From positions 1 through 36,371 of IMG/VR virus record IMGVR_UViG_3300050821_003656: a stretch of DNA of 36,371 nucleotides. One strand, written 5' to 3'. This stretch comes from a virus. This document shows, one piece after another, positions 1-36,371 of the stretch (positions are counted from its first letter, which is position 1; each line of letters begins with the position of its first letter). The notes beneath the pieces are model-generated. The model did no database searches, had not been told where the DNA came from, and saw only the letters and a program-made list of their open reading frames with translations. Made by a program: the position numbers and the translations under genes.

Positions 1-90
1 CTGGATGTAACGCCACAGACGATGGAATTGAGTCTTGAAGCGGATCTTATCCGAAAACGGATCGTAGGAAGCATCGTGATGGTAAATCAT
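1..90 (-). CDS. Hypothetical protein, N-terminal fragment (runs off the left edge)
   Basis: An ATG at 88-90 overlaps the TGA stop of the upstream PIF1-like helicase gene in the ATGA arrangement that recurs through this operon. The frame stays open for 30 codons to the window edge and begins MIYHHDASYDPF. The overlap suggests translational coupling to the helicase, so the gene should belong to the replication module. Too little is visible to assign a family. I am fairly sure it is a real gene and cannot say what it does. Confidence 0.6.
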   Translation of the reverse strand, partial: MIYHHDASYDPFSDKIRFKTQFHRLWRYIQ

Positions 91-1439
91 TGGTTGGCTT
101 TCATCTTCTGAACGAGGTCTTTGTAATACTGAACGCACTTCGCTGACGTAATGATTTGGCTCGGGTCTAAAGGTGCCGCTAACGCCAAGCCTTCTAACGT
201 CTCAGCACGACTTAACGATACATAGCTCATTCCGGCTTCGAATACGGTCCCAAGGTCTACGGACACACGCTCGAGGCTCATACCCTGGCTTTTGTGGATA
301 GTGATTGCCCAAGCCAGCTTCAACGGGATCTGTTTCATGACCGCAAGTTGGCGCTCTTGAGCATTAACGATGTCCCACTCGCCCCAGATCACGTCGACTA
401 TCGTGCCATTGGTCTTCTCAACCTTGACGACACCCTCTTGAATATCGATTACGGTTCCTCTTTGCCCATTAGTATATGCGCCAGGCAAGTTCTGAACAAA
501 TAGAACGGGAGCTCCCACCTTCAACTCAAGGACTTCTTCAGCGATACAGTTTTTCTTCAGAGCATCAAACCAGCGTTCATCACCTTCGAAAGATGCTCGA
601 ATCGTCCACTGCTCGCCGGGAAGATCACGAAGCTTCTCCGTGTTGTATTCAAGCGCCTCACGGTTCGTGGAGCGCAGTTGCGTAGGATTATCAAGCGGCC
701 TGCCGACGCATGGCCTGAAGTACTCGATCGTGTCTTCCGCCAGTATTCCACGACGAATACGGTTGAGATGCTTTACGAAGTCCGCGTTGTCTTGGCGGAA
801 CGACTTGCTGAGGTAGCACGTGTGGAAGTTAGCGCGCTCCCAGCACTCGGCTTGGAATGCATAACGGTTCTTCACCTTGTCTGTGTCGAGGTCCGTAATC
901 ACGGGTGGCAGCTGAAGGAAATCGCCGGATAGGATGATTTGCTTCCCACCGAACACGCGTGTCCCGCCACAGCCCATAACCAAGCCAAGCCACCAATCCC
1001 ACATATCGGTCATGTCACCGGTAGCCATAGATATTTCGTCTATGATAATAGTGTCTATGACGCCTAAACGGTTCTCCGCTTTAGCTACTGAGTCAGGACC
1101 CATACGGCGCAATTGTCGAGCTCTACAACCACTAATACCGGTGCCCATACAACTGTGAATGGTCATGCCACCGATAGCTATGGCAGCGATACCCGTGGTT
1201 GCAGTGATGGCAACTTGTTTACCTTGAGCGCGCAGGCCTCGAACGATTTCTTTGATAACGGCAGACTTCCCAACGCCGCCTGGACCTGTGATTAAGCAGT
1301 TACGCCCGCTTAAAGCCGCATCTATGGCTTCTTGTTGCTGCGGACTGAATATGATACTAGGTTTCGGCGCAGGAGCGTCTTCATAACGGCGTTCCACCTG
1401 GTCGAACTTTCGATCGATATACTTGTAAAAGTCGACCAC
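87..1439 (-). CDS. PIF1/Dda-like SF1 DNA helicase
   Basis: This 450-residue protein is a superfamily 1B helicase of the PIF1/RecD2/Dda type. Visible motifs are a Walker A GPGGVGKS at residues 52-59, a Walker B IIIDEIS at 131-137, a conserved GDFLQLPP segment in the middle, and the C-terminal signature TIHKSQGMSLERV followed by SYVSLSRAETLEGL. In phages such enzymes unwind 5'-3' at forks, clear bound proteins and assist recombination-dependent initiation (T4 Dda is the model). The start is a GTG one base after the stop of the 5'-3' exonuclease gene, with a purine-rich AGGCGAG about 10 bases upstream. It is the last complete gene on the left and overlaps the next gene by four bases. The family call is secure; the exact role in this phage is inferred. 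Confidence 0.9.
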   Translation of the reverse strand: MVDFYKYIDRKFDQVERRYEDAPAPKPSIIFSPQQQEAIDAALSGRNCLITGPGGVGKSAVIKEIVRGLRAQGKQVAITATTGIAAIAIGGMTIHSCMGTGISGCRARQLRRMGPDSVAKAENRLGVIDTIIIDEISMATGDMTDMWDWWLGLVMGCGGTRVFGGKQIILSGDFLQLPPVITDLDTDKVKNRYAFQAECWERANFHTCYLSKSFRQDNADFVKHLNRIRRGILAEDTIEYFRPCVGRPLDNPTQLRSTNREALEYNTEKLRDLPGEQWTIRASFEGDERWFDALKKNCIAEEVLELKVGAPVLFVQNLPGAYTNGQRGTVIDIQEGVVKVEKTNGTIVDVIWGEWDIVNAQERQLAVMKQIPLKLAWAITIHKSQGMSLERVSVDLGTVFEAGMSYVSLSRAETLEGLALAAPLDPSQIITSAKCVQYYKDLVQKMKANQ

Positions 1440-1440
1440 G

Positions 1441-2430
1441 CTACACGCTCGCCTTGTTCATGAGGAAGTCGTGATTCAGGCGACCGAACACGAGCTTGTA
1501 GCTATTGAAAGACTCATACACCGGGCGCAGGCCATACTCGGTCACGATCTCCTTGAACTTGGCGAAATCGGGTGCATGACACTTCACTTCCATGACCTCG
1601 TCCACACGCTTAGCGATCCTACGGCCTGACGTTACGATATAGTTGGCAGTTACCTTGTCTCTATTTTCTAGAACCATGCGTGCGAGCTTCTGGATCTTGA
1701 GTTCGGACTTAACTTCAGTCTTGCCTGTAGTTAGGTACTCACAGATCTCAAAGAATGCAGCGAGACCAGCTTTGCCTTGTGGAAGCCACGGTTCCTCTGG
1801 AGTATGGGAGTGCTCCCAGGCTTCCTGGACCGCGTCGAGAAGAAGTGAGGCACCGACTTTACCGATGCCTTTGACGCCGTCGAGATTGTCTCCTTGCTTG
1901 GGGTCCAGCAATCGCTCAAAGAGATAGTTATATGAAGGATCTCGATAAATATGGTCCAGGGGGTTATAGAGCTTAACGCGCTCACCATCTACGAGTTCTA
2001 GGAAATCCTTGTCGCTTGAGAAGACCGTTATGGCGTGGTCCTTTAGACGCCTAACGATCAAAGAGCTAATCGAATCGTCGGCTTCATACCCCTCTGCCCT
2101 AACGAAACCGCACCCGAGCCACCGCGTTACTTTACGGAGATGCGGAATCTGAAGCTTGGCGTCTTGATAGACACGCTCGTCGTCTGGTGACTTATCACGC
2201 CTATTAGCTTTGTACTCAGGCGCTGCTTCAAATCGCCACTGAGGTACACCTGCGTCGATAACAAATATTACAGAATTTATGTCTGACTCTTGGATGAGGA
2301 AGCGTCGAACAGACTCGAGGAGACCGTAAAGCCCTCCTATGGGTAACCCGGCGTCGTTCTTGGCCTCCTTGAAGACTGACTGACTCCTCATCAGAATGTT
2401 GTTACCGTCGATGAGGAGACAGCGGCTCAT
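1441..2430 (-). CDS. 5'-3' exonuclease / flap endonuclease (PolI-N or RNase H type)
   Basis: The 329-residue product is a PIN/FEN-family structure-specific 5' nuclease, like the N-terminal domain of E. coli DNA polymerase I, T5 D15 and T4 RNase H. The acidic metal-site residues are recognisable: LLIDGNN (D8), FVIDAG (D59), EADDS at 116-120 and SSDKD at 138-142. A helix-hairpin-helix GVKGIGKVGA lies at 185-194. It would remove RNA primers and 5' flaps during Okazaki maturation. It complements the phage polymerase, which carries 3'-5' exonuclease and polymerase domains but no 5' nuclease domain. The ATG overlaps the stop of the upstream endonuclease VII-like gene by four bases. Confidence 0.92.
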   Translation of the reverse strand: MSRCLLIDGNNILMRSQSVFKEAKNDAGLPIGGLYGLLESVRRFLIQESDINSVIFVIDAGVPQWRFEAAPEYKANRRDKSPDDERVYQDAKLQIPHLRKVTRWLGCGFVRAEGYEADDSISSLIVRRLKDHAITVFSSDKDFLELVDGERVKLYNPLDHIYRDPSYNYLFERLLDPKQGDNLDGVKGIGKVGASLLLDAVQEAWEHSHTPEEPWLPQGKAGLAAFFEICEYLTTGKTEVKSELKIQKLARMVLENRDKVTANYIVTSGRRIAKRVDEVMEVKCHAPDFAKFKEIVTEYGLRPVYESFNSYKLVFGRLNHDFLMNKASV

Positions 2431-2909
2431 TGGTGTGCCTCAAGATAATCTGCGGCTTTTTCTAACAGTTCAGGATTGTCACCGAAAAGTCCTATACCCT
2501 TATTACAGGACTCACATAGCAAGCCTCGAATCAAACCGTCCTTGTGGTCATGATCAATAACGAGATGGTCGTGTCCAATTCGAGATGACTCACGCGTAGG
2601 TATCCTGCTACATATCCCACACTTACCTTTTCGCACTCTTACCATCAAACAATACGCCCCATATGTAATACCGTAGGTTTTCTTATAATAATAATTACGT
2701 AACTTTTCTTTAACCGCCTCCGTACTTCCTCGCTTACGGCGGTATGCCAATGCTTCAGGAGTACGTAGCCTCGCATTTACGCATTCCTTACAAAAATTGT
2801 TTATACCTCTCTTATTAAGGCGGTCATTATGATATGCGGACACCGGCTTATTTTCCTTACACTTAGAGCATACCTTCATGCCATCAATTATTTCTGGAAC
2901 AATAATCAT
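2427..2909 (-). CDS. Endonuclease VII-like nuclease, copy 2 (with extra N-terminal zinc module)
   Basis: This protein of about 160 residues has the recombination endonuclease VII (T4 gp49) fingerprint: CGIC, then VIDHDHKDGLIRGLLC and CESCNKGIGLF, ending with ELLEKAADYLEAHQ. A second Cys pair set at the N-terminus (CSKCKENK ... CKEC) adds a probable zinc knuckle. Family members cut branched DNA such as Holliday junctions; many phage HNH/EndoVII copies are instead free-standing homing nucleases. The start is ambiguous: GTG at 2912 or ATG at 2909, both overlapping the stop of copy 1. The DNA is visibly AT-richer than neighbouring genes, which suggests acquisition. It is paralogous to the gene directly upstream. 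Confidence 0.85.
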   Translation of the reverse strand: MIIVPEIIDGMKVCSKCKENKPVSAYHNDRLNKRGINNFCKECVNARLRTPEALAYRRKRGSTEAVKEKLRNYYYKKTYGITYGAYCLMVRVRKGKCGICSRIPTRESSRIGHDHLVIDHDHKDGLIRGLLCESCNKGIGLFGDNPELLEKAADYLEAHQ

Positions 2910-3271
2910 CACGTATCTTTTCTCAAGTATGCCGCAGCTTTACGTAATAAAACCGGATCATCATTAAACAGACCTAAACCAAAGTTACAATTGCTGCACA
3001 ACAATTTTCTAACTTTACCCGTCACATGGTTGTGATCAATGAACAGTCGCTTGAGTTCTTTTAATATACCGTTGTCACCCGCCAGTGACGGACATAAAAA
3101 GCATGTTCCATTCTGTGATTCAAACATTTCGTCATATTCCTTGATACCTATACCGTACTTAGCCCTATACGTTTTATCTCGTACATGTGCTTTGCTACTC
3201 GGTTTAGCCTGCCATTTCCTGGTACGCTCCCTAGACGCCTCTCGCTCCTTTTGTTTATCTCCGTACGTCAT
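2909..3271 (-). CDS. Endonuclease VII-like nuclease, copy 1
   Basis: The 120-residue product carries the core EndoVII signature: CFLCPS, LFIDHNHVTGKVRKLLC and CSNCNFGLGLF, then a conserved VLLRKAAAYL tail. The Cys pairs should hold one zinc and the DHNH segment is the catalytic His-metal centre. I place the start at ATG 3271 (MTYGDKQKE), 5 bases after the stop of the ParB-like gene. The open frame continues upstream to 3382, but that stretch lies inside the ParB-like gene and looks non-protein-like. It lacks the extra N-terminal zinc module of copy 2. Either copy could be the phage resolvase; the other may be a homing element or divergent paralogue. Confidence 0.83.
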   Translation of the reverse strand: MTYGDKQKEREASRERTRKWQAKPSSKAHVRDKTYRAKYGIGIKEYDEMFESQNGTCFLCPSLAGDNGILKELKRLFIDHNHVTGKVRKLLCSNCNFGLGLFNDDPVLLRKAAAYLRKDT

Positions 3272-3276
3272 GACAC

Positions 3277-4209
3277 TTACGCCACGAATGTTTTGAAGCA
3301 ATCCCTGAATTCGCGGCTCTCGTACTGTGGTTGGTCGATACGACCGGAAGCCCACATCAATGCTGCAGCCGCTCCTAAGCAAAATATTTCTTTTTCTTTA
3401 TCCCCGTCCTTCTTCCATTCCAAGGCATCAATACAGAACTGCTTAATGAACAGCTTAACCTCAGTCTTCGACTGCCAAACGAATAGGTCTTTACTCGTTA
3501 ATGTACTGTCTTCTTCTAAATCGTCAGCCTCAAGATCAACCACTTGAGCACGATCCTCCTGCTGAATCGTCTTGGCTACGCGCTTCACATCCGCTTCAGT
3601 CAGCGAACCTTCCGTATCAGACACACGCTGAGCGACACGATCCTTAATCTCTTCCGGAACCGAGACAAGTGTGGTTACCGCCGCCTTAGAAAGCTCACCC
3701 TTGGAAAGCTTATCCTGTATTGATGCAGGAGCATCGAGTAGCTTTCTGGAATGTTCTACAGCCTTAAAACTTACCCCACCAGCAAGCTTGCCTACTGCAG
3801 TATTACGACTCTTCTCGTCCTTGTATTGGTCCTTCACTTGATTGTAGATGCTCAGATAGGCATTCGCGAGGTCCATATCCGAGAGATTCTGACGACCACC
3901 CTCAAGATTCTCAGCAAGGGCCATGCCCTTTGCTTCAGGCGAGTCGATATCGAACTCGGTATGAATCGTGACCATCAGATCAGTGTGACCAAGCTGCATG
4001 CACGCCGCGAGCCGACGAGCCCCCGCGACCAGGAAGTAACCTCCAGCGCCATCGGCGCAGACAGCCACAGGGTTAATCAGACCCTGCGCCTTGATGGAGG
4101 CCTTCAACTCGGTGAGGTCGCCAAGTTCCTTCCGAGGGTTAAAACCCTCACGGATCTGGATCTGGTCGCAGGGGAGGCTTGATACAAAGGCAGCTTGGGT
4201 CTTGCTCAT
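3277..4209 (-). CDS. ParB/Srx-fold protein (ParB-like nuclease family)
   Basis: The first half of this 310-residue protein matches the ParB N-terminal fold: NPRKELGDL at 24-32, GLINPV at 43-48, then VAGARRLAA at 61-69 (equivalent of the ParB GERR box) and ALAENLEGGRQNLSD near 100. The middle (about 110-210) is helical and could hold the DNA-binding helices seen in ParB. The last 100 residues (acidic stretch, then an alpha-helical tail) are not recognised. No ParA ATPase is adjacent. ParB-fold proteins can be CTP-dependent centromere-binding clamps or small nucleases; which applies is not decidable here. Dispersed palindromes in this window are possible target sites, as inference only. Confidence 0.75.
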   Translation of the reverse strand: MSKTQAAFVSSLPCDQIQIREGFNPRKELGDLTELKASIKAQGLINPVAVCADGAGGYFLVAGARRLAACMQLGHTDLMVTIHTEFDIDSPEAKGMALAENLEGGRQNLSDMDLANAYLSIYNQVKDQYKDEKSRNTAVGKLAGGVSFKAVEHSRKLLDAPASIQDKLSKGELSKAAVTTLVSVPEEIKDRVAQRVSDTEGSLTEADVKRVAKTIQQEDRAQVVDLEADDLEEDSTLTSKDLFVWQSKTEVKLFIKQFCIDALEWKKDGDKEKEIFCLGAAAALMWASGRIDQPQYESREFRDCFKTFVA

Positions 4210-4345
4210 GTTATAGTCCTAGTAAGTTAAGAGGCAAACGGCACAGTCGAGAAAGTCGCTACTCGCACCGCGTCATTGCTGGCCACGGAGCGTAGCCAGA
4301 GTCGTTTACCTCGCCTGAGATGGTAACGGTCACCTTGAGGATCGT
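4210..4345 (-). other. Intergenic leader between recA-like and ParB-like genes
   Basis: This 136-bp gap holds a motif II half copy near its upstream end and a hairpin TGGCTACG-CTC-CGTGGCCA at about 4282-4300 (8 bp with one G-U pair). There is no good -35/-10 pair. A TATAAC directly abuts the ParB-like ATG and is probably fortuitous. Confidence 0.4.
4328..4337 (-). repeat. Motif II half copy (CAAGGTGACC)
   Basis: The minus strand reads CCTCAAGGTGACCGTT in the 136-bp gap between the recA-like stop and the ParB-like start. It matches one half of the dispersed GGTCACCTTGGTG element. Confidence 0.5.
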
Positions 4346-5482
4346 CTAGTCGTCCGACTCATCATCTTCGGTCTTCTTACCCTTCTTCTCAGCAGGGTCT
4401 CCATACTCCTCGTACTGCTTCAGGGTCTTCTCGAAGATCTCTTCCTTGGCAGCATTCACGAGCGCCTCATTAGCTGCACGAAACTCACCAAAGGTCTTCC
4501 GGCGGAACGTACCGCTGTCCTTACCCAAAGAACCCCAGCGGAATCCATTGGTCCCCGCGCTGTCTATGAAGCCGTTCTCCTTATACCAATTGAAGTTCGT
4601 CCAATGCGGATCGATACCTCGAGCATAGCTGAGCACGAGATCACACGTCATGTGCTTCGGAGCATGCTTATTCTTAACCGCTGTAACCTTCACGATCTGG
4701 GCAATGACCGCATCCTTGGTGTTCTTAATCTTCTCCCATGACGCAATCTCCAAGCGCATGGAATAGGCAAACTTGAGTGCCCACCCGCCTGGTGTCTTCG
4801 TCTTCTTCATGTTGCCCTTGGCATTCATGATGTCGCGGATCTCGTTCACAAAGATCGTAGCGATGGCCGATTCAGAGATAGCCCGGCGAAGCTTGCGCAC
4901 ACCCTTCCCAGCAGCCTTGGATATGCCCCCATATTGCGAATCCTCTACCGAGTCAGCTGAGCGTTCAGCTTCCGTAAGGGGAGCCGCGAGGGAGTCCACG
5001 AGAGCGAGTGTAGGAGGGCAGCTTGGGTCTTCCTTGCGCATCTCAGCGAGAACATCAGCCATAGCCGCGAGGTAATCGAATCCGTTCTCCAAAGTGGTAA
5101 GGTCAGGGGTAAATATATCTTCACCCTTAACGCCGTAGCAATCCATAAACGTCTGGTCATACGATTTATCGAAATCGAGATAATGAACAGGGGACTTCAG
5201 CTTATTGACGAAGCGACCGATGAGATACTGACACAGCGCGGTCTTTCCGCTGCCTTCACCGCCGAACATCTCAATAAAACGGCCACACGGCAGACCCTTA
5301 CCACGAGACATGAGAAGGTCCAGGCAATCGATGTCAGTCGGTACATAGATGCTAACCGGAGACAGTAACTCAACATCATCCGCCGTTCCCAGCTTGATGT
5401 CCTCGTTCTTACCCAGAGCAGCCTGTAAACCTGCGAGCATGCGATCACGAATACTCGGTGTTAATTCTTTAGCCTTAGCCAT
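4346..5482 (-). CDS. uvsX: RecA/UvsX-type strand-exchange recombinase
   Basis: The 378-residue protein is a RecA-family ATPase with Walker A GGEGSGKT at residues 74-81 and a Walker B-like LALVDSLAAP near 155-165. A segment around FVNEIRDIMNAKG with TKTPGGWALKFA corresponds to the RecA L2/DNA-binding region. The C-terminus is strongly acidic (EDDESDD), as in many recombinases that interact with SSB and mediators. It should form presynaptic filaments on single-stranded DNA and drive recombination-dependent replication and repair with the neighbouring SSB, UvsY-like protein and UvsW-like helicase. A Shine-Dalgarno-like AGGA sits about 10 bases before the ATG. A strong hairpin lies in the short gap after the SSB gene. 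Confidence 0.92.
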   Translation of the reverse strand: MAKAKELTPSIRDRMLAGLQAALGKNEDIKLGTADDVELLSPVSIYVPTDIDCLDLLMSRGKGLPCGRFIEMFGGEGSGKTALCQYLIGRFVNKLKSPVHYLDFDKSYDQTFMDCYGVKGEDIFTPDLTTLENGFDYLAAMADVLAEMRKEDPSCPPTLALVDSLAAPLTEAERSADSVEDSQYGGISKAAGKGVRKLRRAISESAIATIFVNEIRDIMNAKGNMKKTKTPGGWALKFAYSMRLEIASWEKIKNTKDAVIAQIVKVTAVKNKHAPKHMTCDLVLSYARGIDPHWTNFNWYKENGFIDSAGTNGFRWGSLGKDSGTFRRKTFGEFRAANEALVNAAKEEIFEKTLKQYEEYGDPAEKKGKKTEDDESDD

Positions 5483-5506
5483 GTCTTGTTCCTAGCAACG
5501 GTTCAA

Positions 5507-5535
5507 CCCACCCTCATCGTTATCATGAGGGTGGG
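5507..5535 (-). terminator. Strong hairpin between SSB and recA-like genes
   Basis: A perfect 11-bp stem (CCCACCCTCAT / ATGAGGGTGGG) encloses a 7-base loop. On the minus-strand transcript it lies about 36 bases after the SSB stop and 24 bases before the recA-like ATG. It is not followed by a U-run in that direction; the T-rich CACTATTTTCTT lies on its plus-strand side. I therefore read it as a partial terminator, processing site or mRNA-stabilising hairpin that may lower recombinase output relative to SSB, not as a full terminator. Confidence 0.5.
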
Positions 5536-5571
5536 CACTATTTTCTTCCGCGATACCCTTACCGGGTTAAA

Positions 5572-6561
5572 TCACTCTTCGTCGTCATCGACTGAGGGCT
5601 TCTTAGCAGCCGCAGTAACCGTCTTCGTCTTAACGGCTGGGACATCGTCCATATCGTCGTCCTCGACCACATGGCTCTTCTTCGCCACAACCGGCTCATC
5701 CTCGTCGTCCACGGTGACGCCCTTGCCAGCCTTCGCAGCGGGCTTGGCCGGAACCTCATCCTCGTCATCCTCGACAACAGCGGGCTTCTTAGCCGCAGGC
5801 TTCGTGACCGGGGTCTCTTCCTCGTCATCTACCTGAGAGGTAGCGGGCTTGGAATCCTCGTCCTCCTCGGTATCGATCGAGCCGACGACAGCGCCCTTGA
5901 TCTGCTTCCACAGATCGCCCGGGATGATCGCCTTGAGCACCTCGACGCACTTCTCCTCGTCGAGCTTAGCCAGGTCCTCGAACTTCATCGCAGCCGACAT
6001 AGCCTTCAGGGCGACGCGCTCTTCCTTGGTATCAGCCAGGAGACTCTGATCCTTGACGGTATAGGTGTACTCCGTCTTCAGGCCCGAACCGGTCTTGGTG
6101 ATGCGAACATCACGACCCTTGGTCGCGTTGCTGATGTTCTCACCCTCGGTGAGCTCGTAGTCGATGGCGAGCTGATACAGGCCTTTAGGAGCCTCGGCCC
6201 AGACCACGCGCTTGGGGTTGTTACGACTGATGATCTTCATCGCGTACTTCTGGCGACGGGCATCAGCGATGATCTTGGCGAACTCGAGCGCCTTGGGCGT
6301 ACCCAGGGCAGCGAGAGCGCGACGAGCCTTGGCGATAACGCCAGGAGTGCCATAGAACTCGGTTTCCTCGGGACAGATGAGGTTTTCCTTCTGCAGGACG
6401 TACTTCACCAGCTTGTTACCATAGGACTCATCTGGCGCGAGAGGCGCAAGACGGATCATATCCGTGGTCAGGTCAGAGAACGAGTAGAACTTACCATTGG
6501 AGCTAGAGGCAGCACGATCCTTTTGGAGTTGGGCGCGGCGCTCGGGTGTCATCTCAGGCAT
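5572..6561 (-). CDS. Single-stranded DNA-binding protein (phage gp32-like) with long acidic tail
   Basis: This 329-residue protein has the layout of large-myovirus SSBs: a charged N-terminus, a core with KGRDVRITKTGSGLKTEYTY typical of the OB-fold family, and a very acidic C-terminus from about residue 225. The tail repeats blocks such as VDDEEE, VEDDEDE, VDDEDE and VEDDDMDD separated by Lys/Ala/Pro linkers, and ends SVDDDEE. Acidic tails of SSBs recruit replication and recombination partners. Codons are strongly biased to C/G-ending synonyms, fitting high expression. It follows the UvsY-like gene by 85 bp and precedes the recombinase, the T4-like set of presynaptic proteins. Core OB-fold residues were recognised by pattern only. 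Confidence 0.82.
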   Translation of the reverse strand: MPEMTPERRAQLQKDRAASSSNGKFYSFSDLTTDMIRLAPLAPDESYGNKLVKYVLQKENLICPEETEFYGTPGVIAKARRALAALGTPKALEFAKIIADARRQKYAMKIISRNNPKRVVWAEAPKGLYQLAIDYELTEGENISNATKGRDVRITKTGSGLKTEYTYTVKDQSLLADTKEERVALKAMSAAMKFEDLAKLDEEKCVEVLKAIIPGDLWKQIKGAVVGSIDTEEDEDSKPATSQVDDEEETPVTKPAAKKPAVVEDDEDEVPAKPAAKAGKGVTVDDEDEPVVAKKSHVVEDDDMDDVPAVKTKTVTAAAKKPSVDDDEE

Positions 6562-6582
6562 GTGATATTGCTTTCTTTAAGT

Positions 6583-6594
6583 GGGCTTAAGCCC
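6583..6594. repeat. 12-bp perfect palindrome upstream of the SSB gene
   Basis: GGGCTTAAGCCC is a perfect palindrome 22 bases upstream of the SSB ATG. As RNA it would give at most a 4-bp stem with a 4-base loop; as DNA it could bind a dimeric protein. Function unknown. Confidence 0.45.
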
Positions 6595-6621
6595 GGTTGG
6601 TTATGTGCAAACTGTATCAGC

Positions 6622-6634
6622 CACCAAGGTGACC
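6622..6634 (+). repeat. Motif II full copy
   Basis: CACCAAGGTGACC is the exact reverse complement of the 13-mer GGTCACCTTGGTG. It lies in the 85-bp gap between the UvsY-like stop and the SSB start. Confidence 0.6.
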
Positions 6635-6646
6635 GACTAGATAGAA

Positions 6647-7240
6647 TCAAGAGCGCTTTAGATCTCGGCTGATAGCGCAGAGCTGGTTCAAGGCCATGCC
6701 TCGAGCCTGCATCGCGTTCTTCATAGCCCAGGCTTGTTCAAGACGCGCTTTAGCTTTACGGAGGTCACCTTTAAGACCGATGATCTTCTCGTCTGAATGA
6801 ACAAGACTTTTAATGAAGTCGTCCGTGAAGTTCCTACGCCAGCGGCCAGCATCCATACCAGCATATGCGCGATACGCGGCCCGCTTCTCTCGGCTCTTAG
6901 GACCCTTGAAGGTATCCTTGTCCACTTCGTCTTCATCATGCAAAGACGACTTCATCTCTTCGCGCTCTTGAGTCTCGAGCTGCTGCCAATACTGGTGGCC
7001 TCTGCGCCCGGTCCACTCGTCCAGTTCATCCTGGGCTTTTTGCCAGTCTCTATTGCAATTCTTTACGTACGTATCCCACAGTAATACCCGCTCAGCGTGA
7101 TCGCTGAGAAGGTCTGTGATTTCAACATCTTTGGGGAGCGCAACTTCTGCGAGAAGATCAACAGGTTCGTTACAAATGAGAACCGTGGACAGCTTGTCCT
7201 TAAGCAAACGCTTCAATACTGATTCAGGATTTTTAGCCAT
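6647..7240 (-). CDS. UvsY-like recombination mediator (tentative)
   Basis: The 197-residue protein is helical and charged. Its last 40 residues (LRKAKARLEQAWAM then NAMQARGMALNQL) resemble the C-terminus of T4 UvsY, which has a pattern of the form ..LD.CSGALDAIKSRGFAIKHI. An earlier DTYVKNCNRDWQKAQDELDEW segment could match the UvsY N-terminal helix. UvsY loads UvsX onto SSB-covered DNA. The position directly upstream of SSB and recA-like genes supports that role. This is a recalled, weak similarity and could be wrong. A motif I palindrome lies within codons 14-18, and a promoter candidate sits about 63 bp upstream. Confidence 0.5.
   Translation of the reverse strand: MAKNPESVLKRLLKDKLSTVLICNEPVDLLAEVALPKDVEITDLLSDHAERVLLWDTYVKNCNRDWQKAQDELDEWTGRRGHQYWQQLETQEREEMKSSLHDEDEVDKDTFKGPKSREKRAAYRAYAGMDAGRWRRNFTDDFIKSLVHSDEKIIGLKGDLRKAKARLEQAWAMKNAMQARGMALNQLCAISRDLKRS
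6763..6771 (-). repeat. Motif II half copy inside the UvsY-like gene
   Basis: GGTCACCTT lies within coding sequence (residues LKGDL). Coding constraint alone could explain it, so it is listed as a weak half copy. Confidence 0.3.
7185..7201 (-). repeat. Motif I copy E (RAGGACANNNTGTCCAC)
   Basis: The minus strand reads AAGGACAAGCTGTCCAC; the palindromic core is 7187-7199. It begins 41 bases inside the UvsY-like gene and encodes KDKLST. Confidence 0.7.
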
Positions 7241-7302
7241 TGGTTACATCACTTCTAGAAAGCGCGCGAATTAAAGACTCGTGGCGGTTAGTGCCGTCTT
7301 GT

Positions 7303-7330
7303 ATTATGTCGGTTTAGAAGACTTGGTCAA
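7303..7330 (-). promoter_or_regulatory. Sigma70-like promoter candidate for UvsY-like/SSB/recA-like genes
   Basis: On the minus strand, TTGACC (7325-7330) is separated by 16 bases from CATAAT (7303-7308), 5/6 matches in each box. The predicted transcription start is about 7296, upstream of the UvsY-like ATG at 7240. The -35 box overlaps the end of the polymerase gene. Confidence 0.45.
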
Positions 7331-10318
7331 CTGTCGACTTGCTTGTAACTGAGACTCTTTGTGCTTGAGCCAAGCTTCCCTAGCAGCCTTAGTTTGTTCA
7401 TCACCCCACTTGAACTTGTAGTCAATGTCGAGAGCTTTGCGCATTTCACACGCCACAAAGTAGGCCTCTTCCCATCCTTCAGGCTTCTTAGTCTTCACGC
7501 CGTCACGGTAGTTAGGACCGACCTCAACGTCTACAGCGAGAGGCACCTTCTTCAGGCAAGCGAGGTTATCCTCGATCTCTTGTCCCCAGATATGATGTGC
7601 AAGACTCGGTATGTTAGGCATCGTCTCCTGCATCATTCGAATAACATCAGCTACTACGTCCTTATGACAGTCCATAACGATCGAATCGTGAACGGACAAG
7701 ATCTGGTGGACACGCTTCCAACGCTCGTCTATCGGAAACGAACGGTGCTCCATGGTTGGATGAAGCAAGTGAACGTCGTCCCCGCGACGCAAACAAATCT
7801 CTTCGTCCATGAGAGTCATAGCACAAAGAGTTATATCGGCACTGCAGCTTTGAATGGGATGATTCACAGCCTGACGATGTGCTGATGCCACAACGCTCTC
7901 TATGATAGACTGCACTTGCTCAAGGCGACGTCTGCGTCCGAACAGAGACTTCGACATACTCTCCTCGGAAGTAGAAGCCTTAACGAGATCAATCCACCGC
8001 TTAACCTTAGGTTTAGCGAGGAAGAACTTATCAATGTAGCTTTGACATACTTCCTCGGTGCGATGAATACCCTCGCCCCTTAACATTGAACAGATGCCGG
8101 GGGCTCCAGTACCGTATGGGATACCGAATCCGATTCGCTTAGCAATAGTTCTCATCTCCTTACGCTCCTTCTCAGGAATAGCAAGGAACTGCTCCATCGT
8201 AAGGTCAAATAGCATGAGGGCTACAAGGGTATGCGGATCTTCTCCGTCCAGAAAGGCCTTGATCATCCCCTTATCGTTAGCCAAGCAGGCTAGAATTCGC
8301 AACTCAACCTGGCTGAAGTCAGCTTGCACGATACAGCCGTCATCCCCGTACCTACTCACGAACATACGCTTAATCAAACCCGCACCCTTATTCGGGATCT
8401 GATGCAGGCCATCGTTACACGTAAGACGTCCGGTCTTAGCTCTCGAGAGTTGCATATTCGGATGTCGCATCGGATGTACATTTAACGTAGCGTCCTCAAG
8501 CGTTGGACGAATAAATGTACTGAGTAGCTTAGAGTCTAAGCGGTATTCCTCGATCTTCTTGGCAATAGGTGACCCTTGCTCGGCCAATGCCTTCATTACT
8601 TCTTTATCAGTAGACGGGGCACCAGCGTCCGTGTACGCAATTACTTCATGACCGTAGTAATCCTTACTGAACATGAGTTCTGATAGTTGCTTACCTGAAT
8701 TAAGTGAAAACTCAAAGTATCGCTTAGTTTCGATGCCTGGCAGCTTCTCGGGGTGCTTGCGCTTATTACGTTCTTTCTGCTCTCGGTCTCTGGTAAATCG
8801 TCGCACGATAGGATCAGCTAAAACAGCATCTAAAGAACGCGCTTCATTGGTTTCAAAAATAGGTACAGCTTTAGTGGCAAAGTCTACATCGACGTAAATG
8901 CCATTCATTTCGAGTCTAGTGATTGCAGCAGAGTAAGCGGGCATTGCTTTGTAAGCGAGAGCGTAAACGGCAGGGTCGTTTTGTTCGGCAACATGTTGTT
9001 TGATGGTTTTTGCGATCTTCTTAGAAGCCACTGAGTCCATTGCGGCATATTTGCCAAGTAGGGGCCAGGGTACTAAGTCGTAGTGCGGATCATCAGCGGG
9101 AAAATTTGCTTTGAGGTACTCGTCAAGCTCATGGTCGTAGTCGCCCATGTCAGTATACCGGAGAGCTAACGGCTTCAAACCGTGCTCCTCATTCTCATTT
9201 GAGGAATAATGCGCGAGCATCGCGTCTTGGTAGAGGTCACGGGGTGAGAAGCCAAAATATGGTATGAACCACTGGTAATCGAACTTACCATTCACCCAGC
9301 GGAGCTTGATCTCAGGGTGGGTCAGAAGGGGCTTGAGCCCTTCCTCCACAAACCGCTTACGGTCCTCATCAGTCCAAGGTACGTCCTTGTGCGCGTACGG
9401 TATTGCGTAACCCTTCTCGGTACTATACGCCATTGATATGGTTGTAACGCGCTGGTCCTTCCGGAAGGGCTTTAAACCCGTCGTCTCAAGATCTACATCA
9501 AGCCAGGTCTTCCCCTGCTCAATGCGATCAACGAGTATACGCTGGCACAAAGCGATAGCGTCCTGAACGTCTTCCACAAGTTCGTACTCACTGGAGTCCA
9601 CCGCTACGATAGATTCTCCGCGCGTGAACGCTGCGAACTTCTCGAAGGCATCCAGATATCGCTTATTCAAATGGTCATTACGACGCACATAGTCCGCGCT
9701 CCAGATCGGATACACGGAACAGGTGTGGCCAGCTACCGTTATGGTCTGAGGTACGCAATGGTATGCAATGGCATTCGCTTTCGGCTTACCCAAAAGTAAA
9801 GCGGTCGCCAGAGATCCAACTGCCAGAATGATATCCGGCTTAACCTTCTGAATGTCCTCAGCGAGGAACTTCGTGCAGTAGACCGCGTCGGCAACTTTAG
9901 GCGGCTTGATCCCACGGCACTTCATCGCATAGGTCCAGAACCACTTGTCTGCGTTTAAGCCATACGTCGATGCAAACTGGCGGATCTTCATAGCTCCACC
10001 GCCGATAGCGCACTTCCCCTTACCGTCCTCGATACCCGTAGGCGACTCGAGTACCACCATGATCTTGGCGTTTAAAGGCCCAGTACCGCCGATCTGATAG
10101 GAGCACTGCTCAGCTTCGCTCGCCTTAGGGTCGAGCTTCGCCTTATAAGCAAGACGGTCTTCTTCCGTAAACGCCTTGGTATACTGGAAAACCTTGCATC
10201 CAAGACAGCCAAAAGGCCTTCCCTTAGTGGGTTGGTACACCTCGTGTAACACCGCAGCTGGCGTGGACAAGCTGTCCTCGGCATCGAATAGCACTTGTGG
10301 CGTCTCTTTTTCACTCAT
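7304..10318 (-). CDS. Family A DNA polymerase with N-terminal Fe-S uracil-DNA-glycosylase-like domain
   Basis: This 1004-residue protein has three parts. Residues 30-225 resemble family 4/5 Fe-S uracil-DNA glycosylases: cluster cysteines C38, C41, C134, C148, the LESPTGIEDGKGK loop and ILAVGSLATALLLG. The usual catalytic HPS motif reads YPIWS at 203-207, so activity is doubtful. Residues 270-450 form a 3'-5' exonuclease with DLE (276-278), NGKFD and YAAMDS. The polymerase has motif A DFSQVELR (667-674), motif B R723/K727/F731/YG, RQAVNHPIQ (815-823) and motif C HDS (877-879, normally HDE). There is no 5' nuclease domain; a separate gene at 1441-2430 supplies one. It overlaps the upstream gene by 8 bases. 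The polymerase call is certain; the fusion domain role is inferred. Confidence 0.95.
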   Translation of the reverse strand: MSEKETPQVLFDAEDSLSTPAAVLHEVYQPTKGRPFGCLGCKVFQYTKAFTEEDRLAYKAKLDPKASEAEQCSYQIGGTGPLNAKIMVVLESPTGIEDGKGKCAIGGGAMKIRQFASTYGLNADKWFWTYAMKCRGIKPPKVADAVYCTKFLAEDIQKVKPDIILAVGSLATALLLGKPKANAIAYHCVPQTITVAGHTCSVYPIWSADYVRRNDHLNKRYLDAFEKFAAFTRGESIVAVDSSEYELVEDVQDAIALCQRILVDRIEQGKTWLDVDLETTGLKPFRKDQRVTTISMAYSTEKGYAIPYAHKDVPWTDEDRKRFVEEGLKPLLTHPEIKLRWVNGKFDYQWFIPYFGFSPRDLYQDAMLAHYSSNENEEHGLKPLALRYTDMGDYDHELDEYLKANFPADDPHYDLVPWPLLGKYAAMDSVASKKIAKTIKQHVAEQNDPAVYALAYKAMPAYSAAITRLEMNGIYVDVDFATKAVPIFETNEARSLDAVLADPIVRRFTRDREQKERNKRKHPEKLPGIETKRYFEFSLNSGKQLSELMFSKDYYGHEVIAYTDAGAPSTDKEVMKALAEQGSPIAKKIEEYRLDSKLLSTFIRPTLEDATLNVHPMRHPNMQLSRAKTGRLTCNDGLHQIPNKGAGLIKRMFVSRYGDDGCIVQADFSQVELRILACLANDKGMIKAFLDGEDPHTLVALMLFDLTMEQFLAIPEKERKEMRTIAKRIGFGIPYGTGAPGICSMLRGEGIHRTEEVCQSYIDKFFLAKPKVKRWIDLVKASTSEESMSKSLFGRRRRLEQVQSIIESVVASAHRQAVNHPIQSCSADITLCAMTLMDEEICLRRGDDVHLLHPTMEHRSFPIDERWKRVHQILSVHDSIVMDCHKDVVADVIRMMQETMPNIPSLAHHIWGQEIEDNLACLKKVPLAVDVEVGPNYRDGVKTKKPEGWEEAYFVACEMRKALDIDYKFKWGDEQTKAAREAWLKHKESQLQASRQLTKSSKPT
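10263..10279 (-). repeat. Motif I copy D
   Basis: The minus strand reads GAGGACAGCTTGTCCAC; the core is 10265-10277. It begins about 40 bases inside the polymerase gene and encodes EDSLST. Confidence 0.7.
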
Positions 10319-10868
10319 GGGAACCTATTTGATCCTTCAACGAACGGAGCAGCTCGCTCACTAGTGTGACCGCATCGGCGGTACTTGTAAAGTGGGCTGA
10401 GCATCCAGATGCCCTATCTCTGAACTCCCTGATCTCTTTCGAACTCGTTAAAGCGCGCTTAGGTCCCAGTGGTAAAACCTTCGTGGCCTTATCGGAAGAT
10501 GGCGCATGACCGAATATCTCTAAAGGAGTCGTTGGAAACTCGATAATGATTCTAGCAAAGTTCGCTTCGGTCACCTTGAGGAAGCTCACGTTACTGTATT
10601 GAAATACCTTCCTTGAACCGCGTAAACCAAGCCCATTAAACGCTTCACGTAGCTCCTTTATGACGGTGTCGTCCTTTACACTCATCGCTTTGAGCTCGGC
10701 AATACCTATAGTCTCTAGCCCTTTATGGTGCAAACGTGGCCATAGAAGGATGCCGAACTTGTCTTTACGGGTCTTCTGGGCAGTGCATAAAGCTCGTAAG
10801 CCACACTGAAAGCATGGGGAGTTGTCTCCCAAGGAAATAGATCCGTAACAATCTGGTTTGTCGTTCAC
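10311..10868 (-). CDS. Replication-cluster protein with N-terminal four-Cys module
   Basis: This 185-residue protein of unknown function starts with a Cys cluster C7-x11-C19-x2-C22-x5-C28 (CYG ... CFQCGLRALC), suited to zinc or Fe-S binding. The rest is mixed alpha/beta with no motif I recognise. The same cluster spacing appears at the N-terminus of the protein at 13755-14609. The start is GTG at 10868, overlapping the primase stop as GTGA, and its stop overlaps the polymerase start by 8 bases. The tight placement between primase and polymerase suggests a replisome accessory or single-stranded-DNA-interacting role, as inference only. A motif II half copy lies in its coding region. Confidence 0.75.
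   Translation of the reverse strand: MNDKPDCYGSISLGDNSPCFQCGLRALCTAQKTRKDKFGILLWPRLHHKGLETIGIAELKAMSVKDDTVIKELREAFNGLGLRGSRKVFQYSNVSFLKVTEANFARIIIEFPTTPLEIFGHAPSSDKATKVLPLGPKRALTSSKEIREFRDRASGCSAHFTSTADAVTLVSELLRSLKDQIGSHE
10569..10578 (-). repeat. Motif II half copy in the four-Cys gene
   Basis: GGTCACCTTG lies in coding sequence (residues LKVTEA). The minus strand reads CCTCAAGGTGACCG, matching the copy at 4328-4337 over 14 bases. Confidence 0.4.
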
Positions 10869-11881
10869 AGAAACTTCCTCAAACCGCTTAAGCGAGACGT
10901 GACCGCATCGTATTCTGTACGGTGCTTGACGTAATAGTCCAGGTTTTCCCTGTTGTCATGTGGATCTCCGGAACCCTCCTTGAGGAGGATATAACTGACC
11001 TTCTTCGATGTAAACGCCTTCAGTTTACCTGCAAACTCGATCGTCTTGGCATGCTCGGTGTCGTCCAGGCACATGACGAGTTCTTCACAGGGGAGCATGT
11101 CTAATAGTCGCGCTTGGTCGTTGTGGAGAACCTTTCCTAGAAGCGCTACACCAGCGTCACTGTCTTCTACTCGATGGTGGAATGCCCAAGCATCAAACGG
11201 CCCTTCTCCAATGAATACCCGTTTGGCATGCATATCAGCGGCGGTGTCGTAATTGAAGAGAGCAAGGCGGGACTTAGAATTGGGCGCGTGTTGAGCCTTT
11301 GCTCCGGTAGAACAGACAGCACGGCTCGTAAATGTGACAAGACGGCCTCCAACGTAAATTGGGAATATTGCGTAACCTTTGAATCTTCCTTCTTTCGCAT
11401 ATCCAGCTCCTATCTCTTCTATGAACCTATCTGGTACATCTCTGCCTAAAAGGTAGTCCCTAGCTATCTCGCCCATCGTGTCACCTGGCTTTTTAGTCAG
11501 GTGAATGAACTCTTTAGGTAACTCTACCGGTTCAAGCTGCTCTTCTTCCTCTTGGTCCGCTGTAGCCTTGCGGAAGGCATCGTTGATCGTCTTGCGAATA
11601 ATCGACGATACCTCGTTACCATCCTTGGTTTCTATTAAAGACTTCGGTACCTTGCCGTAGAGAAGTCGTACCAGACCGATGAGTGAACCTGAGCTGAGGC
11701 AGCCATGGCACAAGTAGCGCTCCTTCATGTAGTTCACATGAAGATGGCTCTGTGAGCCATGCCCGAGCTTGATGCAGAACGGGCATGGATAGTTTGTCTC
11801 CGAACCGGTTACGCTGCTATGGAATCCAATCGATGCTTCGATTAGGTCCTGCATCAGCCTCGGATCGTTGATATATGCCAC
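10865..11881 (-). CDS. DnaG-type DNA primase
   Basis: The 338-residue product has a CHC2-like zinc ribbon (CPFC at 33-36, CHGC at 58-61) and a TOPRIM domain with the catalytic Glu in FIGEGPFDAWAF near residue 222 and the Asp pair in CLDDTEHAK near 270. It is shorter than cellular DnaG, as usual for phage primases that lack the C-terminal helicase-binding domain. It would synthesise RNA primers and pair with the DnaB-type helicase encoded two genes upstream. The start is GTG at 11881 immediately after the TAA of the preceding gene, and its stop overlaps the four-Cys gene as GTGA. Confidence 0.93.
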   Translation of the reverse strand: MAYINDPRLMQDLIEASIGFHSSVTGSETNYPCPFCIKLGHGSQSHLHVNYMKERYLCHGCLSSGSLIGLVRLLYGKVPKSLIETKDGNEVSSIIRKTINDAFRKATADQEEEEQLEPVELPKEFIHLTKKPGDTMGEIARDYLLGRDVPDRFIEEIGAGYAKEGRFKGYAIFPIYVGGRLVTFTSRAVCSTGAKAQHAPNSKSRLALFNYDTAADMHAKRVFIGEGPFDAWAFHHRVEDSDAGVALLGKVLHNDQARLLDMLPCEELVMCLDDTEHAKTIEFAGKLKAFTSKKVSYILLKEGSGDPHDNRENLDYYVKHRTEYDAVTSRLSGLRKFL

Positions 11882-12265
11882 TTAGCCACCCAAGCGCTTA
11901 CCCGGCATCCGCGTAGCAGTTTGGATCTGAGGTTCAGCAAGCTTAGCCACGCACTGATCGTGATAGACCTTGAATTGTGGCTCTACAAGCTCGCGAAAAC
12001 GAGTGAAGCCCTCGATCACAGTCTCCACTTTCAAAGGGCAGAAGAATGTCTTAGGCGTGTAACCTGTCTGTCCGTTTGGGAATCGGGTGGGTGTCGGGAG
12101 TTCCAAACGAGCCATAAAGCGGTCGAATGTTCGTGGTGCGACTCCAAACGTGGTCACGCGCTCATGTACCTCATACCAACGGTTATCGCGATGAACGGTC
12201 GTCGTGTATATATGACTCAGAGGCGCTTCCGGCGGAACTGGATCTTCTTCTACGATATTGGGCAT
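11882..12265 (-). CDS. Hypothetical protein between helicase and primase genes
   Basis: A 127-residue protein with no recognised domain. It is rich in aromatic and charged residues, with a segment FDRFMARLELPTP and a basic C-terminus (RMPGKRLGG). The ATG is preceded by a good Shine-Dalgarno AGGA seven bases upstream, and the stop abuts the primase GTG. The location suggests a primosome accessory function, for example helicase loading or primase-helicase bridging, but nothing in the sequence proves this. Confidence 0.7.
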   Translation of the reverse strand: MPNIVEEDPVPPEAPLSHIYTTTVHRDNRWYEVHERVTTFGVAPRTFDRFMARLELPTPTRFPNGQTGYTPKTFFCPLKVETVIEGFTRFRELVEPQFKVYHDQCVAKLAEPQIQTATRMPGKRLGG

Positions 12266-12289
12266 ATTTTATTCCTATCTGGTACTTTA

Positions 12290-12304
12290 GGTCACCTCAG
12301 TGAC
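12290..12304 (-). repeat. Motif II variant with hairpin
   Basis: GGTCACCTCAGTGAC forms GTCAC/GTGAC arms around a four-base loop, in the 44-bp gap after the DnaB-like stop and before the next gene. It is a divergent member of motif II. Confidence 0.45.
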
Positions 12305-12309
12305 GCTGT

Positions 12310-13758
12310 CTAGGCGCTTGCTCCATCACGCTCTTCCTTCTTCTTCCTGGCTAACGCTTTTTGGAAGGCAGCTTCATCCTTCTCTCCTGCAGAGGTGCTC
12401 GACTTATCTCGAGCCCGCTTCTCCTCTACTGGCAGCGTGATTCGCTCAGTAATGAACCGCGACCGCGAATAGTCGAAGGTGAATTCCACGATCGAGCCAT
12501 CTTGTTCATTGCGTGAACCGAGAATAAAGAAGCGTCCTTTGCGAGCAGCCTTCTCGGCATCTGAAATGCAGATTGAAAAGCCAACGTCGATGTGCTGCAT
12601 GATGGCGTAACACTCCGCGAAATCTGCAGCTGTTACTATCTCCTTAGATGTTGCAGCACGATTGGCCTGTGCGCCTGTCCACATGAATACATCTTCTTCG
12701 GCAGCAAACTGACGGATATCCAGGAACACGGATTCGAGATTATGACGTACTTCCTTACTCTCCTTACACGGGCGCATCAGACCGGCATAGTCTATTACAA
12801 TAACATCAGCCTTGAAACCTGTAGACTTTAGCGCCTCGTAGTGTGCACGGATATCACTGATAGTCGCAGTATGGGCTGCATAGCGCTTCATGACCATCCG
12901 TCCCTTGACGAACTTCTCGGTCTTTAAGCGAACAGCTTCAGCGAATCGTACCGGATCCTGTTTCATGTCTTGCTTATTTCCAGCAAGGCGCGCGTAGAAG
13001 CGGTTGAACACTCTACGGTTCTTCATCTCCAGAGAGTAGTACACTACGTTCTTGCCAGCAATCATCGCATTAAACGCAATGTTGATAAGAACATGAGACT
13101 TACCGCGCTTCGAAGGCCCGAGAACGCAACCCATTTCACCGCGCTCAAGAAGGATACCGGCCTGGTCCAGGTGTCCGATGCCAGTACCCATAACCTCTGC
13201 CTCTGTGGGGCAGATCAATTCCTTCAGATTAGCCTCGAGAGTAGCGTGATAATCGTCGCCCATCTCTCCAAGGTTCTTTCCTACCATGGCAGCTTTGCTA
13301 ATAATGTCCACGAGGTCCTGCGCCGTAACTACCTCAAACTCCACCCTATTCGTTTCTTCATTCCTATACGGCTTACCCTCCAGGTGAGCCTTCAGCATAT
13401 CACCACCCTTCATCAGGGCATTGGCAGCTGCAGAAGCCTGCGCGAACTCAATGATACGTTTCTCCGTATGCTTTACGTCCTCAACATCTTGCTTATAGAG
13501 GAACTTAATCAATTCACCGTCATCACGGAAGGTATCCTTCAAAGCCTGCTTCGAGGGTACGGTCTTGTACTCGTCCCAGAAGTTACGGGACCAAGCAATC
13601 ATATCTGAGCAGACCGTGTCTTTAAAGAAGTCAGGGTCTAATATAGGCCTAAGCTTCGCCATCAAGCCAGGTACACGTAGGACCGAAGCGAGCACGTGCT
13701 GCTGCATGGGCTTGCCGAGATCGATATGTTTATTTGTCGGTTGTTCGTCGTCACTCAC
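12310..13758 (-). CDS. DnaB-type replicative DNA helicase
   Basis: The 482-residue protein follows the DnaB layout: a helical N-terminal domain (1-115), a linker, and a RecA-like ATPase with Walker A GPSKRGKS at 214-221, the YYSLEMKNRRVFNR arginine-rich motif after it, and Walker B VIVIDYAGLM near 325. TGAQANRAATSKE corresponds to the DNA-binding/sensor loop. It should form the hexameric 5'-3' fork helicase and pair with the downstream primase. The start is GTG at 13758, overlapping the preceding gene as GTGA. The C-terminus is unusually charged (ARKKKEERDGASA). Confidence 0.92.
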   Translation of the reverse strand: MSDDEQPTNKHIDLGKPMQQHVLASVLRVPGLMAKLRPILDPDFFKDTVCSDMIAWSRNFWDEYKTVPSKQALKDTFRDDGELIKFLYKQDVEDVKHTEKRIIEFAQASAAANALMKGGDMLKAHLEGKPYRNEETNRVEFEVVTAQDLVDIISKAAMVGKNLGEMGDDYHATLEANLKELICPTEAEVMGTGIGHLDQAGILLERGEMGCVLGPSKRGKSHVLINIAFNAMIAGKNVVYYSLEMKNRRVFNRFYARLAGNKQDMKQDPVRFAEAVRLKTEKFVKGRMVMKRYAAHTATISDIRAHYEALKSTGFKADVIVIDYAGLMRPCKESKEVRHNLESVFLDIRQFAAEEDVFMWTGAQANRAATSKEIVTAADFAECYAIMQHIDVGFSICISDAEKAARKGRFFILGSRNEQDGSIVEFTFDYSRSRFITERITLPVEEKRARDKSSTSAGEKDEAAFQKALARKKKEERDGASA

Positions 13759-14609
13759 AGGAATTCACCTAATCTAGCATCTAAAGTCAAAAGTTCTGAG
13801 TCGTCCTCTTTGTAATGGGTAAAGGTATCGAACAATACCATTCTTAGATCATGCCATGTAAACCTATCTTCAGGGACTAAAATGTGGGATGAGGCTAACG
13901 GATGGAAGGACGAGCAGGCACCAGACATCGCAGGCAAGCGAATCGCTGGCATCTTGTCCGTAATCGCTAGCGTCCAAGAGCGGTATTCACCAAACACTTC
14001 TTCTTCAACATCCGCTGTATGTCGTTTCGACGAACGCACATACAGGTTACCGAACAAAGATTCAGCTCGAGCAAGCTCTTCGAATAATGGATCCGCGTCT
14101 ATATCCCTATGCGCGTCATTATACCTGCGCTCATTCGTCCGAGCCCAGCTTTGGAAACGCATCAATGCTGACTCACCTGTCAACATTGCCGGAACAACCT
14201 TGAAGCTGTTCTTTATGCAATACAAGCCTACCGTCGTGAACTGAGCCTTTACGAAGGTCCTCGGATTCCAACCACCATGCTTACATGAATGGAGCACACG
14301 GTGCATGGCATCTCGCCACTTCACTTGCTGGCGCCAGGCTGGCCGGTGCTTCCCACCATTCTTATTCCAGAGCTCAATGAAGAGGTCGAGGAGTTCGACA
14401 GCAGTGACACTTTCGTCCCATAGGCCCATCCGATGCTTGGCTAGAGCTTCTTCAGCCACTTCCCTTAAGGTAAAGCGCCCCTTTATGTTCTCGGAATTCT
14501 TGATGCACCTGAGTTCATATGGACACTCGCGGCACTTCGCATCGTCAAAACGATGCATGCTGAAGCACAGAGGAGCGTCTGAATGAACCGGTGTACGCTG
14601 CATTTTCAT
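13755..14609 (-). CDS. Replication-cluster protein with N-terminal four-Cys module (second copy of the module)
   Basis: I start this 284-residue protein at ATG 14609 (MKMQRTPVHSD). From there it has C15-x10-C26-x2-C29-x5-C35 (CFSM ... CRECPYELRC), nearly identical in spacing to the protein at 10311-10868. The rest is helical with many Trp and His residues and is not recognised. The frame stays open to 14891, but the added 94 residues look random and lie opposite a plus-strand gene. An ATG at 14603 is an alternative. It overlaps the DnaB-type helicase gene as GTGA, so a helicase loader or accessory role is conceivable but unproved. Confidence 0.72.
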   Translation of the reverse strand: MKMQRTPVHSDAPLCFSMHRFDDAKCRECPYELRCIKNSENIKGRFTLREVAEEALAKHRMGLWDESVTAVELLDLFIELWNKNGGKHRPAWRQQVKWRDAMHRVLHSCKHGGWNPRTFVKAQFTTVGLYCIKNSFKVVPAMLTGESALMRFQSWARTNERRYNDAHRDIDADPLFEELARAESLFGNLYVRSSKRHTADVEEEVFGEYRSWTLAITDKMPAIRLPAMSGACSSFHPLASSHILVPEDRFTWHDLRMVLFDTFTHYKEDDSELLTLDARLGEFL

Positions 14610-14726
14610 TGCTTTTTGCAGGAAATATGACTGAAGGCGCTCATAAACGCTGCAACTTGCAGTAAATAATTGCCTCTTGCGTCTGAAAAAAGATTGTATG
14701 CTGCGAGTCCACTTAGTGAGGAACCC

Positions 14727-14990
14727 ATGAGAAAAACCAAGCCACGTGTCATATACAAGCACCCCGGTGCTACCGATCCTGCCAAATATGAAGCTGCTGA
14801 AGCGAGAGCGCGCATACGCCGCATCATCTCTGAGGCCCTCGCCTCGGGCAAGCCGCTGAACCAAATACCTGCCCCGTGGGGTATGCCGCATGGCTTAAAC
14901 CACGGGCATCCCCATACGAGGTCACCTTCAGGACGGTGTTGCTGTATCACAGCAAAAACTCCGTCAAGCGCGTCACATCCTTCACATTAA
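14727..14990 (+). CDS. Small plus-strand gene embedded between minus-strand genes
   Basis: An 87-residue basic protein begins MRKTKPRVIYKHPGATD, continues with a helix rich in Ala/Glu/Arg and then ALASGKPLNQIPAPWGMP. A good Shine-Dalgarno GAGG lies five bases before the ATG. It fills the 338-bp gap between two minus-strand genes and overlaps the end of the UvsW-like helicase gene by 44 bases, convergently. The first 60 residues look like real protein; the last 25 (Cys/Ser/His-rich) look less so. Only weak -35/-10 candidates are visible upstream (TTGCCT-N18-TTGTAT). It could be a small regulator, or the region may be noncoding. No family recognised. Confidence 0.5.
   Translation: MRKTKPRVIYKHPGATDPAKYEAAEARARIRRIISEALASGKPLNQIPAPWGMPHGLNHGHPHTRSPSGRCCCITAKTPSSASHPSH
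14920..14928 (-). repeat. Motif II half copy in the plus-strand gene
   Basis: GGTCACCTT occurs just after the UvsW-like stop on the minus strand (CCTGAAGGTGACCTCG). It is noncoding for the minus-strand genes. Confidence 0.4.
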
Positions 14991-16488
14991 CCACTTCGAA
15001 TCCTTGATCGCGATAGACAGCTAGTCTCTCAAGAGCGTGCCTTCTCAACATATCAGAATGAGAAGGCACGAAGTCTACTACTAGTACAGTATTATCTTCT
15101 TCCTTAGCTCGAATACCACGTCCAATCCTTTGAAGAAGCTCGACGGGTGTCTTACGTGCGCCTGCCAGAATGAGTGAACGCATACCAGATATACTAAGCC
15201 CCTCAGAGAAAATGGTGGACGTTAGGACTGCGAAGTCTTGTTTCTCGTCGTATTCCTTTAAAACCTTAATCCGCTCTTCATCGGAGTGCTTCCCATGCAA
15301 GACCTTACATTCCACTCCACGCACTTTACACATAGCCTCGATAGCTTCGATGTGCTCAATGGAGTGTGTGAAAACAAACGGGGGTTTCTTGGCTTGGGTA
15401 AGCAGTCGTATACATTTAACGACGTTCTTTACCCATTTGGTGTCCTGCGTTGCCGCAAGCTTAAATACCTTTCCGTACAGATTCGGTGGGGGCTCATACG
15501 ATCCGTCAGCGGTAATCTTACCCTTCGGAGTAATCACTGTAGGGCCGAAGCAGTTACGGTCGTCAATAACAATGATCTTCGGTTTAGCTGAGTAGCCTTG
15601 CTCAATCATGAAGGCGTTGTCGATTCGATCGATGACAGGACCAAGGAACTGCTCCATGTGCCAGCGATGCCACCGAGCTCCATCTTTCGACTTAGCTACC
15701 ACTTCGGCATCCTTGCGCTTGGTGGACTTGTCAGCGGTACCGGTGAAACCTATGCGCCAGAAAGCGTTCTGTGCTCCCATCAGGATCTTCTGATAGGCTG
15801 GTGACTGTGCGTGATGTGTTTCGTCGGTCATGACGAAGTCACATTCGTGTGAAAACTCGATGAGCTTGCTGCTTTCACCCTTCTTACGCGCTTCTACATC
15901 TAGCGACTGATAGGTTACGACCGTAACAGGTCCTACCTTTTTGGTCTTATTCCAGACCACGACCCTCGGATTACCCCCGAGACGTAAAGGTAAGCGCTTA
16001 CTTATTTCCATCAGAACCGTGAGGTTCGGTACGATAACCAAGCCCTTCAGGTCGAGTTGCCGGGATAGGTTAGCAACTATAGCTGCAAGAATCTCGGTCT
16101 TGCCCGCATTAGTTGCATGCCACAATATCCCCCTGCGATACTCGAGCGCGGCATTCACGCCCTGAACCTGGTAGTCCCTGAGATCAATGCCTTCAAGGCA
16201 GTCAGGCGCAGTTGGCTTGCATGAGCCTAAAGTAACTAAAGGAGTTACCGAGGTGACCACCTCGTGACCCCTGTTACGCAGGCGAAGCTCCAGGCGAGGA
16301 AATAGGCCGGAAGGGAGCCGTTGCTTGTCTTTGTCGAAGAAGTGCTTCAGACCGTCCCACATGCCAGCACGGAAGGAGTAATCCTGAGCGCGGCCTGGAT
16401 CGGGAATGCAGAGCAACTTGTCGACGGTTACCCAGTCGCCCTCGATGAGCTTGGTAAAGACGGCATCCTCTTCGAAGCGGAATAACAA
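14947..16488 (-). CDS. uvsW: SF2 DNA helicase, UvsW-like
   Basis: The 513-residue protein is an SF2 helicase: Q-like motif IDLRDYQVQGV near 101, motif I ATNAGKT at 125-131, motif II DETHH near 219, motif III GFTGTADKS, and motif VI QRIGRGIRAKE near 454. The about 100 residues before the motor resemble the UvsW N-terminal region. UvsW-type enzymes remodel R-loops and branched DNA and switch initiation from origin- to recombination-dependent. The start is TTG at 16488; GAGG lies six bases upstream, and that Shine-Dalgarno is the 3' arm of a hairpin, suggesting translational control. The end overlaps the small plus-strand gene convergently. Confidence 0.85.
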   Translation of the reverse strand: MLFRFEEDAVFTKLIEGDWVTVDKLLCIPDPGRAQDYSFRAGMWDGLKHFFDKDKQRLPSGLFPRLELRLRNRGHEVVTSVTPLVTLGSCKPTAPDCLEGIDLRDYQVQGVNAALEYRRGILWHATNAGKTEILAAIVANLSRQLDLKGLVIVPNLTVLMEISKRLPLRLGGNPRVVVWNKTKKVGPVTVVTYQSLDVEARKKGESSKLIEFSHECDFVMTDETHHAQSPAYQKILMGAQNAFWRIGFTGTADKSTKRKDAEVVAKSKDGARWHRWHMEQFLGPVIDRIDNAFMIEQGYSAKPKIIVIDDRNCFGPTVITPKGKITADGSYEPPPNLYGKVFKLAATQDTKWVKNVVKCIRLLTQAKKPPFVFTHSIEHIEAIEAMCKVRGVECKVLHGKHSDEERIKVLKEYDEKQDFAVLTSTIFSEGLSISGMRSLILAGARKTPVELLQRIGRGIRAKEEDNTVLVVDFVPSHSDMLRRHALERLAVYRDQGFEVVNVKDVTRLTEFLL

Positions 16489-16494
16489 AATGAA

Positions 16495-16514
16495 CCTCAG
16501 GGTTTAGGCTGAGG
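16495..16514 (-). promoter_or_regulatory. Hairpin hiding the Shine-Dalgarno of the UvsW-like gene
   Basis: On the mRNA, CCTCAG pairs with CTGAGG across an eight-base loop. The 3' arm contains the GAGG Shine-Dalgarno located six bases before the TTG start, so the folded form would block initiation. Confidence 0.5.
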
Positions 16515-16543
16515 TCCAGAATACAGAATGAGAAAAGGACGGT

Positions 16544-16804
16544 CTAGCGGATGACCCGCCTGCCAAAGCTCAATGCCTTCATTTGTGAGCAATAATGCGC
16601 ATACTCCCCAGGCTTTGTTTCAACTATACTATTCATGGCTTTCTGTACGTACTCAAGCGCAACGTAAACGTCATCGGACTCCTTAGACTTTATACCCTTC
16701 AGGCGACCAGCAATCGCTTTCAAAAGAAGCGTAGCTGCGAACAACTCGCCATAGTACATGTCAATGCGCCGCTTCTGATCCGCTAAACGTCGGGATTCAG
16801 TCAT
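16544..16804 (-). CDS. Small hypothetical protein
   Basis: An 86-residue helical protein beginning MTESRRLADQKRRID. I use ATG 16804 because it overlaps the upstream stop as ATGA; the frame extends nine codons further to 16831, but only into the upstream gene. It has no recognised motif, a basic C-terminus (SFGRRVIR), and lies 55 bp before the UvsW-like gene. It is probably a small early protein of unknown role. Confidence 0.65.
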   Translation of the reverse strand: MTESRRLADQKRRIDMYYGELFAATLLLKAIAGRLKGIKSKESDDVYVALEYVQKAMNSIVETKPGEYAHYCSQMKALSFGRRVIR

Positions 16805-17055
16805 GCTACAAACTCCGGTAGATACACCCAATGCGTCACCGTCTTCAATCGCATATAGCGTGGACCACGCTCACTGCCAATAATCCACCGTTTATTACCG
16901 TTGGCATCAAATCCGAGCCATGCGATCACGAAAATAGGACGAGGACTGTAACCCGCTATAACCGCGCAGACGCGCTCACCGTCTTGCGGCAACTCCGGTG
17001 GACGCGTAATTTTAGTCCGAATCCATGACGTTGACGGTAACGCAAGGTGTGTCAC
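16801..17055 (-). CDS. DUF551-like small protein
   Basis: An 84-residue protein whose pattern fits the phage-common DUF551 family: an early Trp with PELPQDGERVCAV (family form: W..V...LPE.G..VLV), a central aromatic strand, and the closing VTHWVYLPEF (family form: VTHWMPLPEPP). The family has no established function and is common in early regions of phages and prophages. The start is a GTG overlapping the upstream stop as GTGA; the stop overlaps the next start as ATGA. Confidence 0.7.
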   Translation of the reverse strand: MTHLALPSTSWIRTKITRPPELPQDGERVCAVIAGYSPRPIFVIAWLGFDANGNKRWIIGSERGPRYMRLKTVTHWVYLPEFVA

Positions 17056-17543
17056 TTCTTCCCTTTACGACCTTTACGGCTCTTCTTCGCCACGGGCTTA
17101 GGCGTAACCGAGGCCGCCAGGGACTCAACTTCCGCCAGAGCCTTCTGGATGTTACCGCCGAAGCGCCTCTCCGTCCATGCTTGGAAGACGTCCTTTTTCT
17201 GATACATAAGCGCCCGTGTGACGGGTTCTCCGTGATGCTCTCCAGCTCGAACATTCACGAAGTGAGCTGCTAGGTTAATAGCTGACTCACCCTCTACGAG
17301 CTTGCGGTGGATGAACGGGAACTTCACTTCCGTACGTACTACTGAGTTCGTCAGACGGTTAATCTCCACTTCCCCGAGCGCTTTATCCACGACCTCAGGA
17401 TGCTCGGCAATAGCGATGCGCTGTGCGTGCTTCAGGTCCGCGTGCCTCATGTGGAAGTGCTTCTTGGCAGCTACCATCCCTAAAGTCCAGATGAGCGGGG
17501 ATGCAGCGGCCCGAGCGATAGCAGACGTGTCAGTTGAAGTCAT
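17052..17543 (-). CDS. Hypothetical protein, first gene after the strong promoter
   Basis: A 163-residue protein, helical with a very basic C-terminus (KPVAKKSRKGRKGKK) suggesting nucleic-acid contact. The central region contains HMRHADLKHAQRIAI and EVVDKALGEVEINRL. No family recognised. It is the first gene of the replication operon downstream of the TTGACA-N17-TAAAAT promoter, separated by about 440 nt of structured leader. A motif I palindrome lies 27-43 bases before the ATG. It overlaps the DUF551-like gene by four bases. Confidence 0.7.
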   Translation of the reverse strand: MTSTDTSAIARAAASPLIWTLGMVAAKKHFHMRHADLKHAQRIAIAEHPEVVDKALGEVEINRLTNSVVRTEVKFPFIHRKLVEGESAINLAAHFVNVRAGEHHGEPVTRALMYQKKDVFQAWTERRFGGNIQKALAEVESLAASVTPKPVAKKSRKGRKGKK

Positions 17544-17568
17544 ACCGTTAGTTCCTCAGTTTTGTGAC

Positions 17569-17585
17569 GTGGACAATCTGTCCTT
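17569..17585 (-). repeat. Motif I copy C
   Basis: The minus strand reads AAGGACAGATTGTCCAC; the core is 17571-17583. It is noncoding, 27-43 bases upstream of the ATG at 17543. Confidence 0.75.
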
Positions 17586-17714
17586 CATGTGTGAGGGCGA
17601 GTATGAATGCGTTTCTTTACAAGTACAGAACTATTTTGCTTGAAACTATTAGTATATTAGTAATTGCCCTATCATTGAGGTGACTAACTCAATAGCGGTC
17701 TCTTGAACTGAACG

Positions 17715-17734
17715 AGGTCACCTTGGTGTGACCT
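17715..17734 (-). repeat. Motif II copy with 7-bp inverted arms
   Basis: It contains the exact 13-mer GGTCACCTTGGTG and extends into AGGTCAC-N6-GTGACCT, a perfect 7-bp inverted repeat. Confidence 0.65.
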
Positions 17735-17824
17735 AATGACAGCTTACCAGATTCGACCGACTGAGGGCGAAGCCCGATGGAGGATGCCGAGCCGAAGGCG
17801 AGGAATAGTGCTCAATAGCTCCAC

Positions 17825-17837
17825 GGTCACCTTGGTG
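17825..17837 (-). repeat. Motif II full copy
   Basis: Exact GGTCACCTTGGTG, noncoding apart from the stop of a possible leader peptide ORF. Confidence 0.65.
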
Positions 17838-17955
17838 AAAACTCGAAAATTGAATAGGGCCGAGCGCGGAGCGCGGCCAGGTCAGCCATAGCTCTCGCTT
17901 CGCTCGAGCTATGCTCCTTCGGGCCTTCGGCCCTCAGTCGCTCCAATCTTGTCAT
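17827..17955 (-). CDS. Possible 42-residue leader peptide
   Basis: An ATG at 17955 lies about 26 bases after the predicted start site of the strong promoter and follows a purine-rich GAGGAACGAGGACG. The frame gives a 42-residue Arg/Ala/Glu-rich peptide starting MTRLERLRAEGPKEH and ending within a motif II copy. The codons run through GC-rich hairpins, so the amino acid sequence may be a by-product of RNA structure. It is listed because the position and Shine-Dalgarno fit a leader peptide. Confidence 0.3.
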   Translation of the reverse strand: MTRLERLRAEGPKEHSSSEARAMADLAALRARPYSIFEFSPR

Positions 17956-17987
17956 CGTCCTCGTTCCTCTCGGACTCAACAAGATTG
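17944..17987. promoter_or_regulatory. Inverted repeat spanning the predicted start site (operator candidate)
   Basis: CAATCTTGT (17944-17952) and ACAAGATTG (17979-17987) are perfect 9-bp inverted arms 26 bases apart. One arm directly abuts the -10 box and covers +1, the geometry of a repressor site. Confidence 0.45.
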
Positions 17988-18016
17988 ATTTTAGCATTCG
18001 CTTTTTGAACTGTCAA
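17988..18016 (-). promoter_or_regulatory. Strong sigma70-type promoter for the replication module
   Basis: TTGACA (18011-18016) and TAAAAT (17988-17993) are separated by exactly 17 bases on the minus strand. This is the best promoter match I found, with a predicted start near 17981. It should drive the early/replication operon with host RNA polymerase. Confidence 0.8.
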
Positions 18017-18101
18017 GCCTAGATGCGAGTCGCTTACGCGAACGGACAGATATAGGGCCTGCTGGCCCGCGAAGCGGCCATATTCAGTTTTGAATTTTCA
18101 C

Positions 18102-18127
18102 GGTCACCTTGGTTAACTAAGGTGACC
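18102..18127. repeat. Motif II long palindrome
   Basis: GGTCACCTT and AAGGTGACC are inverted arms around GGTTAACT, giving a 26-bp near-perfect palindrome with one mismatched pair. It lies between the end of the membrane-protein gene and the strong promoter. Confidence 0.65.
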
Positions 18128-18142
18128 TCGCTCATTATTGAA

Positions 18143-18157
18143 TGACAATTATTGTCA
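18143..18157. repeat. 15-bp palindrome at the end of the lipoprotein gene
   Basis: TGACAATTATTGTCA is a perfect palindrome around a central T and overlaps the stop codon at 18155-18157. No clear U-run follows, so it is at best a weak terminator; it could be a protein site. Confidence 0.45.
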
Positions 18158-18805
18158 CAACTTCTTAGCGTCTGCTTCAACCTTCGTCACGTCTGTCTCG
18201 AGCGCAGACTTTGTCGTTCCCGCCTTCAGCTTCGCGATCAGTGCCGTCACATGCGGATCGGTAGATATACCATTGTTCGTGGCTAGGGCTTTCGCGGCAG
18301 CCCAGTGCACGTGGAGGACCCACAAGCCAGCCAGGAGCGCGATGACTAAAGCGCCTATAGCTATGTAAAGCAGGAAAGGAATTAGAGCTTGGATCAGGAG
18401 GGCCGCACCGATCATTCCGCCACCAACGCCCATGACCGACAAACCGATCTTAGTCATACCGAACACACAGATGCCTACACCTAGGCCAATTATTATAACA
18501 CTAATTCCCATGAAAAAGCGCATCGAGGAATTTGTGTCCGAGACGTTCTCTTGAGTGCTGGTCTCAAAGATCGCACCCTTCAAAGCTGAAGCGAGCTTGT
18601 TATTACCTGCCGTCTTCGCAGCGGTCTGCTGGGCGATGAGGTCATTGATCGTGCTCGAGGTTCCACCTGACGCTTGCGTAGGAGCCACCGCCACAGGCCC
18701 GTGCATGACCGGTAACGAAGGCAGATTGCCTCTGAGAGAGCAGGAGCCCACAATGAGACATAGGGCCGCTACAGCCAAACCGAGTGCTCTGGTAAACGTA
18801 TTCAT
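18155..18805 (-). CDS. Multi-pass membrane lipoprotein, unknown function
   Basis: The 216-residue protein starts with a lipoprotein signal: a hydrophobic stretch (LGLAVAALCLIVGS) and Cys at about residue 22. A Ser/Thr/Ala-rich linker follows, then two or three hydrophobic segments between about 96 and 162 with many Gly, and a soluble Ala/Lys-rich tail. A lipobox plus several membrane spans is unusual. It sits at the end of the tail operon with the coiled-coil membrane protein upstream, a place where lysis or superinfection-exclusion genes are often found. I would not call it a holin or spanin without evidence. Confidence 0.65.
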   Translation of the reverse strand: MNTFTRALGLAVAALCLIVGSCSLRGNLPSLPVMHGPVAVAPTQASGGTSSTINDLIAQQTAAKTAGNNKLASALKGAIFETSTQENVSDTNSSMRFFMGISVIIIGLGVGICVFGMTKIGLSVMGVGGGMIGAALLIQALIPFLLYIAIGALVIALLAGLWVLHVHWAAAKALATNNGISTDPHVTALIAKLKAGTTKSALETDVTKVEADAKKL

Positions 18806-18806
18806 G

Positions 18807-19616
18807 TCATGAGCCTTGTGCTGTGGACAGGCTGTCCTCGTGCGCGTACAAGTCCGTTACTGTGTCTTTGCACTTCTGAACGTGATCAGTTAGTACAGAG
18901 TTGATGATGGCGCGCATCTCTTCAACGCGTTCGTCAATTGGTGCGGTGTGCGCGTAGAGCTTTTCCACACGTGCCCAGCATTCATCTACTATGGTATACC
19001 TAGATCCAGACCCTCCTGCGCCACGTTGTTCGAACCACGGGTGAAGGTCAGCGGTTAAACCAGGGTAGTCTGCGTGCAATGATTCTTCAGCTTTAATAAC
19101 CACTTGCCCGAGAGCCATCCCTACCTTCATCTTTATGAAGTCAGAGCGCGATTCATAATCATTCTTACGTAAAGATTGATCGAATATAGACGTGAGTTCT
19201 GCACGGATGTAGTCGAACTTACTCTCAATAATGGCTATTGAAGCCGCCTTTGAGATAACTTGGGCCTGCCGGTCACGGAGGTCCCGCATGGTGGTACCGA
19301 GGTCCTCTACGGTCTCTTGGAGGTTTTCAAGCTTATCAGTTACGTGCTTCACGACTTCAACACTCGTAGCAGCGGTAGCTTTCATCTCGAGCGTGACATT
19401 GGTGAGTAAGTCCCGGAATTCCTTAGCTCGTTTGTCCTTAGCCTCGTTCTCTTCGGTGCGAGACTTAACCTTTTCCTTCTTGTCTAAATAAGCGATCAGT
19501 CTATTAACCGCTAGGTAGCATAAGAGGCTCCCAATGACCAGAGCCTGGATGGCTGGTCCAACATGGGTCAGGAAGTTTACAACCGCCGTGATGTCGAAAT
19601 CGAGGTCAAAACCCAT
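18807..19616 (-). CDS. Membrane-anchored coiled-coil protein
   Basis: The 269-residue protein has one transmembrane segment near residues 22-41 (IQALVIGSLLCYLAVN). A Lys/Glu-rich region follows, then a long predicted coiled coil at about 45-150 with heptad-like VEVVKHVTDKLENLQETV. The C-terminal half is soluble. No enzymatic motif is visible. It precedes the membrane lipoprotein with a one-base gap, so the two may act together, for example in lysis timing or exclusion; this is inference. A motif I copy lies in its last codons. Confidence 0.65.
   Translation of the reverse strand: MGFDLDFDITAVVNFLTHVGPAIQALVIGSLLCYLAVNRLIAYLDKKEKVKSRTEENEAKDKRAKEFRDLLTNVTLEMKATAATSVEVVKHVTDKLENLQETVEDLGTTMRDLRDRQAQVISKAASIAIIESKFDYIRAELTSIFDQSLRKNDYESRSDFIKMKVGMALGQVVIKAEESLHADYPGLTADLHPWFEQRGAGGSGSRYTIVDECWARVEKLYAHTAPIDERVEEMRAIINSVLTDHVQKCKDTVTDLYAHEDSLSTAQGS
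18823..18839 (-). repeat. Motif I copy B
   Basis: The minus strand reads GAGGACAGCCTGTCCAC; the core is 18825-18837. It sits in the last codons of the coiled-coil protein (EDSLST) and 18-34 bases upstream of the lipoprotein ATG. Confidence 0.7.
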
Positions 19617-19625
19617 AAGAGCCTA

Positions 19626-20768
19626 TTACAAGCCATTCGTGGTGATGAGCGCACAGAAGTAGCCGTTACCACCAGCTGACCCAGCATCGCCGCCGCCACC
19701 GCCGGAACCCTGGGTACCGTTGATCGCGAGGATAGGACCTACCGTTGAAGATCCGATGCCACCCGAAGCAAATGGGCTTGGTCCACCTGAGGTCTGACAA
19801 TGAGGACCCGTTGTGGCCTTCAGACCAGAAGATCCAGCTTGACCGGCTGCAAAGGCAGTAGCTACGAACCCAACATTACTGTTGTACTGTTGGAATGTGA
19901 CCACGCCTCCTACTGGACTGGCCGAACTCGTCCCCCCAATTCCGCCGCCACAGGTTATGACTAAAGCAGGTAAACCCGCACGGTTAATCGTAACGGTGCT
20001 TGAGCCACCATTCGCACCAGTTCCACCTACACCGCCGCCACCGCCGGAACCAAGAGTGACGACGATAGTGTCTCCCGGAGCTAGACGGATAGGTAAGTTT
20101 ACGATAGCTCCGCCCGAAGAACCTGAAGTCGCATCATCCGTATCGGCTGCGCCGCCGCCACCGCCGCCAATGCACGAAATAACGGCAACGCATCCGGTGC
20201 TCGGTCCTGTGACTAATGTGGTCGAACCTATGGGGCCATTAGCCTCAATGAATAATGACGAATTCTGAACCACGAATGCGGTCGTAGCTACATTCGTAGA
20301 GTCGTCACCTAAAGCACGTGTCGGTGCTACTAACTGTGTCGTGAACGCGTTATTACCGGTCCATGTATTGGCTGAACCAAGCAGGCTTGCAATGGCTGCG
20401 GTCAGTTGACCAAATGCACACGAGTCCGTAGATACTGAACCATTACCTAATCCGGTGAGGATATGCCCGTTCATGGGCAGGTTTGCTTCCATGCCAGCGG
20501 TCGAGTCAGCTTGTGCGGAACCATCCCTACGCAAATAGTCTGTGTCAATAACGTTTATTGCAGCTACAAGAAGATTCACAGTTGTTCGTAAGGTCTCCGT
20601 GCGCTTCTCATGCGCCGTGTCCTGACGGTTCGCTCCACCTGGCAACGGTCCTACGCGGTCGACAATAGTGATCCGCTCTACTGTAGGGAATACATCAGCA
20701 GGCAAGTCACTGTTAGGCGCTGGCGTTGCAGTTATGGCAGTTATCGGGGTACCAGGCGTGCCGGGCAT
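19626..20768 (-). CDS. Tail fibre protein with glycine-rich C-terminal domain
   Basis: The 380-residue protein has a Thr/Pro/Ala-rich N-terminus, a phage-fibre repeat segment (DGSAQADSTAGMEANLPMNG, then APTRALGDDSTNVATTAFV), and a C-terminal half built of glycine runs: GGGGGGAAD, GSGGGGGVGGTG, CGGGIGG and GSGGGGGDAG. That half resembles the glycine-rich fibre-tip domain of several phages, where polyglycine helices pack into a receptor-binding tip. It should be the distal host-recognition protein. It follows the tail proteins by a few bases. Glycine-rich repeats are prone to recombination, so this part is probably variable between relatives. Confidence 0.8.
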   Translation of the reverse strand: MPGTPGTPITAITATPAPNSDLPADVFPTVERITIVDRVGPLPGGANRQDTAHEKRTETLRTTVNLLVAAINVIDTDYLRRDGSAQADSTAGMEANLPMNGHILTGLGNGSVSTDSCAFGQLTAAIASLLGSANTWTGNNAFTTQLVAPTRALGDDSTNVATTAFVVQNSSLFIEANGPIGSTTLVTGPSTGCVAVISCIGGGGGGAADTDDATSGSSGGAIVNLPIRLAPGDTIVVTLGSGGGGGVGGTGANGGSSTVTINRAGLPALVITCGGGIGGTSSASPVGGVVTFQQYNSNVGFVATAFAAGQAGSSGLKATTGPHCQTSGGPSPFASGGIGSSTVGPILAINGTQGSGGGGGDAGSAGGNGYFCALITTNGL

Positions 20769-20771
20769 ATA

Positions 20772-21311
20772 TTAAGACCTAGCCAGAGAGATGTTATGCA
20801 CAAACTGCAGGCCATACGCGTTTGTCTTGAGTTCGCTGAAAATACACTTAGCCATGACCTTACCATTCACGAGCTTTAGAGCTTCCTCCGTAACCGTGAC
20901 CCCTACCGCTTCTGTGATCGGGAGAACGCCGTTCACTTGAATAGAGAAAGTACCCGAGTACGAAAAGGTAATCGGCGGGATATAGATGAGTGATCCTACC
21001 GAAGTGGTACTGCCCGTGACTGGGGTCGCAGGACCTACGGTGTCACCAAGTTCCATCGATCCAATAGTGATGTCAGCGATTGAACCAAATGTAGAGCCGC
21101 CAACTAAAGGAGCGCCCATATTATTGCCAAAGAAGGCAGCGAGCGCTTCCATTCCTTGGTCTACTATGAGATTTTTTCGTGTGAACGCGTGGATAGCGTT
21201 ACCATCATATAGAGCTCTAGTGAGGTCTTCCCCTATCAATACGCGATCCTTCAGAACTGGCTTCAGTCTGTAACACGACACTTTTCCACAAATTCTGAAT
21301 CCGTCTCGCAT
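20772..21311 (-). CDS. Tail/baseplate-associated protein (fibre attachment candidate)
   Basis: I start this 179-residue protein at ATG 21311 (MRDGFRICGK), preceded by AGGGACG; the frame extends to a TTG at 21353 that is less likely. It contains NLIVDQGMEALAAFFG, a pattern common in proteins linking fibres to the baseplate, then a beta-rich region with Ser/Thr/Gly. The position between the I-like protein and the fibre gene supports a fibre-connector or fibre-base role. The family assignment is tentative. Confidence 0.65.
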   Translation of the reverse strand: MRDGFRICGKVSCYRLKPVLKDRVLIGEDLTRALYDGNAIHAFTRKNLIVDQGMEALAAFFGNNMGAPLVGGSTFGSIADITIGSMELGDTVGPATPVTGSTTSVGSLIYIPPITFSYSGTFSIQVNGVLPITEAVGVTVTEEALKLVNGKVMAKCIFSELKTNAYGLQFVHNISLARS

Positions 21312-21325
21312 AACGTCCCTATAAG

Positions 21326-21353
21326 ATAGTACTCGTAGAGCACTCGTGGTCAA
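21326..21353 (-). promoter_or_regulatory. Weak promoter candidate before the fibre-connector gene
   Basis: TTGACC (21348-21353) is followed by 16 bases and TACTAT (21326-21331). The predicted start site would fall in or next to the Shine-Dalgarno of the gene at 21311, so the candidate is weak. Confidence 0.25.
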
Positions 21354-21359
21354 CTCGGC

Positions 21360-22094
21360 CTAGACATGAGTAATTGTCAGATTATCAGTAACAACTACGC
21401 CTTCAGTAGCACACGTGAAGTCCGTATCGAACCAACGGATCGATACATGCGCAGGTAATACATCGTTCAAAAGATCATTCGCTACAGCCGTTTTAATAGC
21501 CAGCGTTAGATCTAAAGGGTTCCCTGATCCGTCGTTCAGGTGGATTGCCAACCGGGAAGACAGATAGAAGCCGTCTTCCGTGCCATCCCCCGTTTCATAG
21601 CCGTGTGGCCTTTCGATACAGGTTGATGGGTCATTAGCCCCCGTAGCTGAAGAAGATGGCGTTCCAAAGGCATTGAGTACAGCAGACTGGTAGTTAGATC
21701 CCAGGGTCGGGTTAACCCATATCTCAGTAGCGTACCCTGTGTATCCAAGAGCTCTGATCCTATTTCTGACGGATATATCTAAACCTTTGAGCTTGAAGGT
21801 AGGAACTGCATTCTTGGTCTTCGCGCGCTGTACATTCAATGGGTCAGCGGCATCAAGTTCGAGCCCATAATTGGCCGCCAGCGCTGACAGGAAGAATGGC
21901 GACACCTGTTCGGGGTCATAAAATGTCAGTAGTACGCGAGTATCGTAGTTCCACTCGGACATGCAGGCGCCCAGGATCCTGGCCCAATAGGGGTAGATCT
22001 TGTCCGGGTCGAATATGTTGAATACATACTGTCCAGCCAGAGCGCGCTCCGGATAGGATAGGTATTCTTGCCAGACATAGGTTCCCTGCGTCAT
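21360..22094 (-). CDS. I: Tail protein I-like (P2 gpI family)
   Basis: The 244-residue product follows J in the P2/Mu order and has the family pattern: an N-terminal segment with LSALAANYGLELD, then the linker RAKTKNAVPTFKLKGLD and IRALGYTGYATEIW. In P2 this protein sits at the baseplate periphery and connects to the fibre. It overlaps the upstream gene by four bases. The assignment rests on pattern and gene order. Confidence 0.75.
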   Translation of the reverse strand: MTQGTYVWQEYLSYPERALAGQYVFNIFDPDKIYPYWARILGACMSEWNYDTRVLLTFYDPEQVSPFFLSALAANYGLELDAADPLNVQRAKTKNAVPTFKLKGLDISVRNRIRALGYTGYATEIWVNPTLGSNYQSAVLNAFGTPSSSATGANDPSTCIERPHGYETGDGTEDGFYLSSRLAIHLNDGSGNPLDLTLAIKTAVANDLLNDVLPAHVSIRWFDTDFTCATEGVVVTDNLTITHV

Positions 22095-22693
22095 GGCGTT
22101 ATTACACTCCTAACGAAATGGAAACGATACAATTGGTCTAAGGGTATAATCCAGACAACTTCTTCCTCCACCGGTTGTCTAAACACGAGGAACGCAGGAC
22201 CTACCGTTGGCTTGATGCGGGTTCCGATGGCATTAGGCGCGGCACCGGAGTCAAACATACCGTCTTCGGATTCTCCTGTGTAGGACGCCGACATGATGAA
22301 TGAGCCACCGAAAGGAACTGAAGCTGTATCTGCTAAGGTTACGACATTAAGAGCGTACACGAGTAAAGGGATTGAGGTCCTAACTCCAGTAGCATCATAA
22401 TTGGCTTCAGCACCTTCGGCTGGCTGAGATAGACGAATTAAGGTTCCGTCTATCTCAGAGTTACTATGGATGGTGCTCGTTAACTTTATCGCGAGATGGA
22501 AATGGCCACTTAAAACAGCAGATGCCGTTATTAAATGGTTTAAAGCGGTCTCTAGATCGAATACTGCGCTGAGAACAGCGGTGCCTGTTACTAAAGGCGC
22601 AGCTTCGAAAAGTACAACACGATCCAACGTACCACTGAGAACAGCGGTACCGGTTACAACCGGTGTTGGACCAATGTCATATGCCGTGGGCAT
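22091..22693 (-). CDS. Tail-region structural protein with short N-terminal repeats
   Basis: The 200-residue protein begins with three imperfect repeats of about 20-22 residues containing TGTAVLSGTLD, TGTAVLSAVFD and TASAVLSGHFH. A beta-rich middle follows, then a C-terminal segment with VVWIIPLDQLYRFHF. The repeats are also visible in DNA (GAGAACAGCGGT twice on the plus strand). It lies between J-like and I-like genes, an insertion in the usual J-I order, so it is probably an additional virion protein. The Shine-Dalgarno AGGGAG precedes the ATG. Function unknown. Confidence 0.65.
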   Translation of the reverse strand: MPTAYDIGPTPVVTGTAVLSGTLDRVVLFEAAPLVTGTAVLSAVFDLETALNHLITASAVLSGHFHLAIKLTSTIHSNSEIDGTLIRLSQPAEGAEANYDATGVRTSIPLLVYALNVVTLADTASVPFGGSFIMSASYTGESEDGMFDSGAAPNAIGTRIKPTVGPAFLVFRQPVEEEVVWIIPLDQLYRFHFVRSVITP

Positions 22694-22712
22694 AGTCTCC
22701 CTTTACTTCAAA

Positions 22713-22739
22713 CTTTCCCGTACTTGAAGCACGGGAAGG
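22713..22739 (-). terminator. Hairpin after the 134-residue gene
   Basis: TTCCCGT and ACGGGAA with an inner CTT-G-AAG form a stem of about 10 bp in the 52-bp gap. The minus-strand sequence after it is AAGTTTG, not a U-run, so it may be a weak terminator or processing/stability element. Confidence 0.4.
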
Positions 22740-22745
22740 TTAGAA

Positions 22746-23150
22746 TTAGGTAAGACCGATGGTCAGTGCGTTCAGGGTGAGGGTATCACCGCTGTTCAGC
22801 GTAACCGCCGAACCGCGATCCCACCAGCAAAGAACCGCATCCGAGGCGTCCGTCAGGAACGCACCAGCGACAGTCGGGATCGTACCGGTGGCCGTGACCA
22901 CCTTGTTACCGATCACGATCTGCTGATTTCCACCAACCAAGCTGTTGGTGTAGTCAGAACGGGTCAGAGCGAATCCACCTGTGGTGTATCCGTTACCGTT
23001 CACGGTCTCGGTGAACCCGGTTCCGTTGACGTTCGGGGTGGAAGAGGTGTCGTACAGCTTCAGCTTGGTACCGAGATTGGCGAGACCGCCATTCGGAGTA
23101 GCAGTGCCGTAGAGCATATCGGTCTGACCGAGATTTGTGAGAGCAGCCAT
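22746..23150 (-). CDS. Abundant virion protein candidate (codon-biased, 134 residues)
   Basis: The 134-residue protein is beta-rich, with LKLYDTSSTP, a TVNGNGYTTGGFAL strand and a C-terminal VTLNSGDTLTLNALTI. This resembles small phage structural proteins with a GDTLT-type ending (fibre or decoration-like). Codon use is strongly biased to AAC, ACC, CTC/CTG and GGT, unlike the neighbours and similar to the SSB gene, suggesting high expression. A good Shine-Dalgarno AAGGG lies nine bases before the ATG, and a hairpin follows. It sits between J-like and I-like genes. The role is inferred. Confidence 0.65.
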   Translation of the reverse strand: MAALTNLGQTDMLYGTATPNGGLANLGTKLKLYDTSSTPNVNGTGFTETVNGNGYTTGGFALTRSDYTNSLVGGNQQIVIGNKVVTATGTIPTVAGAFLTDASDAVLCWWDRGSAVTLNSGDTLTLNALTIGLT

Positions 23151-23169
23151 GGTATTAAACCCTTAATGT

Positions 23170-25821
23170 TTATACTGGAACGAGATCGAAAATGAGACGT
23201 CTGAGATTGATAGCGAGAGCATTGGTGCTGAGGTTTCCCACAGAATCATACAAGATCTCGTTGTTGAATAGGAAGGCTTCGTTGTAGAAGTTCTGGGTCT
23301 GCGAACCGAGATCTACTTCAATGTCGCCAATGATATCGTATGTCAGTATATCATTGATCGCGTATGGGTACGCCGGATCAGTTAGCAAAGCGGTTATCGA
23401 ACCAGTTACTGAACCTGGATCAGAAACGGCTGAGAAGGTATAGGTGAAGGTATTCGCACCGGTTACTGTAATGGTGAATGTTCCATTGAACGCTGACGGT
23501 GAGGCACCGGAGATCAATACTCCTGAGCCCGTGCTGTATCCATGTGCTGAACCTGTGGTCACTGTCGCAGTAACCGTCCCTGAACTGAACACTTCAGTGA
23601 TACCAGAAACTGACTTCGGTAAAGATCCTGGACGCATAGCAGACAATGGTACGCCGTCTTTATAAGGAGGCGTGTTGATTGGAGATGTCACGGCCAGACC
23701 GGGAGGCGGCCAGTTATCCCCACCAGCTATACCCTCAACCACAACCTGTTGGGCGCGGTAGTCGTTTAGTACATTGGCATAGGACGCGGCCACAACTTGC
23801 GACGCAATGAGCGTAGACGTGAAGGTAGCGGACCAAGCACCTGTATGATAATCGATCGAGCTTGAGGCAAGAACTGCTGTTCCACTGAGAACCGTGAAGG
23901 CTCCCGCTCCATTATCTTCAATAACTATGGTCAGAGAAGACGACTGATTGATGGTGATCTGCACTGAACCCGGAGTTGCAACGGTGTTCTGTAACGTGCC
24001 TGAAACTGTGGTTGAAGCGGAAGTAACCCCTTGAAGTTCCGACGAGGTCTGCTGCGAACCGGTAGCCACGCGTAGCATATTGAAATACAGAACGCCAGTA
24101 GCCTGCCGAACGGCATTCATGATGTCAGCTTGCCTGACTACGAATCCGGCAGAACTCTGGAATACGCTAACGACAGCGGCAGTTATGGCCGCGCGGATAG
24201 TCGCACTCGGTACACGCTGATCACATGTTATGCCACCCAAATATACATCAGCCCAAAGCATGGTAGGCCTGAGAATGACATTCGAAACCGTCAAGAGGGT
24301 TCTCGAGGCGAGGAATGCCTGGATCGACGTAACCTGATCATCCCCTACCTGAGCATAGCGCTGATACGTGACCGCTGGATCTAAAGAACCGGCAGTGTCT
24401 TCGGATTGGAATTGGAACGACTCTGAACCCCATACCGCGACTTTTACGAAGTTCGATGTGTATGAAGAGATGAGGGGTTGTACGAAAGCGAGCACGATGC
24501 CTGGAATGGTGATCAGGTTGTCCTGATAATCCTGGATTGTCTCAATGCGTCCCTGAGAACGGATATAGGCCGGGATGTTCTGTTTCAGCTGAGTCAGCGT
24601 TTCACGATCCTGGCCACCAGTAGCTGCACCAACAGAAGCGGCAGTGGCTGAAGAAGCTGCTACAACCGCATAGTATGAAGCCGTGATCGAGCCACCCGCG
24701 AGTACAGCAGAACTCAGAACTATAGACCACGCGCCGGAAGAATAGGTGATAGCCGAGGACGAAAGAGTCTTTCCTGTGGTGTTCGTGATGACGGAGAAGG
24801 TACCGAGTCCGGTATCCTGGAGGACAAGCTGTCCACCGGATGACGGAAGAATGATGGTGAGGTTAAAGGTTCCGCTCAGGACAGGAGCCGCAGATAACGT
24901 TCCCGCCTGGGTCGCAGAAGCTACTGTTAGCCCCTGGTTCTCGCCGTCATGTAATTGGGTACCGCCCGTAATCTGTGCGGCGGTATTCTGGTTCACCAAG
25001 GTGACCGATACTGTCCCGCCTCCAGCGACGTTCACTTTCACTGAACCGGTGATAGCGCCTACGGGACAATTTCCGGAAGCTCCGTCACAAATACGGTAGA
25101 TAATGGTTATCTCAGCATTAGGAATCGCACCAGCTGACCCGTCACCGAAAGTGAACGAAACGGTACCATCCGCATTAATCGAAACAGAATAGGTATTGGT
25201 GGCGGAAGTCTCAAAGGTGATGTTATCGACCTGAGTCCACTCGTTAGAAGGATTAGACGGATCACCAACGAATAAAGACCACGACTTGTCTTGCACTATG
25301 CCTTGAGTTGTGGATACAACCTGGCTTTGCTGAGCCGAAGGTGTGAACGTGTCTGTAATGGTCTTACCATTGGTAATCGTGAGATTTATCGAGGTGTCAC
25401 CGATGTTCACGGTGTACGCTTGTTCAATCTCGTACACGAGCCCATTGATGCCAGTAATGGTCGTCAGAGCGGGTATGGTTCCACCATTGGCTGTCAGGTT
25501 CACTGGCAGGACACCCGTTGAGGTCATCAGTGCGGAAGCAGCGAGCGCAGCCTTCGGAACGTAACCAACAGAGTTGGCAAAGCGTATTCCAGAGTCGTAA
25601 TTTTGGCAGGTTGCTAGGAAGATCTCCTGCGCTACCTGGTCCTGGCCATACGAAAGTATATCACCAACGGCAGCCACAAGCGTGAGGAGTGTCTGGCCGA
25701 GATCGGTGCTCGAGAAGTCAGTCCAGTCATTAGGCCTGGTCTGCTGCACGAGTGTGATAAGCTGGGCAACAATCGTCTGGTAATCGCGTGCGGTGTAGCT
25801 GAGCTCAGGCAAGTTGGTCAT
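23170..25821 (-). CDS. J: Baseplate J-like protein (P2 J / T4 gp6 family) with inserted beta domains
   Basis: At 883 residues this is longer than P2 J (about 300) or T4 gp6 (about 660). The N-terminus carries the baseplate_J pattern (SSTDLGQTLLTLVAAVGDIL ... QEIFLATCQN), and the core motif GGQDRETLTQLKQNIPAYIR near residue 400 is typical. Two similar inserts of about 80 residues (roughly 310-400 and 610-690) share D-G-G-F-V, I-Y-GAWS and A-Y-V positions. A third beta module near 780-830 contains GSAHGYSTGSG and FNGTFTITVTGANTF. It would form the baseplate wedge. It overlaps the gp25-like gene by four bases. Confidence 0.88.
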   Translation of the reverse strand: MTNLPELSYTARDYQTIVAQLITLVQQTRPNDWTDFSSTDLGQTLLTLVAAVGDILSYGQDQVAQEIFLATCQNYDSGIRFANSVGYVPKAALAASALMTSTGVLPVNLTANGGTIPALTTITGINGLVYEIEQAYTVNIGDTSINLTITNGKTITDTFTPSAQQSQVVSTTQGIVQDKSWSLFVGDPSNPSNEWTQVDNITFETSATNTYSVSINADGTVSFTFGDGSAGAIPNAEITIIYRICDGASGNCPVGAITGSVKVNVAGGGTVSVTLVNQNTAAQITGGTQLHDGENQGLTVASATQAGTLSAAPVLSGTFNLTIILPSSGGQLVLQDTGLGTFSVITNTTGKTLSSSAITYSSGAWSIVLSSAVLAGGSITASYYAVVAASSATAASVGAATGGQDRETLTQLKQNIPAYIRSQGRIETIQDYQDNLITIPGIVLAFVQPLISSYTSNFVKVAVWGSESFQFQSEDTAGSLDPAVTYQRYAQVGDDQVTSIQAFLASRTLLTVSNVILRPTMLWADVYLGGITCDQRVPSATIRAAITAAVVSVFQSSAGFVVRQADIMNAVRQATGVLYFNMLRVATGSQQTSSELQGVTSASTTVSGTLQNTVATPGSVQITINQSSSLTIVIEDNGAGAFTVLSGTAVLASSSIDYHTGAWSATFTSTLIASQVVAASYANVLNDYRAQQVVVEGIAGGDNWPPPGLAVTSPINTPPYKDGVPLSAMRPGSLPKSVSGITEVFSSGTVTATVTTGSAHGYSTGSGVLISGASPSAFNGTFTITVTGANTFTYTFSAVSDPGSVTGSITALLTDPAYPYAINDILTYDIIGDIEVDLGSQTQNFYNEAFLFNNEILYDSVGNLSTNALAINLRRLIFDLVPV
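24820..24836 (+). repeat. Motif I copy F, inside the J-like gene
   Basis: The plus strand reads GAGGACAAGCTGTCCAC; the core is 24822-24834. It is coding (GGQLVL on the minus strand), in the opposite orientation to copies B-E. Confidence 0.6.
24994..25006 (+). repeat. Motif II full copy inside the J-like gene
   Basis: Exact CACCAAGGTGACC, coding on the minus strand (residues VTLVNQ). It lies 158 bp from motif I copy F. Confidence 0.5.
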
Positions 25822-26240
25822 GCTGCGTTCGCTTGCGCCAAGAGGTTAACAATTGAATTCAGGCTAATCGGTACAGGCGGCGAGGAATAGACCGTGTTGT
25901 CCGAAGCCTTCATGAACGTGATGGTAATGGTGATCTTGTCGACCATGTGTCCGATGATTACGTTCACCACTTTGACGTTATTGGTCCAGGTCGCTACTGC
26001 CTGCTTGATCACGGCCTCGATCGTGGCGTCCAGAGCACCCGTATTCTGAATGAAAAGCATGCTGCTCAGAGGACAACCAAAGGAGCGATTGAACGGTCTC
26101 GAGCCTAAAGGGGTAAAAATAGCTACGATAAGGTTCGACCAGGCCACGTTATTGGCTGGTGCGGTGGCGAAATATCCGCCAGAACCTTTTAATGCGGGTA
26201 ATGCCAGCCCAACGAGCTGCGCCCCGAGAGGAGTCGCCAT
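25818..26240 (-). CDS. gp25-like baseplate wedge protein
   Basis: The 140-residue protein matches the gpW/gp25 family: an early hydrophobic segment, IFTPLGSRPFNRSFGCPLSSMLF with the conserved G.R....FG.. core, and a C-terminal strand with ITITFMKASDNTVY. In T4 and P2-like baseplates it bridges hub and wedge and starts the sheath. It overlaps J by four bases, exactly as in the usual W-J order. A TTGACC-N16-TATCCT lies just upstream but would give a leaderless start, so I do not count it as a promoter. Confidence 0.88.
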   Translation of the reverse strand: MATPLGAQLVGLALPALKGSGGYFATAPANNVAWSNLIVAIFTPLGSRPFNRSFGCPLSSMLFIQNTGALDATIEAVIKQAVATWTNNVKVVNVIIGHMVDKITITITFMKASDNTVYSSPPVPISLNSIVNLLAQANAA

Positions 26241-26276
26241 CCAAACCAGGATATGGACCTGACCGCTCTGGTCAAC

Positions 26277-26570
26277 TCAAGCCGTTGAATACTTGATCCC
26301 CGCACCCTGAGCTACTGTAATGACCCCTGTATAGCCGTCTGCGTCGGTTACCGTGGCACCAACAAGAGGTATGAAGCCACCCTCGACCTTGGTTTTGGTC
26401 GTGTTTAAGCTGGAAGTAAAGCTAAGGCCTCCGAGAAGGCTCGTTAGCTTTACAACTGCTAAACCTCCTGCTGTGACCTTAGTAGATCCTAAAGAGAACG
26501 CAGAACTCTTGGTCGATAGGCCTAAAGTCATGGTGATCGGTACACCGTTTACTACGCACGGCTCTCCCAT
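26277..26570 (-). CDS. Small baseplate protein, spike-tip (PAAR-like) position
   Basis: The 97-residue protein starts MGEPCVVNGVPITMTLGL and ends GVITVAQGAGIKYSTA; it is beta-rich. It occupies the place between spike and gp25 where PAAR or other spike-tip proteins are often encoded, and its start has a PAAR-like feel (C followed by NG), but the His/Cys metal set of PAAR proteins is not visible. I call it a spike-tip candidate with low confidence. One base separates it from the upstream stop. Confidence 0.6.
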   Translation of the reverse strand: MGEPCVVNGVPITMTLGLSTKSSAFSLGSTKVTAGGLAVVKLTSLLGGLSFTSSLNTTKTKVEGGFIPLVGATVTDADGYTGVITVAQGAGIKYSTA

Positions 26571-26571
26571 G

Positions 26572-27249
26572 TTACACCGGTATCAGAGCAATAGTACGCC
26601 AACTATTCAATTTAATTTCGGCCTGTGCCAGTATCTTCAGTACTGGTAGAGCTCGGGGATCCACTTCAGAAGGAAGGAACCCGTCGAATGACCATGTGCT
26701 AGAAACGTCTACTAGAGCGAGGAACGGATATGACGGATTTACGTAGATCTCGTTACAGATCCCCTTGATGAGTAAACACGTCTGTAAAGCGGCGGGGTAG
26801 GCTGCTATGAAGTCTGCCACGTCCCCCATTGCCCTGTAGCATTCCGTGACGAACTTACGCATCTGGATGACTACCGTAGCGCTTTGTAAACCCTGGAGGA
26901 GCTGATCGTATTGGGCCTGCACTTGGGCGCTCTGCGCAGTGAGAACGCGCTTATAGCGGATGGCGAGGCTCCTGAGATCGAGCGCAGCTAAAGCGTCTGA
27001 AGACAAACCGAGAGCTAAAGGCGTCAAAGGGCAGGTAGCTAATCCTAGTAAGGTGCTAATATTTAATACTGGAGGTAAAGGGATAGACGGAACCAAGATG
27101 GATAGGTTGTCCACGACGGAAGCTGCAATGTCCCCATTCAAACGGTTCATGTCAGCGGTCAGCTTCGTGATCGCTTGAATCTTGCTGAGCACATCTTGGA
27201 CCTGGGCAGCTAAAGGGGCTATGACGGTGAGGTCGCATGTACAGGTCAT
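26572..27249 (-). CDS. Hypothetical baseplate-region protein
   Basis: A 225-residue, mostly helical protein with an early CTCDLTV, a central coiled region (LTAQSAQVQAQYDQLLQGL) and a C-terminal half with Trp/Phe. It lies between the spike and the small spike-tip candidate, overlapping the spike gene as ATGA. No family recognised. Its position implies a virion or baseplate-assembly role. Confidence 0.65.
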   Translation of the reverse strand: MTCTCDLTVIAPLAAQVQDVLSKIQAITKLTADMNRLNGDIAASVVDNLSILVPSIPLPPVLNISTLLGLATCPLTPLALGLSSDALAALDLRSLAIRYKRVLTAQSAQVQAQYDQLLQGLQSATVVIQMRKFVTECYRAMGDVADFIAAYPAALQTCLLIKGICNEIYVNPSYPFLALVDVSSTWSFDGFLPSEVDPRALPVLKILAQAEIKLNSWRTIALIPV

Positions 27250-28298
27250 GTCAGGTTCACTCCACCGGAACCAGAGGCCAGGTTAATCGTAGGAGCTGTC
27301 ACTGTTACGTTTCCTGAGGTCGAATTCACAGTAACGTTACCAGTGTCCGTTGTGATACTGACGTTACCTCCTGAAACCGAGATCGTGACCCCCGGAGTGT
27401 CTCCGCTCACTTTATTCGTAGCCTGGCGAGCAGTGATGGTTACCGATACACCGTTCACCTCTACTGTGGCGGTTTCTGGAGCCGAGAGTCCTTGCACCAC
27501 TTCCCCGGTGCTGGTGCCGAGTTGGAGATCTCGCGAGCGGACCTGAACAGAAGGGGTTTGCTTAAAGGCCATACTGGCATGGAGCGGATCGGTTACACCA
27601 GCCAGCTTAGGTGGGTAACCGCCAATGAGGATTGAGCCATCAGAACTAATATCTATCTCTCCGTTTGATAGGAGTTGCATCAAGCCATCAGCACCGCCTA
27701 AAGCGTCTAGCTCGTACGCGTTGATAACGATGTCACCGGAAGACAACGTGTATATCTGGCATTCAGTATCCACTGACTGACAGTCAAAGTTCACAGGTCC
27801 AGTCTTGGCAACAAGTGTTACAGAGCCGTCCTTCTGATCACATTTGATCGAAGCTGACCCTGAGACTAGCTTAGCCCACTTCTCGGAGGGAACCTCGGAA
27901 AGCTCGAGCTTATTCCCAGCTCGATCGAGCCGTACCCAACGTAAACGGTTGTTAGCGTAATCTGAGGTGACGTCGTTCGGGACATCATTCAGTTTACCAG
28001 ACCAGGAAACCCATGAACCAGTGACGACGGGAAGACGATGGTCGCCACCTTCAAACTGGACCCATACTGCGTCACCGACATTGAAGTGATAAAGATCCCC
28101 TGCGAGCTTCGCAGAGAACGGTAGACATATCTCAGCCCAACGGATGTTCGTTACGGGGATAGACTCGTCGTGTACGCCAATCACGCGAACACGAACACGC
28201 ATGCGCTCTTCGGGGTCAGCTACGTCTACGACAAACCCCCGCATCGGAGCTAGGAAGCGGGTCGAAGCGTTGGTTGGTTTTTGCAAGCCATGGATCAT
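27246..28298 (-). CDS. Central spike protein (gp5/gpV/VgrG-like) with beta-helix C-terminus
   Basis: The 350-residue product starts with an OB-fold typical of gp5/gpV/VgrG spikes: GFVVDVADPEERMRVRVRV, WAEICLPFS and VGDAVWVQFEGGD. The C-terminal 200 residues are repetitive short strands (NGEIDISSDGSILI, then TVNSTSGNVTVTAP and LASGSGGVNLT) consistent with a triple-stranded beta-helix. It lacks the lysozyme insert of T4 gp5. It should puncture the outer membrane. It overlaps the hub gene upstream by four bases. Confidence 0.87.
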   Translation of the reverse strand: MIHGLQKPTNASTRFLAPMRGFVVDVADPEERMRVRVRVIGVHDESIPVTNIRWAEICLPFSAKLAGDLYHFNVGDAVWVQFEGGDHRLPVVTGSWVSWSGKLNDVPNDVTSDYANNRLRWVRLDRAGNKLELSEVPSEKWAKLVSGSASIKCDQKDGSVTLVAKTGPVNFDCQSVDTECQIYTLSSGDIVINAYELDALGGADGLMQLLSNGEIDISSDGSILIGGYPPKLAGVTDPLHASMAFKQTPSVQVRSRDLQLGTSTGEVVQGLSAPETATVEVNGVSVTITARQATNKVSGDTPGVTISVSGGNVSITTDTGNVTVNSTSGNVTVTAPTINLASGSGGVNLT

Positions 28299-29662
28299 TT
28301 TTCACCCGCTAAAAGTTCTGCGGTGCTCAGGTTACGTCTTGGTGTATCCCCGCTACTCTGTACTGGCACCTGGGTGCTGTTTGGCTGATTAAAGAAGGTG
28401 GGGTCGGTGTTTGTCTGGATAGTATCGTCTGGTTTAGCCTCAACACCATCCGGCGTGGATCCGGTGCCCTCGCGACACAACTGGAATTCCGTGGTCCATC
28501 CGTTACTATGGCTAAATATATGGGTTACAACGAGTACAAAGTAGACTCCTGAAGTGTAGTGTTGTGACCCATCTGGTCTTAGCACCGTTACCAGTAAACG
28601 GTCCATTGGATTAATACGGTGTGAGCCCCTTGCTATTAACGATGCGTTAATAGCCATCATGCGCAACGTCTCGTACTGATTAGATATACGCGCCGCGAAC
28701 TCATCTGGTTCGCGCTCAACGAAATTGATTCGGGAGTGCACATCCGTGCTCTTACCATTACCGATTGGTTGATTATACAAAGAGTCTGAATTTATCGCAG
28801 TATTCGAATTAGGTGGCCCAGTCTGATAGGAAGAAATTACCTCGAGACGTGTGCCATCCTTGGAGCTGAACCCTTGGAACACATTGTTTCCCATACCCAA
28901 CAGCGCAGCACTAAGAACACTCATATCTGGCTTGAACGATATTACTCGGCCATTTGGGTCACGGCTTACTGTATACGTATCCGAAACAATCGGTGCGTTG
29001 AAGTAGTTATTGTGGAAATGAACGTTATTATCTCGGTCGAAGAAGAATCTAAATCCTCCCCGTCCTTTATTGTCTAGAGCGTATGAACACAGTGTATCTA
29101 CTACGAATGCAATGTCAGACTCCCCAACCGTTGACGTCTCCTGTAAGGTATTAGCAGCATATTGAACAAACTGGGGGTTTACAATAGAGTCGGCTATCGT
29201 TATCCATGCATTGTCCCTCGCCAACTCCGTGAACATGACGTTGATTGGCGTCCCTGCAGGCCACGAACGAATTAAACGGTTTGTAACCGTGTTCAGTGCT
29301 CCGTTGGCAACAAGATGAATATCAAGCATCGTACCATTAGTTTGGAAATCTAATTCATAGTTCGTTACTTGAGCAATGAACCACGGTATCGCATCTATGC
29401 CGTTTGTGCTGTCCCAGCCCCAACGAAACTTTACTAAAGCTGGACCCGTAGTGGTCTTGCTTGTAAGTAAGTCTTCTATGGTTTGGCTGGTAGCATCAAA
29501 TAAACGAAGCGTGGCAGTCCATGCACCCTTGTTGGACAACTGCATGTTTATTTCAGTTAGGTAGTCTTGGGTTACTACAGGGTGTGTAACCCCGTCGAGA
29601 ACGATAGCGATCTCGGATATAATAGCAGAGTAACCATCTGGCATGGACTCTGGGTTAGGCAT
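28295..29662 (-). CDS. Baseplate hub protein (gp27 / P2 D-like)
   Basis: The 455-residue protein lies between the LysM protein and the spike, the standard hub position. It has the hub layout: an early beta domain (WTATLRLFDATSQTIEDLL), a middle GTMLDIHLVANGALNTV domain, and a later part with SRINFVEREPDEFAARISNQ and INPMDRLLVTVLRP. The Ser/Thr/Pro-rich C-terminus is disordered. It would form the trimer that joins tube and spike. The assignment rests on pattern plus gene order. It overlaps the LysM gene by 8 bases. Confidence 0.75.
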   Translation of the reverse strand: MPNPESMPDGYSAIISEIAIVLDGVTHPVVTQDYLTEINMQLSNKGAWTATLRLFDATSQTIEDLLTSKTTTGPALVKFRWGWDSTNGIDAIPWFIAQVTNYELDFQTNGTMLDIHLVANGALNTVTNRLIRSWPAGTPINVMFTELARDNAWITIADSIVNPQFVQYAANTLQETSTVGESDIAFVVDTLCSYALDNKGRGGFRFFFDRDNNVHFHNNYFNAPIVSDTYTVSRDPNGRVISFKPDMSVLSAALLGMGNNVFQGFSSKDGTRLEVISSYQTGPPNSNTAINSDSLYNQPIGNGKSTDVHSRINFVEREPDEFAARISNQYETLRMMAINASLIARGSHRINPMDRLLVTVLRPDGSQHYTSGVYFVLVVTHIFSHSNGWTTEFQLCREGTGSTPDGVEAKPDDTIQTNTDPTFFNQPNSTQVPVQSSGDTPRRNLSTAELLAGEK

Positions 29663-30005
29663 TAGCTAAACCTGCACGAGCCGTAAAGGAGGTTATAGAA
29701 GAACGAGGCGGTATAGTGAGGACCTGTCCGGGATACATATCAATCTCGGGGTCCTGAATACCGTTAGCTTGCGCTATGGTCCACCAGAGAACTTCGGTCC
29801 CAGGACCAAAATACTTAACCGCTAAAGCGTCAAGCATTCCGATCTCGTTCTTTCTAACTATATGAGTAGTAGATCCTATAGGAAGAACGGTGAACTCAAG
29901 CGGAGGATTCCACAGAGCAAATTCGACAATACCACCTGTGGACAGAACGGTCGTGTCTTTGTATCTGGACTGCGTAGCCAGTGTTATGGTGATCTGTGTG
30001 GTCAT
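29655..30005 (-). CDS. LysM-domain baseplate protein
   Basis: The 116-residue product has a LysM-like C-terminal half: DALAVKYFGPGTEVLWWTIA, then NGIQDPEIDMYPGQVLTIP. In contractile systems the LysM protein between tube-initiator and hub (Afp7/P2 X/T4 gp53 type) connects baseplate parts and may touch peptidoglycan. It overlaps the upstream gene as ATGA and the hub by 8 bases, a compact block fitting stoichiometric assembly. Confidence 0.8.
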   Translation of the reverse strand: MTTQITITLATQSRYKDTTVLSTGGIVEFALWNPPLEFTVLPIGSTTHIVRKNEIGMLDALAVKYFGPGTEVLWWTIAQANGIQDPEIDMYPGQVLTIPPRSSITSFTARAGLANA

Positions 30006-30712
30006 GCTAGGTTACTCGGCGGAGGCTGTGAACCGGAAGTACCAGGAGCAAATGGACTTGAGGCGGCAGGAGCTAAAGGTGCGCCAACGAAGCGTTGAGC
30101 ACCGCTGAACTGGTAGTTACCGAGTTGCCTGCTAACTGACCTGAACGTTACTTGAACTGAAGCGGCATGAGGTAAGTATGTGTCTACATCAATCGGGTAC
30201 TCCCAAGTGATTGAGGCATCGCTCACTATAGCACGCATCTGAAGGAGTTGTCCAATCGATAGTATGACCGGCGGCGGCCCGTGTGATATGTTATTCGTAT
30301 CGATAATAGGATATTTAAGGGCATCGAGGAACTTAGCTGGCTGTATGACCTCAGTCTCAATGTAAATTGGTGCAGAGTCATGCTGCTCTTGCAGATCGGT
30401 TATACCTGCACTAATGTCACCTTGAACACGGAACTTGAAGTTAAAACTAACCTCTCGAGCTCCTGTGCTCATCCAAACCTGTAACGGTTCAGCTCTGCCA
30501 ATGATCTCTTGGCTGGCATAGCTTACTTGTGCTGATTCTGTGAACACTTGATCACTAGGTTCAAAGAATATAGCGGACAATACGCCGTTTGATGGATATG
30601 ACCCGTTTCCTAAACCAGACTTCCAATAATTCACGTATGGCCATAATGGATCTATCATTACTGTGAATAACTGACCGAGATTAGGTACTATAGCTCCAGG
30701 CATCGTAGACAT
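30002..30712 (-). CDS. Baseplate hub / tube-initiator candidate
   Basis: The 236-residue protein has MIDPLWPYVNYWKSG near the start, then EPSDQVFTESAQVSYASQEI and IGRAEPLQVWMSTGAREVSF, a pattern common to proteins encoded between tape measure and LysM in contractile phages. Such proteins cap or initiate the tube at the baseplate. The Pro/Ala/Ser-rich C-terminus is disordered. It starts one base after the tape measure stop. The role is inferred mainly from position. Confidence 0.65.
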   Translation of the reverse strand: MSTMPGAIVPNLGQLFTVMIDPLWPYVNYWKSGLGNGSYPSNGVLSAIFFEPSDQVFTESAQVSYASQEIIGRAEPLQVWMSTGAREVSFNFKFRVQGDISAGITDLQEQHDSAPIYIETEVIQPAKFLDALKYPIIDTNNISHGPPPVILSIGQLLQMRAIVSDASITWEYPIDVDTYLPHAASVQVTFRSVSRQLGNYQFSGAQRFVGAPLAPAASSPFAPGTSGSQPPPSNLA

Positions 30713-30713
30713 G

Positions 30714-33323
30714 TTAGGAGTCTCCAGCCGCTAGTGATTTGTTCAATGTGCTAGGAGACACCAACCCACCCTTACCTGTAGATATGGCAGCGTGAATATT
30801 GGTTAGTATCTTATTCTGTTTCTCCATATCCTGATGCGCGGTGTCATCCGCAATTGGAATATCTGGAGTGTTACGACCATAATTGTGTGCATAGTTCATA
30901 TGCGTCGGTGTTCCGTTGTGGAACGACCCACTGCTCATATGGTGTCCCGGGTGTGCACCCATGGATACTGCCATCTGAGCTTCGTGTATATGGTGCAACT
31001 GGTTGGACAACGCACTACCCTTCTGATGTGTATAGTCTACACCGTCTCCAACTCCTGACAGCATTTGGTATATACCGTATAGCCCATACAGTACTGCGGA
31101 TAGCCCAGCAACGGCAGCAATAACAGGGGCTAACCCTGCCGCCATAGTTGCGCCAAGTCCTTCCAGCGCCGGGATCACGGATTCTCCCAGGGCTGTCTTT
31201 GAAAATGTAGACCACAGTGTCTTTCCAGCCCATTTAGCAATAGTGCCCATCTTGGTCATGTTGTAGATGTTCTTAGCTAGGTACACAGCAGAGGCCGCCT
31301 GCATAAAGTTAAACTCATGGAAGAAATCAAGTATCGGCTGAGCTTTACTGTAACTCCAATTTACAATAAAATTCTGCATACGTTCAGTCCATGATTTACC
31401 CTTAGCTGCGTCTTCGTTTAGTTTTGCCCACGGATCAGCTATTTTATTCACACCGTCAGCTATATTGCCGAAGTCATTGACGATGTTGCCAGCTTCTCTA
31501 CCAAAGTTTATCATGTCACCGACGTTATCAAAGCCTAGGTGCATAGTCTCATTAATGGTATTGAGATTCGTGGTGTTCGTACCGAACGAACGTATCTTTG
31601 CACCAATAGCTTCAATTATACCTATGGTACCTTGCTTGGACTTCAGACGATTAAGGATCTCTGGACCCTGTATGCCGAGTAGGGAACTGATAGCCAGGCC
31701 CTCTGGAGAATTTATCCTATCTGCCGCCTTAGCGAGCATAGTGCTGATGTGATTATCAGTATCACCGAAGTTCTTCTCAGCTGCCTGTCCGAGAGCTGCC
31801 ATGTTTTGCAGGATGTCTCTCTTTTGATTGGGGTCCATGATGTTAGCGAATGCACCACCCATATTTCTACGGTTCTGTAGCGCACGCTCAGCTAGAGTCT
31901 CAGCCGAGTTTGGACCAGCTTCAGCAGTTTTGCTCAATCCCGCGAACATCCCTGCCGCACTTGCTTTATCCAAGTGCATGTTGTCAGCCATGATCCTGGT
32001 CAAGGAAGCAGCTGTGCCAAGATTGATACGCATAGCCTGAGTAGACAACGCAGTTAATCCGGCGAACTTCGATATGGTCTGCATGCGCATACCCGCATCG
32101 ATCATCTCATTGACGGTCTCACCCATGATAGTCGGGTTGAGAACCCCAGGACCGTTCTTCGCCATCTCAATCATGGTCGTACGCATCCCGTACAACTCCA
32201 TGCGCGACAGATGGAGAGTACGGTTTGCCTGATTCATGTTGTCGAAGAAGTTTTGAACTGGACTGTCGGTTCCGAGCGCATGCTGTAGGTGCTTGGCTCC
32301 GTCCTTAGCGTTTTTACGCCAGGTCTCCCACAGCTTGGCGAATGCTATGAATTTCGTATCAGTCTGAATACCCTTTAAGGTTTTCTGGACCTTTGTAAAT
32401 CCAACACTCAAAGCATTTACTACTTTACCGGTAACTGACATATTCCAGAGGAGCGCTTTGGAGTTCTTGACGCTCAAGGCGAGCATAGCCTGTGAAGTAC
32501 CGAGCCTAGCGCCTAGGGCATCCCTCTGACCTTGAGGGAGTTTGTCGTATGCGGCATTGAGGTTAGAGCTCGCGCGACCCGATAAACCCACCGCCTTCCT
32601 TAGAGCCCCTATGTTTGTCGCAGACCCTTGACTCGTTAGCTTGTCTATCGCGATGGATAAATTGTGGAGGTCCGACATGCCTCGGGACATACCCGTAGAC
32701 ATAGTCTTTTTCTTTGCAATCTTCCGGAGCATATCAGCCTCCGTGCTAGGCAAGACCATTTCATTCTTGCTCAGTAGCGCGAGGACATCATCGAACCCTT
32801 TTCGTGAGCCGCCCTTGACGTCTCCACCCTTTGAGAAACGCGGGACCTTCAGTGATCCAGCCATATCTGCCGGTTGCGTCTGGTTGAGGTAAGCGGTCTT
32901 TAGAGCCTGGCCATTGTCGAACCCCTTGGCCCGCTTATTAGGCAGTACCGGAGACATCCGAAATGTTGCTTTAGAGAGCGCACGCCCAACCGCTCGAGCT
33001 ATCGTATCGGAGAATGCTTTGCTGCCCTTTTGGCTAACTACTAAGTCTATAGTTTGCTTGAGAGGCTTGACATTACGCTTCATGGAAGCATAGGCACGAT
33101 TGTAGGCCTTGACGCTATCTTCAGGGAACTTGGCGAAGGACTTGGCTAACTGCGTCATTGCGGAAAAAGAGGAGTTAACGCTCTTCTCAGCCTTCGTGTT
33201 CAATACACTCAGCTTTTTAGTGAAGGTCTCATATGATTTTGCGGCTTTTGCAATCGTTCCCGACAGTTGGTCATCCAACTGAAGCATGAAGCCGATAGAA
33301 TCATTAGAAGCTGAAGCAGGCAC
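30714..33323 (-). CDS. Tail tape measure protein
   Basis: The 869-residue protein is long, helical and Ala/Lys-rich, directly upstream of the hub genes, as expected of the tape measure. A segment FSKGGDVKGGSRKGFDD followed by LLSKNEMVLPSTEADML is a typical tape-measure motif. A hydrophobic stretch near residues 728-754 (AAGLAPVIAAVAGLSAVLYG) may act in membrane passage. Residues about 770-815 are unusually His/Met/Asn/Gly-rich (MGAHPGHHMSSGSFHNG). Length would fix the tail at very roughly 130 nm if 0.15 nm per residue applies. ATG start with a 73-bp gap upstream. Confidence 0.92.
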   Translation of the reverse strand: MPASASNDSIGFMLQLDDQLSGTIAKAAKSYETFTKKLSVLNTKAEKSVNSSFSAMTQLAKSFAKFPEDSVKAYNRAYASMKRNVKPLKQTIDLVVSQKGSKAFSDTIARAVGRALSKATFRMSPVLPNKRAKGFDNGQALKTAYLNQTQPADMAGSLKVPRFSKGGDVKGGSRKGFDDVLALLSKNEMVLPSTEADMLRKIAKKKTMSTGMSRGMSDLHNLSIAIDKLTSQGSATNIGALRKAVGLSGRASSNLNAAYDKLPQGQRDALGARLGTSQAMLALSVKNSKALLWNMSVTGKVVNALSVGFTKVQKTLKGIQTDTKFIAFAKLWETWRKNAKDGAKHLQHALGTDSPVQNFFDNMNQANRTLHLSRMELYGMRTTMIEMAKNGPGVLNPTIMGETVNEMIDAGMRMQTISKFAGLTALSTQAMRINLGTAASLTRIMADNMHLDKASAAGMFAGLSKTAEAGPNSAETLAERALQNRRNMGGAFANIMDPNQKRDILQNMAALGQAAEKNFGDTDNHISTMLAKAADRINSPEGLAISSLLGIQGPEILNRLKSKQGTIGIIEAIGAKIRSFGTNTTNLNTINETMHLGFDNVGDMINFGREAGNIVNDFGNIADGVNKIADPWAKLNEDAAKGKSWTERMQNFIVNWSYSKAQPILDFFHEFNFMQAASAVYLAKNIYNMTKMGTIAKWAGKTLWSTFSKTALGESVIPALEGLGATMAAGLAPVIAAVAGLSAVLYGLYGIYQMLSGVGDGVDYTHQKGSALSNQLHHIHEAQMAVSMGAHPGHHMSSGSFHNGTPTHMNYAHNYGRNTPDIPIADDTAHQDMEKQNKILTNIHAAISTGKGGLVSPSTLNKSLAAGDS

Positions 33324-33396
33324 GATCCGTCACTCCTAGCGCAAAGCGAATGCTTGCGGCACCTTATATGGTCACTGAAATCAGCTTCTGGTCAAC

Positions 33397-35073
33397 CTAG
33401 TTGCCTCGCCTGCTGTTGTCTCTCAGACCTTGTATATTGCGATATACCCCCGGCCCTGGCGTTCCCAGCGTGGGCGGTGATATATAAGGAGGCGGTCCAG
33501 GTGGCAACTGACTGCCATAATTAAACCGGGGATCTGTGAGCACGAACGGTGCGCTTGTATAGATCGTTCCGCCTGTAGTTGCTTGGATATTGAACGTTAT
33601 CGAAAGTCCCTGCCATTCAGCACCAACGGGGAGGTCCCATAGGTCGGTCTGATTGTGATTCGACGCGAAGCTAACATTCGTACGTTCCGCGATACGCACC
33701 ACGATGTCGCCTGGTAACGTGATCTCCCACCAGGTATTAACTAATGATATAGTAGTAGGTCCAGCGTTCCCTACGTTGGTTACGTGGTACTGATTATCAA
33801 TAGTTACTGATTCTATAACAGGCGAAGGGTTTAAAGGTACTGGAGCGGGGGCTTGCCACGGAGCGTATTGCAGTCCGTTGACGATAGGCGCGGATCCGCC
33901 TGGTACGAGGAATGGACCAGCAAAGTTTGCGGCCCATGAAATGGGTAATGCTGTGATTCGCCCAATAGCTGGATAAAAGTCCGTGAACGCGCTTAGCGAT
34001 AGTCTAGCAGGAAGTGAATCACCACTAGGAATTGGTAATCCATTGCGAAAGAAGTATAATACTTTCGCGTCCATATCAACGGCTAGTCCAAACGTGTCTC
34101 CCGAAAGAGGCGCAGACGTGGATTCACTTGACAATAGACCTGAGGATGGAACTCCTCCAGCGTTTTCTACTTTTCCAGTGTTGCCAGCGCTTCCTCCATA
34201 AAAGTTTCCTGGACCCCATCCACCGGCCTCTCCTATAAATGTACCTGTATGTGAATTAGCAATGTTTGATGTGATGTCTGATCGTGCGCTACCAGATATA
34301 ATACCAACGTATCCCCAATATTGCACGCCTCCTGCGTCAGTTTCCTCTACTTCAAAATAATACTGTCCTGATGTTCTACCCTGCCATCCTATGACATTGA
34401 GCAAAAGAAGGGGATTTAACGGATCGTAATTTGTCGGCATGTCAGAAGCCAACATTTGACATGGATCAAATTGAGAAATTGAAGCCCAAGCGGAGTAGGT
34501 ACTCGGTGGAGTGAACGCGAATACCGCTGCGTCTCCGCCATTTATTGTGACATTCATTGTATCAGCGGTTGGAGTTAGGTCTCCTTGTGCTATACATGGA
34601 CAATTACCACCTGTGGGATTGCTTGTTGTAGTTGTATTTGTACATAAACCCTGACTGACGCCGTTCTTATAGAACGTCACCGTTTGAGCGTCATTATCAA
34701 CGGCCATGCCGATGACATCACCCGTTGTGTATGACGACCCGTATGTTTGAGCTCCTGTATTATCAACTAATAACTTACCATCAGTGCGGTATAGCCAACA
34801 GTTCGTTCCGCCTGGCGTAGAAGTAGGTCCGTTTCCTGTACGATACTCCTGTAACCCAACTGCCATCTTTCCAGATGTTCCTGGGCTTCCTATCGTGAAC
34901 TCACAATACTTTTTCCCACCGCGCTGTCCTAGATTAGAGAATGCCGTAGGATAGGCCACTGCGTTGTTAACTAGCGCAACAGTTCTTCCGTTGTTAGACA
35001 ACGTAGCTGAGCCATAGGTCGGACTAATAGCTGCAGCTACAATAGAATCAAACCCAAATGGAATAGCGCTCAT
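33397..35073 (-). CDS. Virion-associated protein with two SPRY/concanavalin-like domains
   Basis: The 558-residue protein has two similar SPRY-like lectin domains (about 20-195 and 205-395). Each carries the strand pattern KYCEFTI or QYYFEVEE, GMAVDNDAQTVTFYKNG or GLAVDMDAKVLYFFRNG. A beta domain follows at about 405-520 and then a Pro-rich tail (PPGPPPYISPPTLG). These folds bind sugars or proteins; here they may decorate the tail or bind cell-surface glycans. It sits between the gp26-like gene and the tape measure, an unusual place. It starts two bases after the end of the frameshift extension. Low GC in parts suggests acquisition. Confidence 0.78.
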   Translation of the reverse strand: MSAIPFGFDSIVAAAISPTYGSATLSNNGRTVALVNNAVAYPTAFSNLGQRGGKKYCEFTIGSPGTSGKMAVGLQEYRTGNGPTSTPGGTNCWLYRTDGKLLVDNTGAQTYGSSYTTGDVIGMAVDNDAQTVTFYKNGVSQGLCTNTTTTSNPTGGNCPCIAQGDLTPTADTMNVTINGGDAAVFAFTPPSTYSAWASISQFDPCQMLASDMPTNYDPLNPLLLLNVIGWQGRTSGQYYFEVEETDAGGVQYWGYVGIISGSARSDITSNIANSHTGTFIGEAGGWGPGNFYGGSAGNTGKVENAGGVPSSGLLSSESTSAPLSGDTFGLAVDMDAKVLYFFRNGLPIPSGDSLPARLSLSAFTDFYPAIGRITALPISWAANFAGPFLVPGGSAPIVNGLQYAPWQAPAPVPLNPSPVIESVTIDNQYHVTNVGNAGPTTISLVNTWWEITLPGDIVVRIAERTNVSFASNHNQTDLWDLPVGAEWQGLSITFNIQATTGGTIYTSAPFVLTDPRFNYGSQLPPGPPPYISPPTLGTPGPGVYRNIQGLRDNSRRGN

Positions 35074-35075
35074 GG

Positions 35076-35282
35076 TTACTTCTTACTCTTGCTCTTTGCT
35101 TTAGCTTCTGCCTCTTCCCGTGCGTCCTTCTCCGTCTGGAACTGCTTCATGAGCTGGTTCACACGGATATTGAGTTCTGCGTAGGTCATGGCTTTTACCC
35201 CGGCATCGGTGAAGCCGTTACCATGGTATATGAGGAAGAAGGATCGGTCAAAGTAATCCTCAGGCGCGTAAGGAGCTTGGCC
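35076..35282 (-). CDS. 68-residue +1-frame extension of the gp26-like protein (frameshift product)
   Basis: After the TTT TTT C site at 35283-35289 the +1 frame is open to the TAA at 35076-35078 and encodes GQAPYAPEDYFDRSFFLIYH followed by GNGFTDAGVKAMTYAELNIR and a Lys/Glu-rich tail. Between the upstream in-frame TGA and residue 32 of this stretch there is no ATG, GTG or TTG; the only ATG, at 35189, would give a 37-residue stub that loses the conserved-looking FFLIYHGNGF part. I recall similar FFLIYHG.GF...Y-type tails on or after gp26-like proteins of other phages, though I cannot check. The stop is 2 bases before the next ATG, consistent with coupled translation. Confidence 0.7.
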   Translation of the reverse strand, partial: GQAPYAPEDYFDRSFFLIYHGNGFTDAGVKAMTYAELNIRVNQLMKQFQTEKDAREEAEAKAKSKSKK

Positions 35283-36015
35283 GAAAAAACTCCAACGTGA
35301 ACGGGAGCTTCATCTCATTCCCGAACCCACACGCCGGGCACTCTGCATGGACATCGAGGTTGATCCCAGGCTCACGAGCACTGAGTTCGTTGTCGATGAC
35401 GATCGAATCCATGGCGCTGAGTTCACGGCAGAACTTCTCACGGATAACCATGTCACCGGCTGGCTGTCCGTCGATAGCTACTAAGAGACGGGCCTGACGA
35501 TGGAGATTGGAGGGATCGGAGGGATCGTTCGAAGCTGAACCCGAAATACGCTTTGTATACTTCATCATGGCTTCCTCGTCGGTGCCTCGCATGAAGCGCA
35601 GGGTTACTTCCTTGCCACACTTAGGGAGCTTGATGGTGAAAGGGTCCGAGGCGCCCTCTTCTACCGGCTTACGCTCGAGATCTTCGAGAACATCACACTC
35701 GTGCTTGACACTCTTCTTACACGCTTCACACGTATAGTTGAAGGCATACTTAGGTCCGTACGACAGGATGCGCACACCAAGGAGCACAGCCAGACGATCA
35801 GTAACCAGGAGGTCCTTATGCTTGAATCCATTTGGGAGTTCAGCAACGGTATCGATGATCTTATTAATGCGATCCTGGAGTTGCCCAGACGCAAAGAGGA
35901 CAGAGAGTTCGTACGCAGTCAGAGAGCGGAGGGTGATCACTCCGCCGGGAATCTTGGCGTCGTAGAACGCGCCCTGAGAAGGGAGGGTGAACTTATTATC
36001 TTCAACGCTGGCCAT
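35260..36015 (-). CDS. gp26-like baseplate assembly protein (T4_baseplate family)
   Basis: The 251-residue zero-frame product resembles T4 gp26-family baseplate proteins. It has GVITLRSLTAYELSVLF, a four-Cys zinc-like pair (CEACKKSVKHEC and CPACGFGNEMKLP), a segment LRFMRGTDEEAMMK and the terminal FTLEFFRP. I use ATG 36015 (MASVEDNK), preceded by GGAG five bases upstream; the frame extends 11 codons further but without a ribosome site. The gene ends with a probable +1 frameshift at TTT TTT CGG giving a 312-residue fusion. Upstream is a promoter TTGACC-N17-TATAAG. It starts the tail operon segment shown here. Confidence 0.85.
   Translation of the reverse strand: MASVEDNKFTLPSQGAFYDAKIPGGVITLRSLTAYELSVLFASGQLQDRINKIIDTVAELPNGFKHKDLLVTDRLAVLLGVRILSYGPKYAFNYTCEACKKSVKHECDVLEDLERKPVEEGASDPFTIKLPKCGKEVTLRFMRGTDEEAMMKYTKRISGSASNDPSDPSNLHRQARLLVAIDGQPAGDMVIREKFCRELSAMDSIVIDNELSAREPGINLDVHAECPACGFGNEMKLPFTLEFFRPSSLRA
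35281..35289 (-). other. Probable +1 programmed frameshift site (TTT TTT CGG)
   Basis: In the zero frame the codons are GAG TTT TTT CGG. A Phe-tRNA on TTT can slip +1 to TTC, its better codon, while the rare Arg codon CGG waits in the A site. The same target frame could be reached by -2 slippage. Confidence 0.65.
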
Positions 36016-36049
36016 AGTAACTCCGCTCGTAGAGCAAAGGTGAACCATC

Positions 36050-36078
36050 CTTATACCACACGGGAGCTAGCGGGTCAA
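36050..36078 (-). promoter_or_regulatory. Sigma70-like promoter for the gp26-like gene
   Basis: On the minus strand TTGACC (36073-36078) is 17 bases from TATAAG (36050-36055). The predicted start is near 36043, giving a 28-base leader with GGAG before the ATG at 36015. The -35 region lies in a small inverted repeat, CGGGT-TG-ACCCG. Confidence 0.65.
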
Positions 36079-36082
36079 CCCG

Positions 36083-36099
36083 GAGGACAGACTGTCCAC
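36083..36099 (+). repeat. Motif I copy A
   Basis: The plus strand reads GAGGACAGACTGTCCAC; the core is 36085-36097. It is noncoding and sits just upstream of the gp26-like promoter. Confidence 0.75.
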
Positions 36100-36102
36100 A
36101 CA

Positions 36103-36371
36103 TTATGCGTGGACTGCTCGGCCTAACGCATAGTGCGAAGCTATATCACCAGAAGTCAGCACTGCATTGTATATGGCGACGCAGGCGAGAGCGCCAAATA
36201 GTCCTGTAGACGCGAAACCAGGGCAACCAAGACGAATAGCGCCAATCGTAATGTTGATTGTTGTCAACGTCTGGGTTCCGATGAAAACACCGTCCAGATA
36301 GAGTTGTGTGTTTCCAGACGTATATGTCATGACTAAGTGATGCCACGACGAGGAATTTATGTCGTACTGAT
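36103..36371 (-). CDS. LamG/concanavalin-like domain protein, C-terminal fragment
   Basis: The frame is open from the right window edge to the TAA at 36103-36105, so the start lies outside. The visible 88 residues are the C-terminal half of a LamG/laminin-G-like jellyroll: SSSWHHLVMTYTSGNTQLYL, DGVFIGTQ, GAIRLGCPGF and LACVAIYNAVLTSGDIASHY. Such domains in phage tails usually bind surface sugars or decorate the virion. It precedes the gp26-like gene, and with the SPRY protein downstream two lectin-like folds flank it. The end is certain. Confidence 0.8.
   Translation of the reverse strand, partial: QYDINSSSWHHLVMTYTSGNTQLYLDGVFIGTQTLTTINITIGAIRLGCPGFASTGLFGALACVAIYNAVLTSGDIASHYALGRAVHA

Follow-up and report, generated by a model that had tools for sequence, protein, structure and literature searches.

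A gp26-like gene of a T4-like phage and its overlapping +1 frame very probably encode two forms of a tail assembly chaperone

The window, by which we mean the whole stretch of DNA that was analysed (36 kb), is an IMG/VR record whose source is a T4-like phage, with PHROGs matches to DNA polymerase, Dda-, UvsX- and DnaB-type helicase/recombination proteins and baseplate proteins. It carries a gene for a gp26-like protein that falls in PF12322 (T4_baseplate; E=1.1e-12, 48.6 bits versus a curated cut-off of 24.5) and matches phrog_150 (baseplate hub; E=3.1e-17), and this gene is followed on the same strand by a SPRY-domain gene and by an 869-aa ORF presumed to encode the tape measure protein (Table 1). 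The latter assignment is inferred from the size and position of the ORF and from its helical and partly hydrophobic sequence, no match having been found in Pfam, PHROGs or NCBIfam. A Laminin_G_3 ORF (PF13385) was observed just upstream of the gp26-like gene at the contig edge; the upstream neighbour side, including the tail-tube gene, is outside the contig.

A sequence-only reading of this locus had proposed a programmed +1 frameshift at GAG TTT TTT CGG, and its description of the frames held in every point: the zero frame ends eight codons after the site (seven sense codons counting CGG, the stop being the eighth), and the +1 frame can be read from the site for 68 residues, with 31 codons passing before any start codon (the first ATG, GTG or TTG is at 35189), and ends two bases before the next gene, whose ATG is at 35073. 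The claim that TTT-C followed by the rare codon CGG is a known type of +1 slip site also held, since UUU_CGN is an established motif (PMC5052127) and, of all sense codons in the window, only one is rarer than CGG (4.0 per 1000 codons). For the window alone, however, 5% of trials with shuffled downstream sequence kept 60 or more codons open, and the window by itself is therefore merely suggestive.

Table 1. Features of the gp26-like locus, in window positions
Feature	Position	Strand	Remarks
gp26-like zero-frame ORF	35263..36015	-	251 aa; stop TGA 35262-35260
GAG TTT TTT CGG	35292-35281	-	near 3' end of gp26-like gene
Shine-Dalgarno-like GGAG	35290..35293	-	3 nt before P-site codon; possible stimulator
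Slip site TTT TTT C(GG)	35283..35289	-	based on sequence, 53 non-redundant relatives, re-pairing and UUU_CGN motif
P-site TTT, becoming TTC upon +1 re-pairing	35286-35284, becoming 35285-35283	-	A-site CGG 35283-35281
Stretch read in both frames	35263..35282	-	zero frame (CG)G CCA AGC TCC TTA CGC GCC; +1 frame GGC CAA GCT CCT TAC GCG CC
+1-frame extension	35079..35282	-	68 aa, gp51-like helical domain; stop TAA 35076-35078
SPRY-domain gene	33397..35073	-	PF00622, E=1.3e-13
869-aa ORF	30714..33323	-	presumed tape measure protein

Relatives were sampled from phage records and IMG/VR, prophages being left out. Eleven phage records have gp26 relatives, all less than 30% identical to the window protein; in IMG/VR, no relative was recovered when the window protein alone served as the query, and from a scan with an alignment query the best 80 further loci were taken (at least 569 exist), the scope being judged on the best 80 loci per scan. 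All 88 loci are distant (all aligned fused proteins are no more than 29% identical to that of the window), and the window has no close relative. A +1 extension of at least 60 residues follows directly after the F-F position in 84 of the 88, the four exceptions being two loci that shift to -1 (L022 and L037), one with a stop inside the extension (L031) and one at a contig edge (L058). The stop of L031 is an in-frame TGA about 26 codons past the slip in an extension that is otherwise well conserved (GGFI*SEVYYKMPIF), possibly reflecting a mutation, an error or a recoded TGA. Among named phages, the gene ends at the same F-F in SP-15, LIS04, GXN1 and Mel-JY01 and at F-L in immuto and LR756508, and in all six the +1 frame runs straight into a similar domain, for which the deposited annotation gives nothing or a short ORF starting part-way in (in Mel-JY01, a separate overlapping hypothetical ORF).

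The openness of the +1 frame was evaluated in 53 non-redundant relatives, where the mean shuffle probability was 0.8% and 53/53 were open for at least 62 codons; the -1 frame from the same point was open for 60 or more codons in 2/53, and the zero frame past its stop in 0/53. The first start codon past the slip lies at a median of 32 codons in these loci, and such late starts fall after a conserved GLTPxYR..IF...HG.GGF block of the extension (consensus FFGLTPxYR...IF.L..HG.GGFT...VYNMPI.LR.FY.K.L). The median dN/dS of the extension beyond the zero-frame stop was 0.21 (81 pairs), showing purifying selection, so the earlier impression that the +1 frame is protein-like is borne out by a conserved domain in the relatives. 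The window extension matches an HMM of the extensions of 73 other loci (E=3.1e-16, the HMM having been built with the window included), and it also gives a match to phrog_634 (baseplate hub assembly catalyst; E=0.015). A tblastn search with the extension alone gave chance matches only, in a Salmonella jumbo-phage paralogue array, and these were rejected. In Rhodothermus phage RM378 (L091, 3998-4675) the gp26 end reads TTT TTT TGG and is followed by a 71-aa +1 frame, which is unlike the family extension and stands in a different gene order.

The slip site is conserved along with the extension. TTTTTTTGGCCT was found at the slip in 42 of the 53 non-redundant loci; in terms of slip codons, TTT TTT TGG occurred 43 times (42 then CCT), TTT CTT TGG three times and TTC TTT TGG twice, and single loci had TTT TTT CGG (the window), TTT TTT CAC, TTT TTT AGT, TTC TTT CGT or TTT CTA TTC. 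Because the window is without a close relative, conservation of its own CGG variant is not demonstrated (in GXN1 the site reads TTC TTT CGT). Where the second slip codon encodes Phe it was TTT in 49/49 cases, against a TTT share of 81% in the rest of these genes (P=2e-5), although TTC would serve the protein equally and is favoured elsewhere in the window (200 vs 93). In every variant, one of the two slip codons allows +1 re-pairing with no mismatch, whereas pairing upon -2 re-pairing is not kept in every variant. Conservation of the site, the frame and the extension in distant relatives gives strong support to a programmed +1 frameshift at TTT TTT C/CGG.

Like the UUU_CGN sites of influenza A PA-X and plant amalgaviruses (PMC5052127), the window site has UUU in the P-site, a rare CGN codon in the A-site and a +1 shift to UUC, but it comes from a bacterial dsDNA virus, and most of its relatives use UUU_UGG. 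It meets the sequence criteria of that motif (an in-frame TTT, rare CGG next and an open +1 frame), no +1 product having been measured. As for possible stimulators, the +1 site of prfB has the same spacing from Shine-Dalgarno sequence to P-site as the GGAG of the window; nevertheless, this GGAG is not beyond chance, a Shine-Dalgarno match of 4 nt or more being present in 26% of random 14-nt stretches of the window, and a stimulator of this type was not significant overall across the loci. Downstream RNA structure gave no significant signal at the window (z=0.21), nor does it appear to be a general stimulator: of 12 loci, 10 (window included) were at z -1.6 to +1.4, with L007 (z=-3.5) and L045 (z=-2.8) as outliers.

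A mirror case was found in the branch of cyanophages, KVP40 and Aeromonas phages. At all 80 of the 80 IMG/VR loci examined, cyanophage gp26 ends in N TTT TTC Gxx stop (one locus having TCA); T TTT TTC is a classic -1 heptamer, and the -1 frame then yields a homologous domain of 55-65 residues. The same heptamer and a homologous -1 extension are present in KVP40, ZPAH1 and others, and the extension is hidden after T TTT TTC in Aeh1, S13 and 65 and after T TTT TTT in VmeM-32. Its presence in Aeh1, a phage described as lacking gp51, was predicted beforehand. Homology of the two extensions is indicated by a match of the window extension to the cyanophage -1 extension HMM, which was built without the window (E=1.1e-3). 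In an earlier description, cyanophages and vibriophages have a short 'gp51' without the first ~200 aa of T4 gp51, and gp51 is missing in Aeh1 (PMC3037559); the C-terminal domain of this short 'gp51' is homologous to the window extension, but what was taken there as a reduced separate gene is explained here as the frameshift extension of gp26, reached by -1 in those phages. Two sister loci that belong to the +1 clade, L022 and L037, encode the extension in the -1 frame instead; the slip codons of L022 (TTC TTC TGG) make a poor site, and the exact shift point is uncertain.

T4 gp26 and gp51, two genes on opposite strands and on record as hub assembly chaperones (PMC3004832), belong to the same family, PF12322, as the window gene, which is one gene with a frameshift. 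PF12322 spans residues 1-206 of gp26 and 1-201 of gp51, and the -1 extension profile matches the C-termini of gp51 from T4 (1.7e-4), Krischvirus (7.5e-7) and RB43 (1e-3), the matching part being the C-terminal 40-55 residues, indicating that gp51 consists of a gp26-type domain and the extension in one frame. T4 gp26 in turn stops where the slip site has its F-F, its last residues being ...KEFFELL. We infer, without expression data, that gp26 corresponds to the short form and gp51 to the long one, and the two look like a split and duplicated G and GT. Neither gp26 nor gp51 of T4 scored beyond shuffled decoys against the +1-clade fusion profile, so Pfam and the -1 clade provide the link from the window to gp51. 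A tree built on the shared domain separated the +1 clade with the window from the -1 clade (SH-aLRT 99) and placed both T4 proteins inside the -1 clade, with L022/L037 appearing as a switch to -1 within the +1 clade; this tree was a quick one with long branches, and its finer branching order is unsure.

The zero-frame part and the extension were folded separately. The AF2 model of the gp26-like protein (pLDDT 89) was closest, among PDB entries, to the HK97 tail assembly chaperone 2ob9 (Foldseek probability 0.91, E 0.13), which VIA-align placed at Z 5.8 with an rmsd of 4.2 over 88 aligned residues, the next match being at Z 2.6; 2ob9 therefore ranks clearly first, but the Z is moderate and only one part of the protein is covered. 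A PDB sequence search gave no match. The model of the extension (pLDDT 85) has three helices and found weak fold matches only (best E 0.12), among them a 'tape measure chaperone' (E 2.5) and a 'baseplate hub assembly catalyst' (E 3.8). In SP-15, LIS04 and immuto, the gene order is tube, gp26, extension, then a tape measure or putative tail gene (in SP-15, the gene after the pair is annotated as putative tail protein). Since such a gene directly follows the pair in these three phages, the SPRY-domain gene, which intervenes in the window, is read as apparently inserted after the chaperone pair and ahead of the tape measure gene, which is itself only presumed.

In lambda (gpG/gpGT) and HK97, a single gene adjoining that of the tape measure protein gives a short and a frameshift-extended form, and the window gene shares with them an overlapping second 3' frame joined by a conserved slip site. 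The likeness has limits: the lambda frameshift is -1 and that of the window +1, no sequence similarity was detected, and gp26 has additional domains, its extension being of a different, gp51-like kind. The best reading is nevertheless a G/GT-type tail chaperone pair, because of the fold match, the gene order of the relatives and the chaperone record of gp26 and gp51; it remains an inference, as there are no data on tape measure binding or product ratio. The sequence-only reading had contrasted tail chaperone genes, where frameshifts are well known, with a gp26-type gene, where one would be less familiar. This contrast is turned round here, as the gp26 family itself appears to be a tail assembly chaperone, by its HK97 chaperone fold match, its position before the tape measure gene and its homology to gp26/gp51.

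Our proposal, then, is that the gp26-like gene and the overlapping +1 frame very probably encode two forms of a tail assembly chaperone via frameshifting, although expression data are lacking. Most ribosomes would complete the zero frame and yield the 251-aa G-like form, which is presumed to be the abundant one, whereas a minority would pause at the rare CGG, where the P-site Phe-tRNA may slip from UUU to UUC (+1), and produce a GT-like form of 312 aa whose C-terminal domain is helical and gp51-like. If lambda gpG/gpGT is taken as the model, the common domain would coat the tape measure protein and the extension would recruit tail-tube or baseplate-hub subunits. The same arrangement, with a +1 or -1 site, is present in nearly all sampled gp26-family phages, and in T4 the two forms would be the separate paralogous genes for gp26 (short) and gp51 (long). 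The overlapping conserved frames, slip sites, purifying selection, gp26/gp51 homology and chaperone-fold match are shown by the sequences; actual frameshifting, the ratio of the forms and their binding partners are inferred. We also consider likely a bolder reading, in which the G/GT frameshift is ancestral in the T4 superfamily, +1 and -1 have switched at least twice, and T4 lost it via duplication of gene 26 into gp26 and gp51.

Three other explanations were considered. First, the fused protein could arise by -2 ribosomal frameshifting or by transcriptional slippage dropping a U from the T-run, as runs of T6 to T8, where -2 re-pairing is also perfect, are present at 46/53 sites. We regard this as very improbable: transcriptional slippage would need longer runs than the 3 or 4 T at the other 7/53 loci, -2 at TTC TTT TGG and TTC TTT CGT needs a codon-body mismatch that +1 does not, and UUU_CGN is already established as a +1 motif. 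The junction would differ (F-F-G for +1, F-F-F-G for -2), the predicted window peptides being LPFTLEFFGQAPYAPEDYFDR and LPFTLEFFFGQ..., respectively. Second, the extension could be a separate gene translated by re-initiation or coupling, as in some relatives. In L008 (LR756511), its own ATG overlaps the stop (TAATG) in the -1 frame, giving a split gene without need of a frameshift; early ATGs exist also in KVP40 and some cyanophages, and databases list cyanophage 'gp51' as a separate ORF. Most loci, however, keep the site and have late starts, that of the window lying past the conserved first half of the domain; an early start is also absent in C48C1, ZPAH1, Aeh1, S13 and 65, the slip codons are conserved beyond codon bias, and both parts are in one chain in T4 gp51, so that a separate gene is scarcely credible here. 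Third, a sequencing or assembly error splitting one gene in the T-run, also foreseen earlier and suggested by the homopolymer exactly at the site, is practically ruled out by the relatives, in which the same frame change occurs at the same codon in 84/88 loci from many metagenomes and cultured phages, also at sites without a long T-run, and only one relative does not have a short zero-frame C-terminus.

The preferred reading, two tail chaperone forms from one frameshifted gp26 gene, is of high interest for T4 tail assembly. According to a 2016 review, G-T frameshifting is widely conserved in long-tailed phages, T4 excepted (PMC5009743); if the gp26 family is the tail chaperone of T4-like phages, a G/GT frameshift exists in the lineage where it was reported missing, and if the short and long forms are represented by gp26 and gp51, the T4 exception vanishes and gp51 acquires a role that can be tested. 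In the open-access literature searched, no paper was found that connects gp26 with gp51 through frameshifting, so that novelty is unproven. The reading, if true, would also explain the oddly short cyanophage gp51 and the missing gp51 of Aeh1 (PMC3037559), and the family would allow +1, -1 and split-gene answers to a single stoichiometry problem to be compared in nature. A joined gene would then be needed in the annotation of many T4-like genomes, which are among the commonest marine viruses. In five T4-like phages of Aeromonas, Cronobacter and Vibrio (L177, L185, L186, L187 and L188), unannotated or partly annotated gaps of ~165-215 nt after gp26 hold the -1 extension, and their gene tables could be corrected.
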